From Chlorobiaceae bacterium (GTDB lineage Bacteria > Bacteroidota > Chlorobiia > Chlorobiales > Chlorobiaceae): a DNA stretch of 55,635 nucleotides. Positions within the stretch are counted from its first letter, which is position 1. Each line of letters begins with the position of its first letter. Made by a program: the position numbers and the translations under genes. Under the pieces are notes generated by a model that saw nothing but the letters and a program-made list of their open reading frames with translations, was not told the origin of the DNA and did not search any database. Location of the stretch: the NCBI GenBank assembly GCA_013335405.1, contig JAAXVR010000019.1:1-55635 (forward strand), read 5' to 3'. Of the stretch, positions 1 through 55,635 are shown piece by piece.

Positions 1-111
1 AGCAGCATCTCTCCCGGATGCGTCGGGGTTCTGTCTGTCGGTATGCGTGGCATGGTATTGAAATGTTATTACTGCTGCAAATACAGCCAACTGGCTACCA
101 AGGATTTTTAC

Positions 112-198
112 TGTCATCCTGAATGAATCGGAGAGGAATGAAGGATCCATGTTTTTGAATAAGAAGCTCATGGATTCTTCACTTCGTTCAGAATGACA
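112..198. repeat. REP-like imperfect palindrome
   Basis: The left arm (TGTCATCCTGAATGAA) and the right arm (TTCGTTCAGAATGACA) are near-perfect reverse complements around an 85-bp unit. A further half copy (TGTCATCCTGAATGAAACGG) starts at 246. This type of TGTCATCCTGA repeat is widespread between bacterial genes. No gene is visible in positions 1-437; the stretch holds only this element and the start of the direct repeat at 276. Confidence 0.6.
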
Positions 199-275
199 AG
201 AAAAGAGAGCACACAGGAGCAGGGAGTTTGTTCCGAAAGATCGGTGTCATCCTGAATGAAACGGAGTGGAAGGGC

Positions 276-625
276 ACTTGGGGACGTAGCTCAACAAGTC
301 AAAAAGATACATAACCTCTCAAGAAAGGACCACTTATAATGACGTAAAATAAACCTGTTGAAAACGGTATGACGTCAGAGAAAATCGCCGCGAAATAAAA
401 GCAAAGGTCAATGTAGCAGAGAATGGGACATGATACCTTACAGCTTTCCTGCTGATTCCAGAGCTGTGCGAATTGTCTGGAATGGCAGAATGAGCGTGAG
501 TGGTTTTCTTGGCACCGGCAAGGCCCCGTAGCTTGCATACCACGCAGCGACGTTCGGGTCCTTCGCATCGATCAGCAACCCAATCCCTCCGACATGGCTG
601 GATGCCTGTAAACACCTTCTGCCGG
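276..625. repeat. Direct repeat, copy A (pairs with 2965-3315)
   Basis: About 350 bp, roughly 90% identical by eye to 2965-3315 with about a one-base net indel. It covers ~160 bp of non-coding DNA downstream of the GNAT toxin gene plus the 3' part of that gene. Copy A is the intact one; copy B carries a broken toxin fragment. The two copies bracket the toxin-antitoxin pair and the Fic gene. Confidence 0.85.
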
Positions 626-965
626 CGGCCAGCAGCAACTGACCTCCAAGACCTTTTTTGTGAAGAGAGCGGTCAACGGCAAGCCTGCAAAGTCTGAACA
701 TGGGCACAGCATGATTACTCAGCCCTCGTTTGATGATATCCGGAGTCCGGGCATATGCGACCGTAGCAATGCTCAGGCTATAGTATCCCAGAATGGTCTG
801 TTTGCCTGTATCACTGATTGCCAGAAAGGTTTTCGCAGTTTCCTTTGTATGGTTCTGACGCGCATATCGGTAAAAAAACCCGTTGAGCAGTTTGTTACCG
901 CAATCGAACGCTTTTCGGTCATGATGACTGTCGATAGCTTCTTCGTGCCAGGAACAGATGGTCAT
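438..965 (-). CDS. GNAT-family acetyltransferase toxin (TacT-like)
   Basis: A 175-residue single-domain GNAT protein. The acetyl-CoA binding motif A is seen as RLAVDRSLHKKGLGG near residues 93-107, and the C-terminal WYASYGAL segment carries the tyrosine expected near the active site. Family knowledge: TacT/AtaT-type toxins acetylate the amino group of charged tRNAs and stop translation; size and partner fit this group. The start codon overlaps the stop of the upstream DUF1778 antitoxin gene by four bases (ATGA), so the pair is probably translationally coupled. Its 3' half is duplicated in broken form at 3127-3330. The toxin class is well supported; the exact tRNA target cannot be read from the sequence. 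Confidence 0.85.
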   Translation of the reverse strand: MTICSWHEEAIDSHHDRKAFDCGNKLLNGFFYRYARQNHTKETAKTFLAISDTGKQTILGYYSLSIATVAYARTPDIIKRGLSNHAVPMFRLCRLAVDRSLHKKGLGGQLLLAAGRRCLQASSHVGGIGLLIDAKDPNVAAWYASYGALPVPRKPLTLILPFQTIRTALESAGKL

Positions 966-1240
966 TGACGCGCAGGAAGTGCCGCCGCCGCCGCCATGAG
1001 CTTATCATTTGGAGCTGGAGGATTTTCAAGGAGGTTCAGAAGATAACCCGTTTCCTGTTCGGAGAGTTTTAGGTGTTCGTGCTGTTCGATAATGGTGTAT
1101 GCAGCCGAAACCGATGAACGGGTGACGAATTCGGTCAAATCGGTGGACTGGATGGATGCGGCCCGCATGAGCAGCTCCTTCTGCGAGGCATCGATTCGTA
1201 TCGAAAGACGCTGATTGTTTTGTACTGGCGATCGAGGCAT
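962..1240 (-). CDS. DUF1778 ribbon-helix-helix antitoxin (TacA-like)
   Basis: A 92-residue protein beginning MPRSPVQNNQRLSIRIDASQKELL, the N-terminal ribbon-helix-helix pattern of DUF1778 antitoxins, followed by an acidic C-terminal tail (LSEQETGYLLNLLENPPAPNDK) that in this family wraps the GNAT toxin. The frame stays open far upstream, but this ATG matches the family length and has AGGGAA a few bases before it. It lies just upstream of and overlaps the toxin gene. RHH antitoxins usually repress their own promoter; a TACAATTGTA palindrome lies 38 bp upstream at 1278-1287. Confidence 0.85.
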   Translation of the reverse strand: MPRSPVQNNQRLSIRIDASQKELLMRAASIQSTDLTEFVTRSSVSAAYTIIEQHEHLKLSEQETGYLLNLLENPPAPNDKLMAAAAALPARQ

Positions 1241-1622
1241 GGTTCCCTGTGTTTCGGTTTCGTGTGTATTGAAAGCGTACAATTGTAAAATACTGTTTTT
1301 GTCATGATGCGCAAGCATAAAGGATATCTGTTGTTTCAATTCCAAGGAGACTCGGGAAACGGAGCAGGGGACGCTGATCCGTATCTGAAATAAATCCGCA
1401 TAATACTTTTTAGAATAGGTTGTGGATGAGCGGAACCCACTGTTCGATAACGGTACAATGGCAGTGCGTGCAAACAAGTTGCTACATGAACGAGGCGAGG
1501 CGAATGCATTTCGCAGGTCAGCAACGAAGAACTCCGGCAAGCCAGCGATAACGGTGCGCGTTCATCCGGGATTCTGGAGAGCGTTCTGCCGGAACCGTAT
1601 TTGTGGATGAGGCCGGAACGAA
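1241..1622. promoter_or_regulatory. Intergenic region with candidate antitoxin operator
   Basis: This 382-bp stretch separates the antitoxin gene from the Fic gene; all three genes are on the minus strand. It contains the 10-bp palindrome TACAATTGTA (1278-1287), a plausible self-regulation site for the ribbon-helix-helix antitoxin. The open frames in it look like chance and no conserved protein was recognised. Confidence 0.4.
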
Positions 1623-2825
1623 TTATAGGAGCGAATGAGCCGGAAAGAGATTGGGAAAAAGATGGTCGAGGGCTGCAGCCGGAAAGCGAAGGGATACCGG
1701 TCCTTTTGGTGAATCCGATCCGAGAATGCCGTTTTCGAGTAGCGACGAGAGCAGTGATCTTGCACTCCGTTCCTTAAGGTTCGTGATGCGGCAAGCGTCG
1801 CCGCGAGTGAGTTCACCTTTGAGCAGCGTCATTTCGAGTATTGTGAACGCTTCGGGCTTCCAGTTCTGTTCTGAGCAATAACGGGATAAACGCGTTGCAA
1901 GGCTTTCGAGATCGAACAGTTGCTGCATGAATGCTATCTGGTCTATGCAGATGTCGAGGAACCAGCCGATAAACGTGTTGAGCGCTTTCATCGACAGATT
2001 TCCCCTTCCGTCAAGGTCTCCCTGACGCGGCATATCGGCCATATCCATCATGATCATATAGTCATTGGGACTATTGATGCCACGGGCAAGTCCCCGGGAT
2101 ACTGACCAGAGTCCATGGGCACCGATTCCTGCCCTCAATGCCATTGCATGGCTCATCAGGCGGCTTACGCGGCCATTTCCGTCAGGGAACGGATGGATAT
2201 AGTTGAACCGGTGATGCGCGGATGCCAGAGCCGCAAGCTGCATACCTTTTCCGATTTGGTGTGTATCGAATCTCGATTCGAAATAATTCATAAATGCGTC
2301 AACCGATGTGCTTGAAGGCGGCAGGTGTCTGCCGACGGCAACATCATGCAGCGGCAACTGCCGGAATTTTCCGGGTATAACACAGATTGTCTTGCCATCC
2401 CGTTCAAGAATCCGCATCGATTCAGGTAAGTCGATATAAAATTCCCGGTGCAGCCATTGTATAAATTCAATCGATGAGGGTTCAGGAAGCGTGCCGGAGG
2501 CGTGCAGAACATCGATTTTTTTCTGTATCCGGATGTGGGAAACAGCTTCCATCTGGAGATTTCTTTTTTTCGGATCGCTCGTGTCAAATCTGCTTTGCAA
2601 TGCCTGTTCGATGTCATGGGGTCTGGTATTGTGCCCTTCGATAAGGTTCGAGTAGTAGCAGTTCATGACCCTTACAAGATCGGCAAGGTTGGCTGCGGTT
2701 CGGAAGTGAAGTCGTCCACCAAGACGCGCGGCCGCATCTGCGAGTACAGCCACCCGATCGACAATTTCGGGAAGAAGGGTGTCAGGAATACACGGCTCTA
2801 TTCTTTGCGGTGGTTCTGTGATCAT
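1623..2825 (-). CDS. Fic family protein (AMPylase-type, class II)
   Basis: A 400-residue Fic/DOC protein. The catalytic motif [12 protein letters not shown] is at residues 211-222 with the catalytic histidine first. An N-terminal inhibitory helix motif, SNLIEG, is at residues 59-64, the (S/T)xxxE(G/N) signature of class II Fic proteins, in which the glutamate blocks productive ATP binding. An N-terminal DUF4172/Fic_N-like region and a C-terminal winged-helix-like segment (around 320-395) complete the usual layout of stand-alone Fic proteins. Family role: transfer of AMP or another phosphate-containing group to a target protein. No separate antitoxin partner is needed because the inhibitory motif is in cis. 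It sits between the two copies of the direct repeat, so it may have moved with the toxin-antitoxin pair. Confidence 0.9.
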
Positions 2826-2964
2826 ATTGCCGATATGTAATTTTGGTTTTATCTATAATATAAAACAAGATATTTTGATATATACGGTTATTATTGCCGA
2901 TCTTTTTGCCGATTTCTGCGGCGTGTTTATCTAACAAAGGAATAGGGGAAATCCTGGAGGGGCG

Positions 2965-3315
2965 ACTTGGGGACGCAGCTCAACAAGTCAAAATGATACA
3001 TAACCTCACAAGAAAGGACCACTTATAATGACGTAAAATAAACCTGTTGAAAACGGTATGACGTCAGAGAAAATCGCCGCGAAATAAAAGCAAAGGTCAA
3101 TGCAGCAGAGAATGGGACTTGATGTCTAACAGTTTTCCTGCTGATTCCAGTGCTGTGCGAATTGTCTGGAATGGCAGAATGAGCGTGAGTGGTTTCCGGG
3201 GTAACGGCAGTGCCCCGTAACCAGCGTACCATGCCGCTGCAGTCTGGTTTTTGGCATCGATGAGCAATCCGGGGCCCCGCCGAAACGGCTGGCTCCCTGT
3301 AAACACCTTCTGCCG
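2965..3315. repeat. Direct repeat, copy B (pairs with 276-625)
   Basis: Same orientation as 276-625 and about 90% identical by eye. It starts at ACTTGGGGACG and ends at CTTCTGCCGG in both copies. It lies immediately left of the PH-domain gene and contains the degraded toxin fragment. Confidence 0.85.
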
Positions 3316-3330
3316 GAATCGCAGCGTTGG
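3127..3330 (-). pseudogene. Truncated, frameshifted copy of the GNAT toxin gene
   Basis: The minus strand encodes GLLIDAKNQTAAAWYAGYG followed by PLPRKPLTLILPFQTIRTAL, almost identical to the C-terminal third of the toxin at 438-965. The upstream piece RRCLQGASRFGG is in a different frame, so a frameshift separates it from the GLLIDAK segment. The normal TAA stop has become TTA, which lets the frame run on. The N-terminal half of the toxin is missing. It is a decayed duplicate and cannot make an active acetyltransferase. Confidence 0.8.
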
Positions 3331-3445
3331 ATGAGTCTCGGCACAAGAGTCTGGCAAAGAATGCCTTCCTCGAGGGATTTCCCTTTCGGCGGTTCAGGTC
3401 GCTTTCGGAAATACGGATGTTGTTGTGGCTGCGGACCGACATTTT

Positions 3446-3952
3446 CTATCTGGAGGGAGCAGTATCCTGCAATGCGTCGATGGCTTCCATGGCTTTACGG
3501 CGGAACCCGAGCGGATCGCCGATTCCGGAGATCGGAGTGATCCCGCCGCCTGTGCCGCAGATGCTGAGCGTGCCATACCCAAGCATACGGCCAAGTACGC
3601 CCTGCTCCACATGAAAGCTTTCGACTTTGCTGTGGTTGAGTTCGATGGTGCTGCGCTTTATAAAACCGAATTTCACGATCACCCGTTTCGAGGTAACGGC
3701 GAGTTCCGTAGCGTGCCGCCTGATGAAGGCTTCGCCGGCAAACCAGATCCCTCCGAGCAGAACTGCAATGCCGAGATACCACGTAATCGATGCAAGCTCG
3801 GTACTGCCGGCCAGAGAGGCGCGAAGCGACAAAGAAGCGAGTACGACAGCAACAGCCGCGAACAGCATGGCCTTGACGAAAATCGTCCAGTGAAGTTTTG
3901 CTTTCGCATAGAGCTTTTCACCCTGCATGAGATTCTTTTCGACGTATCCCAT
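3446..3952 (-). CDS. PH domain-containing membrane protein (bPH2/YdbS-like)
   Basis: A 168-residue protein when started at ATG 3952 (MGYVEKNLMQGEKLYAKAKLHW). A hydrophobic pair around residues 27-70 forms a two-helix membrane anchor. It is followed by a bacterial PH-like (DUF304) domain with the typical ELAVTSKRVIVKFGFIKRSTIELNHSKVESFHVEQGVLGRMLGYGT pattern, broken here only for description. The frame stays open upstream to a TTG at 4009 inside the preceding gene, but the ATG start fits the family better. It lies 28 bp after the DUF389 gene on the same strand, so the two are probably co-transcribed. Function in this family is unknown; a membrane-stress or protein-scaffold role is often assumed. 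Confidence 0.8.
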   Translation of the reverse strand: MGYVEKNLMQGEKLYAKAKLHWTIFVKAMLFAAVAVVLASLSLRASLAGSTELASITWYLGIAVLLGGIWFAGEAFIRRHATELAVTSKRVIVKFGFIKRSTIELNHSKVESFHVEQGVLGRMLGYGTLSICGTGGGITPISGIGDPLGFRRKAMEAIDALQDTAPSR

Positions 3953-3980
3953 AACGTTTTTTTCTGTTTCTTCTTTCTGA

Positions 3981-5309
3981 TTACCGGAAGAGATTTCCGC
4001 CCTGTTCAAAAACCACGCGCAGCGTATCGTTCTGCAACCTTGCCTGAAGCCATGTCTTCACTTTTTGCCGTTCGTTCTCAGCAAGACCTCCGGACGAGGA
4101 AATAACCACATAGGCAAATTTTACGGGTTCTTCACCATCTTCGACGCTGAAACGATAGGGTTCGGCAAACAGGCAGGAGCTGATCGACGGAAATACCGCC
4201 CGCAGCTCCTTGAGCAGGTGCTTGCCGGTATAGGCTCTCTGCTGGAGACTGTCACGGATTTTGCGGTTATCGTCGAGGGCAAGGGAAAGACTTCTGAGTT
4301 GCGAGCGTATTTTCTCCTTTTCGCTGAGTTCCCCGGTAATATCCGCAAACGAAATACCCTGTTCAAACGAAAGCTTAACATCCCCGAGACCGAAAGCCGC
4401 AGCCCTTTTCTGCAGTTCAGCCTTGCTCTCGGTGGTGAGTGTATGCCCGGCGTAGATCAGCGTTATTCTCCTTGTATCGGCATCGATGTCGTTTCGCAGC
4501 AGATAGTCGCCCCGAAAGAACTGAACAGCACTCACGAACCGTCCGGCGTTCTCCGTAAACCGCTCTTTCATGACAAGGATATAGCCGAAATAGATACTCG
4601 GTATTAGCGTTACGAGCATAACCGCGGTAATCCACCGGTTGATCCGCTTTTTCTGCGCTTCGGCGATATCGCTGCGTATTGGAAATTTCAGGAACTGGGA
4701 GACGATTACCGTCGAGAGGCCAATGAATACGGTATTGATGGTGAACAGATAAAAGGCGCCGAAAAAGAAAGCGAACTGACCGGTTCCGATACCGTATCCG
4801 GCAGTACAGAGCGGCGGCATGAGCGCCGTGGCGATGGCGACACCGGGTACGACGTTGCCTTTCAGTTTCGTTGTCAGTGACATCGTACCGGCCAGACCGC
4901 CGAACAGGGCAATGAGCACATCATAGATAGTGGGGCTGGTTCGGGCCAGGAGCTCGGAGTATGCACTTGAAACCGGGCTCACCGCGAAATAGAGCGTTGA
5001 CGTGATGAGGCTTGCCGCTATGGCAAACGAGAGATTTTTGACCGAGCGGCGCAGAAGCACAAAATCATAGGTTGCGATGCTGTATCCTATCCCGTTTATC
5101 GGCCCCATAAGCGGCGATATCAGCATCGCCCCGATAATGACTGCGGTTGCATTGGTATTGAGTCCCACCGAAGCGAGAACGATGGCGAAGATCAGGATCC
5201 AGAGACGGGCCCCCTTGAACTCTATATCACTTTCAACAGCGCTGTGAATATCCTTGAAAGATTCGGTGTCACGACTGATGCTGAGGTATTGTAACAGTTT
5301 GTTCATCAT
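3981..5309 (-). CDS. DUF389 / TIGR00271 family membrane protein
   Basis: A 442-residue protein. The N-terminal 240 residues hold about six membrane helices with the DUF389 signature regions (NATAVIIGAMLISPLMGPI and the VVPGVAIATALMPPLCTAG segment). The C-terminal 200 residues are soluble and of OmpA-like or periplasmic-type mixed alpha/beta composition. Members of this family are found in many bacteria and archaea; their function is not established. Two adjacent ATG codons are present at the start; the first is given. The PH-domain gene follows directly. Confidence 0.85.
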   Translation of the reverse strand: MMNKLLQYLSISRDTESFKDIHSAVESDIEFKGARLWILIFAIVLASVGLNTNATAVIIGAMLISPLMGPINGIGYSIATYDFVLLRRSVKNLSFAIAASLITSTLYFAVSPVSSAYSELLARTSPTIYDVLIALFGGLAGTMSLTTKLKGNVVPGVAIATALMPPLCTAGYGIGTGQFAFFFGAFYLFTINTVFIGLSTVIVSQFLKFPIRSDIAEAQKKRINRWITAVMLVTLIPSIYFGYILVMKERFTENAGRFVSAVQFFRGDYLLRNDIDADTRRITLIYAGHTLTTESKAELQKRAAAFGLGDVKLSFEQGISFADITGELSEKEKIRSQLRSLSLALDDNRKIRDSLQQRAYTGKHLLKELRAVFPSISSCLFAEPYRFSVEDGEEPVKFAYVVISSSGGLAENERQKVKTWLQARLQNDTLRVVFEQGGNLFR

Positions 5310-5775
5310 TAACGGGTATGGTCAACAACAGGGATAAAGAAATTAACCGGTTGAATAAAATACAGCAATTTTTCGGGTTTCCGTTCTCTTATTGAGAGCT
5401 GGAGACCTGGGAACGTTGCCCGGGAAGCAAAAAAAACAAAGCGGAGATTCTCACCGCCTTCATCGAGTGTTGTTTCGAAGAAGAGCCGCTCATTGTCGTA
5501 TGATTTTGTTTTTTCCGGGAGCGCTGAGAGAGCTCCCTCGGCAAGTCAAAAAGAGGCAACACCTCTCTTTCTCAGAAAGGATTGCGATCCCGAACCCGAT
5601 TTGCGTGATGAGTTTCGACTGGTGCGTAATGGTCAAACCAATTTTTTTGTTTCACTCTTCCTCAAGCCTGTTTCCACATCAGGCTCGACCGGATTGAAGA
5701 TTGCAAATCCTGATCGTATATTTTAAAGGATGAAGATTTCAGCATGATCGATCGCAAACCGGAATCCGGAAAACC
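5310..5775. other. Intergenic region, no gene seen
   Basis: 466 bp between the divergently transcribed DUF389 and nitroreductase genes, so promoters for both should lie here. A stretch at about 5535-5585 (CAAGTCAAAAAGAGGCAACA followed by CCTCTC and AGAAAGGA) resembles part of the 276-625 repeat (CAAGTCAAAAAGATACATAA, CCTCTC, AGAAAGGA). No open frame with recognisable protein similarity was found. Confidence 0.4.
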
Positions 5776-6342
5776 ATGAACGAGACCATAGCCACAATAC
5801 TCAGGCGCAGAAGTGTGCGCAGCTTCCTTCCCGACCCGGTCGGGCAGGCCGAACTCGAATCGATGCTCGAAGCCGGACGTTACGCACCGAGCGCAATGAA
5901 TCAGCAGCCGTGGCACTTCACGGCCATCCGGAACCCTGAACTGCTTCGGAAGCTTGAAGAAAACTGTAAAACCGCTTTCCTCGAGTCGAAGGTGGACGCT
6001 CTTCGGGAAACAGCACAACAGGAGGGGTTCACTGTTTTTTACCATGCTCCGCTTATGGTTGTCATTTCCGGCGACAGCGGCGCTATTGCCCCGCAATACG
6101 ACTGCACCCTCGCCATGGAGAATATGATACTTGCCGCCACCTCGATTGGTCTGGGCAGTTGCTGGACGCATGCAGTGATGATGTTCCATGCCACCGAAAA
6201 AGGCAAGGCCATATTCCGCCAGCTTGGCGTCATCTTTCCGGAAGGGCACCAGCCCTATGCAGCAGCTGTCTTCGGCCGGCCGGTAAAACCTTATCCCGAA
6301 ACTCCGCTGAAAAATGCGGATTGCATCACCATCATGGACTGA
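5776..6342 (+). CDS. Nitroreductase family protein
   Basis: A 188-residue FMN-dependent oxidoreductase. The N-terminal IATILRRRSVRSFLPDPV and the APSAMNQQPWHF segments are the FMN phosphate- and ring-binding signatures of the NfnB/NTR superfamily; GLGSCWTHAVM and the C-terminal GHQPYAAAVFGRP complete the fold. The protein is short, typical of nitroreductases in strict anaerobes. The natural substrate is unknown; flavin- or quinone-type reduction using NAD(P)H is typical of the family. It stands alone on the plus strand, with 433 bp before the radical SAM gene. Confidence 0.88.
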   Translation: MNETIATILRRRSVRSFLPDPVGQAELESMLEAGRYAPSAMNQQPWHFTAIRNPELLRKLEENCKTAFLESKVDALRETAQQEGFTVFYHAPLMVVISGDSGAIAPQYDCTLAMENMILAATSIGLGSCWTHAVMMFHATEKGKAIFRQLGVIFPEGHQPYAAAVFGRPVKPYPETPLKNADCITIMD

Positions 6343-6775
6343 GCTCCGGTCCGCTTCACATCCTGAGGACTCAGGGAGGTTGATCCGTATCTCAAATACA
6401 TCTGACCTGCCACTCCAGAAGAGTTTGAGAGCAGAGAACAGGAGATGGACGGATACTTTTCGTAGAGCGGGTTGCGTTGTTCCTTATGTGATTCTTCACA
6501 GCATATCGCCCTGTTGAAAAAAGGAATTGCCTGTTCCGACAACGGTAATTATCGCTTCAAGAAACGATCGTTGCATGAGATGCAGAGGGGGACCGCCTTG
6601 CTGCCTGTTGTTTTATGGCTATATTTCCATGGATAGCTCCGCTCACGTCTCTTAAAGGCAAAGAACGGAAAAAGCCATCCTTTTTTTCGCGCAATCAACC
6701 CCATATACTCAAGTGCGATGCGTTATCGTTTCAATACGACGCGTTACCATTTGACAATCCTGACGGTGACCGTTA
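6343..6775. other. Intergenic region upstream of the radical SAM gene
   Basis: 433 bp without a convincing gene. Close to the next start codon the pentamer CGTTA occurs three times (near 6722, 6741 and 6771), and a TTGACA-like hexamer lies at 6755-6760. These may be promoter or operator elements of the radical SAM gene, but the spacing to the ATG is too short for a normal -35/-10 promoter using that hexamer. Confidence 0.3.
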
Positions 6776-7777
6776 ATGAAAACTCATGACTTACTGAACA
6801 AGACAAGATCGGGCGAATCGCTTTCGCGCGACGAACTGCTTGTTCTGCTTGATCTTCCGCCGGATTCTTCCGATACCTATATGGTCATGGCTGAGGCAAA
6901 CCGTATTTCGAAGGAGGTATCGGACGGAAACGCTGAAGTTCATGCTCAGTTTGCCGTCAATCTTGCGCCGTGCAGTTGCGATTGCCTGTTTTGTTCGTTT
7001 GCTGAAGTCAACGGGGTATTCACTGCCTCGACGGTGTTGAGTCCGGGTCAGGCTGTTGCTTATGCGCGCCAGTTTGAAACGGACGGCGCGAACGCTCTTT
7101 TTCTGATGTCGACGGCGCACTATCCGTTTGAGCGTTTTCTGGAAACAGCAAAGGAGGTGCGCAAAAACCTGAAGCCGGAAACAACCTTGATTGCCAATGT
7201 CGGCGACCAGTCACTCAGGAGTGCAATCAAGCTCAAAGATGCCGGGTTCACCGGTGTGTATCATGCGCTTCGGCTTCGCGAAGGAATCGATACCTCCCTT
7301 GATGTGGGCAAGAGGAAGCGGAGTATTCTCAACTTCAGGGAGGCCGGTCTGGAAGTTGGAACATGCGTGGAACCTGTTGGTCCTGAACATACCAATGCGG
7401 AACTTGCCGATATGATCGCATTTACCGCATCGTTCAATCCTGCTTTTAGCGGCGCGGCGCGCAGGATTCCCATACCGGGCACCAGATTAGCCGCACGAGG
7501 GATCATCAGCGAGCTGCGGATGGCACAGATCGTTGCCGTTACCAGACTGGGTATGCCGAGGAGTGTTTCCGGCAATTGCACCCATGAACCCTGCACGTTG
7601 GGCGCTATCGCAGGCGCTAATCTCTTCTGGGCCGAAGTGGGAGCCAATCCCCGCGACGTTCAGGCGAAGACTGAGGAGGGAAGAGGTGAAAGCGTGACCA
7701 GTTGCCGCACTATTTTTCAGGAAAGTAATTGGGCGGTGCCTGATGGACCCTCACGGTTTTATAATCGCTTTCCGTGA
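6776..7777 (+). CDS. Radical SAM protein, biotin synthase-like (possible BciD relative)
   Basis: A 333-residue radical SAM enzyme. The [4Fe-4S] motif CxxxCxxC is C66, C70 and C73 (PCSCDCLFCSF), with an additional C68. The layout is that of BioB/HydE-type proteins: a complete TIM-barrel core with GTCVEPVGPEHT and PIPGTRLAARG segments, and a C-terminal part with NCTHEPCTLGAIAGANLFWAE and two further cysteines. In green sulfur bacteria one protein of this kind, BciD, oxidises the C-7 methyl group to formyl in bacteriochlorophyll e synthesis. The context (chlorophyll organism) allows that role, but no carotenoid or chlorophyll gene is next to it, so BciD is only a hypothesis. It is not BioB itself by sequence impression. 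Confidence 0.75.
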   Translation: MKTHDLLNKTRSGESLSRDELLVLLDLPPDSSDTYMVMAEANRISKEVSDGNAEVHAQFAVNLAPCSCDCLFCSFAEVNGVFTASTVLSPGQAVAYARQFETDGANALFLMSTAHYPFERFLETAKEVRKNLKPETTLIANVGDQSLRSAIKLKDAGFTGVYHALRLREGIDTSLDVGKRKRSILNFREAGLEVGTCVEPVGPEHTNAELADMIAFTASFNPAFSGAARRIPIPGTRLAARGIISELRMAQIVAVTRLGMPRSVSGNCTHEPCTLGAIAGANLFWAEVGANPRDVQAKTEEGRGESVTSCRTIFQESNWAVPDGPSRFYNRFP

Positions 7778-8008
7778 TCAGATAACTGAAAATATTCCGC
7801 TCTCTCTCTGCAGGTCGGGTGACGTTGACCTGTATATGAAATAACCCTTGAGGATATGCCTGTAAGCGCTTATTAACGCCTTTTATCAAGGTCGTCAATG
7901 CTCCAGTGAGAGAAAGCATGCGAAATTATCCGCCAGGAATTCATCAAGAGCATCATCCGGATTTTTTCCGGGAGGACAGCAGACGCGATGAAGGATCATA
8001 AAAGCCTG

Positions 8009-8030
8009 AACTCCTTAAAGCAGGAGTTTT
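8009..8030 (+). terminator. Short hairpin, possible weak terminator
   Basis: AACTCCT and AGGAGTT form a 7-bp stem with a six-base loop followed by only a few T residues. It lies about 230 bp after the radical SAM gene and 36 bp before the next start codon, so it could also act in the leader of the following gene. Confidence 0.3.
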
Positions 8031-8065
8031 CCTGACGATTCCCGGAAATCAGACCCGAATAACAG

Positions 8066-8623
8066 ATGAAGCTTCGGTTGCTTGTTGGCCTGACGGCACT
8101 TATCGCCCCGTTCCTGCATTCACTGTCGGATTTTATAGAACTTTATCAGGGGGGATTCTCGACCGGTCAGCTCTGGCTCAACTACCTCGCCTTTCTTCCC
8201 ATGCCCTGGCTTTTGCTTGGGATATCTATGCTGCACGAAGAGCCCGGCCCGGGGTGGACCGCTCTTGCCGGCGCACTTCTGTACGGCGTTGCATTCACCT
8301 ATTTCAGTCACACGACACTCCTGGCTCTCGAGCAGCATGTGACAACATACGAAGCACTCTGGGGGTTACTCGGAAGCACCTACACGGTGCACGGAGCTCT
8401 CATGGTCTGTGGCGGCCTGATGTTCGGTATTTCAGCACTTCGAGCGGGATGTCTTCCAAAGGTCTCACTGCTGCTTTTCCTCTTCGGCCTAAGCTTGAAT
8501 TTTGTCCTTGCTCTTCTTCCGGTCCCTGATATTTATCAGACGGCGGGCAGCACCCTGCGCAACATCGGGCTCATGGCAATGGGCTATGCGGTTCTTTCCA
8601 GACACCTCCGCTACCCGAACTAA
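8066..8623 (+). CDS. Conserved-type integral membrane protein, unknown function
   Basis: A 185-residue protein made of about six hydrophobic helices (around residues 5-20, 32-55, 65-85, 95-120, 128-152, 160-178) with short loops. The first helix resembles an uncleaved signal anchor. I do not recognise a family motif. Histidines are placed in or near helices 1, 3 and 4 (H18, H79 region, H91, H109), which could suggest haem or metal binding, but this is only an impression. It has no obvious Shine-Dalgarno site, and its neighbours do not suggest a pathway. Confidence 0.65.
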   Translation: MKLRLLVGLTALIAPFLHSLSDFIELYQGGFSTGQLWLNYLAFLPMPWLLLGISMLHEEPGPGWTALAGALLYGVAFTYFSHTTLLALEQHVTTYEALWGLLGSTYTVHGALMVCGGLMFGISALRAGCLPKVSLLLFLFGLSLNFVLALLPVPDIYQTAGSTLRNIGLMAMGYAVLSRHLRYPN

Positions 8624-8874
8624 TCCGGTAAATGGTGGAAGGATAATCCATGTCGTTGTTCCATTTGACATAACTTTTCAGGTTAAGTGTTGAGAAGGCT
8701 TTTAACCCTGTTGAACGTCGCTCCCGGGGCTCTCGCGCTCGTCATCGTTGAACGTTTCTTTTGCGTGCTTTGTTTAATGAAGGAGAGAGGAAAGATGCAT
8801 ACGGAAGATGTTCAACATGAAGGGATAAGTTTGACACATACAGATCTTCCGTTAAACGTAAACGGAGAATCAAC

Positions 8875-9024
8875 ATGCTTGAATTATTCGCAATCATACT
8901 GGCTGTCCTCTGGATATTGAGTATGGCAGTTTCATATTCCATGGGTGGTTTCATACACAGTTTCCTTATTTTCGCCATAGCGATTATTGTCTATCGTGTC
9001 GTAACGAAACAGGAGTGCTACTGA
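8875..9024 (+). CDS. Small membrane protein, lmo0937 family
   Basis: A 49-residue protein, MLELFAIILAVLWILSMAVS followed by YSMGGFIHSFLIFAIAIIVY and a short charged tail. The pattern of two membrane helices joined by a xSYxMGGFIH turn is the hallmark of lmo0937-type small proteins. A GGAG ribosome binding site lies eight bases before the ATG. Family members are often stress-induced in other bacteria; the function is unknown. A TTGACA hexamer at 8831-8836 and a CCGTT...AACGG inverted repeat before the gene may be its promoter region. It is easily missed because it is so short. Confidence 0.8.
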   Translation: MLELFAIILAVLWILSMAVSYSMGGFIHSFLIFAIAIIVYRVVTKQECY

Positions 9025-9102
9025 CGGAGCCTTGTCAGACGCTGACGATTTCCTGAACAGGACTTTTCAGGGGTACCTGGGGTCGTGTGAAAGCGCCGAT
9101 GA

Positions 9103-9564
9103 AATAACCCTGCGAATTACGCTTGGTGTCGATTTCTTGACGCTATTGAGCAGCCACACCGAGGCTCCGTACATGACCTCGCCAAGGTTTTTCCCTTAGC
9201 CGAGAGCACTGAGGCAGCGCTTTGCCTGATCGGCAATCTCAGCCAGCAGGTACTTAAAGCACTCGGCGGGAACCACTACCAGCGTCAGCGAGCGAAAGAG
9301 TTTTGCGGCAAACCGGCATATCATCGGGAAGTGCTCAAGGCCATGCTGCGCAGAACCGTCAGCGAACCCGTTGCGGTTATCGAAAGACTCGGTGATGAAA
9401 GATCTTTCGAAGACATACCTCGTCCAGGGGCAGGAGCGGACCGGATTCCATATTCTCGTTCCTGCAATCGAACACGTCAGCTATCACACCGGTTAGTTTG
9501 TCTGGTTCTGCAAGTACCTGTTCGAAGCGGAAACAGACTTTTTACAAGGGCCGCAACCTTGACA
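9103..9564 (+). pseudogene. Decayed DinB / DUF1572-like gene
   Basis: Frame 1 encodes LIGNLSQQVLKALGGNHYQRQRAKEF and on to VIERLGDE, which matches the first half of DUF1572-type DinB proteins (GNL.Q.., GG..y.R.R..EF). After about position 9400 the similarity continues in another frame with KTYLVQGQERTGFHILVPAI, EHVSYHTG, an in-frame TAG where glutamine (CAG) is expected, then FVWFCKYL. So at least one frameshift and one nonsense mutation are present, and no proper start codon is seen. DinB-fold proteins are four-helix metal-binding proteins, often thiol transferases. The gene is dead in this strain unless there are sequencing errors. Confidence 0.6.
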
Positions 9565-9727
9565 TCCGGCAAGCATCGTCGCGACGTGTTGGATACGAGT
9601 GTTGCAATCGGGTTAAATGGTATTCTCCGGTCCTTGTCTTATTTTGCGATATTGTATTTTATGGCAAAACGTTATGGAATTCGATCATCTTGCAGGGGGG
9701 TGATCGGCTCAACTGAAATGGAACGAT

Positions 9728-10612
9728 ATGATTGGCTTTTTCAGACGGTTTGTCGCGATTTATGATTCACTGGAGCATTTCTGGGAGCACAAGCGCACCG
9801 AGCGCGCTGCCGCCAATCTCCTGATTACGGCCTTTCTCGGTTCGCTTGCGCTGATCGAGCTGGCCCGCCAGGGTTGGTTGCCCGGAACCGTTGCCGAGCT
9901 GATCCCCAAGAACCATTTTTATGCAATCAACGTCGCATTTTCAATGCTTCTCGGCATCGAGGTTTTCGGACTGGTGTTCAGTCTTGCCAAATCGGTTTCC
10001 GATTCGGTGGGCAAGCAGTTCGAAATCCTGTCGCTCATCCTGCTGCGCCACTCCTTCCAGGAGTTCATCTACTTCAACGAACCGCTTGTCTGGGAGCAGG
10101 CATCAAAGCCGGTGCTGCACATTCTTTCCAATGCCGGCGGAGGGCTCCTGATTTTCCTGCTGCTCGGGGTCTATTACCGTTTGCAGCGCCATCGCGTCAT
10201 AACCAGGACCGCCGAAGCTACGGCAGCATTCATCGTTTCAAAGAAGATCGTGTCGCTGCTCCTGCTTCTGGTCGTCAGCAGCATAGGGGTGCTTCAGGGG
10301 TATTATGTTCTCATGGGCCAGACGGCTTACGATTTCTTTTCGATCTTCTACACGGTGCTTGTGTTCAGCGATGTGCTTCTTGTGCTGATCTCCCTTCGTT
10401 ACAGTTCGAGCTATCCGGTCCTTTTCCGCAACTCCGGCTTTGCTGTCGCAACCGTGGTCATCAGGCTTGCCCTGACCGCTCCGCCATACCTCAACGTTCT
10501 TCTCGGCGCAGGTGCCATGGTTTTCGCCATCGGTATCACCCTGGCATACAACCGGTTCGAAAAAACAGCGCCATCATCCTCCGGACACGGGGAGGCTTCG
10601 CTTTTCCCCTGA
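9728..10612 (+). CDS. Integral membrane protein, unknown function
   Basis: A 294-residue protein with about seven to eight hydrophobic helices (around residues 28-46, 67-88, 95-110, 132-150, 172-192, 204-224, 233-252, 256-274). The N-terminal 25 residues are amphipathic and basic and probably cytoplasmic. No family motif was recognised. It is preceded by the decayed DinB-like gene and followed by a DUF2239 gene, neither of which gives a functional clue. The start codon is the first ATG of a long clean frame. Confidence 0.7.
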   Translation: MIGFFRRFVAIYDSLEHFWEHKRTERAAANLLITAFLGSLALIELARQGWLPGTVAELIPKNHFYAINVAFSMLLGIEVFGLVFSLAKSVSDSVGKQFEILSLILLRHSFQEFIYFNEPLVWEQASKPVLHILSNAGGGLLIFLLLGVYYRLQRHRVITRTAEATAAFIVSKKIVSLLLLLVVSSIGVLQGYYVLMGQTAYDFFSIFYTVLVFSDVLLVLISLRYSSSYPVLFRNSGFAVATVVIRLALTAPPYLNVLLGAGAMVFAIGITLAYNRFEKTAPSSSGHGEASLFP

Positions 10613-10719
10613 TGCTCCGATGCCATGAATCCAGGGGCTGCGATATTTATGGTTGAATTATAATCATCATCATCTTATTTTATCCGGGTAAAATTAGAGT
10701 ATTCAGATAAAAGAGGATT

Positions 10720-11346
10720 ATGGAAGTGATGAACAGTCAAAAAAAAGGAAGATGTACTGCATTTGATGGCATGCGTTGTGTCGCATCCGGAGAGTTGCAG
10801 GAGGTCGCCGGGAAGGTTAAAAAGCTTATCGAACAGGGCAAAGCGCAATCCATTCTGATCTTTGACGATCTCAGCAGCGAACCTGTGGAAGTTGATTTTC
10901 GCGGCACCGTGGAAGACGTACAGAAGAGGCTGGAGTTTAGCGGTGGTTCTCCGGAGTCAGCAGCAGAAGCCTTGAACAGCGAACCGGAAACCCGTCAGGG
11001 TCCGGGGCGCCCGAAGCTTGGCGTCGTTCCGAGGGAGGTGACGTTGCTTCCGCGGCATTGGGAGTGGCTCAACCGTCAACCCGGAGGAGCTTCCGTGGCT
11101 CTGCGCAAACTTGTTGAGGATGCACGGAAAGGCAGTGGCGAACAGGACAGGCTCCGTTCGTCGCAGGAATCGCTCTATCGTTTCATGTCTGCAATGGCAG
11201 GCGACCTGCCCGGATTTGAAGAGGCATCGAGAGCAATGTTCGCCCTTGATGCCGAACGATTCCATAAAGAGGTCGGCCAGTGGCCTCCTGATATCCGCCG
11301 GCATGTCGGAACACTGTCTGCCCCGGTATTTCGCATTGTACATTGA
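10720..11346 (+). CDS. DUF2239 family protein
   Basis: A 208-residue soluble protein that matches DUF2239 throughout: TAFDGMRCVASGEL at the N-terminus, LIFDDLSSEPVEVDFRG in the middle, then the strongly conserved GRPKLGVVPREVTLLPRHWE and QPGGASVALRKLVEDAR segments. The central RPKLGVVPREVTLLPRHWEWL block looks like a small DNA-binding or RHH-like element, but the biochemical role of the family is not known. The gene stands alone, 107 bp after the membrane protein gene and 46 bp before the flavin oxidoreductase gene. Confidence 0.88.
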   Translation: MEVMNSQKKGRCTAFDGMRCVASGELQEVAGKVKKLIEQGKAQSILIFDDLSSEPVEVDFRGTVEDVQKRLEFSGGSPESAAEALNSEPETRQGPGRPKLGVVPREVTLLPRHWEWLNRQPGGASVALRKLVEDARKGSGEQDRLRSSQESLYRFMSAMAGDLPGFEEASRAMFALDAERFHKEVGQWPPDIRRHVGTLSAPVFRIVH

Positions 11347-11392
11347 GACTTCGACAACGGTATTTACTTTATAAGGCAAAAAGACATAAACC

Positions 11393-12634
11393 ATGATGCA
11401 CCCGACAATTTTCGATACTGCCGCAATTTCCGGCATCCGACTGCAAAACCGCCTGATCCGTTCTGCGACGCACGAAAGCATGGCCGAGAGCAGCGGGGCG
11501 CCTTCAGCGGCTCACGAAAAGCTGTATACGGATATTGCCAGAGGAGGGGCCGGTGCTGTCATTACCGGATATGCCGGTGTTCAGCAGGATGGCCGGACCA
11601 GTTATCCGGGGATGCTGATGATGCACGATGACGCTCTCATTCCGTCATACCGCCAGCTTACCGATGCGGTTCACCGGCACGGCACTCCGATCATTCTGCA
11701 GCTGGCCCATTGCGGCCGCCAGACCCGTTCGGCCGTAACCGGCATGAAGACTGTCGCTCCTTCAGCGCTGAAAGATCTCGTTTTCAATGAAGAACGACCG
11801 CATGCACTTGAAGAACACGAAATAGAGGCTGTCATTGCAAACTTTGTCTCGGCTGCGGGACGGGCGGCAAAGGCGGGTTTCGATGGCGTACAGATCCATA
11901 TGGCACATGGCTATCTGCTCGCAGAATTTCTTTCGGGATACGCCAACCGTCGCAGGGATCGCTGGGGAGGGACGACTGAAAACAAATTTCGTATTGTTTC
12001 GGAAATATTCAGGCGCATCAGGCAGGAACAGGGCAACTTTCCCGTTCTTGCCAAAATCAATGGCTTCGATCACCGGCGAGGCGGTATGAGAGCTCAGGAA
12101 GCTGTCGCCATCGCCCGATTGCTCGAAACTTCCGGTTGCTCCGCCATCGAGGTTTCTTCGGGTACTATCGAGGAAGGATTGTCGATCATGAGAGGCCCGA
12201 AGTTTCCTGCTGAAGCGTTGCTTTCCTGCCATTTCAGGTTCAAATCGATGCCGGAGCCTCTGAAAAAAGCAGCGGTACCTCTGCTTCGTGCTGCAGCACC
12301 CAGTCCCAAACCCTATCGGAACTACAATCTGGAGGCAGCAAAAGCCATCAGAGATGCCGTCTCCATTCCGGTTATCGCCGTAGGCGGAATTCATACGCTC
12401 GGGGAGATTTCCGCTGCGCTTGAAAGCGGTTCCGCTGACTATGTTTCCATGTCCCGCCCGTTCATCATAGAGCGTGATATCGTTCGCAAACTTCGGGAAG
12501 GAAAAGCGACGGCTTCGCGCTGCATCATGTGCAACTACTGCGCCATCATGGTCGAAGAGGGGGCGCTCAGATGCTGGTATGGAAAACTTCCCCGAAAGAG
12601 AGCGGAACCAGCATCTGAGCGCCCTGCGTTATAA
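11393..12634 (+). CDS. NADH:flavin oxidoreductase, Old Yellow Enzyme family
   Basis: A 413-residue FMN TIM-barrel enzyme. Seen in order: the N-terminal LQNRLIRSATHESMA, QLAHCGRQT (FMN contact), QIHMAHGYLLAEFLSGYANRR (the HxxH-like active-site pair region), and the C-terminal VGGIHTLGEISAALESGSAD phosphate-binding part. A cysteine group C-x2-C-x2-C-x10-C (RCIMCNYCAIMVEEGALRC) resembles the iron-sulfur motif of 2,4-dienoyl-CoA reductase-type members, but the extra C-terminal flavin domain of those enzymes is absent. It probably reduces an activated C=C bond; substrate unknown. The last codons form one arm of a perfect inverted repeat (12561-12624), so the protein tail may have been changed by it. 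Confidence 0.88.
   Translation: MMHPTIFDTAAISGIRLQNRLIRSATHESMAESSGAPSAAHEKLYTDIARGGAGAVITGYAGVQQDGRTSYPGMLMMHDDALIPSYRQLTDAVHRHGTPIILQLAHCGRQTRSAVTGMKTVAPSALKDLVFNEERPHALEEHEIEAVIANFVSAAGRAAKAGFDGVQIHMAHGYLLAEFLSGYANRRRDRWGGTTENKFRIVSEIFRRIRQEQGNFPVLAKINGFDHRRGGMRAQEAVAIARLLETSGCSAIEVSSGTIEEGLSIMRGPKFPAEALLSCHFRFKSMPEPLKKAAVPLLRAAAPSPKPYRNYNLEAAKAIRDAVSIPVIAVGGIHTLGEISAALESGSADYVSMSRPFIIERDIVRKLREGKATASRCIMCNYCAIMVEEGALRCWYGKLPRKRAEPASERPAL
12561..12624 (+). repeat. 18-bp perfect inverted repeat at the end of the OYE gene
   Basis: GGGCGCTCAGATGCTGGT at 12561-12578 is the exact reverse complement of 12607-12624, with a 28-base spacer. Both arms are inside the coding sequence, and the stop codon follows at 12632-12634. 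No T-tract follows, so it is not a classical rho-independent terminator; a 3'-end mRNA stabiliser is possible. Confidence 0.9.
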
Positions 12635-13361
12635 GCTTGTAGAGGCGTGATGGGAGATTCGATCCGGTTTCTGTGCGGGTAATCGGCATGTTCCTGCCAA
12701 AACAGCAATACCCGGTTTCAGGAGCAGCTTCCGGGAAAATCCGATACCCAACCGGCGATTTCATCCATCACCGGTAATCTTACAGGCAAAAGCTTTTTCC
12801 CTTGTCAGGATTGCTATGCGCGAACAAGCCGGAATCGTTAATTTATTTTTTTACCGGCAGCGGCCATTTGATCGGTTCATCACCGGAATTCATGGGTATC
12901 TCGGATCCGATACCTTTCGACAGGGGGCTGGTTTCCGGTTCGGCAGGAACCCCCATGATTTTGTTGAAAAAGAGCTTGACGTTTTCGAATGGCGAATTGT
13001 TTCCGTTTTCGGCTTTCTGTCGGGTCGTGTCTGTAGTCATGATGATATTGTTAAGAGCGATTCCTGGAAAAATAGTTGCGTTCCCGTGATTGCACTTTTT
13101 CAGTATGTATCTGTACATACACATAAATCGGATGACTTGCACTATGCTATATGAGGAGGGTAATTTCGCAGGGAAGGATTGTTCGGTTGTAACAATAAAT
13201 TGAATTGAGCGTTATGCGTTGTTTTCCTGGAGCAATGAAGTCGGTTTGCGGCGCCTGAAACTGATAAACAACGAGTTTATTCACCTGTTGATCTTTTTCC
13301 GATGAGCTCGAGGTGCCGTTAATGGTTGATATATCCTTGAGCACTCAACGTTGATTACGCC
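12635..13361. other. Long intergenic region, one doubtful small gene
   Basis: 727 bp between the flavin oxidoreductase and the UbiA gene. The only frame worth noting is the 65-codon minus-strand candidate at 12843-13040. The remaining frames on both strands are short and lack recognisable similarity. No RNA gene was recognised. Confidence 0.4.
12843..13040 (-). CDS. Candidate small hypothetical protein (65 aa)
   Basis: The protein starts MTTDTTRQKAENGNNSPFEN, continues VKLFFNKIMGVPAEPETSPL and ends with a proline- and lysine-rich tail. The composition (hydrophilic ends, one short amphipathic FENVKLFFNKIMG helix) looks more natural than a shadow frame. No clear ribosome binding site is visible before the ATG, and I recognise no family. 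The frame is open further upstream, so the start is uncertain. Confidence 0.35.
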   Translation of the reverse strand: MTTDTTRQKAENGNNSPFENVKLFFNKIMGVPAEPETSPLSKGIGSEIPMNSGDEPIKWPLPVKK

Positions 13362-14222
13362 ATGGCCAGTACAAAAATAGTCGGGCTTCTTCACCTTTTC
13401 CGTTTCGAACTTTCGTTCGCTGCCGGAGCCTGCGTGCTGCTTGCCGAACTCCTCGCCCTGGGTGGTTTTCCTTCTCCCGTTCAGGCGGTATGCGGCTTCC
13501 TGAGTTTTTTCTGTATTTCAGCAACGGCGCTGATCCTCAATGACTGTTTCGATATCGAGACCGATCGGATCAATGCCCCTTCCCGCCCATTGCCAGCAGG
13601 ACTTGTCACGAAAACCGAAGCGCTTGTCCTTTCGGCTTTTGTCACGCTTTCCGGTTTCCTCTTTGCCGGCATGATCGGCGTGGAAGCATTCATAGTTGTC
13701 TTCATCGTCTGGCTCGCCGGGTTTCTGTACAACTGGCGGCTCAAGAAATCCGGATTCATCGGCAATCTCCTTGTCGGCTTTTCAGTCGGCATGACCTTTA
13801 TTTTCGGGGGAATTGCCGTTGGAAAGCCTTTCGAAGAGGTCGTCTGGTTCCTTGCTGTCATGACCATGCTTGTCGACCTTGGTGAAGAAATCGCCGCGGA
13901 TGCTCTGGACGTCGATGGCGATCGTAAAACCGGCTCACGTTCACTGGCGGTCCTTTTCGGTCCACCTGCAGCAATGAGGGTTGCCGCAGGTGTTTTCGCA
14001 GCAGTCGTCGCCTGCAGCGCCGTTCCTTTCCTGTGCGGTTGGCTGGAGTGGTTTTATCTGCCTCCTGTACTCATGTTCGACGCTGTCATCGTCTATTCGG
14101 TCAACAACCTGCTGAATCCCCGGATTTCCGACCGGATCAGCGATATTCGCCGGATTTATCTCGGAGGTTCAGGGATGATCCTGGTATTTATCGTGATCAG
14201 GCTTGTGGTAAGACAAGGGTAG
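13362..14222 (+). CDS. UbiA-family prenyltransferase (DGGGP synthase-like)
   Basis: A 286-residue protein with about eight to nine membrane helices. The first aspartate-rich motif NDCFDIETDRINAPSRPLP (near residues 60-78) is the NDxxDxxxD prenyl-diphosphate/Mg site, and the second is DLGEEIAADALDVDGDRKTGSRSLA (near 172-196). The INAPSRPLPAG form is typical of geranylgeranylglycerol-phosphate/(S)-2,3-di-O-geranylgeranylglyceryl phosphate synthase-like and related UbiA enzymes rather than of chlorophyll synthase. It transfers a polyprenyl chain to an unknown acceptor in the membrane. A role in quinone, chlorophyll-tail or lipid synthesis is conceivable; neighbours give no hint. Confidence 0.85.
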   Translation: MASTKIVGLLHLFRFELSFAAGACVLLAELLALGGFPSPVQAVCGFLSFFCISATALILNDCFDIETDRINAPSRPLPAGLVTKTEALVLSAFVTLSGFLFAGMIGVEAFIVVFIVWLAGFLYNWRLKKSGFIGNLLVGFSVGMTFIFGGIAVGKPFEEVVWFLAVMTMLVDLGEEIAADALDVDGDRKTGSRSLAVLFGPPAAMRVAAGVFAAVVACSAVPFLCGWLEWFYLPPVLMFDAVIVYSVNNLLNPRISDRISDIRRIYLGGSGMILVFIVIRLVVRQG

Positions 14223-14417
14223 GTCCGAAAGAAATGCTTTCAGAAAGAGTCCCCTTTCCGAAAGATGTTCTGACATTGTGTATCAACCATTCCGCTTCGA
14301 ACGCTTCTGCGGAGCTGATCAATGTGTCATCTGCACTTTTTTTTTCCCGGGCCTCTCGTCAGGAAAATCTGTCGCTGATTGATTGCCTGTTTTTACAAGA
14401 CGCTGATCTCAATCCAT

Positions 14418-15554
14418 ATGCATATTCTGTTTCTTCCTGCTGCGGTTCTGCTTGTTTGCGGATTACTTTTTCTTGGTGCTTTCCTGGCAGTCAGTCCCGG
14501 AAAACCGGAACCCTTTCCGGATGAAAACGGACTGCCGCTCGAAGGAAGCATTTCGGAAAAAATCCGTATCGACATCAACGGCGTGGAGCAGGGGATGTTT
14601 ATCAGGAGCAGGGATAAGACATATCCCGTACTGCTTTATCTCCACGGGGGGATGCCTGAGTACTTCCTTGACAAACGATACCATGCCGCCCTTGAAGAGC
14701 TTTTCACCGTCGTCTGGTGGGAACAGCGCGGTTCAGGAATATCATACAGTCCCGATATCCCGCGGCAGACGATGACGACGGAACAGCTGATATCCGACAC
14801 GATCGAGCTGACGAATGAACTGCGGCGCCGTTTCGGAAAAGACCGGATATACCTGATGGGACATTCGGGAGGAAGCTTTATCGGCATACAGGCAGCTGCA
14901 AGGGCTCCAGGGTTGTACCACGCTTATCTGGGTATGGCCCAGATGTCGTGTCAGCTCAGATCTGAATGTCTTGCCCGGGAATATATGATCGAGCGGTTCA
15001 GGGAGAACGGTAACCGTTCAATGGCCAAAAAACTCGAGGCGGCACCGGTTACGATGACGGGCGGCATTCCGGCCGCATATCTCGCCGTGCGAGACAAAGC
15101 CATGCACAGCCTTGGCATCGGCACGACCCGTGAGATGAAATCGGTTATCACCGGGATCGTTCTCCCCTCATTGCTCTGCAGGGATTACACCTTGCGTGAA
15201 AAAGTCCATCTGTGGCTCGGAAAAATCCGATCCGGCGTCAGCATGATCTGGGATGATATGCTGGCCACGGATCTTGCGGAACTGGTACCGGAACTTCAGC
15301 TTCCCGTTTATTTTTTTGAAGGTATCTACGATTACACCTGCTCATTCACGGAGGCAAAATCCTATTTTGAAAAACTGAAGGCTCCCTTGAAAGGGTTTTA
15401 CATCTTTGCGTTTTCCGCTCACAGTCCGATGTTTGAAGAATCTGAAAAAATGCGGAAAATATTGAAAGAGGATGTGCTGGCAGGTGTGAACAAGCTTGCC
15501 GACCTGAAGGAGACGGTTTCAGAAATTCACCTTTTGCCGGGTAAGGCACTGTAA
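14418..15554 (+). CDS. Alpha/beta hydrolase, membrane-anchored
   Basis: A 378-residue protein when started at ATG 14418; a TTG start 39 bases upstream is possible but less likely. A hydrophobic N-terminal segment (about residues 2-24) is a signal anchor or signal peptide. The hydrolase core shows LLYLHGGMPEYF (oxyanion-hole HGG), WWEQRGSGIS, and the nucleophile elbow GHSGGSFIG with the catalytic serine. A late DYTCSFTEAKSYFEKL segment and a histidine in FSAHSPMFEE are candidates for the acid and base. The layout resembles proline iminopeptidase-type hydrolases with a helical cap. Substrate unknown. Confidence 0.82.
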   Translation: MHILFLPAAVLLVCGLLFLGAFLAVSPGKPEPFPDENGLPLEGSISEKIRIDINGVEQGMFIRSRDKTYPVLLYLHGGMPEYFLDKRYHAALEELFTVVWWEQRGSGISYSPDIPRQTMTTEQLISDTIELTNELRRRFGKDRIYLMGHSGGSFIGIQAAARAPGLYHAYLGMAQMSCQLRSECLAREYMIERFRENGNRSMAKKLEAAPVTMTGGIPAAYLAVRDKAMHSLGIGTTREMKSVITGIVLPSLLCRDYTLREKVHLWLGKIRSGVSMIWDDMLATDLAELVPELQLPVYFFEGIYDYTCSFTEAKSYFEKLKAPLKGFYIFAFSAHSPMFEESEKMRKILKEDVLAGVNKLADLKETVSEIHLLPGKAL

Positions 15555-15641
15555 GCCCGGTCATTGTTTCCATAAGCTGAAAAGCATGATGAAACACGGT
15601 CCAAAAAAAGGTATTTCCCCAATCAGACAGAGGAGTGCACG

Positions 15642-16013
15642 ATGATCGATGACAAAAGAGAACGCCTGCTGCAGGATCTGCTGATGTTCAATCCGAACCG
15701 GTATGAACTGGTTCAGGCTGTGAGGAGCTCGATATACAGCGTTGTACCGAATGCCTCGGAGCGGGTGATGTATGGCGGATTCATGTTTTCGGACGATGAA
15801 GGATTCTGCGGTGTATTCGCCTATAAAGAGCATGTCAGTGTCGAGTTCGGACGGGGATGTGATCTCGACGATCCGCACGGAGTACTCGAAGGCAGCGGAA
15901 AACAGAGGCGCCATATCAAACTGTCTACGCTTGCCGACATATCGGCGAAATATCTCGAGAGCTATGTTGATGCCGCTCACCGGAACAGTTACCGCAAGCA
16001 GAAAGACAGATAA
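15642..16013 (+). CDS. DUF1801 domain protein
   Basis: A 123-residue soluble protein matching the DUF1801 (YdhG-like) fold: an N-terminal helical part (LVQAVRSSIYSVVPNASERVMYGGFMF) followed by GVFAYKEHVSVEFGRG and a C-terminal helix ending ISAKYLESYVDAAH. The family resembles the iron-chaperone frataxin-like fold in structure, but its function is unclear. It is a single gene; a palindrome and a sigma-54 promoter for the following operon lie directly after it. Confidence 0.8.
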   Translation: MIDDKRERLLQDLLMFNPNRYELVQAVRSSIYSVVPNASERVMYGGFMFSDDEGFCGVFAYKEHVSVEFGRGCDLDDPHGVLEGSGKQRRHIKLSTLADISAKYLESYVDAAHRNSYRKQKDR

Positions 16014-16047
16014 CTTTCAGAGAGACCTCATTGCATCGAGTCTTTTG

Positions 16048-16089
16048 TATTCGACCATATGGGCGTTATTTCGTCCATATGGTCGAATA
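16048..16089. promoter_or_regulatory. Twin-palindrome candidate enhancer (UAS) for the sigma-54 operon
   Basis: TATTCGACCATATGG (16048-16062) and its exact reverse complement (16075-16089) are separated by 12 bp. Each arm contains the palindrome CCATATGG (16055-16062 and 16075-16082), 20 bp apart, which is two helical turns. The element is centred about 130 bp upstream of the predicted sigma-54 start site, the normal position for binding of an NtrC-type activator. It also could be a hairpin, but no T-tract follows. Confidence 0.65.
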
Positions 16090-16174
16090 AACGCTCCTTT
16101 CATGGTACGGCGATCAGTGCTGAAAGATTTTTAACGGCTTATCAGAATAAGGGATACGGCTTATTATGGCTTTC

Positions 16175-16190
16175 TGGCATATCATTTGCA
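16175..16190 (+). promoter_or_regulatory. Predicted sigma-54 (-24/-12) promoter
   Basis: TGGCATATCATTTGCA matches the consensus TGGCAC-N5-TTGCA with one mismatch (the sixth base). The GG and GC dinucleotides have the required 10-bp spacing. Transcription would start near 16200, leaving a leader of about 120 bases before the cytochrome gene. The downstream operon encodes an NtrC-type sigma-54 activator. Confidence 0.75.
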
Positions 16191-16321
16191 TAGCATTATG
16201 TGCGCGGCTTGTCCCTCCTGAGCAGTTGACGGGAGCGTCAGGGAGTGATTCAGGGTTTCATGCTGTGCAGGAAGAACATGCCCGATAATGCTCAAGTAGT
16301 TATCAATCAAGGAGTGTCGTT

Positions 16322-16741
16322 ATGAAAAAGATCATGTTTACATGTATGATATCCGGAATCGTATCAGGGTTTTCACCGGTTGTTATGTCGGCCGCTCCTG
16401 TGGATGGAGCAGCGGTTTTTGCCAGGAATTGCAGTGTCTGCCATTCCATCAACCCGCCTCCGAAATCAGCGCCGCCGGTCATTCCTCTGGCAAACCGCTA
16501 TCATGAAAAGTTTGCGACCAGAGAGCAGGGTGTCGCCCATATGGTCGCATTTCTGAAAAAACCCGATAAAGCCGGGGCTGTCGATGCCCAGGCGGTAACG
16601 CGGTTCGGGCTCATGCCTCCGCTTTCGCTTGCCGATGCCGAACTGAAGGCTGTGTCAGGATGGTTCTGGGATCAGTACAATCCGGCAATGGGCAGGGGAA
16701 GGGGTATGGGAAGAGGCCAGGGACAATACATGAACAGGTGA
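16322..16741 (+). CDS. Exported c-type cytochrome
   Basis: A 139-residue protein with an N-terminal signal peptide (about residues 1-24, cleavage after MSA). One haem-binding motif CSVCH is at residues 37-41, and M98 in FGLMPP is the probable sixth ligand, which makes it a class I mono-haem cytochrome acting in the periplasm. The C-terminal tail after residue 123 is a short Gly/Arg/Met repeat (MGRGRGMGRGQGQ), unusual for this class. First gene of the sigma-54 operon; the DUF4405 membrane gene follows after 13 bp, suggesting that it gives electrons to or takes them from that protein. Confidence 0.92.
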   Translation: MKKIMFTCMISGIVSGFSPVVMSAAPVDGAAVFARNCSVCHSINPPPKSAPPVIPLANRYHEKFATREQGVAHMVAFLKKPDKAGAVDAQAVTRFGLMPPLSLADAELKAVSGWFWDQYNPAMGRGRGMGRGQGQYMNR

Positions 16742-16754
16742 CAAGGAGACAGAC

Positions 16755-17588
16755 ATGAAAAAAATATTCAGCTGGCGGATATTCATCAGTTTCGGGTTGC
16801 TGCTTTCGTTTCTCATGCTTCTCGTTTCCGGCGTGATTCTCTATATCTCTCCTCCAGGCAGGGTCGCCAACTGGACGGACTGGCGGATGCTCGGTCTCAC
16901 AAAAAACGGGTGGATCAATCAGCACACGATTTTCAGTTTCACGTTCGCAATTCTTTCGGTATTCCATCTGTTCTTCATCAACTGGAAGGCATTTCTCTCC
17001 TATCTGAAAACAAAGGCTTCGAGAAGCCTGAAAAGTCCGCTTGAGCTGTTCGTCAGCCTTTCGCTTGCGGTGCTTTTCGGGTTCGGGACCTATTTTTCTC
17101 TCCAGCCTTTTTCGGCGGTTATCGATTTCGGAGACAGTGTATCCGGATCATGGGAAAAGAGGGGTGAACAGGCTCCGGTACCGCATGCAGAGGCCATGAC
17201 GCTTGTCGAACTTGCTCGGCAGCCCGGTCTTGGCGGTGATGCGGACGACCTGAAGGCGAAGCTCGAAAATGCCGGTTTTACCGTGGTATCGGTTCAGGAG
17301 ACCCTTGCGGCCATAGCCCTCAGGAATCGGACGACAGCAGAAAAGATATACAGGTATATTGCACCGCAAAACAGCGGAATGCGGAAACTGCCGTCCGATG
17401 GATTTGGCCGGAAAACCCTCGGGGAGATTGCCGAAGATAACGGGATATCTGCCGTTTCCCTGCAACTGGCGCTGCGCCAGAAGGGGGTTGATGCCGATAC
17501 CGTAATGAGCATGAAAGCGATAACCGAAAAGAACCGTATCGGGATGACCGAGCTGCGCGAAATGATCGAAGGCATGATCAGCCGGTAA
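16755..17588 (+). CDS. DUF4405 membrane protein (cytochrome b-like)
   Basis: A 277-residue protein. Three to four membrane helices (around residues 8-30, 55-76, 92-115) carry histidines in QHTIFSFTFAILSVFHLFFINW, the haem-ligand pattern of DUF4405/cytochrome b561-like anchors. The C-terminal ~150 residues are soluble and contain two similar modules (LAAIALRNRTTAEKIYRYI and LGEIAEDNGISAVSLQLALR) like short helix-turn-helix repeats. Probable role: a membrane electron carrier that works with the cytochrome c encoded just before it. The kinase gene starts only nine bases after its end. Confidence 0.8.
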   Translation: MKKIFSWRIFISFGLLLSFLMLLVSGVILYISPPGRVANWTDWRMLGLTKNGWINQHTIFSFTFAILSVFHLFFINWKAFLSYLKTKASRSLKSPLELFVSLSLAVLFGFGTYFSLQPFSAVIDFGDSVSGSWEKRGEQAPVPHAEAMTLVELARQPGLGGDADDLKAKLENAGFTVVSVQETLAAIALRNRTTAEKIYRYIAPQNSGMRKLPSDGFGRKTLGEIAEDNGISAVSLQLALRQKGVDADTVMSMKAITEKNRIGMTELREMIEGMISR

Positions 17589-17597
17589 GCAATTCCG

Positions 17598-19682
17598 GTG
17601 AAAAGGCTGTGCTATATTGCAGAAAGATTTCTGAACCATATGAAACAGGAGAAGCTTCCGGAACAAGGGGTAATGATGCTTCATCCGAAGTATCTCGGTG
17701 GGCTCTTTACCCTTTTTATGCTCTTCTTTCTCGGCACGGCGCTTTTCGAATATCACTACCGCAAATCCGAGATCGAACATGTGATGCGCGAGGAGGCCGC
17801 TCTGCTCATGCATGCCTTGAGGGCAGGCGCTGAAAATGCCATCACCGGTTACAATGAAAACAGGGCACTCCTGACCGGAAGCCTGATCGATCAGCTTCGT
17901 CTTATCGACCGTCTGGACAAACAGCATGAGCTGACTTCGGCGGATCTTTCCACCATTGCCGGTTCGAGCGGTATCTATCGCCTCAATATCTTCGATCGTA
18001 ATGGAAAGCGAATCGCCTTCAGTTCACCTCCCGATCATGCCCCTCTCCAGCGGGAGTGCGATTCCCGGATGTTCCTGCAGCCGGTTTTGTCCGGTCAGAC
18101 GGATTCCCTGCTGCTCGGCATCAGAGAGAGCTCTTCCGGCAGGGGACCGCGGCTGATTGCCGCCGTCAAACGCAGCAGGGGCGGCGTGATTGCCGGTAAT
18201 ACCGATGCGACGGGGCTGCTCGATCTGCGCAGGAAACTTGGTGTTGAGCAGCTTATCCGGCGGATAGGATCCGGTAAGTCCGGGATCGATTACATCATCT
18301 GGCAGGACTCGACCGGAATTCTGGCAACCACGCTAAATATCCCGAAAACAGCGGCCTTCCGGCCGGACTCTTTTCTTGAATCGGCCATGCAGACCGACAA
18401 GCCCCTGACCCGGATGATTGAAATCGGCGATCGAACTGTTTTCGAAGTCGTGAATCCCTTTTTTTACAACAAGAGCAATCAGGGACTTTTACGCATCGGG
18501 CTGAAAACCGATCAGTTTACCTCCGCACTGCAAAAACTGCGAAACCGACTCTTCATGCTGCTCGGACTTGTTGCCATCGGGGGTCTCGTCATGTTCAACC
18601 TCGTCATGACCCGAAGAAACGAAGCGACAATAAAAGAAGCATATCACCGGGTACAGACTTTTTCTTCCGCCATTCTTGAAAGTATGGCTGATGCGCTCGT
18701 TACGGTCGACGCAGATGGGGCAATAACCCTGATCAACAAACCGGCGGAAAAGCTTTTCCAGGTCACCTCGAAAGATGCTCTCGGCAAACCGGTGCAACTG
18801 GTATTTTCCGAATGTCCTGAATTTCTCTCCGGAATCATGGCGGCAGGAGAGCAGGGAACATTCAACCGTGAATTCCTCTGTCCCGCAGGCGGCAGGGAGC
18901 GTTTGCTGGAAGGGAATTTCAGCCTCATAACCGGAAGCGGAAACCGTATCGAGGGAACCGTGGCCGTACTTCGCGACCTGACGGAGCAGCGTGCGATGCA
19001 GCAGCAGATCGATCGACAGGAAAAACTCCGGGTCATGGGTGAGCTGGCTTCAGGTGTGGCGCATGAGATCAGGAATCCGCTGAACGCCATCGGCATACTG
19101 GCTCAGCGTCTCGATATCGAATTCTCGCCGACTGCCGATGAACCCGAATACCGCCATCTGGTTCGAACCGTGGTATCCGAAGTGCAACGTGTCAACGCCA
19201 TTATCCGGCGCTTTCTCAAATTCGGCCGTCCGCCGCAGCTTCTGCCGGTACCGGTGAATCTTGATGAGTTTGTCGTGAGCTATGGTACCCTTCTGCAGAG
19301 CGAGGCGGAAAAAAAAGATATCAGCTTTACGATACAGACCGGATGTGCCGGAACGGTACTGATCGACAGGGAACAGATGCAGCAGGTGCTGCTCAACATT
19401 GTCCGTAATGCTGTAGAAGCTACTGCAGGCGGGGGGAGCATCGCGCTCAGGGTGTTCTGCAGGGATAAACAGGCGGTCATCGAGATTGCCGATACCGGCA
19501 GAGGTATTCCTGTCGCGAATCTTTCGGAAGTATTCAATCTCTATTTTACCACCAGGGAAGATGGAACCGGTATGGGGTTGAGTATCGCCAACCAGATTGT
19601 CCACGCCCATGGCGGCAGGATCGATGTTTCAAGCAGGGAAGGAGAGGGGAGTGTGTTCAGTATTGTGCTGCCTGCGGCATAG
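17598..19682 (+). CDS. Membrane sensor histidine kinase with PAS domain (NtrB/ZraS-type)
   Basis: A 694-residue kinase from the GTG at 17598; ATG starts at 17640 or 17673/17676 are also possible, the last with AAGGGG just before it. A membrane helix (about residues 32-50) leads into a ~260-residue periplasmic Cache-like sensor, then a second helix (about 315-335), a PAS domain (about 350-465), HisKA with GELASGVAHEIRNPLNAIGI (phospho-accepting histidine), and HATPase_c with NIVRNAVEA, DTGRGIP and GTGMGLSIANQIV. It should phosphorylate the NtrC-type regulator encoded directly downstream. The extracytoplasmic sensor next to a cytochrome suggests redox or periplasmic ligand sensing. Confidence 0.92.
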   Translation: MKRLCYIAERFLNHMKQEKLPEQGVMMLHPKYLGGLFTLFMLFFLGTALFEYHYRKSEIEHVMREEAALLMHALRAGAENAITGYNENRALLTGSLIDQLRLIDRLDKQHELTSADLSTIAGSSGIYRLNIFDRNGKRIAFSSPPDHAPLQRECDSRMFLQPVLSGQTDSLLLGIRESSSGRGPRLIAAVKRSRGGVIAGNTDATGLLDLRRKLGVEQLIRRIGSGKSGIDYIIWQDSTGILATTLNIPKTAAFRPDSFLESAMQTDKPLTRMIEIGDRTVFEVVNPFFYNKSNQGLLRIGLKTDQFTSALQKLRNRLFMLLGLVAIGGLVMFNLVMTRRNEATIKEAYHRVQTFSSAILESMADALVTVDADGAITLINKPAEKLFQVTSKDALGKPVQLVFSECPEFLSGIMAAGEQGTFNREFLCPAGGRERLLEGNFSLITGSGNRIEGTVAVLRDLTEQRAMQQQIDRQEKLRVMGELASGVAHEIRNPLNAIGILAQRLDIEFSPTADEPEYRHLVRTVVSEVQRVNAIIRRFLKFGRPPQLLPVPVNLDEFVVSYGTLLQSEAEKKDISFTIQTGCAGTVLIDREQMQQVLLNIVRNAVEATAGGGSIALRVFCRDKQAVIEIADTGRGIPVANLSEVFNLYFTTREDGTGMGLSIANQIVHAHGGRIDVSSREGEGSVFSIVLPAA

Positions 19683-19726
19683 ACGACGTTTTTCAACAAC
19701 CATGTCAACCAGGTGCCCGGGATACG

Positions 19727-21085
19727 ATGGATAATACCATACTTGTCGTTGAAGATGAAAGTGTTCAGCTCGAGAGCATTGCGGGTTTTCTCTCCAAACA
19801 GGGGTACCGGGTGCTGAAATCATCACGTCCGCAGAGAGCCCTTGAAATTGCCGGCGAAGAAGCTGTCGATATTGTTCTTTCCGATTTCAGGATGCCCGAA
19901 ATGAGCGGTGTCGAACTGCTTTCGGCATTGAAGCACCGAAATCCCGGTATCGAGGTTATCATCATGACTGCCTTCGGAAGCGTGGAGTCGGCAATAGAGG
20001 CCATGAAACTCGGAGCGGTCGATTACATCACCAAACCTGTCGATCTTCACCAGCTGCAGATAATGATCCGTAATACCCTCGAGAGGAAGCAGCTTATCAG
20101 CGAAAACCGGCTTCTGCGGACACAGCTTTCTGAGCGATTCGGTTTTCAGGGCATAGTTTCACAATCCTCCGCAATGGATCAGGTGTTGAACATTGCCGGA
20201 AGGGTTGCTTCCAGCAATGCGGCGGTGCTCATTACCGGAGAAACAGGAACCGGCAAGGAGCTTGTTGCAAAAGCTGTGCATTTTTCCGGCTCCCGGCGTG
20301 ACAAACCCTTTATTGTGGTCAATTGTGCGGCACTGCCGGAGACTCTCCTCGAAAGCGAGCTTTTCGGTCATGAAAAAGGCGCTTTCACCGGTGCGGACAG
20401 AATGCGGAGAGGACGCTTCGAGTTAGCGCAGGGCGGAACGCTCTTCATCGATGAAGTTGGAGAAATACCGCTTTCCCTCCAGGTCAAGCTGCTCAGGGTG
20501 CTGCAGGAAAAGACCTTCGAGCGTGTCGGCAGTTCCACTCCACTTGAGGCAGATGTGCGGATCGTAGCCGCGACCAACCGCGATCTCGAATCGATGATTC
20601 GCCAGGGTTCGTTCCGTGCGGACCTCTATTACCGTCTCAATGTTGTCTCGATACGGATACCTCCCCTGCGGGGGCGCCGCGAGGACATCCCTCCGCTTGT
20701 CGACGCGTTTCTTCAACGGTTCAGCAAAGAAAACGGGAAGCAGATTACCGGGATTTCAAGGGAGGCGATGGATGCGCTGATGAAATATTCCTGGCCGGGC
20801 AATGTTCGTGAACTTGAAAATATCGTGCAGCAGTCCGTTGTGCTCTCCCGTTCCTCGACCATTACCAGGGACGATCTTCCCATCAGGGTCTCCGAGCCTC
20901 ATCCTGAAGGTTCCGGACCGGAAGTGATGCAGGGGAGCTTTACCGAAAAGGTCGAAGCCTTCGAGCAGGCTATGATTCTCGGAGCCCTGAAAGATGCCGG
21001 CAATATCCAGACACGGGCAGCGGAGATGCTTGGCATAAGCGAACGGCATCTGCGCTACAAACTGAAGAAATACGGTATGAAATGA
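19727..21085 (+). CDS. Sigma-54-dependent response regulator (NtrC family)
   Basis: A 452-residue protein with the classic three-part layout: receiver domain with phospho-acceptor D53 and conserved lysine in YITKPVD; AAA+ ATPase with Walker A GETGTGKE (171-178), the sigma-54 contact loop GAFTGA (218-223) and the arginine-finger region PPLRGRREDIPPL; and a C-terminal Fis-type helix-turn-helix (RAAEMLGISERHLRYKLKKYG). It is the partner of the kinase encoded before it, and it is the likely activator of the sigma-54 promoter at 16175 through the palindrome at 16048-16089. Confidence 0.95.
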   Translation: MDNTILVVEDESVQLESIAGFLSKQGYRVLKSSRPQRALEIAGEEAVDIVLSDFRMPEMSGVELLSALKHRNPGIEVIIMTAFGSVESAIEAMKLGAVDYITKPVDLHQLQIMIRNTLERKQLISENRLLRTQLSERFGFQGIVSQSSAMDQVLNIAGRVASSNAAVLITGETGTGKELVAKAVHFSGSRRDKPFIVVNCAALPETLLESELFGHEKGAFTGADRMRRGRFELAQGGTLFIDEVGEIPLSLQVKLLRVLQEKTFERVGSSTPLEADVRIVAATNRDLESMIRQGSFRADLYYRLNVVSIRIPPLRGRREDIPPLVDAFLQRFSKENGKQITGISREAMDALMKYSWPGNVRELENIVQQSVVLSRSSTITRDDLPIRVSEPHPEGSGPEVMQGSFTEKVEAFEQAMILGALKDAGNIQTRAAEMLGISERHLRYKLKKYGMK

Positions 21086-21204
21086 ACTGGAACGGTATGG
21101 AATAGCTGCTGTGTGTGGGGTTAATGAGTGAAAGATGAAGCCGAATTAAGGATCAGGATTTTCCCGTTCCATGCCGGATTACCTGACAAAAACAGAGGAA
21201 AAAA

Positions 21205-21230
21205 AAGGGCGGTCCCTGTTAACCGCCCTT
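21205..21230 (-). terminator. Rho-independent terminator
   Basis: AAGGGCGGT (21205-21213) and ACCGCCCTT (21222-21230) form a 9-bp perfect stem with an 8-base loop. Read on the minus strand it is followed by a run of T residues (A-run on the plus strand before 21205), so it terminates the CsgG-like gene. It may also slow transcripts from the plus-strand regulator gene. Confidence 0.85.
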
Positions 21231-21247
21231 CGTCATCACTGTTTCAA

Positions 21248-21979
21248 TCAATCCAGTTGAATTGACCCCTTGGTCTTCTCTCTCCTGTTGCTTTCTTTCT
21301 GATTGTATTCGTCCATGCAGCCGCTCTCCTTGCCCTCTATCATGGAGCACTCCAGATAATCGACGATCTCCATGATACAAGCCCTGATCGCCTTTCCAAC
21401 AGGTGTATTCTGATACTGGCCAAGGTGACCGCCAAAGCCTCCACGGTGTACACCAACGCTGATGCCGCTTGATTTCGATGTTGCCTCCACGGTCCTGGCA
21501 TCATAGATTTCTCCTGTCTCGACATCGATGACTTTAAGGTCGACAGCCATGTACGCTTTGTCCTGTCTTCCACCAAGGCTGAATCCGCCATAGGAGAGTC
21601 CTCCTCCGCCGCCGCTCGTGTTCTGCTCAAAAGCCGAGACGGTTGCGGCAATCAGGTATTTCGCACCGGTGATCTTTCCCAGTCTTGCCCTTGTGGCGGG
21701 ATTGACCCGTCCGGATGCTCCGAGGTTCTGTTCACTGATCACAGCATCGAGCTCCTTGCGTTCGAGTACCCGGAAACTGTTCTTCGCGGCAAGCTCCGCA
21801 ATGAGCATGTCCTGAAGATCAGTTCCGACACTTCCTGACCACCAGCCTGCCGAAGTGTGGTTGGTAAACCTCAACACCCCGACCCGGGGCTTGACATCTG
21901 CATATCCGCGAGCATATCCCTGCGAAAAAACAGAGATGGAAAAGAGAAAAAGAAACATGAAAAAAGCTTTGATTCTCAT
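21248..21979 (-). CDS. CsgG/HfaB-like exported protein
   Basis: A 243-residue protein with a signal peptide (about residues 1-23) but no lipobox cysteine. The body shows the CsgG-type sequence RVGVLRFTNHTS, LQDMLIAELAAKNSFRVLER, ELDAVISEQNLGASGRVNPATRARLGKITGAKYLI and VDLKVIDVETGEIYDARTVEA. CsgG forms the curli export pore and is a lipoprotein; many shorter relatives such as this one lack the lipid anchor and their role is unknown. A glycine-rich insertion (SGGGGGLSYGGFSLGG) lies in the middle where CsgG has its membrane hairpin region. No curli genes are nearby. It ends at the terminator at 21205-21230. Confidence 0.82.
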   Translation of the reverse strand: MRIKAFFMFLFLFSISVFSQGYARGYADVKPRVGVLRFTNHTSAGWWSGSVGTDLQDMLIAELAAKNSFRVLERKELDAVISEQNLGASGRVNPATRARLGKITGAKYLIAATVSAFEQNTSGGGGGLSYGGFSLGGRQDKAYMAVDLKVIDVETGEIYDARTVEATSKSSGISVGVHRGGFGGHLGQYQNTPVGKAIRACIMEIVDYLECSMIEGKESGCMDEYNQKESNRREKTKGSIQLD

Positions 21980-22533
21980 AACGAACCTCCGGGGTTATTT
22001 GGGTTGATTGTCAGGCAGCGAAAGATATTTCATAAGGTATCACTGTAAAAAATAAATCCAAAGCGCAGGGGAACACCTGTTCCATCAACCGCAACTTTTT
22101 CTTGCCTGCACCTTGACACTATTGTCGGCAGACTATTCCGTCAGCAATGCCCTCTTCATGGACAATTTGTGAAATAAGATCTGATTGGTCAACTTTTATT
22201 TTTATCTATGATTCAAACAATACCACTCTTCCCGCAGATACTCCCGTTTCTGCCATGATTTCCCTGCAATGCAGCCGTTACCCTATCTTCAGTTCCTCCA
22301 TCAGTCCTGTTTCCATGAACAGGCAGGCCGCTGTTGAAAAATGGTCACTTCCGTCAGCAGAAGGGAGACGATCCCCCTTACTTGCATTTGTCCGGCCGCC
22401 ACCGTTTTTGTTTGATCCGGAAGTGCTTCCAAATTGTGAAAAAACTGTTCAACGTCAACGAACTATGTATGATGCGCATTATTATCACGGGGAACATCAG
22501 TCACCAGTACGAATAATAGAACGGGAGTATGTT
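21980..22533. other. Intergenic region between divergent genes
   Basis: 554 bp containing the promoters of the CsgG-like gene (minus) and mgsA (plus). The mgsA frame stays open into this region back to 22147, but the upstream part has no similarity to methylglyoxal synthase and no ribosome binding site. A TTGACA-like hexamer lies near 22113. No other gene is seen. Confidence 0.4.
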
Positions 22534-23007
22534 ATGCTGCAGAAGAAGATCAATATGGTACCGGACAAGAAAATCGCCCTTGTCGCCCACGACAACAAGA
22601 AGCGCGATCTTCTTGAATGGGCAAAATACAACAGGGACCTGCTTTCACATCACGAAATCTATGCCACAGGCACGACCGGAGAAACACTTGTCCGGGAACT
22701 GGACCTGAAAATCAACAAACTTCAAAGCGGTCCGCTTGGCGGAGACCAGCAGATCGGAGCAAAAATTGTCAGCAACGAAATCGATTTTCTGATCTTTTTC
22801 TGGGATCCCCTGGAGCCTCAGCCTCATGATCCGGATGTCAAAGCGTTGCTGCGCATGGCTGTGGTCTGGAATATCCCGATTGCCTGCAACAGGGCGACGG
22901 CGGATTTCATGATTTCATCGCCATTGATGGACGGTCAATACACGCGTCTGGTGCCTGATTATGAAGAATACCGAACGCGCACTATCGATATGGGTTCAGG
23001 CAGATGA
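22534..23007 (+). CDS. mgsA: Methylglyoxal synthase
   Basis: A 157-residue enzyme, the usual length, started at ATG 22534 with GGGAG upstream. It converts dihydroxyacetone phosphate to methylglyoxal and phosphate, a bypass of lower glycolysis. Conserved parts: [15 protein letters not shown] at the N-terminus, ATGTTGETL (phosphate-binding), [14 protein letters not shown] with the catalytic aspartate, [22 protein letters not shown], and [16 protein letters not shown]. It stands as a single gene; the YjdM gene follows after ~150 bp. Confidence 0.95.
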
Positions 23008-23155
23008 TGGCATCATGAAGCGCCAGAAGCTTCAGGATTTCTTCCCGATTTTCACCGGATCAGCTATCCGGGTTCAGTCCGGGCGAGCTTTTTTTGCCGA
23101 AAATCATTATACTACCGCAAAATTTTTGCAGGAACATCTTGAAAAAGGGAACATC

Positions 23156-23494
23156 ATGAGCGGTCTGCCGAACTGTCCGAAATGCAATTCCGAATACGCC
23201 TATGAGTCCGGTACCCTTCTGGTCTGTCCGGAATGCGCTCACGAATGGAGTGCTGCCGAAGCGGTATCGGCAGGCAAGGCACGAGTCTGGAAGGACGCCA
23301 ACGGCAACCTGCTGCAGGACGGTGATACCGTGACGGTGATCAAGGATCTCAAAGTCAAAGGTTCCTCATCGGTGATCAAGGGCGGCACGAAAGTGAAGCA
23401 TATCCGCCTCGTCGAGGGTGACCACGACATTGACTGCAAGATCGAAGGATTCGGGCCGATGCAGCTGAAGTCGGAATTCGTCAGGAAGGCCTGA
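23156..23494 (+). CDS. YjdM/PhnA family zinc-ribbon protein
   Basis: A 112-residue protein. An N-terminal zinc ribbon has two CxxC pairs (CPKC and CPEC) within [20 protein letters not shown] and CPECAHEWS; a C-terminal PhnA-type beta domain follows with [20 protein letters not shown] and [20 protein letters not shown]. The older name alkylphosphonate utilisation operon protein PhnA is misleading; the real function is not known. The ATG at 23156 is preceded by AAAGGGA, and the frame open further upstream has no similarity. Confidence 0.92.
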
Positions 23495-23661
23495 GCAGAA
23501 CCGGTAATCTCATGCACTTGTTTCCCCTGCTCTACCGGCATGTATTCCTCGAGCACCGGCAGTCAGGTGAAACCATAAGCCGTCAGGCCGTGTTGACATG
23601 AGAGGGGAAACCTTTCCCCGGCAACACGGTCAATGCAAACCACTACAAGAGGAGGCCCCCC

Positions 23662-24117
23662 ATGATCAAGGAAGGAAGCAAAGCTCCGGATTTCACGCTT
23701 CCCGATTCGGAAGGCAGGATGGTTTCGCTTTCGGAGTATGCGGGCAGGCAGGTGCTGCTCGTTTTTTATCCGGGTGATGACACTCCCGTATGCACCACGC
23801 AGTTGTGCAGCTACCGGGACAACTACAGCGAATTCCTGAAAAGAGATATAACCGTTCTCGGCATCAGTGTCGACAGCGAAGATTCGCATAAACGGTTCGG
23901 CGAAAAGAACGAGCTGCCTTTTATCCTGCTCAGCGACAGTGGCAAAACGGTATGCAGGTTGTATGATGCCATCGATTTCCTCGGTATGACGAAACGCGCG
24001 TATGTTTTCATCGACGGGAGCGGGACTGTCCGTCTGGCATTCAACGAACTGCTTCCGGTTTTTTACCAGTCGACACGAGAGCTGCTTGCGAAGATCGATG
24101 CGATGAAGCAGGAGTAG
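23662..24117 (+). CDS. Peroxiredoxin (Bcp/PrxQ type)
   Basis: A 151-residue thioredoxin-fold peroxidase. The peroxidatic cysteine is C44 and the resolving cysteine C49 (TPVCTTQLC), the atypical 2-Cys spacing of Bcp/PrxQ enzymes. Other family marks are GSKAPDFTLPDSEGRMVSLSEY, VLLVFYPGDDTPVC and ITVLGISVDSEDSHKRF. It reduces hydrogen peroxide and alkyl hydroperoxides with electrons from thioredoxin in the cytoplasm, a useful protection for a strict anaerobe. A GGAGG ribosome binding site precedes the ATG. It stands alone. Confidence 0.93.
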   Translation: MIKEGSKAPDFTLPDSEGRMVSLSEYAGRQVLLVFYPGDDTPVCTTQLCSYRDNYSEFLKRDITVLGISVDSEDSHKRFGEKNELPFILLSDSGKTVCRLYDAIDFLGMTKRAYVFIDGSGTVRLAFNELLPVFYQSTRELLAKIDAMKQE

Positions 24118-24466
24118 CATAAAGGCCGATTTGCCTGTGTTTATGCCTGCTAAGCCTTTCATTGCGGTTTGTCGGGGGATATTGTGCGCTCGCAGCAGGG
24201 GAAGACCTGGGGATGCAGCCGCCCGGCAGGCCCCCAAGCTCCGTGAATAAAGACGGGATTGTTCCCGGTGACAGGAAACCGGTTTCATTCCATGTCGGTA
24301 CACCGGAAATCGGGTGCCATTGCAACGAATTCAGGTGCATGATCTGCGTCATCTCTCTTCGGTATCCCCATCGAAAAAACCGCGGTGTAACGGCTGGTTT
24401 CATGCCTTTTTTTTCGAACTGCGGGGACAACAGGAGAAACGGTTGCCGGCGGAAAAAAGAGATGGG
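24118..24466. other. Intergenic region between convergent genes, no gene seen
   Basis: 349 bp between the convergent peroxiredoxin and UbiA-like genes. Open frames exist on both strands (for example a plus-strand frame at 24162-24470), but their composition is unnatural and nothing is recognised. No clear terminator hairpin was found. Confidence 0.35.
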
Positions 24467-25393
24467 TTAGTTCGAGAAATAAGCGATCAGTCCGAACGTC
24501 AGAAAAAGAATACCGGCCAGAACAATGGTCAGGTCACTGATCTTGCGCAGAAAAGCCTCTTTGTTGTCTTCATACATGCTTGCGATGACCATCACGGCAG
24601 CATTGTTCAGGAGCAGGAAATAGGTGGAAGGCGGGAGAATTCTCGTGAAGGTAACATAAAACATGAATAGTCCGGTTATCAGGCTCGTGATAATGAGAAA
24701 CCGTTTTGTATGCCGGAGTGCCGAGGTGTTGGCAATCGTTTTAATACCGCTCGAAAGGTCACCACGGCGATCGCGTATGTCCCACATCACCTCTATGAAA
24801 AATGCGCAGAGAAACAGGTATCCCCAGCAAATCCAGGCTTTGATGGATAGAGGTTCGCCTTCAAAAAAAAGGGGAAGAAAGATAAGGGCTGTTGCCCAGT
24901 CCAGCGGGGGGGTGAGATTTTTTACGATGTAGATGTCTTTCAGCCGCTTCGCTCCATTGAGCCGGCTGGAGAGAAAAACCGGGAAGCATTTATGATTGTA
25001 GAGAAAACCGATGAGGATGATAAGCGCCGTTGTCCAGAAAGCCGGTTGCCCGAATTGAAAGCCGATAAGGAGTGAAACGAAGGAACACAGATAGAAGGTT
25101 ACGTATGTGATGAGAACCTGGTTCCTGTGAGCGTTTTCCAGTCCTTCCGGGTCGTTCAATTCATCTTCGATAACATCGGTGAGCCTGTTGTCCTGGTAGA
25201 TTGAGAAGGTCAGCAGGAAGACGCTCAGGATGGCCCACCCGTTAAGCGGTATATCGAAATATACCGACCAGCTCGAAGCCCCGAGCGCAGAAAGCAGCGA
25301 AAGATGCAGTTTGTGTCTGAAGAAGTAGTGAGGCACGATGTCTTCCGCTTTCTGTTCATTTGATATTTCAGGAATACCGCAGCCCATACACAT
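24467..25393 (-). CDS. UbiA prenyltransferase-like membrane protein
   Basis: A 308-residue protein with about eight membrane helices. The first acidic motif is degenerate compared with NDxxD: DNRLTDVIEDELNDPEG near residues 68-84. The second, IRDRRGDLSSGIKTIANT near 205-222, keeps the DxxxDxxxGxxT pattern typical of UbiA proteins. The N-terminus MCMGCGIPE is cysteine-rich and unusual. I infer a prenyltransferase fold; whether it is catalytic, and on what acceptor, cannot be said. The DUF2892 gene lies upstream on the same strand, with two hairpins between them. Confidence 0.7.
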   Translation of the reverse strand: MCMGCGIPEISNEQKAEDIVPHYFFRHKLHLSLLSALGASSWSVYFDIPLNGWAILSVFLLTFSIYQDNRLTDVIEDELNDPEGLENAHRNQVLITYVTFYLCSFVSLLIGFQFGQPAFWTTALIILIGFLYNHKCFPVFLSSRLNGAKRLKDIYIVKNLTPPLDWATALIFLPLFFEGEPLSIKAWICWGYLFLCAFFIEVMWDIRDRRGDLSSGIKTIANTSALRHTKRFLIITSLITGLFMFYVTFTRILPPSTYFLLLNNAAVMVIASMYEDNKEAFLRKISDLTIVLAGILFLTFGLIAYFSN

Positions 25394-25429
25394 GCAAGTG
25401 CTCCCGGTCTGAACGCAGACATGGCTTCA

Positions 25430-25481
25430 CCCTGTAAACCACACTGGCGTTTACAGGGCGTCTCTCTGCCTTATCAGAGAG
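25430..25481 (-). promoter_or_regulatory. Two adjacent hairpins upstream of the UbiA-like gene
   Basis: CCCTGTAAAC (25430-25439) pairs exactly with GTTTACAGGG (25449-25458), and CTCTCTG (25462-25468) with CAGAGAG (25475-25481). On the minus strand they lie in the space between the DUF2892 gene and the UbiA-like gene. They may end the DUF2892 transcript or shape the leader of the UbiA-like mRNA. Confidence 0.5.
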
Positions 25482-25535
25482 CAACGGGAAAGAATCCGGC
25501 GGACCATACTGAATAATGGCAAGTCTGCACGTTTG

Positions 25536-25721
25536 TCAGCAATTGCTGCAGCTTTTGAACCCGATTATCTTATAGAGGGGGCAGAAACCGATTCCGGCTG
25601 TAACAAGGGGAATAAGCCCTATCGCGCCAAGCCAGGATTGGTAGACGATGCCAAGCGTGATGACGACCAGGCCGATTACGATACGGATGATTCGGTCAGT
25701 GTTTCCCATATTTTTTTCCAT
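25536..25721 (-). CDS. DUF2892 (YgaP-type) inner membrane protein
   Basis: A 61-residue protein. MGNTDRIIRIVIGLVVITLG at the N-terminus and ITAGIGFCPLYKIIGFKSC-like C-terminus (seen as VTAGIGFCPLYKIIGFKSCS) are the family signature: two membrane helices ending in a conserved GFCPLY motif with cysteine. In some bacteria the same module is the C-terminal half of the rhodanese YgaP. It probably forms small membrane oligomers; function unknown. A second ATG (MGN) lies four codons after the first. Confidence 0.88.
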   Translation of the reverse strand: MEKNMGNTDRIIRIVIGLVVITLGIVYQSWLGAIGLIPLVTAGIGFCPLYKIIGFKSCSNC

Positions 25722-26193
25722 GGATGCCTCGAGCCGGTTAACTGATTTAAAAGGTATTATTCTTTTCTGTTTTCGATATTAAACGGTTTTTCCGGTCTAA
25801 ACCGTTCCTTCTGCCGGGCCCTATATTTTAAGGAGAGGCCGGTCCCTTATGCCGAATTGCAATTCTGCCTGATATGAGCCGCTCGGGCATCATTGAAGCA
25901 TTGCCAGAAGAGCCGGGTTATTGGTATTGACGCACAAGGGCAGGGCTGATCACTCCTGTTTATCCGTTTTACCGGATGAACAGGGCAAGGTGTTCTCCTG
26001 CTGCCCGAACGGTAACCGGCACGGCCGTTCTGTCGATCCATTGAAACGTTTCGTGACGGGGGGCTGTTGTTGAAAAGAATCATGATCTGATCGATATGCC
26101 GCATCTTGAACGCTTGCGCCTCTTCTATCGATTCAATCAGTATCAGCGCCTTCTTGTCGGCTGATTATACGTAAATACTCTTGCGATATTCCA
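25722..26193. other. Intergenic region between divergent genes
   Basis: 472 bp separating DUF2892 (minus) from the SdiA-regulated-type gene (plus). A frame on the minus strand (25847-26104) is rich in Arg, Pro and Cys and is not convincing. Promoters of both genes should be here. No repeat or RNA gene recognised. Confidence 0.35.
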
Positions 26194-27141
26194 ATGAGGT
26201 CTGCCATACCCGATTACTTTTCCCTCTTCAACTGCATTTCTTCGTCAGTATGTCTGAAAAGGCGCAACACCCTGATTTCAGCCCTTTTTTTTATCTCAAT
26301 GCATCTCCTGTTTGGAGTAAACGATGCTTTTGCTGCTCCACCCGGCCTGCTTGCCCGATATGATGTTGCAGGAAGACCTTCACGAATGCTCACCCTGCCC
26401 TCTTCGCTGCATGAAATATCCGGTATCGCTGTTTCAAGTGACGGAAAGCTGTTCGCGCACGATGATGAAGTTTCCATGGTCTTTCAGCTCGATCCGGCTG
26501 ACGGAAAGGTTGTGAAACGGTTCGATGTGGTAACAAACCAATGGTTCGGGAAAGGGAGGATAGAGGACGATTTCGAGGATATCGCCATTGCAGGCAGTCG
26601 TTTTTTCCTGGTAACCAGCAAAGGAACGATCTATGAGTTCAGGGAGGGGAAAAACGGGGAAAAAGTACAGGCGGCCACCTACAGGACCGGACTCGGCAAA
26701 CACCATGAAGTTGAAGGGTTGTGCTATGATCCTCCGAGCAGATCACTGCTTCTTACCTGTAAAAGCATAGCTCCGAAAGCGGGGAGAAGAAAAGGAAGCC
26801 GACCGGTTTATTCTTTTTCCATTGCATCCTCGTCGTTACTTGAAAAACCGCGTTTCGTGATCGATGCAGTGCATGTGGCCGGTCAGGCCGACATGAAGGA
26901 TTTCCAGCCATCAGCCATTACCAGGAATCCTCATTCCGGATCGTTTTTCGTGCTCTCGTCAAAATCAAGGCTGATTGCGGAAATCGAACCACACGGAGGG
27001 GCCCTTCTTGGTGTCAGGAAACTTTCTCCGGCATATCATCCCCAACCTGAAGGAATAGCGTTTCTCGGAGGTGATTCGCTGCTCATCGGCAATGAAGGTC
27101 TGCTCCATGGAACGATTTCCGTATACGGGATGCGGCAGTGA
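26194..27141 (+). CDS. SdiA-regulated-type beta-propeller protein
   Basis: A 315-residue exported protein. The hydrophobic stretch LISALFFISMHLLFGVNDAFA ends near residue 48 and is probably a signal peptide; the ATG at 26194 would give a long basic n-region, so the true start may be a little later. The mature part shows the propeller repeats LHEISGIAVSSDGKLFAHDD, RIEDDFEDIAIAGSRFFLVTS, HEVEGLCYDPPSRSLLLTCK, and PEGIAFLGGDSLLIGNEG, with the conserved acidic EDFEDIA and HEVEG residues of this family (also near phytase-like and esterase-like propellers). Enzymatic role unknown; calcium-dependent phosphoesterase activity is conceivable. It lies 227 bp before the outer-membrane kinase-like gene. 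Confidence 0.75.
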   Translation: MRSAIPDYFSLFNCISSSVCLKRRNTLISALFFISMHLLFGVNDAFAAPPGLLARYDVAGRPSRMLTLPSSLHEISGIAVSSDGKLFAHDDEVSMVFQLDPADGKVVKRFDVVTNQWFGKGRIEDDFEDIAIAGSRFFLVTSKGTIYEFREGKNGEKVQAATYRTGLGKHHEVEGLCYDPPSRSLLLTCKSIAPKAGRRKGSRPVYSFSIASSSLLEKPRFVIDAVHVAGQADMKDFQPSAITRNPHSGSFFVLSSKSRLIAEIEPHGGALLGVRKLSPAYHPQPEGIAFLGGDSLLIGNEGLLHGTISVYGMRQ

Positions 27142-27368
27142 GGATCGTCTTTCTGCCGTTCCCCGTAAGGTGGTGAAGAAAATAGGCTTTATTTTTCCCC
27201 GGGGTATTCACTAACTTGAAAGGTTGACGATTGTGCACAGTCACATTGCTGTTACCCTGTTCTTCCGGGTTTCCCTGCTATCGTTCCGATCATATGGTTT
27301 TTCAAAGGAGGTCGTTTCTGTTCCTCAATGAACCCGGCGGATTTTTCCATCAAACTTGTCATTATGCT

Positions 27369-30119
27369 ATGAAATCATTTATCAAAAGTGTTTCATGTGC
27401 GCTCGCGGTATCGTGCACATCCGTGGTGTTCCCGGTCTTGGGCAAGGCCCAGCCGGTCAAGCTTCCCTTCGATACGGTCACCGGAAAATCGATGGTCACC
27501 GTGGTCCCCGGTTCAGAATACAGGGCCAGTGCCCTGCATACCCTTATATTCGGAACTCACTGGCGCTCTTTGTGGACAACGCCCATCGAAATCCCGGTCC
27601 TCGATCTCGGCTCATTTGCCGGCGGCCTGAAACCGATCGAAAAAGGGGGCGGCTTTCAGACGATACGCCTGAGCTTCAGGGGTGCTGACGGAAAGCAGTA
27701 CAGGTTCAGGACCCTTGACAAGGATCCTGCGAGGGGGATGCCGCCAAAATTGCGCAATACGGTTGTTTCCGATGTGGTCCAGGACCAGGTGAGTACATCG
27801 AATCCTGTTTCGGGTCTCGTCATTCCTCCTCTTCTCGATGCCGCAGACGTTTATCATGTCATTCCGAAAATATTCGTCATGCCTTACGATCAGCGGCTTC
27901 TGGGCGAATACTACAATGAATTCGCCGGTCTGGTGGGTACCCTGGAAGAATACCCGGAAGCTGGCGATGCGGCTGGTCACGGTTTTATGGACGCCGATGT
28001 CATTTCCGGAACGAATAAAATGTTCAACAGCCTCGAAGAGGACAGTGCCAACAAGGTCGATGCAAGGGCTTATCTGCGTGCAAGGCTTATCGATCTGTTC
28101 ATAGGCGACTGGGACCGCCATTCCGAACAGTGGCGCTGGGCAGGTTATCGCAGGGACGGACTCACTACATGGATACCTATTCCACGGGACAGGGACAATG
28201 CCTTTTCACGGCAGGACGGCATTTTTTCATGGATTATAAAACAGGTTATCCCTCAGGTCGAGGGTTTTGGTCCGGCTTTTCCTGACATAAAATACCTCAG
28301 CTGGTCCGGGAGGCCTCTTGATCGCCGTCTTTTTTCAGGAATAGGCCGCACCGAGTGGGATGATGTCACCAGGGAACTCAAGGCGAAACTGACCGACGAA
28401 GTCATCCACAATGCAGTATCGAGGATGCCCCGAGCCATGTATGAAATAGAAGGCAAAAAGCTTGAAAGCGACCTTCGTTCGAGGAGGGACCTTCTCGGAG
28501 ACGCTTCGCACGAGCTCTATACGCTCTATGCCGAAGATGTCGATATTTTTGCCAGCGACAAGGCGGAGATTGCTGAAGTGCACCGTCTCGAGAACGGTCA
28601 GGTGGACGTGTCCCTCAGCCGGCAAGACGTTTCCCCCGCTTCCGCTCAGAGGCTGCAGGTATTCCGCCGTGTTTTCAGTCCGCAGGAGACCAGTGAGGTC
28701 CGACTCTATCTCAGGGGTGGTGACGACAGTGTTACCGTAGATGGTCCGGTTTCCGGCAATGGCATAAAAGTCAGGGTTGTCGGTGGAGGAGGGGCGGACC
28801 GTTTCGAAGACCGTTCATCAAAACCGGTCTCCGGGGCAGGCCGGGTCGGCAAGAAGACTTATTTCTATGACAAGGGGGAGCATTCGCAGTTTACCGTAAC
28901 GAAATATACGGTTGTCGACCGCCGCAAGGTCAAGCCGGAGCCGTTGAATGACAGGGAGCGTTATGATTTCAGTCCGCGCGATTCCGGAAAGGAAGTTGTT
29001 GCAAACGTAACAGGTCTCAGACCTGACTACTCGTCCGACTACGGACCCTATCTCGGCTGGGGGGTTACGGTTGAAGACTACGGCTTCCGGGAGGAACCAT
29101 ACCGCTATTCCATGAAGTTCAGCGGGGGTGTGGCTCCATTCACCGATTTCCGCTACCAGATGCAGTTCCGCGGGGATTTCAGGACCCTTGTCAGGAACGC
29201 CAGCCTTCTGATCGAAACCGGTACCTCAGGTATGAACAACATCAATTTCTACGGGCTCGGCAACGAACGCTATTATCGAGGCAGCGGTCTGACGGAAGAA
29301 AATTTCGAGATACCAAACCAGATCACGACGATAAAGGCATCGCTTCGCTATCCGATGGACAGGAACTACCACTGGTCAGCAGGAATCGCGGGGAAATGGG
29401 TTGATCTCCAGATTGAATCCGGCTCTTTCATCGCAAACCATCCCGGTGAAGCACCCGGTATCGATGACGATTTTGCCGGAAGCTTCCATGTCGGATTCCA
29501 TTACGATTCACGGAAAAGTGGCGAGTTTATCGAGCTTTCTCCCCGAAAGCAGCAGGGACGGCTTGTCGGAGGGGAAAGCCGGGGCAATACCGCGGCTCTG
29601 TCCGGTATGCTTGTGGATCTGGAAGTTGCTCACTATCCTGAATTTATTGGCAACGAGAACTCCTTCACCAAGCTTCGCGGGGAGGTGCGCAAATATATTC
29701 CATTCTCTTCCACCGGTTATTCAAGGGTGGTGCTGAGAGCTGGCGGCGAGAAAATCTGGGGTGATTATCCTTTCTGGGAAGCGGCATACCTTGGTGGCTC
29801 CACCTCACTCAGAGGGTACGACCGTGAGCGTTTTGCCGGTGATGCATCGATTTATGCCGGTTCCGAACTCCGTCTCTACGCAGGCAACTTCAAATTTATC
29901 GTGCCGGTTATTTTCGGCCCTGTTGCATTTCTGGAAACCGGAAGGGTCTTTGTCAAGGGCGAGGATTCTTCCGCCTGGCACACCTCTGTCGGTGGCGGGT
30001 TGTGGTTCGGCTTTGTCGAATCCCGTTACAGTGCAAGTATCGTCTACGGTCACGGGTTCGATGATGGCAGGCTCATCGATAGCAGCGGTATCTATGTGAG
30101 AGCCGGCTTCAGTTTCTGA
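27369..30119 (+). CDS. Exported kinase-like domain fused to a BamA/TamA-type outer-membrane barrel
   Basis: A 916-residue protein from ATG 27369; a signal peptide occupies about residues 1-27. The part from ~40 to ~470 carries RLIDLFIGDWDRHSEQWRW (catalytic-loop-like, GDWDRH at 246-251) and IPIPRDRDNAFSR (metal-binding-like aspartates, 272-280). This recalls HipA/Fam20C/PI3K-type kinases (xDRH then D-NG/AF), with GKQYRFRTLDKDP near 108-120 as a possible nucleotide-lysine strand. A beta-rich linker with a VRVVGGGGADRFED pattern follows. The last ~330 residues are a surface-antigen D15/BamA-like barrel with GGSTSLRGYDRERF (RGY-type signature) and a terminal phenylalanine. Related proteins in Bacteroidetes often also have a metallophosphoesterase domain, which is missing here. 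Barrel: confident; kinase: inferred. Confidence 0.78.
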   Translation: MKSFIKSVSCALAVSCTSVVFPVLGKAQPVKLPFDTVTGKSMVTVVPGSEYRASALHTLIFGTHWRSLWTTPIEIPVLDLGSFAGGLKPIEKGGGFQTIRLSFRGADGKQYRFRTLDKDPARGMPPKLRNTVVSDVVQDQVSTSNPVSGLVIPPLLDAADVYHVIPKIFVMPYDQRLLGEYYNEFAGLVGTLEEYPEAGDAAGHGFMDADVISGTNKMFNSLEEDSANKVDARAYLRARLIDLFIGDWDRHSEQWRWAGYRRDGLTTWIPIPRDRDNAFSRQDGIFSWIIKQVIPQVEGFGPAFPDIKYLSWSGRPLDRRLFSGIGRTEWDDVTRELKAKLTDEVIHNAVSRMPRAMYEIEGKKLESDLRSRRDLLGDASHELYTLYAEDVDIFASDKAEIAEVHRLENGQVDVSLSRQDVSPASAQRLQVFRRVFSPQETSEVRLYLRGGDDSVTVDGPVSGNGIKVRVVGGGGADRFEDRSSKPVSGAGRVGKKTYFYDKGEHSQFTVTKYTVVDRRKVKPEPLNDRERYDFSPRDSGKEVVANVTGLRPDYSSDYGPYLGWGVTVEDYGFREEPYRYSMKFSGGVAPFTDFRYQMQFRGDFRTLVRNASLLIETGTSGMNNINFYGLGNERYYRGSGLTEENFEIPNQITTIKASLRYPMDRNYHWSAGIAGKWVDLQIESGSFIANHPGEAPGIDDDFAGSFHVGFHYDSRKSGEFIELSPRKQQGRLVGGESRGNTAALSGMLVDLEVAHYPEFIGNENSFTKLRGEVRKYIPFSSTGYSRVVLRAGGEKIWGDYPFWEAAYLGGSTSLRGYDRERFAGDASIYAGSELRLYAGNFKFIVPVIFGPVAFLETGRVFVKGEDSSAWHTSVGGGLWFGFVESRYSASIVYGHGFDDGRLIDSSGIYVRAGFSF

Positions 30120-30186
30120 CCGGTATTTCGTACTTTTGAACCGTCAGATCCCAATGCTGTTGTGACGGGTATTTTCCTGAAAAAAG

Positions 30187-30225
30187 AAAAATCCGGAATA
30201 CCAGCTCCGGGTTTTTCTTTTTTTC
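30187..30225 (+). terminator. Rho-independent terminator
   Basis: The stem AAATCCGGA / TCCGGGTTT (one G-T pair) with an 8-base loop is followed by TTTTTCTTTTTTT. It ends the transcript of the outer-membrane barrel gene and isolates it from the cyclase gene that starts at 30272. Confidence 0.8.
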
Positions 30226-30271
30226 TGTATGCAAAACAGCTCAGGAATCCTCCCCCTATTGAAGGGAATGT

Positions 30272-31387
30272 ATGAAGTTTCAGAAAAGGAGCTCCCGTAA
30301 AATAGCTTCGGTACTGTCGATCACTACCGAGTACCTGATGGCCTTTATGGCCTACTTTCTCCTGATGAAGGTTACCGAAAGCGCCCTGCTCGACGATACC
30401 CCGGCTTTCGACCTGCTTTCGTTCATACGCTTTCTGGCGATTGCGTTTGTTTCTGCTTTAACCGTGGCACTCGTAAACCTTTACGCGGTCATACCGCTGA
30501 CGCAGAAACTGAACTTTTTCCGCTCCATATTTCTGGGGACACTGGTTTATACCATTGCCGCCATGACAGGGATATTTCTTTACGTGTCGATCGAACACCT
30601 CATCCTGCATGCCGGCGGGTTCGGCGGCAGCGATTTCATCGCCGAGACAGGTCTTTATCTGCGGTTCGATTATTTTCCCTTGTTGCTGTTTCTGCTTCTG
30701 GTTTCCTATCCCATCAGAATTCTGCATGTCATTGTGAATCGTATCGGACTGAAAAACATCCTCGATGTGGTGTTCGATCGTTACCGGGTGGCTCATGAAG
30801 AAGAACGGGTTTTCATGTTCATGGACCTTTACGGTTCGACAATAGCTGCCGAAAAGCTCGGCCATGTCCGTTACCATAACCTGCTGGATGAACTGTTCAA
30901 TGATATCTCCGACGTGATCGCCAAGTACTCAGGGGAGATTTACCAGTATGTGGGGGATGCTGTCGTCGTTTCATGGGATATCCGACGCGGAACGGAAAAC
31001 ATGAACTGCGTTCGTTGTTTTTTTGAAATCAAGGCTGTCATGGAAGAACTGGGGGAAAGATACCGCAGTGCTTACCAGTTCGAGCCCCGGTTCAAAGCAG
31101 GTATGCATGCCGGGAAGGTAATCGCCGCCGAGGTTGGAGATTTCAAGAAAGAGGTCGCTTTCCACGGGGATACGGTCAATACTGCCTCGAGGATACAGGC
31201 GGCCTGCCTTGAGTTCAACACCCGTCTGCTTGTTTCGGAAGAGCTCTTCCTTTCATTTCCTGTCGGTTGCCTCAGGAATTACAGTACGGAGTTCATGGGC
31301 TGCATGAAACTCAAGGGGAGACTGAACGATATCTGCCTCTACCGAATAGAGTTCATGAACAGTCCAACCGTCACGGCCATTTTATGA
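30272..31387 (+). CDS. Membrane-bound class III nucleotide cyclase
   Basis: A 371-residue protein. Four membrane helices (about residues 15-33, 50-72, 85-107, 133-155) precede a class III cyclase domain (about 175-365). Metal-binding aspartates are D185 (FMFMDLYGST) and D229 (YQYVGDAVVVSW). The transition-state asparagine and arginine are N303 and R307 in FHGDTVNTASRIQ. The substrate-choosing region KKEVAFHGD keeps lysine and aspartate as in adenylate cyclases, but base choice (ATP, GTP or a pyrimidine) cannot be fixed by eye. Its 3' end overlaps by 17 bp the convergent gene for an HD-PycTM fusion protein, a likely reader or degrader of cyclic nucleotides. Confidence 0.9.
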   Translation: MKFQKRSSRKIASVLSITTEYLMAFMAYFLLMKVTESALLDDTPAFDLLSFIRFLAIAFVSALTVALVNLYAVIPLTQKLNFFRSIFLGTLVYTIAAMTGIFLYVSIEHLILHAGGFGGSDFIAETGLYLRFDYFPLLLFLLLVSYPIRILHVIVNRIGLKNILDVVFDRYRVAHEEERVFMFMDLYGSTIAAEKLGHVRYHNLLDELFNDISDVIAKYSGEIYQYVGDAVVVSWDIRRGTENMNCVRCFFEIKAVMEELGERYRSAYQFEPRFKAGMHAGKVIAAEVGDFKKEVAFHGDTVNTASRIQAACLEFNTRLLVSEELFLSFPVGCLRNYSTEFMGCMKLKGRLNDICLYRIEFMNSPTVTAIL

Positions 31388-32585
31388 AAGCGAAGCTGTA
31401 TAGAAGAATGGACGCCAGGAGGCCCAGCATGAAAATATCGTAGGAAATCCGCAGGAACCTGTATTTGTAATTGAGCACTTTGCCGAGGAAGTAGGTGTCC
31501 CGGATCATGTTGTCGATGTAGTAGTCCTTGTCCTTCAGCATCTCTTTCATGCCCCATTCGAACTCGTCAAGCTTCAGGTTGATGAATGTTCCGAAAAAAA
31601 GCAGGTTGGCTTTGCGCTCCCTGATTGATTCTTTCGTTGTTTTCGTCCTCGTTATTTTGGGTCTTGTTGCCAGTACGGAGGTTATGATCGTTGCAACACA
31701 GCTCAACAGGAGCACGAAGGTGGGGAGCATGAGCTGCGGGAACTCGTCCAGTTTTCTGACAAGAAGCGAAATGATGATGGAAAAAATCAGCGAGTTTGTC
31801 TGGATCATGATGTTGGCCTTGTGGTCCACTATTGCGCTGAAATCGACGTGATTTCTCGATGAGGTGCGGTAATAGACCTCCATGTTCCGCTCAAGACCCC
31901 TTTCCTGAACTGACTTGTCTTTTTTCTGCTTTTTCGGGTTTTCTCCGTGTTCATCCGTTTTTTCCGCACCTTCATCCTTAGCTGTTTTTTTTCTCAGCCG
32001 CTGGTAAAGGTCCACGAGGTTTTTCTGTCGCTCGGCATTGAACGTCAGGTTTGCGTATTTCGTATGGAAAGGGTTGTTCAGGAAAAAGCCGATATTAAGT
32101 TCAATCCATTCGATGTCGGTGAACGTGCGTTTTCCCTGTGTTTCTATTTCAATCCTTATCAGTTCGCTTTTTTCACGATAATCCGGTTTTCCGAGATGCG
32201 AGAGATCAGCGTCGCAAAGGATTTCTTCAAGGAGGCTTTCGGGATGCTGGGGGAGCTTCGTGGCAAAGATGCACCGGCAAACGAGATCGGTGTATTCCCG
32301 GGAGTACCCTTTTTCCATGAGGAACTCTCTTGCAAGTTCGGCACTTTTTTCTTCATGGCCATCAAGTCCGAATGTACAGCCGGTATCGTGAAACCAGGCG
32401 GCAACAAGGAGTACTTCAGTTTCCTTTTCAGATACAGCCATCCCGCAGGCGATTTCCCGGCATGTTTCGACGGTTTCGACGGTATGGGCATAATTGTGAT
32501 AGAGACACCAGTCGATGCCATGTTCCCTGAAAAGCCTGAAAACGTAATCGGCTGTCTGATCCAGAATCGATGCATCATTCCCCAT
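31371..32585 (-). CDS. HD phosphohydrolase fused to Pycsar-type membrane effector (DUF5706/PycTM)
   Basis: A 404-residue two-part protein. Residues 1-195 are an HD domain with H30 and H34 (YHNYAHT), H66-D67 (AAWFHDTG) and D127 (CDADLSH), the metal ligands of small HD hydrolases. A Lys/Glu-rich linker (198-232) leads to a DUF5706 module (about 235-404): RNHVDFSAIVDHKANIMIQT, then membrane helices at about 265-278 and 288-305 and a C-terminal one at 383-400. DUF5706 is the transmembrane effector type of Pycsar anti-phage systems, which is activated by cyclic pyrimidine nucleotides. The convergent neighbour is a class III cyclase. HD could hydrolyse the signal nucleotide; this is inference. ATG 32585 is the first start in the frame. 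Confidence 0.88.
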   Translation of the reverse strand: MGNDASILDQTADYVFRLFREHGIDWCLYHNYAHTVETVETCREIACGMAVSEKETEVLLVAAWFHDTGCTFGLDGHEEKSAELAREFLMEKGYSREYTDLVCRCIFATKLPQHPESLLEEILCDADLSHLGKPDYREKSELIRIEIETQGKRTFTDIEWIELNIGFFLNNPFHTKYANLTFNAERQKNLVDLYQRLRKKTAKDEGAEKTDEHGENPKKQKKDKSVQERGLERNMEVYYRTSSRNHVDFSAIVDHKANIMIQTNSLIFSIIISLLVRKLDEFPQLMLPTFVLLLSCVATIITSVLATRPKITRTKTTKESIRERKANLLFFGTFINLKLDEFEWGMKEMLKDKDYYIDNMIRDTYFLGKVLNYKYRFLRISYDIFMLGLLASILLYSFAFIKWP

Positions 32586-32769
32586 AAAAGCGCTACATTG
32601 CTATGTGGGCACCTCTGTTTCTTTGTTCCCGGACACTATTGATGCGTCGGTCCCGACGGACCGGAGCTCCTTTCGCCTTGCATTCGTGCGTCTGAAGAGA
32701 ATAAAGAGAGGTGACCATGGTTGATTAATCATATACCACTGCCCGGGGTTCCGGTTTTTCCATTATAAC

Positions 32770-33624
32770 ATGCAGCCCAAGTTAAGCGTTCACCGAAAAA
32801 TACCGGTATTTCTCCGTATCGCTTTCACGCTCCCTCTGCTGCTTGCTCTGTTGCTGAACGGTTCGGCGGAAGCCCGGGCCGGACGGGCGGGCGAGCTTAT
32901 TTCGGATGACGCAACAGGTTTTTACGGGGATTTCGGAAAAGTGTTCTCCGCACCTGCGCATTTCGACGGAAATGACTGGCTGACCGTTGCGGCAATTGCC
33001 GGCGCCACCGCTACCTCGGTACTGTTCCTTGATGAACCTGCAAGAGATTTTGCCCGGAACCGTCATACCCCTTTTCTCGATTCGGTCATGCCCGCTGGTG
33101 ATTACTATGGCCGTCTCCGGACGGGTTATGGTATCGGTTCCCTGATCTATCTCGGCGGCATTCTTGCCGGAGCCGACGATGTTCGTCTTACAGGCAGGGC
33201 GGTCATCGAAGCCCATACGTTTGCCCTGATGATTACCGGAGTGCTTAAAGCCACGGCAGGCAGGAGCAGGCCTTTCAGGGATGAAGGAAACATGCGCTTT
33301 TCCATGTTCACTCAGGATAATGCAAGCTGGTCGTTTCCTTCCGGTCATGCAGCTTCGTCTTTCGCGGTTTCTTCGGCGCTTGGCAGCAGGATACGAAGAC
33401 CCTGGGCAAGTGCCGGCCTCTACGCGCTCTCTGCCCTCACCTGCATGCAGCGCATATATGACGACAGACACTGGCTTTCCGACACCATCGTCGGTGCGGC
33501 AATCGGTACGGCAGTAGGTCTTGCTGTGGGTCATATGATCAATGATGAAGAGGAAGGGATGAAGCGCGGGAGCCTGGTGTCGCAAGAACCTGTACCGCTT
33601 ATCGGGGTGACCTTTTCGTTCTGA
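32770..33624 (+). CDS. PAP2-family phosphatase
   Basis: A 284-residue protein with an N-terminal signal peptide or anchor (about 14-37). The three phosphatase motifs are KATAGRSRPF (KxxxxxxRP), SFPSGHAAS (PSGH) and RIYDDRHWLSD (the R-x5-H-x3-D motif), the vanadium-haloperoxidase/PAP2 active site facing the periplasm. Hydrophobic segments around 74-92, 125-140, 150-166, 200-216 and 250-268 provide the membrane core. Substrates in the family are lipid phosphates such as phosphatidic acid, phosphatidylglycerol phosphate or undecaprenyl diphosphate. It starts 184 bp from the divergent HD-PycTM gene. Confidence 0.9.
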   Translation: MQPKLSVHRKIPVFLRIAFTLPLLLALLLNGSAEARAGRAGELISDDATGFYGDFGKVFSAPAHFDGNDWLTVAAIAGATATSVLFLDEPARDFARNRHTPFLDSVMPAGDYYGRLRTGYGIGSLIYLGGILAGADDVRLTGRAVIEAHTFALMITGVLKATAGRSRPFRDEGNMRFSMFTQDNASWSFPSGHAASSFAVSSALGSRIRRPWASAGLYALSALTCMQRIYDDRHWLSDTIVGAAIGTAVGLAVGHMINDEEEGMKRGSLVSQEPVPLIGVTFSF

Positions 33625-33668
33625 TGCGCTGGCGGCAGGCAGGTTATGGCCGTCATATCAGGCTCCCG

Positions 33669-35075
33669 TTATCCTTCAGGCAATGAGGACCGTTCTTTCA
33701 GATCGATGATTTTCGCTCCTATGCAGTCACCCCAAACATTGACGGTGGTCCTGCAGCGATCGAGGAACCAGTCGACGGCAAGGATCATGGCGATCCCTTC
33801 AACCGGCAGGTTCACGGCTTTGAGTACCATCACCATGGTTACGAGACCCGCTTCCGGAATGCCGGCGGCACCGATGGACGCAAGCGTGGCCGTAAGGAAT
33901 ACAATCATGAGATCGACCGGACCGAGGGCGATGCTGTTGGCCTGGGCAATGAAGATGACGGCCACTGCCTCGTAAAGAGCTGTTCCGTCCATATTGAGCG
34001 TTGCACCAAGCGGAAGCACAAACCCTGCGGTTCGTTCGGAAATACCGTTTTTTTGCTCTGCGCATTCCATGGTCACCGGCAAGGTCGCTGAACTCGATGC
34101 ACTCGAAAATGCCGTCAGCAGGGCAGGCGCGGTGTTCAGCGCATATTTCCCCGGAGGTGTTCTGCCGAAGATCTTAAGCAGCAGAGGCAGAGTGAACAGG
34201 CTGTGGATGAGGAGACCGGCAATGACGGTAACGATGTATTTTCCGATTTGAAGAAGTTCGGGCCAGAATCCACCGAACCCTCCCGATTCGCCGAGCCGTC
34301 CAGCAATGAGCGCTCCGATGCCGAACGGCGCAGCATACATGATCAGATGGATGATTGTCATCATGGCATCGTTCAGTCCGATGAAGAAATCAATCACGGG
34401 TTTTCCCTTCTCTCCTGTCATGGAGAGGGCAGCTCCGAGGAGCAGCGAAAAGGTGATGACCGGCAGAATGTCGTTATCAGCCATAGCCTTGAAGATATTC
34501 GACGGAACCAGGCCTGTCGCCATTTCTTTGAGGATCTCCCCGAAATTCCGCTCCTTCTGCGTGAAGCGCTTATCGGGTTCTTTGTCCAGCCTTGCTCTGT
34601 CAGTGTCAGCGGCAGGATGTGGTTCGGGATCTCCCTTCTCTTTCAGGACTGTTGTGTCCGCGAAGGTGCTTTCAGGATTGCGATCCGCAGAGGAGACATG
34701 GGGCTTGAAGTTCCGGTCGTTCAGATGCAGCGGGCTGTTTCCGTTTACTCCCGGTCGTATGAAGAGCACCAGCAAGATACCGGTTCCGACTGCAATTGCC
34801 GTTGTGGAAAGGAAATAGGTCATGGTGGCGGATCCGAGTGTCCCGAGTTTCCTTATATCTCCGAGCCGGGCAATGCCGCTGATCATTGCTGCGATGATGA
34901 GCGGCATGACAATCATCATGAGGAGTCTTATGAAGATTTTGCCTGCAAACTGCACGGATAGTCCGGTTTCCGGGAAAAAACCGCCAAGAAGGGTGCCTGC
35001 GACGATTCCAGCGAGAATGCCGAAAAGCGTTCTGTTGTTACGGTGTTTGCCGTTCCGGTTCATGGTTGTCTGCAT
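33669..35075 (-). CDS. Dicarboxylate/amino acid:cation symporter (DAACS)
   Basis: A 468-residue transporter of the GltP/DctA family. Signatures: [20 protein letters not shown] (early helix), [20 protein letters not shown] (serine-rich hairpin HP1), [17 protein letters not shown] (NMDGT, helix 7) and [20 protein letters not shown] (HP2). It takes up dicarboxylates or acidic amino acids with Na+ or H+. A hydrophilic insertion of ~70 residues (about 128-200), rich in Asp, Lys and Pro, lies in the loop between helices 3 and 4 and is longer than usual. It is on the minus strand, separated by 140 bp from the receiver genes and thus probably transcribed alone. Confidence 0.92.
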
Positions 35076-35215
35076 GCACTTGCTATGTCTGGAGTGATTT
35101 CGCTTCGTTTTCTGATGAACGGGGTCAGTTATTCCCGTTGATCGATTGCCGGATCGCCGACTGTCTGTTCCCGGAGAACACTTGATGCATTGCTGACCGG
35201 ATTTGCCGTACTTGT

Positions 35216-35587
35216 TCAGGGATTGAGTATCGCCTCTATTTTTTCCCCCAGCTCTTCGAGATTGAACGGTTTGGTGATATACTCGACAGCCCCGAGCATC
35301 AGCCCTTTTTCCCTGTCTTCGGAGGTATCTTTCGCGGTGAGCATGATGAGCGGTATCGTGCTGCAGGCGGGGTTTTCTTTTATCCGTTCGGTAAGAGCAA
35401 AGCCGTCGATCCCCGGCATTGCGATATCGACGACGAGAAGGTTTATTCCGTTTCCGTTCTTCAGGATATCGAGCGCGGCCTGCCCGTCACCTGCAGTCAG
35501 GACGGTAAATTTCTTTCCGAGGTTGTGTGCCAGGAGGCGCCTGATATTCGGCGAATCGTCGACAACGAGGATGGTCCTGTTCTGCAT
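35216..35587 (-). CDS. Single-domain response regulator (CheY-like)
   Basis: A 123-residue stand-alone receiver domain. The acidic pocket is DD near residue 10 ([12 protein letters not shown]), the phospho-acceptor aspartate is in [10 protein letters not shown] (~54), threonine in MLTAKDT and lysine in YITKPFN. There is no output domain, so it works as a phosphorelay shuttle or by protein binding. It ends a cluster of three minus-strand genes; 11 bp separate it from the preceding receiver gene. Confidence 0.93.
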
Positions 35588-35598
35588 GGTTCGGGGAG

Positions 35599-35982
35599 TT
35601 ATGAAGTGGGTTTCAGATATCTTTCGACAACCTGGAGGATAGTGTTCGGTTCTACCGGCTTGGTGATGTATGCCTGGGGAACGAGGTGTTCGCTTTCGAC
35701 CATTTCGTGAGCCTGGGCACGCGCCGTCAGGAAAATGAACGGGATATTTCTCAGCTTTTCCCTCTGGAGCAGCTTTTCCCGGAACTGCATACCGTTCATG
35801 CTGGGCATCATGATATCGCAGAGGATGAGGTCCGGTGGACTTTTTTCACAATATTCGAGGGCTTCGAGACCGTTAGCAGCTTCGGCTACCGTATAGCCTG
35901 CCTTGTTGAGGATGTAGCCGATGAGACGCCTCGAGTTGGGCTGGTCGTCGGCCAGAAGAATTGATCTGCCGCCGGATGTCAT
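35599..35982 (-). CDS. Single-domain response regulator
   Basis: A 127-residue receiver domain with LLADDQPNSRRLIGYIL (acidic pair), phospho-acceptor in LILCDIMMPSMNG, FLTARAQ and YITKPVEP (lysine). No output domain. It overlaps the stop of the upstream hybrid kinase gene by four bases (ATGA) and precedes the second receiver gene by 11 bp. The three genes should be one transcript and one phosphorelay. Confidence 0.93.
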   Translation of the reverse strand: MTSGGRSILLADDQPNSRRLIGYILNKAGYTVAEAANGLEALEYCEKSPPDLILCDIMMPSMNGMQFREKLLQREKLRNIPFIFLTARAQAHEMVESEHLVPQAYITKPVEPNTILQVVERYLKPTS

Positions 35983-38201
35983 GCTGTCGCCTCCATTTCA
36001 ACGTTCATGAGCGGCAGGCTTATGGTGAATTCCGTTCCTTCGTGCAGCCTGCTTGTGACTTCGATTGTTCCCTCATGGGCATCGATGATCTCTTTCACGA
36101 TCGGAAGGCCGAGGCCTGTTCCCTCGATTTCCTCTCCAGGCCGGTTGACCCGGTAGAATTTTTCGAATATCCTCTCGAGGTCTTCTTCGGGAATTCCCGT
36201 TCCCGTATCCTTGACGATGAAACGCATGGAATGGTCGTCGTATTTCATTGCGACAGAGACCGTCCCCCCCGGAGCGGTGAATTTCAGGGCGTTTCCGATG
36301 ATGTTGATGGCTGCCTGCTTGAGCGCGTCCGGGTCTGCGTACACCCTGACCGGCGGGATCTGCACATCGAGTTTCAGCAGGATATCTTTTTCTTCCGCCC
36401 TGATTTTCAGAGACCGGCAGACTTCAGCGAGCGTGAGGGAAGGGTCGATGCCCGTTTTTTTGTAGGAGACCCTGCCGGAATCGATTTTCGAAATCATGAG
36501 CACATCCTCTATGAGGGCTGAGAGCCTTTTGCTCTCGTCGTGGATGATCTGCAGGAATTCGAAGAGCGTTTCCCGGTCGAGTTCGTCCACGTCGCGCATG
36601 ATCGTGCTGGTGAACCCGAGGATTGAAAAAAGGGGAGTGCGCAGTTCGTGAGAAACCGTGGAAATGAAATCGTTCTTGAGACGGACGTTTTCCCTGATGA
36701 GACATTCCGAACGTTTCTGTTCAGAAATATCGCGGATGATGCCGACAAAACGTCTGTGATGGGTCGTGGTGAATATTGCTGAACTTACATGCACGTCGAT
36801 ACGCAGGCCGTGCTTCGTTATGATCTGCGTTTCGAACCTTTCGGCCAGCTGCTGCAGAGCCTTGAGGAAATACTCGTCTGCCGACGACCGCAGCTCCTCG
36901 GGATAGAGTTCCCTGATGTTCATGCTGCGGAGTTCTTCGGGCGAGTATTCGAAAAGCTGGAGAGCCTCTCTGTTCCATTCTACAAGCGAGCCCGTATCGA
37001 TATCGGCCACGATGATTGCGTCGGGTATTGCCTGGAAGAGGTTGTGATATTTTTTCTGGTTTTCATGCAGCTGTTCTTCGGCCTGCTTTCGTTCCGTTAT
37101 GTCGACAACCAGGCCCCTCAGGCCGATCGTTCCGTTCCTGCCGGTGACGGGAGCGGTATAGACAAGGACGGGGAAGCGTGTTCCGTCGTTTTTCATGGCG
37201 ATGTATTCATGGCTCCGGGAAAAAAGATCCTCCCTGTTTTCCTGAAGGCTGGCGGTGACACGGGCTCTTTCCTCCGGCGCAAAGAACCGCAGGGCATGGA
37301 TTCCTCTGCGCAGATCTTCCGGCCTGTAGCCGAACGTGTTGAACCCTGCACGGTTCGAGTAGGTGATGTAGCCCCGGCTGTCGGATTCGAAGACAGGCTG
37401 GGGAAGCAGGTTGCTGAGGTCCCTGAACCGCTTGTTGCTTTCGGCGAGCTCTTCCCGGCTGTTCTTGACTGCGGTGATGTCCTGCAGGAGGGCCAGGACA
37501 TGGGATACGTTTTCCTTGCTGTTGAAAATCGGGCTCACGATCGCGCGGACCCAGTTCTGTTGGCCCTTTTTCCCTTTTTTCAGGAATTCTCCTTCCCAGA
37601 TTTCTTTCGAAGCGACGGTTTCGGGAAGTTTCCTGTAGAAAGCGCCGAGATGCTTTTCAGCACCCCTGATGTTGCTGCCGGGAAGGGCTGTCTTTTTTCC
37701 TGCGTAAAGATGGTGAAACGCAGGATTGGTGTACTCGATTTTTCCATCCCTGCCGGTAATGACCACGGCAATAGGGCTCTGGTCCATGGCCGCTGAAAGC
37801 AGCCTTACCTGCTGTTTCAGCGCTGACTCGGAGAGCGCATTTTTCAGTGTTATTTCGAGTCTTTTGCCGTCGATCGGTTTTGTCAGGTATTCATATGCCC
37901 CGAGCTTGATGCACTCTACGGCCTGTTCGATATCTCCCGATCCGGATATCATGATGACCGGGACGAGGGTATCGTTGTTCGTCAGGTGGCGCAGGACTTC
38001 GATTCCGTTCCTGCCGGGCATGCTGATGTCGAGCAGTATGGCGTCGACCGGACTGTATTGCAGAAGAGCTATGGCTTCGTCGCCGTCGGAAGCGGTAAGC
38101 GGATCGTAACCGATCTTCCGTATGATGCCTGTTATGATGTTCCTGATCACATGGCTGTCGTCGACGACGAGTACTTTCTGTTTTTCAGCTTGATCGGTCA
38201 T
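35979..38201 (-). CDS. Hybrid sensor kinase: REC-PAS-PAS-PAS-HisKA-HATPase
   Basis: A 740-residue soluble protein. An N-terminal receiver (1-125; aspartate in AILLDISMPGRNG, lysine in YLTKPIDG) is followed by three PAS/PAC units (about 133-255, 262-375 and 383-495; each PAC ends with a VVDITERKQAEEQL-like segment), HisKA with DFISTVSHELRTPLFSILGF (~515) and HATPase_c with NIIGNALKFTAPGG, DTGTGIPEEDLERIFEKFYR and GTGLGLPIVKEI. No membrane helix is seen, so it senses a cytoplasmic signal, perhaps redox or small ligands through PAS. The phosphoryl group is probably passed to the two receivers encoded downstream. The N-terminal receiver allows control by another kinase. Confidence 0.93.
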   Translation of the reverse strand: MTDQAEKQKVLVVDDSHVIRNIITGIIRKIGYDPLTASDGDEAIALLQYSPVDAILLDISMPGRNGIEVLRHLTNNDTLVPVIMISGSGDIEQAVECIKLGAYEYLTKPIDGKRLEITLKNALSESALKQQVRLLSAAMDQSPIAVVITGRDGKIEYTNPAFHHLYAGKKTALPGSNIRGAEKHLGAFYRKLPETVASKEIWEGEFLKKGKKGQQNWVRAIVSPIFNSKENVSHVLALLQDITAVKNSREELAESNKRFRDLSNLLPQPVFESDSRGYITYSNRAGFNTFGYRPEDLRRGIHALRFFAPEERARVTASLQENREDLFSRSHEYIAMKNDGTRFPVLVYTAPVTGRNGTIGLRGLVVDITERKQAEEQLHENQKKYHNLFQAIPDAIIVADIDTGSLVEWNREALQLFEYSPEELRSMNIRELYPEELRSSADEYFLKALQQLAERFETQIITKHGLRIDVHVSSAIFTTTHHRRFVGIIRDISEQKRSECLIRENVRLKNDFISTVSHELRTPLFSILGFTSTIMRDVDELDRETLFEFLQIIHDESKRLSALIEDVLMISKIDSGRVSYKKTGIDPSLTLAEVCRSLKIRAEEKDILLKLDVQIPPVRVYADPDALKQAAINIIGNALKFTAPGGTVSVAMKYDDHSMRFIVKDTGTGIPEEDLERIFEKFYRVNRPGEEIEGTGLGLPIVKEIIDAHEGTIEVTSRLHEGTEFTISLPLMNVEMEATA

Positions 38202-38276
38202 CGTTCTCGAACATTGATGAAATTTTGCGGTTCCCCTCGTTTTTCGGGGAACTGCATGTTCAGCCTGAAATTTTCT

Positions 38277-38936
38277 TCAGTCGCAGAAAAGAACCTTGTA
38301 GTCCCTGCTGACGAACGTGTTGGCGAGGCGCCGGAGTTTCAGGGCGCTCTGGTGTTCCTTTTCAAGCACTTTCCAGCGGTGTTCGTCGGTGGATTCCTTT
38401 GCGCGCAGCAACTGGTTCTTTTTCGTTTCCTGATAGGTCAGGTCGATATAGACCCCGAGGTCAATGCCTTCGGTCGCTATGGCATAGAGTCCGTCAATGA
38501 TGAGCAGGTTGATGCCGGCGAAATCGGTGATGAGCGTGTCGACCTCCTCGGTGATGATATCGACGCACGGCATGCTGGCCTTGCGGCCGTAGCGGAACTC
38601 CTCGATATTGCGGTTCAGCCAATCCCGGTCATACTCGTCGGGACCGATGGTTTCAAAATTGTGAAGCTCACGGTCAGCCCTGCGCTTCAGCGGTTCCACC
38701 CTGTAATAGTTGTCGGTGTGGAGGATTTTCACCCTGATCCCCTCTTTTTTCAGGATGAGAGCGAGCGAGTGCGCAAGTTCCGATTTGCCTGCGCCGGATT
38801 CGCCGGATATGGCGACGATGAATTTACGTCCGGGGTGTTCTTCCTCCATGGCTTCCTTGTCGACGAGCACCCGCTCCGCTATGGCTTCAGCAGCTTTTCT
38901 ATGCTGGTCACCGATGAGTAGAATGTCGCTCAGCAT
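38277..38936 (-). CDS. Uridine kinase-like P-loop NTPase
   Basis: A 219-residue protein from ATG 38936. Walker A is GESGAGKSE (G45-S52), [17 protein letters not shown] contains the TDNYY/DxxY nucleoside-site pattern of the uridine kinase/phosphoribulokinase superfamily, and [11 protein letters not shown] is the Walker B-like strand. A C-terminal [18 protein letters not shown] region is the lid. The frame is open upstream to 39110, but that part has no similarity. Substrate is unknown: uridine, another nucleoside or a sugar are possible. The neighbour at 39111 is a protein of unknown function on the same strand. Confidence 0.82.
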
Positions 38937-39110
38937 GGTTGATGGGGATTTTCTGATGAATGGAGTGGCGGCACTGATGTTATGTTCCGCAGCGACCTCC
39001 CGGCATGGTCGCCATACAGACAAATATAAGAAACAGAAGCAATCATGTACATGCCGTTCCTGTACTAATGAAGGGTTCCCGAGTGAAAGAGAAGGTTCCT
39101 TGCGGAACAC

Positions 39111-39668
39111 TCATTTCTGCATTGCCCGTATCTTCGCGATCACGTCTGTATGCGGATGCCTGACGAGGTCGTCCTCGTGCTCCGGCAGGGTGATGTGCTT
39201 GGCGACCGTTTCGAGCATTTTTTCTTCGAGATGGGTGGCAATGTCGAGCATTCGGGTGAGATGGTGCTGCAGTTCGTAATGGATGAACTTTTCGGCGTTG
39301 TGTCTTCTCATTTTTCCGAGGATCTGGGCCAGGAGAGGACACTCGAGATACATCGAGACCTCGCCGAAATATTCAAGAGGCAGGTCGTTTGCATAACCTG
39401 TCGCCTGATCGACGCTCATCTTGCTGCATACGCCCGCAGCGATACGCGGCTTGATGTGATCGACCATCAGGGGTATGACGATGAAGTGGGGGATATACTT
39501 GACAATCATTCCGATGGCTTCGAAAAGCTCTTCGAATCCGTCGGTCTTGTGGTCCACGAGTTCCCGGGCCCAGGAGATGATGCTGTCTTTCTGGGGCGAA
39601 GAGAGCTCCGCAAGTACATCAGGTACGGGAATGCCGGTCCAGGCGAGGGTTTCGTTCAGATCACTCAT
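39111..39668 (-). CDS. Hypothetical protein, all-alpha
   Basis: A 185-residue soluble protein predicted to be mostly helical, with many histidines in the second half (NAEKFIHYELQHHLTRMLDIATHLEEK and TLPEHEDDLVRHPHTD), which could bind metal. A moderately hydrophobic stretch (GMIVKYIPHFIVIPLMVDHI, about 52-71) is not a clear membrane helix. I do not recognise the family. It lies upstream of the uridine kinase-like gene on the same strand with 174 bp between, so a functional link is uncertain. Confidence 0.65.
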   Translation of the reverse strand: MSDLNETLAWTGIPVPDVLAELSSPQKDSIISWARELVDHKTDGFEELFEAIGMIVKYIPHFIVIPLMVDHIKPRIAAGVCSKMSVDQATGYANDLPLEYFGEVSMYLECPLLAQILGKMRRHNAEKFIHYELQHHLTRMLDIATHLEEKMLETVAKHITLPEHEDDLVRHPHTDVIAKIRAMQK

Positions 39669-39870
39669 GGCGTCTCACGGTTTCGGGGTTGTTGCCAGCC
39701 AGGCCGGATTATGTGCATACCAGCATGAAGTGTATGAAAAAAAAATCTGAATTGAAAAGCTCCAGTTGATGCCTTGTGCTTTCCGTATGGGGGCAAAACG
39801 CAAGGCAATGGCTATATTGCGCCTTCGGACAGGTAAATGGAGGAAAAGCAGGAAGGAGTGTTGAGCATAT

Positions 39871-41766
39871 ATGGTTCTGTTGACAGTTGAAGGGCTTGAA
39901 AAGCATTACGGGCTGAAACACCTGTTTTCAGGGGTTTCGTTCGGTATCGATGAAAAGGACAAGATCGGTATTATCGGGGCGAACGGGAGCGGAAAAAGCA
40001 CGCTGCTGAAAATCCTGGCAGGGGTTGAAACGCCCGACAAGGGGAAGATTATGATAGCAAACCAGAAAAAGATTGCCTATCTGCCCCAGGATTCTCCATT
40101 CGATCCGGAGGACACGGTGCTGGAAGCCATTCTGAAATCCAGCGACAAGGCAATGGACCTTATCTACGAGTATGAACTTGTCTGCAGGGAACTGGAGGAG
40201 AGGCACAGCGAGGATCCGTCACTGATCGAAAGGATGAGCCGCCTGGCCCATGAAATAGAGGTGTGTGGAGCCTGGGAACTCGAATCGAATGCGAAGACCG
40301 TGCTCGGCCGGCTCGGACTTTACGATCTCGATGCGAAAATGGGTAATCTTTCCGGAGGACAGCGCAAACGGGTGGCACTGGCCCATGCCCTTGTCGTCCC
40401 GAGCGACGGACTGATTCTCGACGAGCCGACAAACCATCTTGACGCAGACAGCGTCGAGTGGCTGGAGCAGTATATACGACGGTATCAGGGCGCGGTGCTT
40501 CTGATCACGCATGACCGGTATTTTCTCGACCGGGTCGCTACACGCATGATGGAACTTGACGGCCGGACTGCCGTTATGTACACTGGAGGGTATTCAAGTT
40601 ATCTGCTGCAGAAAGCAGAACAGGAAGAGCAGGCCATACGGGATGATCGCAAGCGTCAGGCTCTGGTACGCCAGGAGCTCGAATGGATGAGGGGCGGTTG
40701 CAAGGCCCGGACAACCAAGCAGAAAGCCCGGATGCAGCGCGCAGAAACCCTGGTCTATACGCCGCGCAAGGAAAAGGCGAAAGAGCTTGAAATCGGTTTC
40801 GGTGCTGAACGTCTCGGCGACAAGATTATCGAATTTCACCGGGTATCGAAATCCTACGGTGAGAAGCTGCTGCTGAAGTCATTCGAATATCATCTGCAGA
40901 GAGGAGACCGTATCGGCATTATCGGCCCGAACGGTACAGGAAAAACCACTCTTTTCGAGATGATCACGGGCAGGGTAAAACCGGACAGCGGTCATATCGA
41001 TATCGGAAAGTCGGTGAAAATCGGTTACTACGATCAGCAGAGCAGGGATCTTGATGACGAAAAACGGGTCATCGAATACATTCAGGATGAGGCAGAACAG
41101 ATTAAAACAAAGGACGGCAGCGTTTTTTCCGCCTCAAAAATGCTCGAGCGCTTTCTTTTTGCACCATCCGCCCAGTACAACCATATACGAACGCTTTCAG
41201 GCGGGGAGCGGCGGAGGCTTTATCTGCTCCGTCAGCTTATCGGTTCACCGAACGTGCTTCTTCTTGATGAACCAACCAATGATCTTGACATTCCCACGCT
41301 CAGGGTGCTTGAAGATTTTCTCGATACCTATACGGGCTGCCTGTTGGCCATCAGTCACGACCGCTACTTTCTTGACCGTACGGTAGAGTATATTTTCGCG
41401 TTTGAAGAGGACGGCAGTATCAGACGTTATCCCGGGAACTATACACTTTATCTTGACATGAAGGCTTCCCTGGAAACGAAACACGAGAAAAAACCGGCGA
41501 AGAACCCGATCGGTGAAGCGAAACCGGCAGTCAAGCCGGCAGTATCCATTCCGGAAAAGCTCAGCAGTAAAGAGAAGCGTGAACTTGAGGTGCTGGAACG
41601 AAAAATTCATGAGGCTGAAATCCTTCAGACCGGGCTTGCGGATCGTCTTGCATCTGCAGGAAGCAACTTCGAGCTGCAGCAGAAGCTCGGTGAAGAGCTC
41701 TCCCTCCTGCAACAGAAACTTGAAAAAGATATGGAGCGATGGAGCGCGCTGGCAGAAAAAGCCTGA
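39871..41766 (+). CDS. ABC-F family ATPase (Uup-like)
   Basis: A 631-residue protein with two ABC domains in tandem. Walker A motifs are GANGSGKST (36-44) and GPNGTGKTT (near 352-360). Signatures are NLSGGQRKRVALAHAL and TLSGGERRRLYLLRQL. The Walker B motifs LILDEPTNHLDADSVEW and LLLDEPTNDLDIPTLRV are the typical ABC-F form. A basic interdomain linker with MRGGCKARTTKQKARMQRAET and a C-terminal coiled coil (about 560-631) match the Uup subgroup. No membrane part: ABC-F proteins act at the ribosome E site or, for Uup, in replication/transposition-related and ribosome functions. The AlkD-like gene follows after 35 bp. Confidence 0.93.
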   Translation: MVLLTVEGLEKHYGLKHLFSGVSFGIDEKDKIGIIGANGSGKSTLLKILAGVETPDKGKIMIANQKKIAYLPQDSPFDPEDTVLEAILKSSDKAMDLIYEYELVCRELEERHSEDPSLIERMSRLAHEIEVCGAWELESNAKTVLGRLGLYDLDAKMGNLSGGQRKRVALAHALVVPSDGLILDEPTNHLDADSVEWLEQYIRRYQGAVLLITHDRYFLDRVATRMMELDGRTAVMYTGGYSSYLLQKAEQEEQAIRDDRKRQALVRQELEWMRGGCKARTTKQKARMQRAETLVYTPRKEKAKELEIGFGAERLGDKIIEFHRVSKSYGEKLLLKSFEYHLQRGDRIGIIGPNGTGKTTLFEMITGRVKPDSGHIDIGKSVKIGYYDQQSRDLDDEKRVIEYIQDEAEQIKTKDGSVFSASKMLERFLFAPSAQYNHIRTLSGGERRRLYLLRQLIGSPNVLLLDEPTNDLDIPTLRVLEDFLDTYTGCLLAISHDRYFLDRTVEYIFAFEEDGSIRRYPGNYTLYLDMKASLETKHEKKPAKNPIGEAKPAVKPAVSIPEKLSSKEKRELEVLERKIHEAEILQTGLADRLASAGSNFELQQKLGEELSLLQQKLEKDMERWSALAEKA

Positions 41767-41801
41767 TCGCTGCACGATAAAACAGGTTATGGAAATGAGC
41801 T

Positions 41802-42506
41802 ATGACAGCATTGCTTATACAGTCAAGGCTTGAAGAACTCTCTGACCCCGCAGAAGCGCTGTTCGCACAAAGGTTTTTCAAGACTGCACCCGGCGAATAC
41901 GGAGAAGGGGATATTTTCCGCGGAATACGTGTTCCTGTACTCCGGAAGCTCTCGAAGGCTTTTCAGGAAACTCCGCTCACTGAGGTTCTCGGGCTGCTCG
42001 GTTCATGTTTTCACGAAGACCGCCTGCTTGCCCTGCTGCTGCTGCTGCACAGATATGCATTGGCTGATGCAGGTGAACGTGAGAGACTCTTTGAGCTCTA
42101 CCTCGCAAATACCCGCTTCATAAACAACTGGGACCTCGTCGACATTTCCGCACCGCACATTCCCGGCAGGTTTCTGTATGAACATGAACGAACTCCTCTC
42201 TACCGGCTTGCCGGATCACACAGCCTCTGGGAGCGGAGAATCGCCGTGATTGCAACGTTTTATTTCATCCGCAGGGGAGATTTCGGTGAAACGTTCGCAC
42301 TCTCGGAACTGCTCCTCGATGATCGGGAAGACCTGATACACAAGGCGGCAGGATGGATGCTGCGCGAGGTCGGCAAGCGGGATATGGAAGCGGCGGAAGG
42401 TTTCCTTGCGGAGCATTACCGGCGGATGCCGAGGACCATGCTCCGTTATGCGATTGAACGTTTCCCTGAAGAGCTTCGGCAGCGTTACCTCAGGGGCGGG
42501 GTTTGA
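41802..42506 (+). CDS. DNA alkylation repair protein (AlkD-like)
   Basis: A 234-residue all-helical protein of the AlkD/DUF HEAT-repeat family. The segments FKTAPGEYGEGDIFRGIRVPVLRKL, NWDLVDISAPHIPGRFLYE, LAGSHSLWERRIAVIATFYFIRRGDF and HKAAGWMLREVGKRD follow the repeat pattern; the WD and R residues that contact DNA in AlkD are in place. The family excises N3- and N7-alkylated bases without base flipping. It follows the ABC-F gene closely and may be on the same transcript. It ends 25 bp before the convergent oligopeptidase gene. Confidence 0.9.
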   Translation: MTALLIQSRLEELSDPAEALFAQRFFKTAPGEYGEGDIFRGIRVPVLRKLSKAFQETPLTEVLGLLGSCFHEDRLLALLLLLHRYALADAGERERLFELYLANTRFINNWDLVDISAPHIPGRFLYEHERTPLYRLAGSHSLWERRIAVIATFYFIRRGDFGETFALSELLLDDREDLIHKAAGWMLREVGKRDMEAAEGFLAEHYRRMPRTMLRYAIERFPEELRQRYLRGGV

Positions 42507-42531
42507 GCTGTCGGGGTTCTTGCCGACGGTA

Positions 42532-44712
42532 TCATTTCACCCGGAATTCCGGATGGCCGGTCTGCCAGAGGCCGAAACTCAAGACGTCGGCAAGCGATTC
42601 GAAATCTTTCGTTTTGGTGTTGCCGATGCCATGGCCTGCATCGCCATCCGCAAAAAAGAGCACCGGTTTGCCCGAAGCTGTCGCCAGGGAGAGACGTGCG
42701 GCGAATTTCGCAGGCTGCCAGGCAATCACCCTCGGATCGTTGAGGCCTGCCGTGATGAGGGCTGCCGGGTAGTGAACGCCATCCGTGATGTTCAGGTAGG
42801 GGTCCATTGTCATGAGGGCCATGCATTCGTTCCGTTTCGTGACCGATCCGAATTCAGGGACATTCACCGGCCCGTTCGGGGTCAGTTCGCCGCGAAGCGG
42901 GTTCATGAGACCGACCTGCGAGATCACTGCCGCGAAGAGATCGGGACGTTCGGTCATTGCCCGCCCGACGAGGATTCCTCCCGCACTTGATGCGTTGATG
43001 GCTATTTTCCCCGGGCCAGTAAATCCTTTTTCCTCGAGGTACCGGGCACAGCTGATGAGATCTTTCCAGGTATTTGCCTTTGTGGATTTCATGCCTGCGG
43101 TGTGCCACGAATCGCCAAGCTCTCCTCCGCCCCGCACATGCGCAATTGCGAGGACTCCGCCCTTCGCTGTCCACAGCAGAAGTCCGGGACTGAAAAACGG
43201 TGTGATTGCCTTGCCGTAGGCCCCGTAGCCATAGATGAATGCCGGATTTTTCCCATCTTTTTTCAATGACGGCATGTAGACGATGGAGAGGGGGACCTGC
43301 ACCCTGTCGTGGGAAGGGACCATTACCTCTTCGACCACGAGGTCCCTGTATTCCGGGTATTCAGCCGGCGACGAAAGCGTTTCCTTGCGGAACCCGTTTG
43401 TTTCGGGAAGGTAGCGGTATCTTCTGAAATCGTTGTTCCAGCCTCCCATGACGGTCCACACGTCAGGGTAGAGGAACCCCTTCGAAAAGAGAGCGAGAGT
43501 TCCAGGTCTGAATGGAAGGGCGAGCTCGACCGGTGAGCGGCTGCCGTAATCCTGCCTGAAAAGCTTCGCCGTAACTCCATTGGTCGACTGGGTGTAGTAT
43601 ATCCCGTCTTTCGTCAACGCAAAAGCAGTGAGCCGCGCAGAGGGATTTTCCGGGACGACCGTTTCGGCAAGTCGGAAATCAGGTCTTGCCAGAGATGTTT
43701 TCATGAGCTTGAACCTTGGCGCGTTTTTCGGAGTGGAGAAAAAAACCTCGCTACGGTTGACCGCAAAATCATGGACGTCGTTTTCGGGAAGGAAGAGCGG
43801 TTTCCAGTTGATACGCTCGAGGGAAAGCTCGTGAGCAGGAGCGTAGTAGACGGTAAGCCTCCGGTCGACGTTCGAGACGAAAGCGAAAAGTTGTCCGCTC
43901 TTGTCGTTGTAATCCACACCGGGAATGTCTTCGCTCTTTATTCTCAGTTCCGGGTTGGTCGCTTTCGAGAAAACCTCCCGGTCGAGATCGGGATCGGTGC
44001 CCAGGCGGTGAAGGAAGACCTTGCTGTCGTTCTGCGGGTTCTGTCCGGGAACGGCAATCTTCATGCGGTTGTAGAGAAACGATTTTTCGTCAGGCAGCCA
44101 GGAGGGCGATGCGAACCTGCATCGGTCGATCAGTTCAGGGAGCAGTTTTTTAGAAGCGACATCCATGACGACCAGGACGCTGTTTTCGGAGCCGTTAGCC
44201 GAAAGCGAAAGAGCAATCCGGGAACCTTTGTCGGAAGGAGAAATATTGGTGATGACATAGTTTCCTCCGCCCGCCGGAGAGAGCGAGGCAGGGTCGAAGA
44301 GCATGGTTTCCCTGCCTTCGAAGCCGTCACGGCAGTAAAGCTTGCCGACTTCATCCCCGGGAGTTTCCTTGAGGTAGAAATACCGGTCGTTATCCGTGAT
44401 GGAAAGGCTGTAAACCTTCGAAGGCCTCCTCTCGTCGAATTCCCTCATTCTGGAGATGAGGGCGCGGCGTCCGGGGATGCTTTCCAGTACAGAGCGGGCG
44501 CGCGATGACTGCCCGGTGATCCACTGCATGACCTTCGGGTCTCCGAGGTTTTCCAGTGGCTGGAAAGGATCGGCTACGGGTACTCCGAAGTAGTGATCGA
44601 CAACCGGACTTTGCGGCGGTGGCGAAAGCTGCTCTGCGGACGAAGCATTGCGGAAGGGGAGGAGAAGCAGGGCGGAAGATATGATAATGAAGGCGTTTCT
44701 CAGTTGCATCAT
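42532..44712 (-). CDS. Prolyl oligopeptidase family serine peptidase (S9A), exported
   Basis: A 726-residue protein from ATG 44712 (a second ATG directly follows). A signal peptide (about residues 1-26, ending ASSA) directs it to the periplasm. The N-terminal part VVDHYFGVPVADPFQPLENL is the S9A entry, the middle (70-420) is the seven-bladed propeller, and the C-terminal hydrolase shows IYGYGAYG, HVRGGGELGDSWH, the nucleophile in AINASSAGGILVG, aspartate in TAGLNDPRV and histidine in DGDAGHGIG. It cuts short peptides after proline. It is convergent with the AlkD-like gene. Confidence 0.93.
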   Translation of the reverse strand: MMQLRNAFIIISSALLLLPFRNASSAEQLSPPPQSPVVDHYFGVPVADPFQPLENLGDPKVMQWITGQSSRARSVLESIPGRRALISRMREFDERRPSKVYSLSITDNDRYFYLKETPGDEVGKLYCRDGFEGRETMLFDPASLSPAGGGNYVITNISPSDKGSRIALSLSANGSENSVLVVMDVASKKLLPELIDRCRFASPSWLPDEKSFLYNRMKIAVPGQNPQNDSKVFLHRLGTDPDLDREVFSKATNPELRIKSEDIPGVDYNDKSGQLFAFVSNVDRRLTVYYAPAHELSLERINWKPLFLPENDVHDFAVNRSEVFFSTPKNAPRFKLMKTSLARPDFRLAETVVPENPSARLTAFALTKDGIYYTQSTNGVTAKLFRQDYGSRSPVELALPFRPGTLALFSKGFLYPDVWTVMGGWNNDFRRYRYLPETNGFRKETLSSPAEYPEYRDLVVEEVMVPSHDRVQVPLSIVYMPSLKKDGKNPAFIYGYGAYGKAITPFFSPGLLLWTAKGGVLAIAHVRGGGELGDSWHTAGMKSTKANTWKDLISCARYLEEKGFTGPGKIAINASSAGGILVGRAMTERPDLFAAVISQVGLMNPLRGELTPNGPVNVPEFGSVTKRNECMALMTMDPYLNITDGVHYPAALITAGLNDPRVIAWQPAKFAARLSLATASGKPVLFFADGDAGHGIGNTKTKDFESLADVLSFGLWQTGHPEFRVK

Positions 44713-44821
44713 GGTTCTTGATATAAGGTAACTTCTGGTAATCTCCGGTCGGGTTCCCTTCCGGTTTGACGGCAAAGGGGACGTTCCGGCCCCTCTGGTT
44801 CGAAAAAGCTGCAGGAAAATT

Positions 44822-45406
44822 CTACGTGCCCGCATGGAGTTTTTTCAGGAGGAATGCCATCGATTGTCCAAGGTCGCGCATGTTTTCCATACCTTCGCGG
44901 TCGTTTTCCACTTCGTTGCCCTCCCTTCCCCCGAAGCCGAGGTTCCAGTATGTGGAGCCGACCGTGAACATGCCGCATATCTGGAAAAGGTGGTTGATCG
45001 AGTCGAAGGCGTGGATTCCGCCGCCCCGGCGTAATGAAATGACCGCCGCCCCGGTTTTATGATGGAACAGGTTGCCGTTGACACGGGAAACATAGCCTGA
45101 CCTGTCGATCAACGCTTTCATCTCGGGAGTGATGTCGGCGAAATAGGTGGGTGAGCCGAGCACGATGCCGTCGGCTTCCAGCATTTTCCGGAAAATCGCG
45201 TTGAAATTATCGTTTTTCGTGGAACATTGCCTGTCTTTGAGTTCGATGCACCGGTAGCAGGCGAGACATCCCCTTATGGCGGTTCCTCCTACCTGCAGGA
45301 GTTCCGTCCCGATGCCTTCGGCTTCGAGGGTTTCCCCGACCCGGTCGAGCATTTTGCGCGTATTTCCTTCTTTTCGGGGGCTTCCGTTGATGAGCAGGAC
45401 TTTCAT
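44822..45406 (-). CDS. NADPH-dependent FMN reductase / flavodoxin-fold protein
   Basis: A 194-residue protein from ATG 45406. The N-terminal LLINGSPRKEGNTRKML is the FMN phosphate loop; LGSPTYFADITPEMKALIDR is the second flavin contact. The cysteine group RGCLACYRCIELKDRQC (C-x2-C-x2-C-x7-C) is typical of iron-sulfur flavoproteins and related reductases, so it may carry a metal cluster (Isf-like) rather than be a plain reductase. It acts in the cytoplasm on quinones, flavins or iron. It lies between the oligopeptidase and RluD-type genes, all on the minus strand but with gaps over 100 bp. Confidence 0.88.
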   Translation of the reverse strand: MKVLLINGSPRKEGNTRKMLDRVGETLEAEGIGTELLQVGGTAIRGCLACYRCIELKDRQCSTKNDNFNAIFRKMLEADGIVLGSPTYFADITPEMKALIDRSGYVSRVNGNLFHHKTGAAVISLRRGGGIHAFDSINHLFQICGMFTVGSTYWNLGFGGREGNEVENDREGMENMRDLGQSMAFLLKKLHAGT

Positions 45407-45555
45407 ATCCGTATCGCGTGATTGATTCAAATGCCGTTTCCTGATCGTTTCGATTCTTTCCTGTGGTGCATGAAGGAACAGAATAGCGTTATCGCTGAAA
45501 AAATGCAAGCATGGAAGGCGTTAAGAGCGATCTCGGCGGGCGGCACCTTTCCGGT

Positions 45556-46605
45556 TCAGATCGATGAGGTTCTGATGACGTCGCGTATCTTTCCGATGGC
45601 TTCCAGCATGTCTTCCGGAAGCGGGGCCGTCATGGTAAGCTGTTCGCGGGAGGAAGGCTGCTGGAATGAGAGCGTTTCGGCATGCAGCGCCTGTCTGGGG
45701 ATCACCTCGAGCAGGTTCTTGACGAAGTGGTCGCTTTTCGGCAATGGCAGATTCCGGATTGTGGCCCCCCCATAGGTCTCGTCTCCCAGAATGGGGTGGC
45801 CGATGTGCTGCATGTGCGCCCTGATCTGGTGAGTCCTGCCCGTATGGAGAGTGAGCGATACGACGGAAAACCAGGCGAGGTTCTCGGTTACCGCATAATC
45901 GGTGACCGCGGTTTTTCCGTCCTTTCCCTCGAAAAGGAAGTTCGCCATCACTTTCCGGTCTTTTCTTGAACGCCCTATGTTGGTTCTTATTGTGCCCTGA
46001 AGGGGATCGGGAACTCCCCAGACTATCGCCTTGTAGGTTTTCCTTACCTGGCGGTCTGCAAACTGCCTGGCGAGGCGGTGCAGGGCGGTTGTGTTTTTCG
46101 CTATGATGATGAGGCCGGAAGTGTTCTTGTCGAGCCGGTGCACGATGCCGGGGCGAAGACTGGATTTGTCCAGTTCGGCAGCATCCTTGCCGATATGGAA
46201 GAGTATCGCGTTGGCCAGGGTCCCTGTCCAGTTGCCGAACGCCGGGTGCACCACCATGCCGGGTTTTTTGTTAATCACCATCAGGTCTGGATCCTCATAC
46301 ATGATGTCGATGTGGATCTCCTCGGGAGCCAGTTCGGGAGCAGGGGGGCGCAGGAAGGTCATCAGAATGGTATCGAGGGATTTGATGCGGTAGTTGGATT
46401 TCACGGTTTTGCCGTTGACAAGCACACGGCCTTCCTCGATCGCTTCCTGGACCTTGTTGCGTGTGGCATTCTCCACCTGTCTGGCCAGGTAGAGGTCTAT
46501 GCGCATGGGCGATTGTACCCTGCTGACCTGGATGGTGAGTTTTTTTGGTTCCGGTACCGCGTCCTCCGCCGGTTCCATCTGGTTTTTTATCTGCTGTTTT
46601 TGCAT
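45556..46605 (-). CDS. rluD: RluA/RluD-family pseudouridine synthase
   Basis: A 349-residue enzyme. An S4 RNA-binding domain (about residues 33-95, MRIDLYLARQVENATRNKV and EGRVLVNGKTVKSNYRI) precedes the catalytic domain with HRLDKNTSG (catalytic D159). Further family marks are KKPGMVVHPAFG and LHTGRTHQIRAHMQHIGHPILGDETYGG. RluD makes pseudouridines in helix 69 of 23S rRNA; the S4-plus-RluA layout fits RluD best, although related RluC-type enzymes share it. An N-terminal extension (1-30) is Gln/Lys-rich. It diverges from lpdA. Confidence 0.92.
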   Translation of the reverse strand: MQKQQIKNQMEPAEDAVPEPKKLTIQVSRVQSPMRIDLYLARQVENATRNKVQEAIEEGRVLVNGKTVKSNYRIKSLDTILMTFLRPPAPELAPEEIHIDIMYEDPDLMVINKKPGMVVHPAFGNWTGTLANAILFHIGKDAAELDKSSLRPGIVHRLDKNTSGLIIIAKNTTALHRLARQFADRQVRKTYKAIVWGVPDPLQGTIRTNIGRSRKDRKVMANFLFEGKDGKTAVTDYAVTENLAWFSVVSLTLHTGRTHQIRAHMQHIGHPILGDETYGGATIRNLPLPKSDHFVKNLLEVIPRQALHAETLSFQQPSSREQLTMTAPLPEDMLEAIGKIRDVIRTSSI

Positions 46606-46729
46606 TTTGCATGACTCCCGCCGAAGGGAACGTGTGGCTCCGGTTTCATGGTTCAGGCGGTTTCCCGTTCAGTGCGTCCGGATGTTTTGAAAATGCCTGA
46701 AAGTTACAGTTTAACCATATCATATTTCA

Positions 46730-48136
46730 ATGCAACATTCAACTGAGGTGAAAACCGCCGTTTTCGATCTTGCGGTGATCGGTTCCGGACCCGGCGGCCA
46801 TGAAGCTGCCCTCCGGGCGGCGAAGGCAGGCATGAAGGTCTGCCTTATAGAAAAAGGCGCTCTTGGCGGTGTCTGCGTGAACTGGGGCTGTATCCCCACG
46901 AAAGCGCTTCTCAGGAGCGCTGAAGTGCTCGAGCTCTGCAGCAGGGCAGGAACCTTCGGCATCATCGCCGCTTCCCCGGTGTTCGATCTCGGGGCGGCGG
47001 TCAAAAGGAGCAGAAATGTGGTGTCGAAGCTTTCGAAAGGCATTTCCTTCACGCTCGGCCGGGCAGGCGTTGAAATCATCCAGGGTGAAGCGGTTTTCAG
47101 GAGTCCCCGCGAGGTTGCAGTTATCCGCGACGGAGAGCTTGCCGTCTCGGTGCATGCCGAACAAACCATAATCGCTGCGGGAGGCCGTCTCAGGGAGCTT
47201 CCCGGGCTCGAACCCGACGGAGAGCGCGTCATAACATCGAAGGAGGCGCTCGCCCTGAAGGCGGTTCCCTCTTCGATGATCATACTCGGCGGAGGGGCTG
47301 TCGGTGTCGAGATGGCATGGTTCTACGCAAAGGCGGGATCGGCTGTAACGCTTGTCGAGATGATGCCGCGTCTTCTGCCTCTCGAGGATGAGGAAATTTC
47401 GCTTGTCCTGCAGCGTTCGTTCGAAAAGGCAGGTATCAGAGTCTTAACCGGAGCGAAGCTCGGGAACGTTTCGAGAAAGGTTGACGGAGTGAGTGCCGAC
47501 GTCGTTGCCGAAGGTCACGAACCGCAAACCGTCACGGCAGAACTCCTTCTGGTTGCAGTAGGCGTCACAGGCAATACCGAAAGGCTTGGTCTCGATCTCG
47601 CAGGTGTTGAAATTTCGCGCGGTTTTATCGTCACCGACGGGTTTTGCAGGACAAGTGCGGATAATATTTTTGCCATCGGTGACGTGAGGGGCGGAATGCT
47701 TCTCGCCCACAAGGCTTCTGCTGAAGCTGCAATAGCGGTGAAGGCTCTGTGCGGAAGCACTCCCGAGCCTCTTGACGAGGCATTGATACCTCGATGCGTG
47801 TACGCCGAACCTTCGGTTTCGAGCATAGGGTTCACTGAAAAAGAGGCCGGTGAAAAAGGGTTCAGCGTCATGGCAGGCCGTTCGATGTTTGCCGCGTCGG
47901 GCAAGGCAAATGCCTATGGCTCCCTGGAAGGCCTTGTCAAACTGGTTTTCAATTCAGGCGATGGACGACTGCTCGGAGCGCACGTCGTTGGCCACGGTTC
48001 TGTGGAACTTATCGGGGAGCTTACGCTTGCCATGACGCTCGGCGTTACCGCCATGCAGCTTTCTTCGACGGTGCATGCCCATCCGACACTTTCGGAGACC
48101 ATCAGGGAAGCCGCTGAAAACGCGCTTGGGCACTGA
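46730..48136 (+). CDS. lpdA: Dihydrolipoyl dehydrogenase
   Basis: A 468-residue flavoprotein. FAD binding GSGPGGHEAA is at 18-27, the redox disulfide C49-C54 in GGVCVNWGCIPTKALLRS, NAD binding in LGGGAVGVEMAWFYAKAGS, FAIGDVRGGMLLAHKA, and the active-site HAHPTLSETIREA near the C-terminus. It reoxidises dihydrolipoamide in 2-oxoacid dehydrogenase or glycine cleavage complexes. No E1/E2 genes are adjacent, so it may serve several complexes. Start ATG is directly after an AT-rich stretch without a clear ribosome binding site. It precedes bchI by 227 bp. Confidence 0.93.
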   Translation: MQHSTEVKTAVFDLAVIGSGPGGHEAALRAAKAGMKVCLIEKGALGGVCVNWGCIPTKALLRSAEVLELCSRAGTFGIIAASPVFDLGAAVKRSRNVVSKLSKGISFTLGRAGVEIIQGEAVFRSPREVAVIRDGELAVSVHAEQTIIAAGGRLRELPGLEPDGERVITSKEALALKAVPSSMIILGGGAVGVEMAWFYAKAGSAVTLVEMMPRLLPLEDEEISLVLQRSFEKAGIRVLTGAKLGNVSRKVDGVSADVVAEGHEPQTVTAELLLVAVGVTGNTERLGLDLAGVEISRGFIVTDGFCRTSADNIFAIGDVRGGMLLAHKASAEAAIAVKALCGSTPEPLDEALIPRCVYAEPSVSSIGFTEKEAGEKGFSVMAGRSMFAASGKANAYGSLEGLVKLVFNSGDGRLLGAHVVGHGSVELIGELTLAMTLGVTAMQLSSTVHAHPTLSETIREAAENALGH

Positions 48137-48260
48137 AAAGGTAAAAGCTTCTCCTGTGATGTGTTATGCGGGTAATGGCGGCGGGAAAACGGGACAGGTA
48201 TATTTTTTCATTCTCTTTGTGTGAAGATGAAAAGCATTTCCTATTGTCTTTTCAAAAGCA

Positions 48261-48283
48261 TAAATTAAATGTCTATTAATTTA
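48261..48283. promoter_or_regulatory. AT-rich palindrome upstream of bchI, candidate operator
   Basis: TAAATTAA (48261-48268) and TTAATTTA (48276-48283) are perfect inverted copies with a 7-bp spacer, 81 bp before the bchI ATG. The size fits a site for a dimeric regulator, and its position fits the promoter region. TTGTCT at 48244-48249 could be a poor -35 element. Confidence 0.5.
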
Positions 48284-48363
48284 GCGAATCTTAAAAACAG
48301 TAAACCTTTTCCTCTGAAGGAATCAAGCTTTGCGGGGCGGAGGTGTCAACCAAACGATCAATT

Positions 48364-49563
48364 ATGAGTCAGACTGAATCAGTTGCAAAAAAGAGTGCCG
48401 CTAAAAAAACAGTCGCAAAAAAAACTGTTCCGGCAAAGGAAAAAGCCGAAAAAACGGTGAAAGCCGCTGCTCCTGAAGCTGCAAAGCCCGTAAAGGCACC
48501 TTCTTCTTCAAAAAAGAAGTCGGGCCAGGCCTTTCCTTTCACGGCAATTGTCGGCCAGGAAGAGATGAAGCTCAGTCTGATCCTCAACATCATCGATCCG
48601 AGGGTCGGCGGTGTGCTTGTCATGGGCCACAGGGGTACCGGCAAGAGCACTACGGTCAGGGCACTCGCCGAAGTGCTTCCACTGATAGACAGGGTCGCCG
48701 GCGACACCTACAATCGTACAGTCGATCAGTTTCTTGAAATGGAGAACGACCGGAAAGGCGCCGGCAAAATCGATCCTGCCACGATCAAACTGGAGAAAAT
48801 ACCGGTACCGGTCGTCGACCTTCCTCTCGGAGCCACAGAAGACCGCGTCTGCGGAACCATCGATATCGAACAGGCGCTCACCAGCGGAGTCAAGGCTTTC
48901 GAGCCAGGTCTCCTTGCACAGGCCAATCGCGGCTTCCTTTATATCGACGAAGTCAACCTGCTTGACGACCACCTTGTCGACGTGCTTCTCGACGTTGCCG
49001 CCAGCGGCAAGAACGTCGTCGAACGCGAAGGTATCAGTATCCGCCACCCGGCCCGTTTCGTGCTTGTCGGTTCCGGCAACCCGGAAGAAGGCGAGCTCCG
49101 TCCGCAGCTTCTCGACCGTTTCGGACTGCATGCAAGGATCGTTACCATTCTCGATGTTGCCAAGAGGGTTGAAATCGTCAAACGTCGCCGCGAGTTCGAC
49201 GAAGATCCGGATGCCTTCATGAAGAAATATCATCGCGATCAGCTGAAACTGCAGAAGAAGATCGAACAGGCAAAAGCGATCCTCTCTGAAGTCACCATGG
49301 ACGACAAGGTGCTTACCGATATTGCAAAGCTCTGTATGAATCTCGGCATCGACGGTCACCGCGGTGAACTCACCATCACCCGTACCGCTTATGCCCACGC
49401 GGCATTCCTTGGCGAAAAGGTCGTCACCATGAAACATGTGAAAGATATCGCCGGGCTCTGTCTGCGCCACCGCCTGCGCAAGGATCCGCTCGAGACCCTT
49501 GATGCCGGTGAGAAAATTGAACGTGAACTTGCTAAAGTCCTTGGAGAAGCGGAAGCAGTATAA
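48364..49563 (+). CDS. bchI: Magnesium chelatase subunit I
   Basis: A 399-residue AAA+ ATPase from ATG 48364; a GTG at 48343 with GGAG directly before it is an alternative. Walker A is MGHRGTGKST (about 87-96), Walker B GFLYIDEVNLLDDHL, followed by sensor sequences FVLVGSGNPEEGELRPQLLDRFG. The first ~53 residues are a flexible Lys/Ala-rich tail, as I recall for other Chlorobi BchI. With BchD it forms the ATP-driven ring that lets the H subunit insert Mg2+ into protoporphyrin IX, the first committed step of bacteriochlorophyll synthesis. Its stop (TAATG) overlaps the start of bchD by one base. Confidence 0.97.
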   Translation: MSQTESVAKKSAAKKTVAKKTVPAKEKAEKTVKAAAPEAAKPVKAPSSSKKKSGQAFPFTAIVGQEEMKLSLILNIIDPRVGGVLVMGHRGTGKSTTVRALAEVLPLIDRVAGDTYNRTVDQFLEMENDRKGAGKIDPATIKLEKIPVPVVDLPLGATEDRVCGTIDIEQALTSGVKAFEPGLLAQANRGFLYIDEVNLLDDHLVDVLLDVAASGKNVVEREGISIRHPARFVLVGSGNPEEGELRPQLLDRFGLHARIVTILDVAKRVEIVKRRREFDEDPDAFMKKYHRDQLKLQKKIEQAKAILSEVTMDDKVLTDIAKLCMNLGIDGHRGELTITRTAYAHAAFLGEKVVTMKHVKDIAGLCLRHRLRKDPLETLDAGEKIERELAKVLGEAEAV

Positions 49564-51422
49564 TGATAGCTTTTACCGATATCGTAGGAATGGATCTGGC
49601 CAAGCAGGCGCTCATGCTGCTGGCCGTCGATCCCGAACTTTGCGGTGTTGTCATACCTTCGGCTGTCGGCTCAGGTAAATCCACCCTGGCAAGGGCGTTT
49701 GCCGGCATCCTTCCCGAAGAGACACCGTTTGTGGAATTGCCCCTCAATGTTACCGAAGACCGCCTCATCGGAGGCGTAGACCTCGAGGCCACGCTCGCCA
49801 CCGGCGTTCGCGTGGTACAGCATGGTGTGCTGACGAAAGCGCACGAAGGCGTGCTTTATGTCGACTCCCTCAGCCTTCTCGACAGCTCGGCGGTTTCCCA
49901 TATCATGGATGCCATGTCGCGCGGCGAAGTGCTCGTCGAGCGGGAAGGACTCAGCGAGGTTCATCCCGCCAAGTTCATGCTCGTTGGAACATACGATCCC
50001 ACGGACGGGGAAGTGCGCATGGGGCTTGTCGACAGGATCGGCATGATTGTACCGTTTACCGCGCAGAACGATTTCAGGGCACGCAAGAAAATTATCGATA
50101 CAGTCCTGGGCAAAAGGAATTCGGAAGATACCGAAGACGAACTGAGGATGCTTGCCGGCCTTATCATGGCGGCAAAAGAACAATTGCCCCATGTTTCCAT
50201 AACGAAGGAACAGATGCAGGCGCTTGTCCAGACTGCCCTCAGCCTCGGGGTTGAAGGGAACCGTGCCGACATTTTCTGCATCCGGGCCGCAATCGCCAGC
50301 GCAGCCCTCGCACAGCGCAGCGATGTCGAGGAAGAGGATATGAAGCTTGCCATCAAGCTGGTGCTCATTCCGCGCGCCACCCGCATGCCGGAGCGCGAAG
50401 CGGAGGCGGAAGAGATGCCGCCGCAGGAAGAGCCTCCCGCTGAAGAGGAGCCGGAAGCCGAGGACGAGAATGCGGAGGCGGATACTCCTGACGCAGAAGC
50501 CGAAGAGGAGCAGAAAGATACGCCCGACATGATCGAGGAGCTTATGATGGATGCTGTCGAGATGGAACTTCCCGACAACATTCTCAATATTTCGCTTGCC
50601 TCGAAAAAGAAATCGAAATCAGGCAGCCGCGGCGAGGCACTCAACAACCGCCGTGGACGCTTCGTCAGGGCACAGCCCGGAGAGATGCGCAGCGGAAAGG
50701 TTGCGCTGATCCCGACACTGATTTCAGCAGCGCCCTGGCAGGAAAGCCGCAGGCAGGAGAGCCTGAAGAAAGGGATCAAGAAGAGAAATGCACTGATCAT
50801 CTCGAAAGACGATGTGAAGATCAAGCGGTTCCGCGACAAGTCCGGCACTCTGTTCATCTTCATGGTCGATGCGTCCGGTTCCATGGCGCTCAACCGCATG
50901 AGACAGGCCAAAGGCGCTGTCGCAAGTCTCCTTCAGAATGCCTATGTGCATCGCGACCAGGTCGCCTTGATCTCTTTCCGCGGAAAGCAGGCGCAGGTGC
51001 TGCTGCCGCCGTCACAGAGCGTCGACCGCGCGAAAAGGGAGCTCGACGTGCTTCCGACCGGGGGCGGAACGCCGCTGGCTTCTGCGCTCTTCCTCGGCTG
51101 GGAGACAGCCAAACAGGCCCGGACCAAGGGGGTATCGCAGATCATGTTCGTACTCATCACCGATGGCCGCGGGAACATAGGGTTGCAGGCCGCTTACGAT
51201 CCCAACGCGGAGAAAGCCCCTAAGGAGCAGCTTGAGCAGGAAATCGAGGCTCTTTCCCGCTCCATCCAGTCCGACGGCGTCGCCGCTATCGTCATCGATA
51301 CGCAGATGAACTACCTGTCGAGGGGCGAGGCTCCGAAGCTTGCCCAGAACCTCGGCGGCCGTTATTTTTACCTGCCTAACGCGAAAGCGGAGCAGATCGT
51401 CGATGCAGCTCTCAGTTTCTGA
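49563..51422 (+). CDS. bchD: Magnesium chelatase subunit D
   Basis: A 619-residue protein with three parts: an N-terminal AAA+ domain (1-270) with a degenerate Walker A (SAVGSGKST lacks the first glycine), an acidic Pro/Glu/Ala-rich linker (about 278-325), and a C-terminal integrin I-like (VWA) domain with MIDAS FMVDASGSMALNRM and GGGTPLASA. BchD bridges BchI and the H subunit; it does not need strong ATPase activity. Translation is probably coupled to bchI. The H-type gene follows after 145 bp with a large hairpin between. Confidence 0.97.
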   Translation: MIAFTDIVGMDLAKQALMLLAVDPELCGVVIPSAVGSGKSTLARAFAGILPEETPFVELPLNVTEDRLIGGVDLEATLATGVRVVQHGVLTKAHEGVLYVDSLSLLDSSAVSHIMDAMSRGEVLVEREGLSEVHPAKFMLVGTYDPTDGEVRMGLVDRIGMIVPFTAQNDFRARKKIIDTVLGKRNSEDTEDELRMLAGLIMAAKEQLPHVSITKEQMQALVQTALSLGVEGNRADIFCIRAAIASAALAQRSDVEEEDMKLAIKLVLIPRATRMPEREAEAEEMPPQEEPPAEEEPEAEDENAEADTPDAEAEEEQKDTPDMIEELMMDAVEMELPDNILNISLASKKKSKSGSRGEALNNRRGRFVRAQPGEMRSGKVALIPTLISAAPWQESRRQESLKKGIKKRNALIISKDDVKIKRFRDKSGTLFIFMVDASGSMALNRMRQAKGAVASLLQNAYVHRDQVALISFRGKQAQVLLPPSQSVDRAKRELDVLPTGGGTPLASALFLGWETAKQARTKGVSQIMFVLITDGRGNIGLQAAYDPNAEKAPKEQLEQEIEALSRSIQSDGVAAIVIDTQMNYLSRGEAPKLAQNLGGRYFYLPNAKAEQIVDAALSF

Positions 51423-51436
51423 TCTCATGTTGCCGT

Positions 51437-51477
51437 GCGGCCGTTCGCGTAATAATTGTTATTACAGCAACGGCCGC
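51437..51477 (+). promoter_or_regulatory. Long hairpin between bchD and the H-subunit gene
   Basis: GCGGCCGTT (51437-51445) pairs with AACGGCCGC (51469-51477), and inside it GTAATAA (51449-51455) pairs with TTATTAC (51459-51465), leaving a three-base loop and one internal 3x3 mismatch. No T-run follows directly, so it may be an mRNA processing or stabilising element or an attenuator that sets the ratio of BchID to the H subunit. A smaller TTAGAAG/CTTCTAA pair lies just downstream. Confidence 0.7.
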
Positions 51478-51567
51478 TTCGGAATTATCAGCCTCTTTTA
51501 TACATTAGAAGTACTTACAAGAAAAACAGTTCGGGATTTCTTCTAATGCTCACCTTATTACCACATC

Positions 51568-54500
51568 ATGTCTACTCGTCGTAAAATCGCCGCAATCGTA
51601 GGCCTTGAGCAGTACAATGCAGGTCTCTGGAAAAAAATCAAAACCCTCCTTGAAAACGAAGCCCAGCTGACCCAGTTGAGCGACATTGACCTTGAAAAAC
51701 AGACCCCGGAGGCGGCTCAGGCTATCCAGGACGCTGATTGCGTTTTTATGAGCATGATCCAGTTCAAGGATCAGGTCGACTGGTTCAAGGAGCAACTTGA
51801 AAAGGGAAGCGACAACAAGACCGTTTTCATTTTCGAGTCCATGCCGGAAGCCATGGCTCTCACGAAGGTTGGCAACTATGTGGCTGGCGACGGAAAAGCC
51901 GGCATGCCCGACATGGTGAAGAAGGTTGCGAAGATGCTCGTGAAAGGCCGTGACGAGGATGCGCTCTATGGTTACATGAAGCTCATGAAGATCATGCGCA
52001 CCATCCTTCCGCTCGTGCCGAACAAGGCGAAGGATTTCAAGAACTGGCTGACGGTCTATTCCTACTGGATGCAGCCTACCGCGGAAAACATCGCAAACAT
52101 GTTCCGCCTGATCCTGCGGGAATATTACAACGAACCGCTCACGGTCGGTCCTATTGTCGACGTGCCAAACATGGGTCTCTACCATCCGGACGCTCCCGAT
52201 TATTTCAAGGATGTGAAAAGCTACAAGAACTGGATGAAAAGACGGGGCGTCAACCTCGACAAGGGTCAGAAGATCGGCCTCCTCTTTTTCCGCAAGCACC
52301 TCATCCAGGAAAAAACCTATATCGACAATACCATCCGTGTTCTCGAAAAGCACGGCATCAATATGTTCCCGGCTTTCGTTATGGGCGTTGAAGGGCACGT
52401 GCTGGTCAGGGACTGGCTGCTCAGGGAAAAGCTCGACATGCTGGTCAACATGATGGGATTCGGTCTTGTCGGCGGCCCGGCGGGCTCGACAAAGCCCGGT
52501 ACGGCATCGGAAGCCCGCGAAGAGATCATGGCAAAGCTCGACGCCCCGTATATCATCGCCCAGCCGCTTCTCACCCAGGAGTTCGATTCATGGCAGGATG
52601 TCGGCGTATCTCCGATGCAGATCACGTTCACCTATTCGATTCCGGAGATGGACGGCGCAACTTCACCGGTTATCCTCGGAGCCCTGAGGGACGGGAGGAT
52701 TGAAACCGTGCCGGAGCGCCTCGAAAGGCTTGCCGGCGTCATCAAACAGTTTCTGCGCCTGCGCCAGGCGCCGAACCGCGACAAAAAGCTTGCGTTCGTC
52801 GTTTACGACTATCCTCCCGGTCTCGGTAAAAAGGCAAGCGCCGCATTGCTCGATGTTCCTAAAACCCTCTTTGCCATTCTGCAGCGCCTGAAAAAGGAAG
52901 GCTACAATGTCGGACAGCTCCCCGAATCCTCCGATGCGCTTTTCGCGGCCCTCGACCGGGCAACTGACCACCAGATCCAGGTGAACAAGCACGAGGCGCC
53001 GACGGTCAGCTACGATAAATTCAAGGAGCTCACCTCTTCAAGGGAGCGTGAACGCATCGAGGACCGATGGCAGAAATTTCCCGGCGAAATTGTACCCATG
53101 GGAGATCAGGAGGTCTTTATCGGCGGAGTGAAGTTCGGCAATATCTTTATCGGTGTCCAGCCGCGCATGGGTGTTCAGGGCGATCCCATGCGTCTGCTTT
53201 TCGACAAGGCGAACACACCGCACCATCAGTATATCTCGTTCTACCGCTGGATCAGCCGCGAGTACAACGCGCATGCCCTCATCCATGTCGGCATGCATGG
53301 TTCGGTCGAATGGATGCCGGGCCTCCCGACCGGCCTTACCGGCGATTGCTGGCCGGACGCCCTGCTTGGCGAAACGCCGCATTTCTACATCTATCCGGTG
53401 AACAACCCGAGCGAATCGTCCATTGCCAAACGCCGAGGCTTTGCGACCATGGTGTCGCATGTCGTTCCTCCCCTGTCGCGTGCGGGTCTCTACAAGGAAT
53501 TGCCGGCCCTCAAGGACCTGCTGACCGATTTCCGTGAAAGATTTCTTTCCGTTTCAGCCGAATTGCAGTCGGAGAGTTCCGGTGTCGAGGAAGCCATCAT
53601 GGACAAAGCGGAACTGCTCAATCTCACTGACGACTGTCCGAAGATCGAAGGAGAGCCCTTCGGCGAATATGTCAGTCGCCTCTACAGCTATGTCGCCGAG
53701 CTCGAGAACAGGCTCATTTCCAATTCTCTCCATGTTTTCGGAGAAGCCAGCCCGCTTGAGTCGCAGGTCATCACGGTCACAGAAACCCTTAAGAACAGGG
53801 GAGAGGACGGTAAAACCCTTCCCGGCGTCCTGATGGCATGTTCAGGAAGGAACGGTCATTACCGGAGCTATGAAGAGCTTCTCGCGCAATCGAGGAAAGG
53901 GGATGAAGAGGCTATCCGCTTCCGTGAGTGGGTCGAGCATGCCTGCAGGGATTTTGTCGAGCAGGTGTTTTTCGACCGCAAGAATGCTGCAGGCGTGTTC
54001 GCCTCGATAACCGGCGGAACCCAGATCCCTTCCGATGCCATGCCGCTTCTCGACAAGCTGACCCAGGAAGGCGCACAGCTGCTCTATGCCTTGCGTGACA
54101 ACAACAGCGAGATGGATGCCCTCGTCAAGGTACTCGGCGGCGGATACATTCCTTCGGGCCCGGGCGGCGACCTTGTACGCGATGGTGTGCACGTGCTCCC
54201 TTCAGGACGGAACATCCATTCCATAGACCCCTGGAGGATCCCTTCCGAGCTCGCTTTCAAGAGAGGCACACTCATCGCGGACAGTATCATCAAAAAGCAT
54301 CGTGACGAGAACGATGGCCAGTACCCGGAGACCATCGCACAGGTACTGTGGGGTCTCGACACCATCAAGACAAAGGGAGAAGCGGTTGCTGTGGCCATCA
54401 GGCTCGCAGGCGGAGAGCCCGCATACGACGGATCAGGCAAAATCAGCCATTACAGGCTCGTGCCTCTGGACAAGCTCAAGAGGCCTCGCATCGACGTACT

Positions 54501-55395
54501 CATGCAGCTCAGCCCGATTTTCCGGGACGCTTTCGGCGTACTCATGGATCAGCTTGACAGGCTTGTCAAGGATGCGGCCAAAGTCGATGAGCCGGAGGAG
54601 ATGAACTATATCAGGAAGCATGTGAACGAAGCGCTTGCAACGGGAGTCTCTTTCGAAAGCGCGACGTCCCGCCAGTTCACCCAGCCTCCAGGAGCTTACG
54701 GCACCTATGTCGACGACATGATCGAGGATTCGGCATGGGAGTCGGATAACGACCTCGACGACCTCTTCATCCGCCGCAACAGCAATGCATATGGCGGCAA
54801 CAGGAAAGGCGAGAAGGAAACCGATATCCTCAAGAGCCTGCTCAGCTCTGTCGACCGCGTCGTGCACCAGGTTGACTCGACCGAGTTCGGCATTTCGGAC
54901 ATCGACCACTACTTCTCCTCTTCGGGCTCTCTGCAGCTTGCCGCCCGGAGGCGCAACACGAGGGTGAGCGACGTCAAGCTCAACTACGTGGAATCGTTCA
55001 CATCTGATATCAAGGTCGACGACGCGGAAAAATCACTGCGTGTCGAGTACCGCTCGAAGCTGCTCAACCCCAAATGGTTCGAGGGCATGCTCAAACACGG
55101 CCACAGCGGTGCTGCAGAGATCAGCAACCGTGTTACCTACATGCTTGGCTGGGATGCGGTCACCAAGAGTGTCGACGACTGGGTGTACAAGAAAACAGCG
55201 GAAACCTACGCACTCGATCCGGAAATGAGGGAGAGGCTGGCTACTCTCAACCCGCAGGCGATCAAGAATATCGTGGGGCGTATGCTTGAGGCGCATGGCC
55301 GTGGCATGTGGAAAGCTGACGATAGCATGATCAACGAACTCCAGGAGATCTATGCCGATCTCGAGGACAGGCTCGAAGGCCTGACGGATGAATGA
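51568..55395 (+). CDS. bchT: Magnesium chelatase subunit H family (probable BchT paralog)
   Basis: A 1275-residue CobN/BchH-type protein, full length for the family. It begins with the N-terminal DUF3479 region (MSTRRKIAAIVGLEQYNAGL) and contains HVGMHGSVEWMPGLPTGLTG, the conserved H-x-G-x-H-G-x-x-E-W metal/porphyrin motif, and LPSGRNIHSIDPWRIPS, all standard for BchH/ChlH/CobN. It binds protoporphyrin IX and Mg2+. Green sulfur bacteria have three paralogs (BchH, BchS, BchT); in Chlorobaculum tepidum the copy next to bchI-bchD is, as I recall, BchT, hence the symbol. The family is certain, the paralog name is by synteny only. A terminator follows 31 bp after the stop. Confidence 0.92.
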   Translation: MSTRRKIAAIVGLEQYNAGLWKKIKTLLENEAQLTQLSDIDLEKQTPEAAQAIQDADCVFMSMIQFKDQVDWFKEQLEKGSDNKTVFIFESMPEAMALTKVGNYVAGDGKAGMPDMVKKVAKMLVKGRDEDALYGYMKLMKIMRTILPLVPNKAKDFKNWLTVYSYWMQPTAENIANMFRLILREYYNEPLTVGPIVDVPNMGLYHPDAPDYFKDVKSYKNWMKRRGVNLDKGQKIGLLFFRKHLIQEKTYIDNTIRVLEKHGINMFPAFVMGVEGHVLVRDWLLREKLDMLVNMMGFGLVGGPAGSTKPGTASEAREEIMAKLDAPYIIAQPLLTQEFDSWQDVGVSPMQITFTYSIPEMDGATSPVILGALRDGRIETVPERLERLAGVIKQFLRLRQAPNRDKKLAFVVYDYPPGLGKKASAALLDVPKTLFAILQRLKKEGYNVGQLPESSDALFAALDRATDHQIQVNKHEAPTVSYDKFKELTSSRERERIEDRWQKFPGEIVPMGDQEVFIGGVKFGNIFIGVQPRMGVQGDPMRLLFDKANTPHHQYISFYRWISREYNAHALIHVGMHGSVEWMPGLPTGLTGDCWPDALLGETPHFYIYPVNNPSESSIAKRRGFATMVSHVVPPLSRAGLYKELPALKDLLTDFRERFLSVSAELQSESSGVEEAIMDKAELLNLTDDCPKIEGEPFGEYVSRLYSYVAELENRLISNSLHVFGEASPLESQVITVTETLKNRGEDGKTLPGVLMACSGRNGHYRSYEELLAQSRKGDEEAIRFREWVEHACRDFVEQVFFDRKNAAGVFASITGGTQIPSDAMPLLDKLTQEGAQLLYALRDNNSEMDALVKVLGGGYIPSGPGGDLVRDGVHVLPSGRNIHSIDPWRIPSELAFKRGTLIADSIIKKHRDENDGQYPETIAQVLWGLDTIKTKGEAVAVAIRLAGGEPAYDGSGKISHYRLVPLDKLKRPRIDVLMQLSPIFRDAFGVLMDQLDRLVKDAAKVDEPEEMNYIRKHVNEALATGVSFESATSRQFTQPPGAYGTYVDDMIEDSAWESDNDLDDLFIRRNSNAYGGNRKGEKETDILKSLLSSVDRVVHQVDSTEFGISDIDHYFSSSGSLQLAARRRNTRVSDVKLNYVESFTSDIKVDDAEKSLRVEYRSKLLNPKWFEGMLKHGHSGAAEISNRVTYMLGWDAVTKSVDDWVYKKTAETYALDPEMRERLATLNPQAIKNIVGRMLEAHGRGMWKADDSMINELQEIYADLEDRLEGLTDE

Positions 55396-55426
55396 GCTTT
55401 TCAGTGAAAAGCCAAGAGCAATGAGA

Positions 55427-55454
55427 AGAGCCCCGGTGACGGGGCTCTTTTTTT
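55427..55454 (+). terminator. Strong rho-independent terminator of the bch block
   Basis: AGAGCCCC (55427-55434) and GGGGCTCT (55441-55448) form an 8-bp GC-rich stem with a 6-base loop, followed by a run of T residues. It closes the bchI-bchD-bchT transcription unit. Confidence 0.93.
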
Positions 55455-55460
55455 CGTACT

Positions 55461-55495
55461 GGGGACTGGGGACTGGGGACTGGGGACTGGGGACT
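55461..55495. repeat. Tandem heptanucleotide repeat (GGGGACT)5
   Basis: Five exact copies of GGGGACT directly follow the terminator. Such runs are prone to slippage and are often variable between strains. Non-coding. Confidence 0.95.
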
Positions 55496-55519
55496 GGGCA
55501 AGCCCAGAAGGGGCGGTAT

Positions 55520-55600
55520 ATGGGCAGCCCGGGGTGAAACCCCGGGTAAAGGATTAAAAAATATGGGTTTCAACTCCGAAGGAGCAGCATGTCGTGACTA
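55520..55600. repeat. REP-like intergenic element
   Basis: It contains the hairpin CCCGGGG-TGAAA-CCCCGGG (55528-55546), then an A-rich segment and GGGTTTCAACTCCGAAGGAG followed by CATGTCGTGA. This pattern recalls short elements repeated between genes in many bacteria, Chlorobi included. No other copy is in this window, so its repeat nature rests on memory. Confidence 0.5.
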
Positions 55601-55605
55601 TCTTT

Positions 55606-55635
55606 CCCACATCCCACATCCCACATCCCACATCC
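55606..55635. repeat. Tandem heptanucleotide repeat (CCCACAT)n, cut by window end
   Basis: At least four copies of CCCACAT run to the last base of the window. The full length is unknown. It is a different unit from the GGGGACT run 110 bp before it but has the same 7-bp period. Confidence 0.9.

Follow-up and report, generated by a model that had tools for sequence, protein, structure and literature searches.

The stretch analysed here (the window) is the whole contig JAAXVR010000019.1 of a Chlorobiaceae bacterium, 55,635 nucleotides long, which is contig C37 of that genome. On its forward strand lies an open reading frame encoding a radical SAM protein. The frame is a real gene, far beyond chance, and the following features were assigned to it:

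6776..7777, + strand: coding sequence of the radical SAM protein (333 amino acids, ATG start, stop included; from its relatives and the structure model)
6971..6994, + strand: CX3CX2C motif, residues 66-73 (C66, C70, C73; extra C68), from the 83-sequence alignment
7364..7390, + strand: family motif C197-V-E-P-V-G-P-E-H205 (C197, E199, P200, G202, E204 and H205 in 83/83)
7577..7591, + strand: family motif C268-T-H270-E271-P272 (H270, E271 and P272 in 83/83; C268 in 82/83)
7610..7657, + strand: family motif A279 to N291-P-R-D294 (A281 and E287 in 83/83; G289, N291, P292, R293 and D294 in 82/82)

The cluster motif of the window protein reads C66-S-C68-D-C70-L-F-C73, and its C-terminal pair of cysteines is C268 and C273. 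Four neighbours, taken from the open reading frames listed within 16 kb, were scanned with Pfam and NCBIfam: a nitroreductase, a protein without a family match, an FMN oxidoreductase and a UbiA prenyltransferase. By curated score none of the four is a pigment gene, in agreement with the first-pass annotation, which had remarked on the lack of such neighbours, and neither cruB nor a bchF-like gene is among them. The UbiA-family prenyltransferase (window positions 13362-14222) scores 311.1 against a cut-off of 269 for NF009523/PRK12884 and is distinct from the chlorophyll synthase models, where its scores are far under the cut-offs. The window gene stands alone with respect to the families discussed below: the window holds no TIGR04282, TIGR04283 or ArsS neighbour. 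Elsewhere in the same genome, ArsS and TIGR04283 genes lie side by side on contig C30.

One of the two readings offered at first was that the gene encodes BciD, the enzyme that forms the C7 formyl group of bacteriochlorophyll e, with the strain being brown. According to excerpts of Harada et al. 2013 (PMC3613366), bciD was identified by its presence in three brown strains, where it adjoins cruB and a bchF-like gene, and BciD identity within the group is >86%. We sought BciD in the green sulfur genus with the TIGR04043 model at an E limit of 1e-10. Six genomes gave a BciD-type match; in five (L133, L134, L135, L136 and L138) we read a protein of 401 amino acids with a CX8CX2C motif, the match in G085 being partial. 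The BciD-type gene has a BchF gene near it in L134, and in L135 the gene near it is BchU; both score over their cut-offs. The identification of the 401-residue protein as BciD is based on these BchF and BchU neighbours and on excerpts of PMC3613366, not on a deposited BciD sequence. A published bciD primer, used as a pattern across the genus, yielded a single match with 2 mismatches, in L120, which has no such gene at that place.

BLASTP of the window protein against the five BciD sequences returned pieces at chance level (best 16.5 bits, E 1.1), and the NF045502 variant_rSAM model, which gives BciD 330 bits, has no match in the window protein at E 0.1. Seven of the 65 genomes of the genus carry the window gene; six of the seven, the window genome included, are without a BciD match at the E limit of 1e-10, and both genes occur in G088 only. 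The window protein thus stands apart from BciD in alignment, belongs to a different family, and its gene mostly occurs where BciD has no match; both refuting tests named in the first-pass annotation went against BciD. We rejected BciD on these grounds; although the window gene is a radical SAM gene of a green sulfur bacterium and G088 carries both genes, that it should still encode this enzyme is scarcely conceivable. We also considered IsrB, the radical SAM protein of isethionate reductase, because the part of PMC11423573 available to us names BciD as its best Swiss-Prot match. IsrB was set aside, as the window protein misses the models that BciD matches, an indirect comparison made via the BciD models.

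The same search brought up genomes with 6 to 12 BciD-like radical SAM genes each: L137 (G081:C29:30000-49900), G073:C26, G076:C189 and G027:C66. Three BciD-like proteins read in L137 match NF045502 at 468-478 bits, and the L137 genes adjoin NifH-, NifD/E- and NifK/E-like proteins, all under curated cut-offs. The L137 region resembles a nitrogenase-like system in which the radical SAM partner has been multiplied.

A scan of the genome collection confirmed 308 relatives of the window protein, the best 80 of the 308 having 89-50% identity. These best 80 are mainly from Desulfobacterales and other deltaproteobacteria, Geobacter and Syntrophaceae; by record titles they also include Deferribacterota, Nitrospirota, Planctomycetota, Sumerlaeota, Auribacterota, Bacillota and others, and six are green sulfur bacterial loci. 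We aligned 83 sequences, namely the window protein, 80 sequences from 79 of the best 80 of 308 loci, G038 and one Subdoligranulum record; L073 was dropped (no open reading frame over its match), and L097 gave two sequences. Twelve residues, C66, C70, C73, H163, R166, C197, E199, H205, R230, H270, E271 and P272, are kept in 83/83. C66, C70 and C73 form the CX3CX2C motif that is the hallmark of the radical SAM superfamily. The remaining cysteines are conserved to different degrees: C268 in 82/83, C310 in 74/82, C273 in 62/83 and C68 in 38/83. Of the cysteines singled out in the first pass, C268 is nearly invariant, but C68 is no family feature, since it is a cysteine in only 38 sequences, and was rejected as a special ligand.

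The window protein scores 27.7 bits with Pfam PF04055 Radical_SAM, the gathering score being 29.5. An AlphaFold2 model of the protein, built from 46 sequences, has a mean pLDDT of 95.1 and a pTM of 0.93 and shows a complete BioB-type barrel. The best solved relative of the model is BioB 8vdw (Z 34.4, rmsd 2.1, 306 residues, 17% identity), followed by HydE 3ciw (Z 33.8, rmsd 2.5, 318 residues, 19% identity) and PylB 3t7v (Z 32.3, rmsd 2.8, 316 residues). Foldseek also ranks BioB and HydE first, and the two are tied as the nearest folds of the predicted structure. Among curated NCBIfam models the best match is BioB TIGR00433 at 52.4 bits against a cut-off of 225; HydE TIGR03956 gives 25.7 bits against 254.6 and PylB TIGR03910 22.7 bits against 348.2, while ArsS TIGR04167 has no match at E 0.1, BioB-type models being matched instead. 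By curated scores the window protein is none of these four. No curated NCBIfam model names the window family at its cut-off, and the window protein is a member of an unnamed radical SAM family with a BioB/HydE fold. The other reading in the first-pass annotation, a BioB-like member of the radical SAM superfamily that acts on a different target, is supported.

The ligands of the BioB [2Fe-2S] cluster were traced in an alignment with BioB, whose numbering was checked. F109, I139 and G195 of the window protein stand where BioB has C97, C128 and C188, and a cysteine at these three positions is found in 0/83 sequences. The fourth BioB ligand, R260, falls outside the aligned stretch, and H270 is a candidate counterpart by eye. 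The invariant C197 sits two residues past the C188 equivalent. The missing ligands argue against BioB's own route of sulfur insertion.

Within the green sulfur genus the distribution of the gene is patchy. The tree comprised 86 rows, the 83 sequences and three outgroup rows taken as BioB-type by eye, and was made by a quick method with SH-aLRT support only. A clade with support 100 unites the window with five Chlorobium-type rows and sits within a 22-row clade (support 97) that is mostly deltaproteobacterial; L065 (titled Chlorobiaceae) and G038 fall in other parts of the tree. The outgroup sits on long branches, and many forks are open. Further Chlorobium genomes gave weak matches (L008-L011, L013-L018) that have 24-29% identity and look BioB-like by eye. 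For the two genes flanking the window gene, tblastn (E 1e-5) found no match at 10 loci of other Chlorobiales carriers (7 genomes, judged by shared contigs), and a trmB-like gene lies near the window-family gene in three other carriers (by eye). The G+C content of the gene (53.8%) is near that of the window (52.7%), so base composition gives no hint of transfer. Because the Chlorobium sequences nest among deltaproteobacterial ones and only 7 of the 65 genomes carry the gene, the Chlorobium lineage most likely acquired it from a deltaproteobacterium-like source.

Neighbourhoods were examined at the best 80 of the 308 loci, with flanks of up to 8 kb and 994,266 bases in all. Genes were labelled by phmmer, the references being proteins of L064 and L052 together with an ArsS protein encoded by the window genome; those from L064 score over the curated cut-offs (240.9 against 182; 203.8 against 134). 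The families that recurred were TIGR04282 and TIGR04283, transferases labelled arsenosugar biosynthesis by NCBI. TIGR04283 is labelled in 19 of these 80 loci, TIGR04282 in 12, ArsS in 3 and any of the three in 22; none of the three was found within the flanks at the other 58. We scanned 30 of the 31 labelled transferases, leaving out one with undetermined letters. TIGR04283 matched 17 at E <= 1e-53 (near the cut-off) and 19 at E <= 1e-38, and TIGR04282 matched 15 at E <= 1e-38, some proteins holding both. Assuming two copies per 3.5 Mb, TIGR04283 would be expected in ~0.6 loci compared with the 19 observed among the best 80 of 308, an expectation that serves as a guide and not as a test because the linked families were chosen after viewing the neighbourhoods.

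In 11 of the best 80 of 308 loci (L031, L064, L069, L074, L077, L080, L083, L097, L099, L100 and L103) the window-family gene has a linked gene on its own strand, -27 to +49 bases away. The records of these 11 loci are named for at least six phyla, with close kin in two groups, L097 with L103 and L077 with L080 and L083. Both ArsS genes adjoining the window-family gene in L103 are over the cut-off (361.6 and 332.6 against 300). The arrangement of L097 (1294-4439) and L103 (1312-4448) is alike: two ArsS genes flank a periplasmic-binding-type protein (by eye), and the window family follows them directly. A further, distant copy of the family lies in L097 at 7292-8299. Among the other neighbours that recur are VTT-domain membrane proteins, an FAD oxidoreductase, DUF3047, fatty acid hydroxylase-type proteins and rhodanese-type proteins, the last labelled in 12 of the best 80 of 308 loci. 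Eight carriers in which a TIGR04282 or TIGR04283 gene adjoins the family were tested for ArsS, and seven of them show no match at E 1e-30 (L074 lies outside this set). In 48 carrier genomes picked from the 80 loci, ArsS is without a match at E 1e-30 in 34 and over the cut-off in 11; ArsS was accordingly rejected as a required partner.

A more distant member of the family (39% identity) is encoded on OY725850.1 (L023) beside two URO-D-type genes, a CobW-type gene and further genes, so that the wider family may serve several pathways. OY725850.1 is a circular record of 25,757 bases from Subdoligranulum variabile, filed as a plasmid and without annotation. L064 holds a weak MtaA/CmuA-type match of 46 bits against a cut-off of 244.

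Co-occurrence was counted in 298 genomes belonging to the class of G089 (titled Desulfobacteraceae and containing L028), with statistics uncorrected for kinship throughout. TIGR04283 is common in this sample anyway, with 203/298 genomes at E 1e-40 (188 over the cut-off); the window family is present in 75/298 (E 1e-60) and ArsS in 87/298 (E 1e-60; 84 over the cut-off). TIGR04283 occurs in 71/75 carriers of the window family compared with 132/223 non-carriers (p 6e-10, uncorrected for kinship), and in 24/25 when only closer relatives are counted (p 0.001, likewise uncorrected). Split by ArsS, TIGR04283 is found in 80/87 genomes with it and 123/211 without it. Within the TIGR04283-positive genomes, ArsS is present in 16/71 carriers and 64/132 others (p 3e-4, again not corrected for kinship). 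Over all 298 genomes avoidance of ArsS is not significant (17/75 carriers against 70/223, p 0.19), and in the closer relatives it is absent (10/25 against 77/273, p 0.25). NF008823 (PRK11873), which we take to be ArsM, shows no association with carriers in the 298 genomes (35/75 against 114/223). Several genomes of the G089 class have frames of ~1030-1070 codons with an ArsM-like domain under the cut-off, a few kb from TIGR04283 (for example G301:C1:1058304-1060444, G279:C7, G187:C1 and G196:C3).

In the green sulfur genus ArsS is over the cut-off in 5/6 tested carriers. A hydroxylase gene that lies near some Chlorobium copies of the window family is present in 7/7 carriers and 23/58 other genomes of the genus, and among 61 genomes of the genus ArsS is found in 27/28 with the hydroxylase gene and 14/33 without it. 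This fatty acid hydroxylase-type gene (G000:C31:14445-15233) was seen in 29 further genomes of the genus. It perhaps provides a missing lipid step of the same pathway.

In the radical SAM superfamily a [4Fe-4S] cluster on the motif cysteines cleaves SAM to give a 5'-deoxyadenosyl radical. By analogy, C66, C70 and C73 would hold such a cluster in the window protein and produce the same radical. From the family, the fold, the missing BioB ligands, the linkage and the co-occurrence we infer a catalysis, pathway role and substrate as follows. The family's own conserved residues (C197, C268, H163, R166, E199, H205, H270 and E271) would face the active site, and the substrate of the radical step would be a sugar or lipid-linked sugar on which the TIGR04282/TIGR04283 transferases act. 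The enzyme would do so beside ArsS in Chlorobium and without ArsS in most other carriers tested, where it may perhaps take the place of ArsS. We give this proposed radical step in the TIGR04282/TIGR04283 pathway a probability of roughly 45%. Arsenic in the substrate is unproven: the suggestion comes from the NCBI labels and ArsS alone, and the ArsM result gives it no support. A bolder version would make the BioB/HydE-type barrel a second, unrelated enzyme for the ArsS step, attaching 5'-deoxyadenosyl to arsenic, selenium or sulfur as the soft atom and feeding TIGR04282/TIGR04283 towards an organometalloid sugar or glycolipid, with ArsS replaced in strict anaerobes and supplemented in some green sulfur bacteria; we consider this version improbable.

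The family may instead serve another pathway or pathways, its link to TIGR04282/TIGR04283 being loose or bound to certain lineages, for instance with corrinoid/URO-D-type methyl transfer as its role in part of the carriers and an unrelated role in Chlorobium. Such a situation would account for the solitary window gene, for the 58 of the best 80 of 308 loci without linked genes, for the URO-D and CobW genes beside the OY725850.1 relative and for the weak MtaA/CmuA-type match in L064. It accords poorly with the same-strand adjacency in 11 of the best 80 of 308 loci, in records from at least six phyla, and with TIGR04283 in 71/75 carriers, and we hold it to be rather unlikely. BioB-like insertion of sulfur (or selenium), with a sugar or lipid instead of dethiobiotin as the acceptor, from a differently built sulfur source and with rhodaneses supplying the sulfur, draws on BioB being the best curated match and, tied with HydE, the best fold match, on the rhodanese-type proteins in 12 of the best 80 of 308 loci and on the invariant C197 close to the position of C188. 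As the three BioB cysteines are replaced in all 83 sequences, sulfur insertion of this kind is quite doubtful. A maturase role like that of HydE, in assembling part of a metal cofactor, is very unlikely; the fold is as near to HydE as to BioB (Z 33.8 against 34.4), but the curated HydE score is far under the cut-off (25.7 against 254.6 bits), and the labelled neighbours include no hydrogenase partner.

The analysis removes a false lead, BciD and a brown pigment, and replaces it by a radical SAM family that is patchy in green sulfur bacteria, widespread in other anaerobes and linked to a testable pathway. In the open-access literature, a scope outside which most subscription journals lie, we recognised no paper as being on the window family; excerpts from that literature do mention TIGR04283, TIGR04282 or 'selenodomain-associated'. 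If the pathway role proposed above is true, it would show how anaerobes without ArsS could make compounds for the TIGR04282/TIGR04283 transferases, and it would matter for how arsenic (or sulfur and selenium) is transformed in sediments and stratified lakes.

Compared with known systems, the window protein shares with BciD (PMC3613366) that both are radical SAM proteins of green sulfur bacteria, while BciD differs in its length (401 amino acids), its CX8CX2C motif and its NF045502 family. With BioB (TIGR00433; 8vdw, 1r30) it has the whole-length fold and CX3CX2C in common; it differs in having F109, I139 and G195 in place of the ligands C97, C128 and C188, and in the family's own motifs around C197 and C268. 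The whole-length fold is likewise shared with HydE (TIGR03956; 3ciw, 5few), at 19% identity and with a score far under the cut-off, and the fold is shared with the methylornithine synthase PylB (TIGR03910; 3t7v), whose curated score is also far under its cut-off. Finally, ArsS (TIGR04167) is a radical SAM protein that, like the window family, co-occurs with TIGR04283, and it adjoins the window family in L097 and L103; the window protein lies outside TIGR04167 and is nearer to the BioB-type models.

Follow-up and report, generated by a model that had tools for sequence, protein, structure and literature searches.

A gene for an exported outer-membrane barrel protein with a predicted kinase-like domain is tightly linked, across the sampled genomes of its phylum, to a gene for an inner-membrane HD-PycTM protein, and often also to genes for a β-propeller, a Pycsar-like cyclase, PAP2, PPK1 and SixA. 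This linkage is the new observation, and the conserved neighbourhood is more informative than the fold and motifs of the protein. The gene lies in the window, the whole 55,635-nucleotide stretch of Chlorobiaceae DNA that was analysed. It is proposed, with a probability of roughly 0.6, that its product is an exported, barrel-anchored kinase-fold enzyme, a periplasm-facing phosphotransferase that acts as the partner of a membrane signalling module. Fold, barrel, motif conservation and linkage rest on prediction or statistics, whereas catalytic activity, location in the periplasm, the identity of donor and substrate and which way the coupling to HD-PycTM runs are inferences.

Predicted architecture of the protein and its family

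The open reading frame (27369–30119, forward strand) begins with an ATG at 27369, has a stop codon that ends at 30119 and encodes 916 residues (Table 1). Pfam recognises only Omp85 in the product (residues 746–876, E 1.2e-8), and for residues 1–540 neither Pfam, NCBIfam nor PDB sequences gave a credible match. A PDB sequence search with the 916-residue protein gave 0 matches, and a search with homologue alignment A1 gave only cytokinin dehydrogenase (E ~3), leaving no sequence relative with a structure. The closest orthologue is 80% identical; dN of ~0.10 against dS of ~1.0 in the kinase-like N-lobe therefore indicates strong purifying selection on this region.

Table 1. Features of the kinase-like barrel gene and of its neighbours in the window.
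Feature	Residues	Coordinates	Strand	Basis
Exported YjiK/SdiA-regulated-type β-propeller		26194..27141	+	PF06977 E 5e-4 (just under cut-off)
Sec-type signal peptide	1–27	27369..27449	+	Lys-containing start, hydrophobic core, GKA before QP (read from sequence, without a predictor)
Kinase-like (PKL-fold) domain	41–388	27489..28532	+	AlphaFold2 model; Foldseek and VIA-align matches
Gly-rich GGGFQT, candidate nucleotide/phosphate loop (role inferred)	93–98	27645..27662	+	Alignment A2
Lys118, candidate nucleotide-phosphate-binding lysine	118	27720..27722	+	Invariant in alignment A2
GDWDRH, candidate catalytic loop (D249)	246–251	28104..28121	+	Aligns with CotH GNWD (marginal profile comparison)
PRDRDNAF, candidate metal-binding DxD (D274, D276)	272–279	28182..28205	+	Aligns with CotH IPYDYDNT (marginal profile comparison)
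β-rich linker domain	~390–517	28536..28919	+	Secondary structure of full-length model
16-stranded Omp85-type barrel	~543–916	28995..30116	+	Model strands; TamA/BamA match; Pfam Omp85
Membrane class III nucleotide cyclase, Pycsar-cyclase-like		30272..31387	+	PF00211 E 2.9e-12; PADLOC PycC E 8e-12
HD phosphohydrolase with PycTM membrane domain		31371..32585	-	PF18967 E 8e-31; PF01966 E 2e-7; PADLOC PycTM/2TM
PAP2 phosphatase		32770..33624	+	PF01569 E 1e-22

An AlphaFold2 model of residues 41–530, built from an alignment of 82 homologues (A2), reached a mean pLDDT of 92.6 and a pTM of 0.92. Its top Foldseek matches in the PDB were Helicobacter pylori CtkA, Bacillus cereus CotH and human PI4KII-alpha, each with E ~1e-5, while DrFam20C matched with E 1.1e-3 (TM 0.30/0.37). 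VIA-align returned PI4KII-beta with Z 15.2 (249 residues aligned, 4.2 Å), CotH with Z 14.6 (251 residues, 4.0 Å), CtkA with Z 13.6 and HipA with Z ~11; a Z of 7–8 is reported as the typical best for models without a clear match. These matches span residues ~74–388, and those shown are kinase-fold proteins. On the predicted model, the PKL superfamily criterion of a two-lobed kinase-like fold is fulfilled (Z 13–15 to PI4KII, CotH and CtkA), and there is very little doubt that residues ~74–388 are modelled with an atypical-kinase fold. The first-pass annotation had noted from the letters alone motifs resembling those of HipA/Fam20C/PI3K-type kinases in a secreted protein that ends as a BamA/TamA-type barrel, and the structural comparisons support a kinase-like fold and such a barrel. 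Neither of the two outcomes that it had named as fatal, an unrelated predicted fold or unconserved aspartates, was observed.

The full-length model (residues 28–916; pLDDT 87.2, pTM 0.86) contains 16 long strands between residues ~543 and ~912. The barrel aligned with TamA at Z 26.9 (314 residues, 3.2 Å) and with BamA at Z ~25, which, together with the Pfam match, makes a TamA/BamA-like Omp85 barrel virtually certain as a model-based assignment. No POTRA-like pattern was seen in the all-β linker, although this applies to the full-length model only and the linker was not folded or searched separately. The arrangement of an N-terminal enzyme domain before a 16-stranded Omp85 barrel is shared with PlpD-type patatin–Omp85 proteins, which differ in their enzyme fold and in having a POTRA domain.

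The CotH, type II PI 4-kinase and CtkA/HipA relatives of the kinase-like domain carry no such barrel. Type II PI 4-kinases (4wtv, 9hhm) give the best structural match by Z, tied with CotH, but are eukaryotic lipid kinases with 10% identity. CtkA and HipA (3akk, 4pu5; PF07804) share the kinase-like fold at Z 11–13.6, without a HipA Pfam match to the 916-residue protein. CotH spore-coat kinases (PF08757; 5jd9, 5jda) come close in fold and have an aspartate pair of similar spacing, with GxWD and IPxDxD motifs that align in a marginal profile comparison. Yet there is no Pfam-level match, neither to the 916-residue protein nor among its relatives (best E 0.02, 3 of 36 members), and the kinase-like family has DRH...Q where Bacteroidota CotH proteins have DN...N.

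Homologues with the kinase-like domain and barrel measure ~850–950 residues, and those lacking the barrel ~420–590 residues, with stand-alone forms of 520–560 residues being common. Larger relatives with an added metallophosphoesterase, which had also been anticipated from the sequence, are absent from the window but do exist elsewhere: these proteins of ~1190–1320 residues have both PF00149 and PF01103 detected (PF00149 E 2.3e-7 in locus L083, weaker in L104 and L123). The same pairing occurs unfused in five loci, where the phosphoesterase is encoded by its own gene next to the kinase-like one; only that of L063 is Pfam-confirmed, and those of L043, L044, L065 and L066 were assigned by similarity or reading. 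Tandem stand-alone kinase-like genes (~530–560 residues, no barrel) in Pontibacter (L102, L106, L135) adjoin short-chain dehydrogenase and UbiE-like genes. Barrel-only homologues of ~430–440 residues (L013, L016, L017, L018) occur in Chlorobium species without the kinase-like domain, and in L016–L018 a short stretch upstream of the barrel resembles the start of the mature protein. The family is also found in Gemmatimonadota, Calditrichota, Acidobacteriota and one deltaproteobacterial MAG. No description of the kinase-like–Omp85 family or of phosphoesterase–Omp85 fusions was found in the open-access literature, which is weak evidence of absence.

Conservation of the candidate active site

Within the Gly-rich loop, Gly93–95, Gln97 and Thr98 are invariant or nearly so in the 82 homologues of alignment A2. 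K118, D249 and D276 are all present in 119 of 135 homologous domains. This set was obtained without the motif: 296 genomes from the phylum were searched with the plain protein sequence, and the aligned residues were then extracted. Loci L061–L140 were left out of the D249 count because they had been found with a pattern containing the D249 motif. Judged by sequence, the conservation of the motifs is far beyond chance, and the second PKL criterion, a conserved lysine with two aspartates, is fulfilled at this level, without superposition on solved active sites. The two aspartate motifs named by the first-pass annotation, and Lys118, were located in the translation at the positions it had given, and its expectation that they would be conserved in homologues held in this unbiased set.

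Sixteen domains fail the K118/D249/D276 criterion. One of them (G119, L053) is merely an alignment gap, and the failing domains in G124 and G203 are additional paralogues next to intact copies. In four loci of sister genus g25 (L040, L047, L049, L057), the DRD of the metal site is replaced by RHY or RQY and the histidine of DRH is gone, with K118 and D249 kept. None of the genomes concerned has a strong PycTM (E < 1e-20, a threshold chosen by the analyst).

Profile–profile comparison, which had been suggested as a check on the kinase assignment, gave a divided result. Comparison with a CotH alignment (A3) was marginal (probability 2%, P 0.021), and this single alignment placed GDWD on GNWD and PIPRDRDNAF on VIPYDYDNTL. 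With the HipA_C profile (hhalign), the aligned region lies outside the motifs (P 0.063). The spacing of D249 and D276 is similar to that of CotH D228 and D251, and the CotH mutants D228Q and D251A are inactive (PMC7821199). As the motifs align with CotH, whose aspartate mutants are inactive, and no such match exists to HipA_C, the domain looks, from its sequence, as if it resembled CotH in its workings; membership of the CotH family is not shown. Catalytic activity is considered probable, but is inferred without activity data.

Gene neighbourhood and linkage to HD-PycTM

The window presents, in order, the propeller gene, the kinase-like barrel gene, the cyclase gene, the HD-PycTM gene on the opposite strand and the PAP2 gene. 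The propeller profile matches Escherichia coli YjiK (3qqz) with E 1.7e-8. The cyclase and HD-PycTM genes (30272–32585) are arranged tail to tail and overlap slightly, and both match Pycsar models in PADLOC with modest scores. In contrast with Pycsar, the PycTM domain of the window is fused to HD and has as its linked partner a kinase-fold protein of the outer membrane, joined in many relatives by PPK1. Further upstream (22147–24117), reading of the sequence without models suggested methylglyoxal-synthase-like, PhnA-like and peroxiredoxin-like genes, and bchI, bchD and bchH are located downstream. These bch genes are in keeping with an origin in the Chlorobiaceae, and the nearest named loci belong to Chlorobiaceae MAGs.

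Genes lying within at most 6 kb to either side of the kinase-like gene were clustered for 80 loci. The recurrent partners were HD-PycTM (33 loci), the propeller (31), PPK1 (21), a SixA-like phosphatase (17), the membrane class III cyclase (13) and PAP2 (10). A locus of Ignavibacteriaceae (L065:1301-12603) contains, in a row, two kinase-like barrel genes, a propeller, a separate phosphoesterase, PPK1, a SixA-like gene and HD-PycTM. The synteny of the cyclase/HD-PycTM cluster recurs across distant lineages, unlike that of a typical defence island, although mobile-element signatures were not part of the comparison. In another Chlorobium group (L061, L062, L205–L208), an intact kinase-like gene stands between ClpB-like and gatB/obgE-like genes, without HD-PycTM.

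The kinase-like domain occurs in 110 of the 296 genomes and a strong PycTM in 98; 92 genomes carry both, and in 75 of these the two genes are <10 kb apart. Of the 40 genomes with a strong propeller match, 37 also carry the kinase-like gene. The Fisher P values, which are not corrected for shared ancestry, are 5e-50 for PycTM and 5e-15 for the propeller. Co-occurrence with PPK1 was rejected as evidence: PPK1 is nearly universal (273/296 genomes), and therefore only its proximity is informative. A functional link between the kinase-like gene and HD-PycTM is considered likely, with good confidence.

The state of the active site was also compared with the presence of PycTM. Every one of the 92 genomes with a kinase-like domain and a strong PycTM has an intact active site in one copy or more, and none of 11 genomes with only degenerate domains (ten from the unbiased set, plus G220) has a strong PycTM; in two of these 11, G072 and G168, the adjacent HD-PycTM homologue keeps the HD half alone. 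An intact site without a strong PycTM is found in seven genomes (five Chlorobium species and two others). A tree of 109 domains gives roughly five changes in the intact state, with 4–5 independent losses. Four independent pairs are supported; PycTM changes in the same direction in a mean of 3.5 of them (range two to four) and in the opposite direction in none. Significance is out of reach with four pairs only (sign test, p 0.125–0.5), and the comparison is post hoc because it was chosen after the neighbourhood had been seen. That loss of the active site tracks loss of PycTM is thus suggestive.

A putative envelope phosphotransferase and its alternatives

In the proposed mechanism, a CotH/PI4K-II/HipA-like domain would hang from the periplasmic side of the 16-stranded Omp85 barrel and most likely move a phosphoryl (or nucleotidyl) group onto an envelope substrate. 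K118 and the Gly-rich loop would bind the donor, and D249 and D276 would serve catalysis and metal binding. A fused or adjacent metallophosphoesterase may act as an eraser, removing what the kinase-like domain adds. The exported YjiK-like propeller and the inner-membrane pair of nucleotide cyclase and HD-PycTM, frequently beside PPK1 and SixA, would complete a phosphate-related module.

The periplasm is not expected to contain free ATP, and this counts against the proposed phosphotransferase. PPK1, for its part, is cytoplasmic. Polyphosphate was considered as a donor because PPK1 and SixA are nearby and because CotH-like genes adjoin polyphosphate polymerase in streptococcal and clostridial loci (PMC7112168), but this remains improbable speculation. 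Among nine flanking proteins of Bacteroidota CotH genes, no polyphosphate polymerase was seen. In Pycsar, PycTM proteins have been described to form membrane pores (PMC11224242). Whether HD-PycTM passes the donor, senses the product or is itself the substrate is undecidable from sequence.

The expected lack of ATP in the periplasm would suit a dead or non-transferase kinase fold, which would bind a ligand (nucleotide, polyphosphate or sugar-phosphate) or serve as a scaffold on the barrel. About 15 of the 135 homologues lack catalytic residues and are retained all the same, including the four of the sister genus. The retention of K118, D249 and D276 in the other 119, the presence of at least one intact copy in every genome with both genes and the lack of a strong PycTM in degenerate-only genomes leave this a minority possibility. 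Nor is the kinase-like domain likely to be a docking platform that replaces POTRA domains in a factor that assembles outer-membrane proteins or lipids. The resemblance of the barrel to TamA and BamA, the absence of a POTRA pattern from the model and the barrel-only homologues of some Chlorobium fit such a factor, but barrel-less homologues of 520–560 residues are common and the family conserves its catalytic residues, so that this reading appears improbable.

The side of the membrane is a separate question. PlpD, an enzyme–Omp85 fusion once deemed surface-exposed, has been shown to have a periplasmic enzyme domain (PMC11116518). Because of this analogy, and because the strongest genetic partner is an inner-membrane protein, a periplasmic location is inferred to be likely. 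An N-terminal enzyme with an Omp85 barrel is also the layout proposed for type Vd autotransporters, and a surface-exposed enzyme exported via its own barrel, with extracellular substrates or nutrients, could use extracellular phosphate compounds in a way that would suit the YjiK-like propeller and the phosphoesterase partners. This remains rather unlikely: PlpD, the type Vd prototype, turned out to be periplasmic (PMC11116518), and genomic linkage to an inner-membrane protein is easier to explain across the periplasm. Least favoured is an anti-phage module made up of a Pycsar system (the cyclase and PycTM) with the barrel protein as its sensor or envelope accessory. PADLOC PycC and PycTM models do match both neighbours, but the 916-residue protein and the propeller fit no PADLOC model, mostly one copy occurs per genome, PycTM is fused to HD and the synteny beside PPK1/SixA recurs across distant lineages.

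A broader reading of the periplasmic phosphotransferase is that it belongs to a widespread form of envelope signalling, in which a periplasmic kinase-fold enzyme anchored in the outer membrane is fed by a donor that is not free cytosolic ATP (either polyphosphate or a nucleotide that HD-PycTM transfers across the inner membrane) and works with a cyclic-nucleotide module and PPK1, and PycTM has a housekeeping rather than an anti-phage role; this is doubtful at present. The linkage also suggests that PycTM domains have roles beyond phage defence. Secreted kinase-fold enzymes pose the question of which phosphate donor is used outside the cytoplasm. The linkage to HD-PycTM, often with PPK1 and SixA nearby, offers a testable proposal: that phosphate transfer at the outer membrane is tied to an inner-membrane cyclic-nucleotide module. 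More than one third of the genomes sampled from the phylum contain the unnamed family involved, which has a conserved candidate active site and conserved partners.
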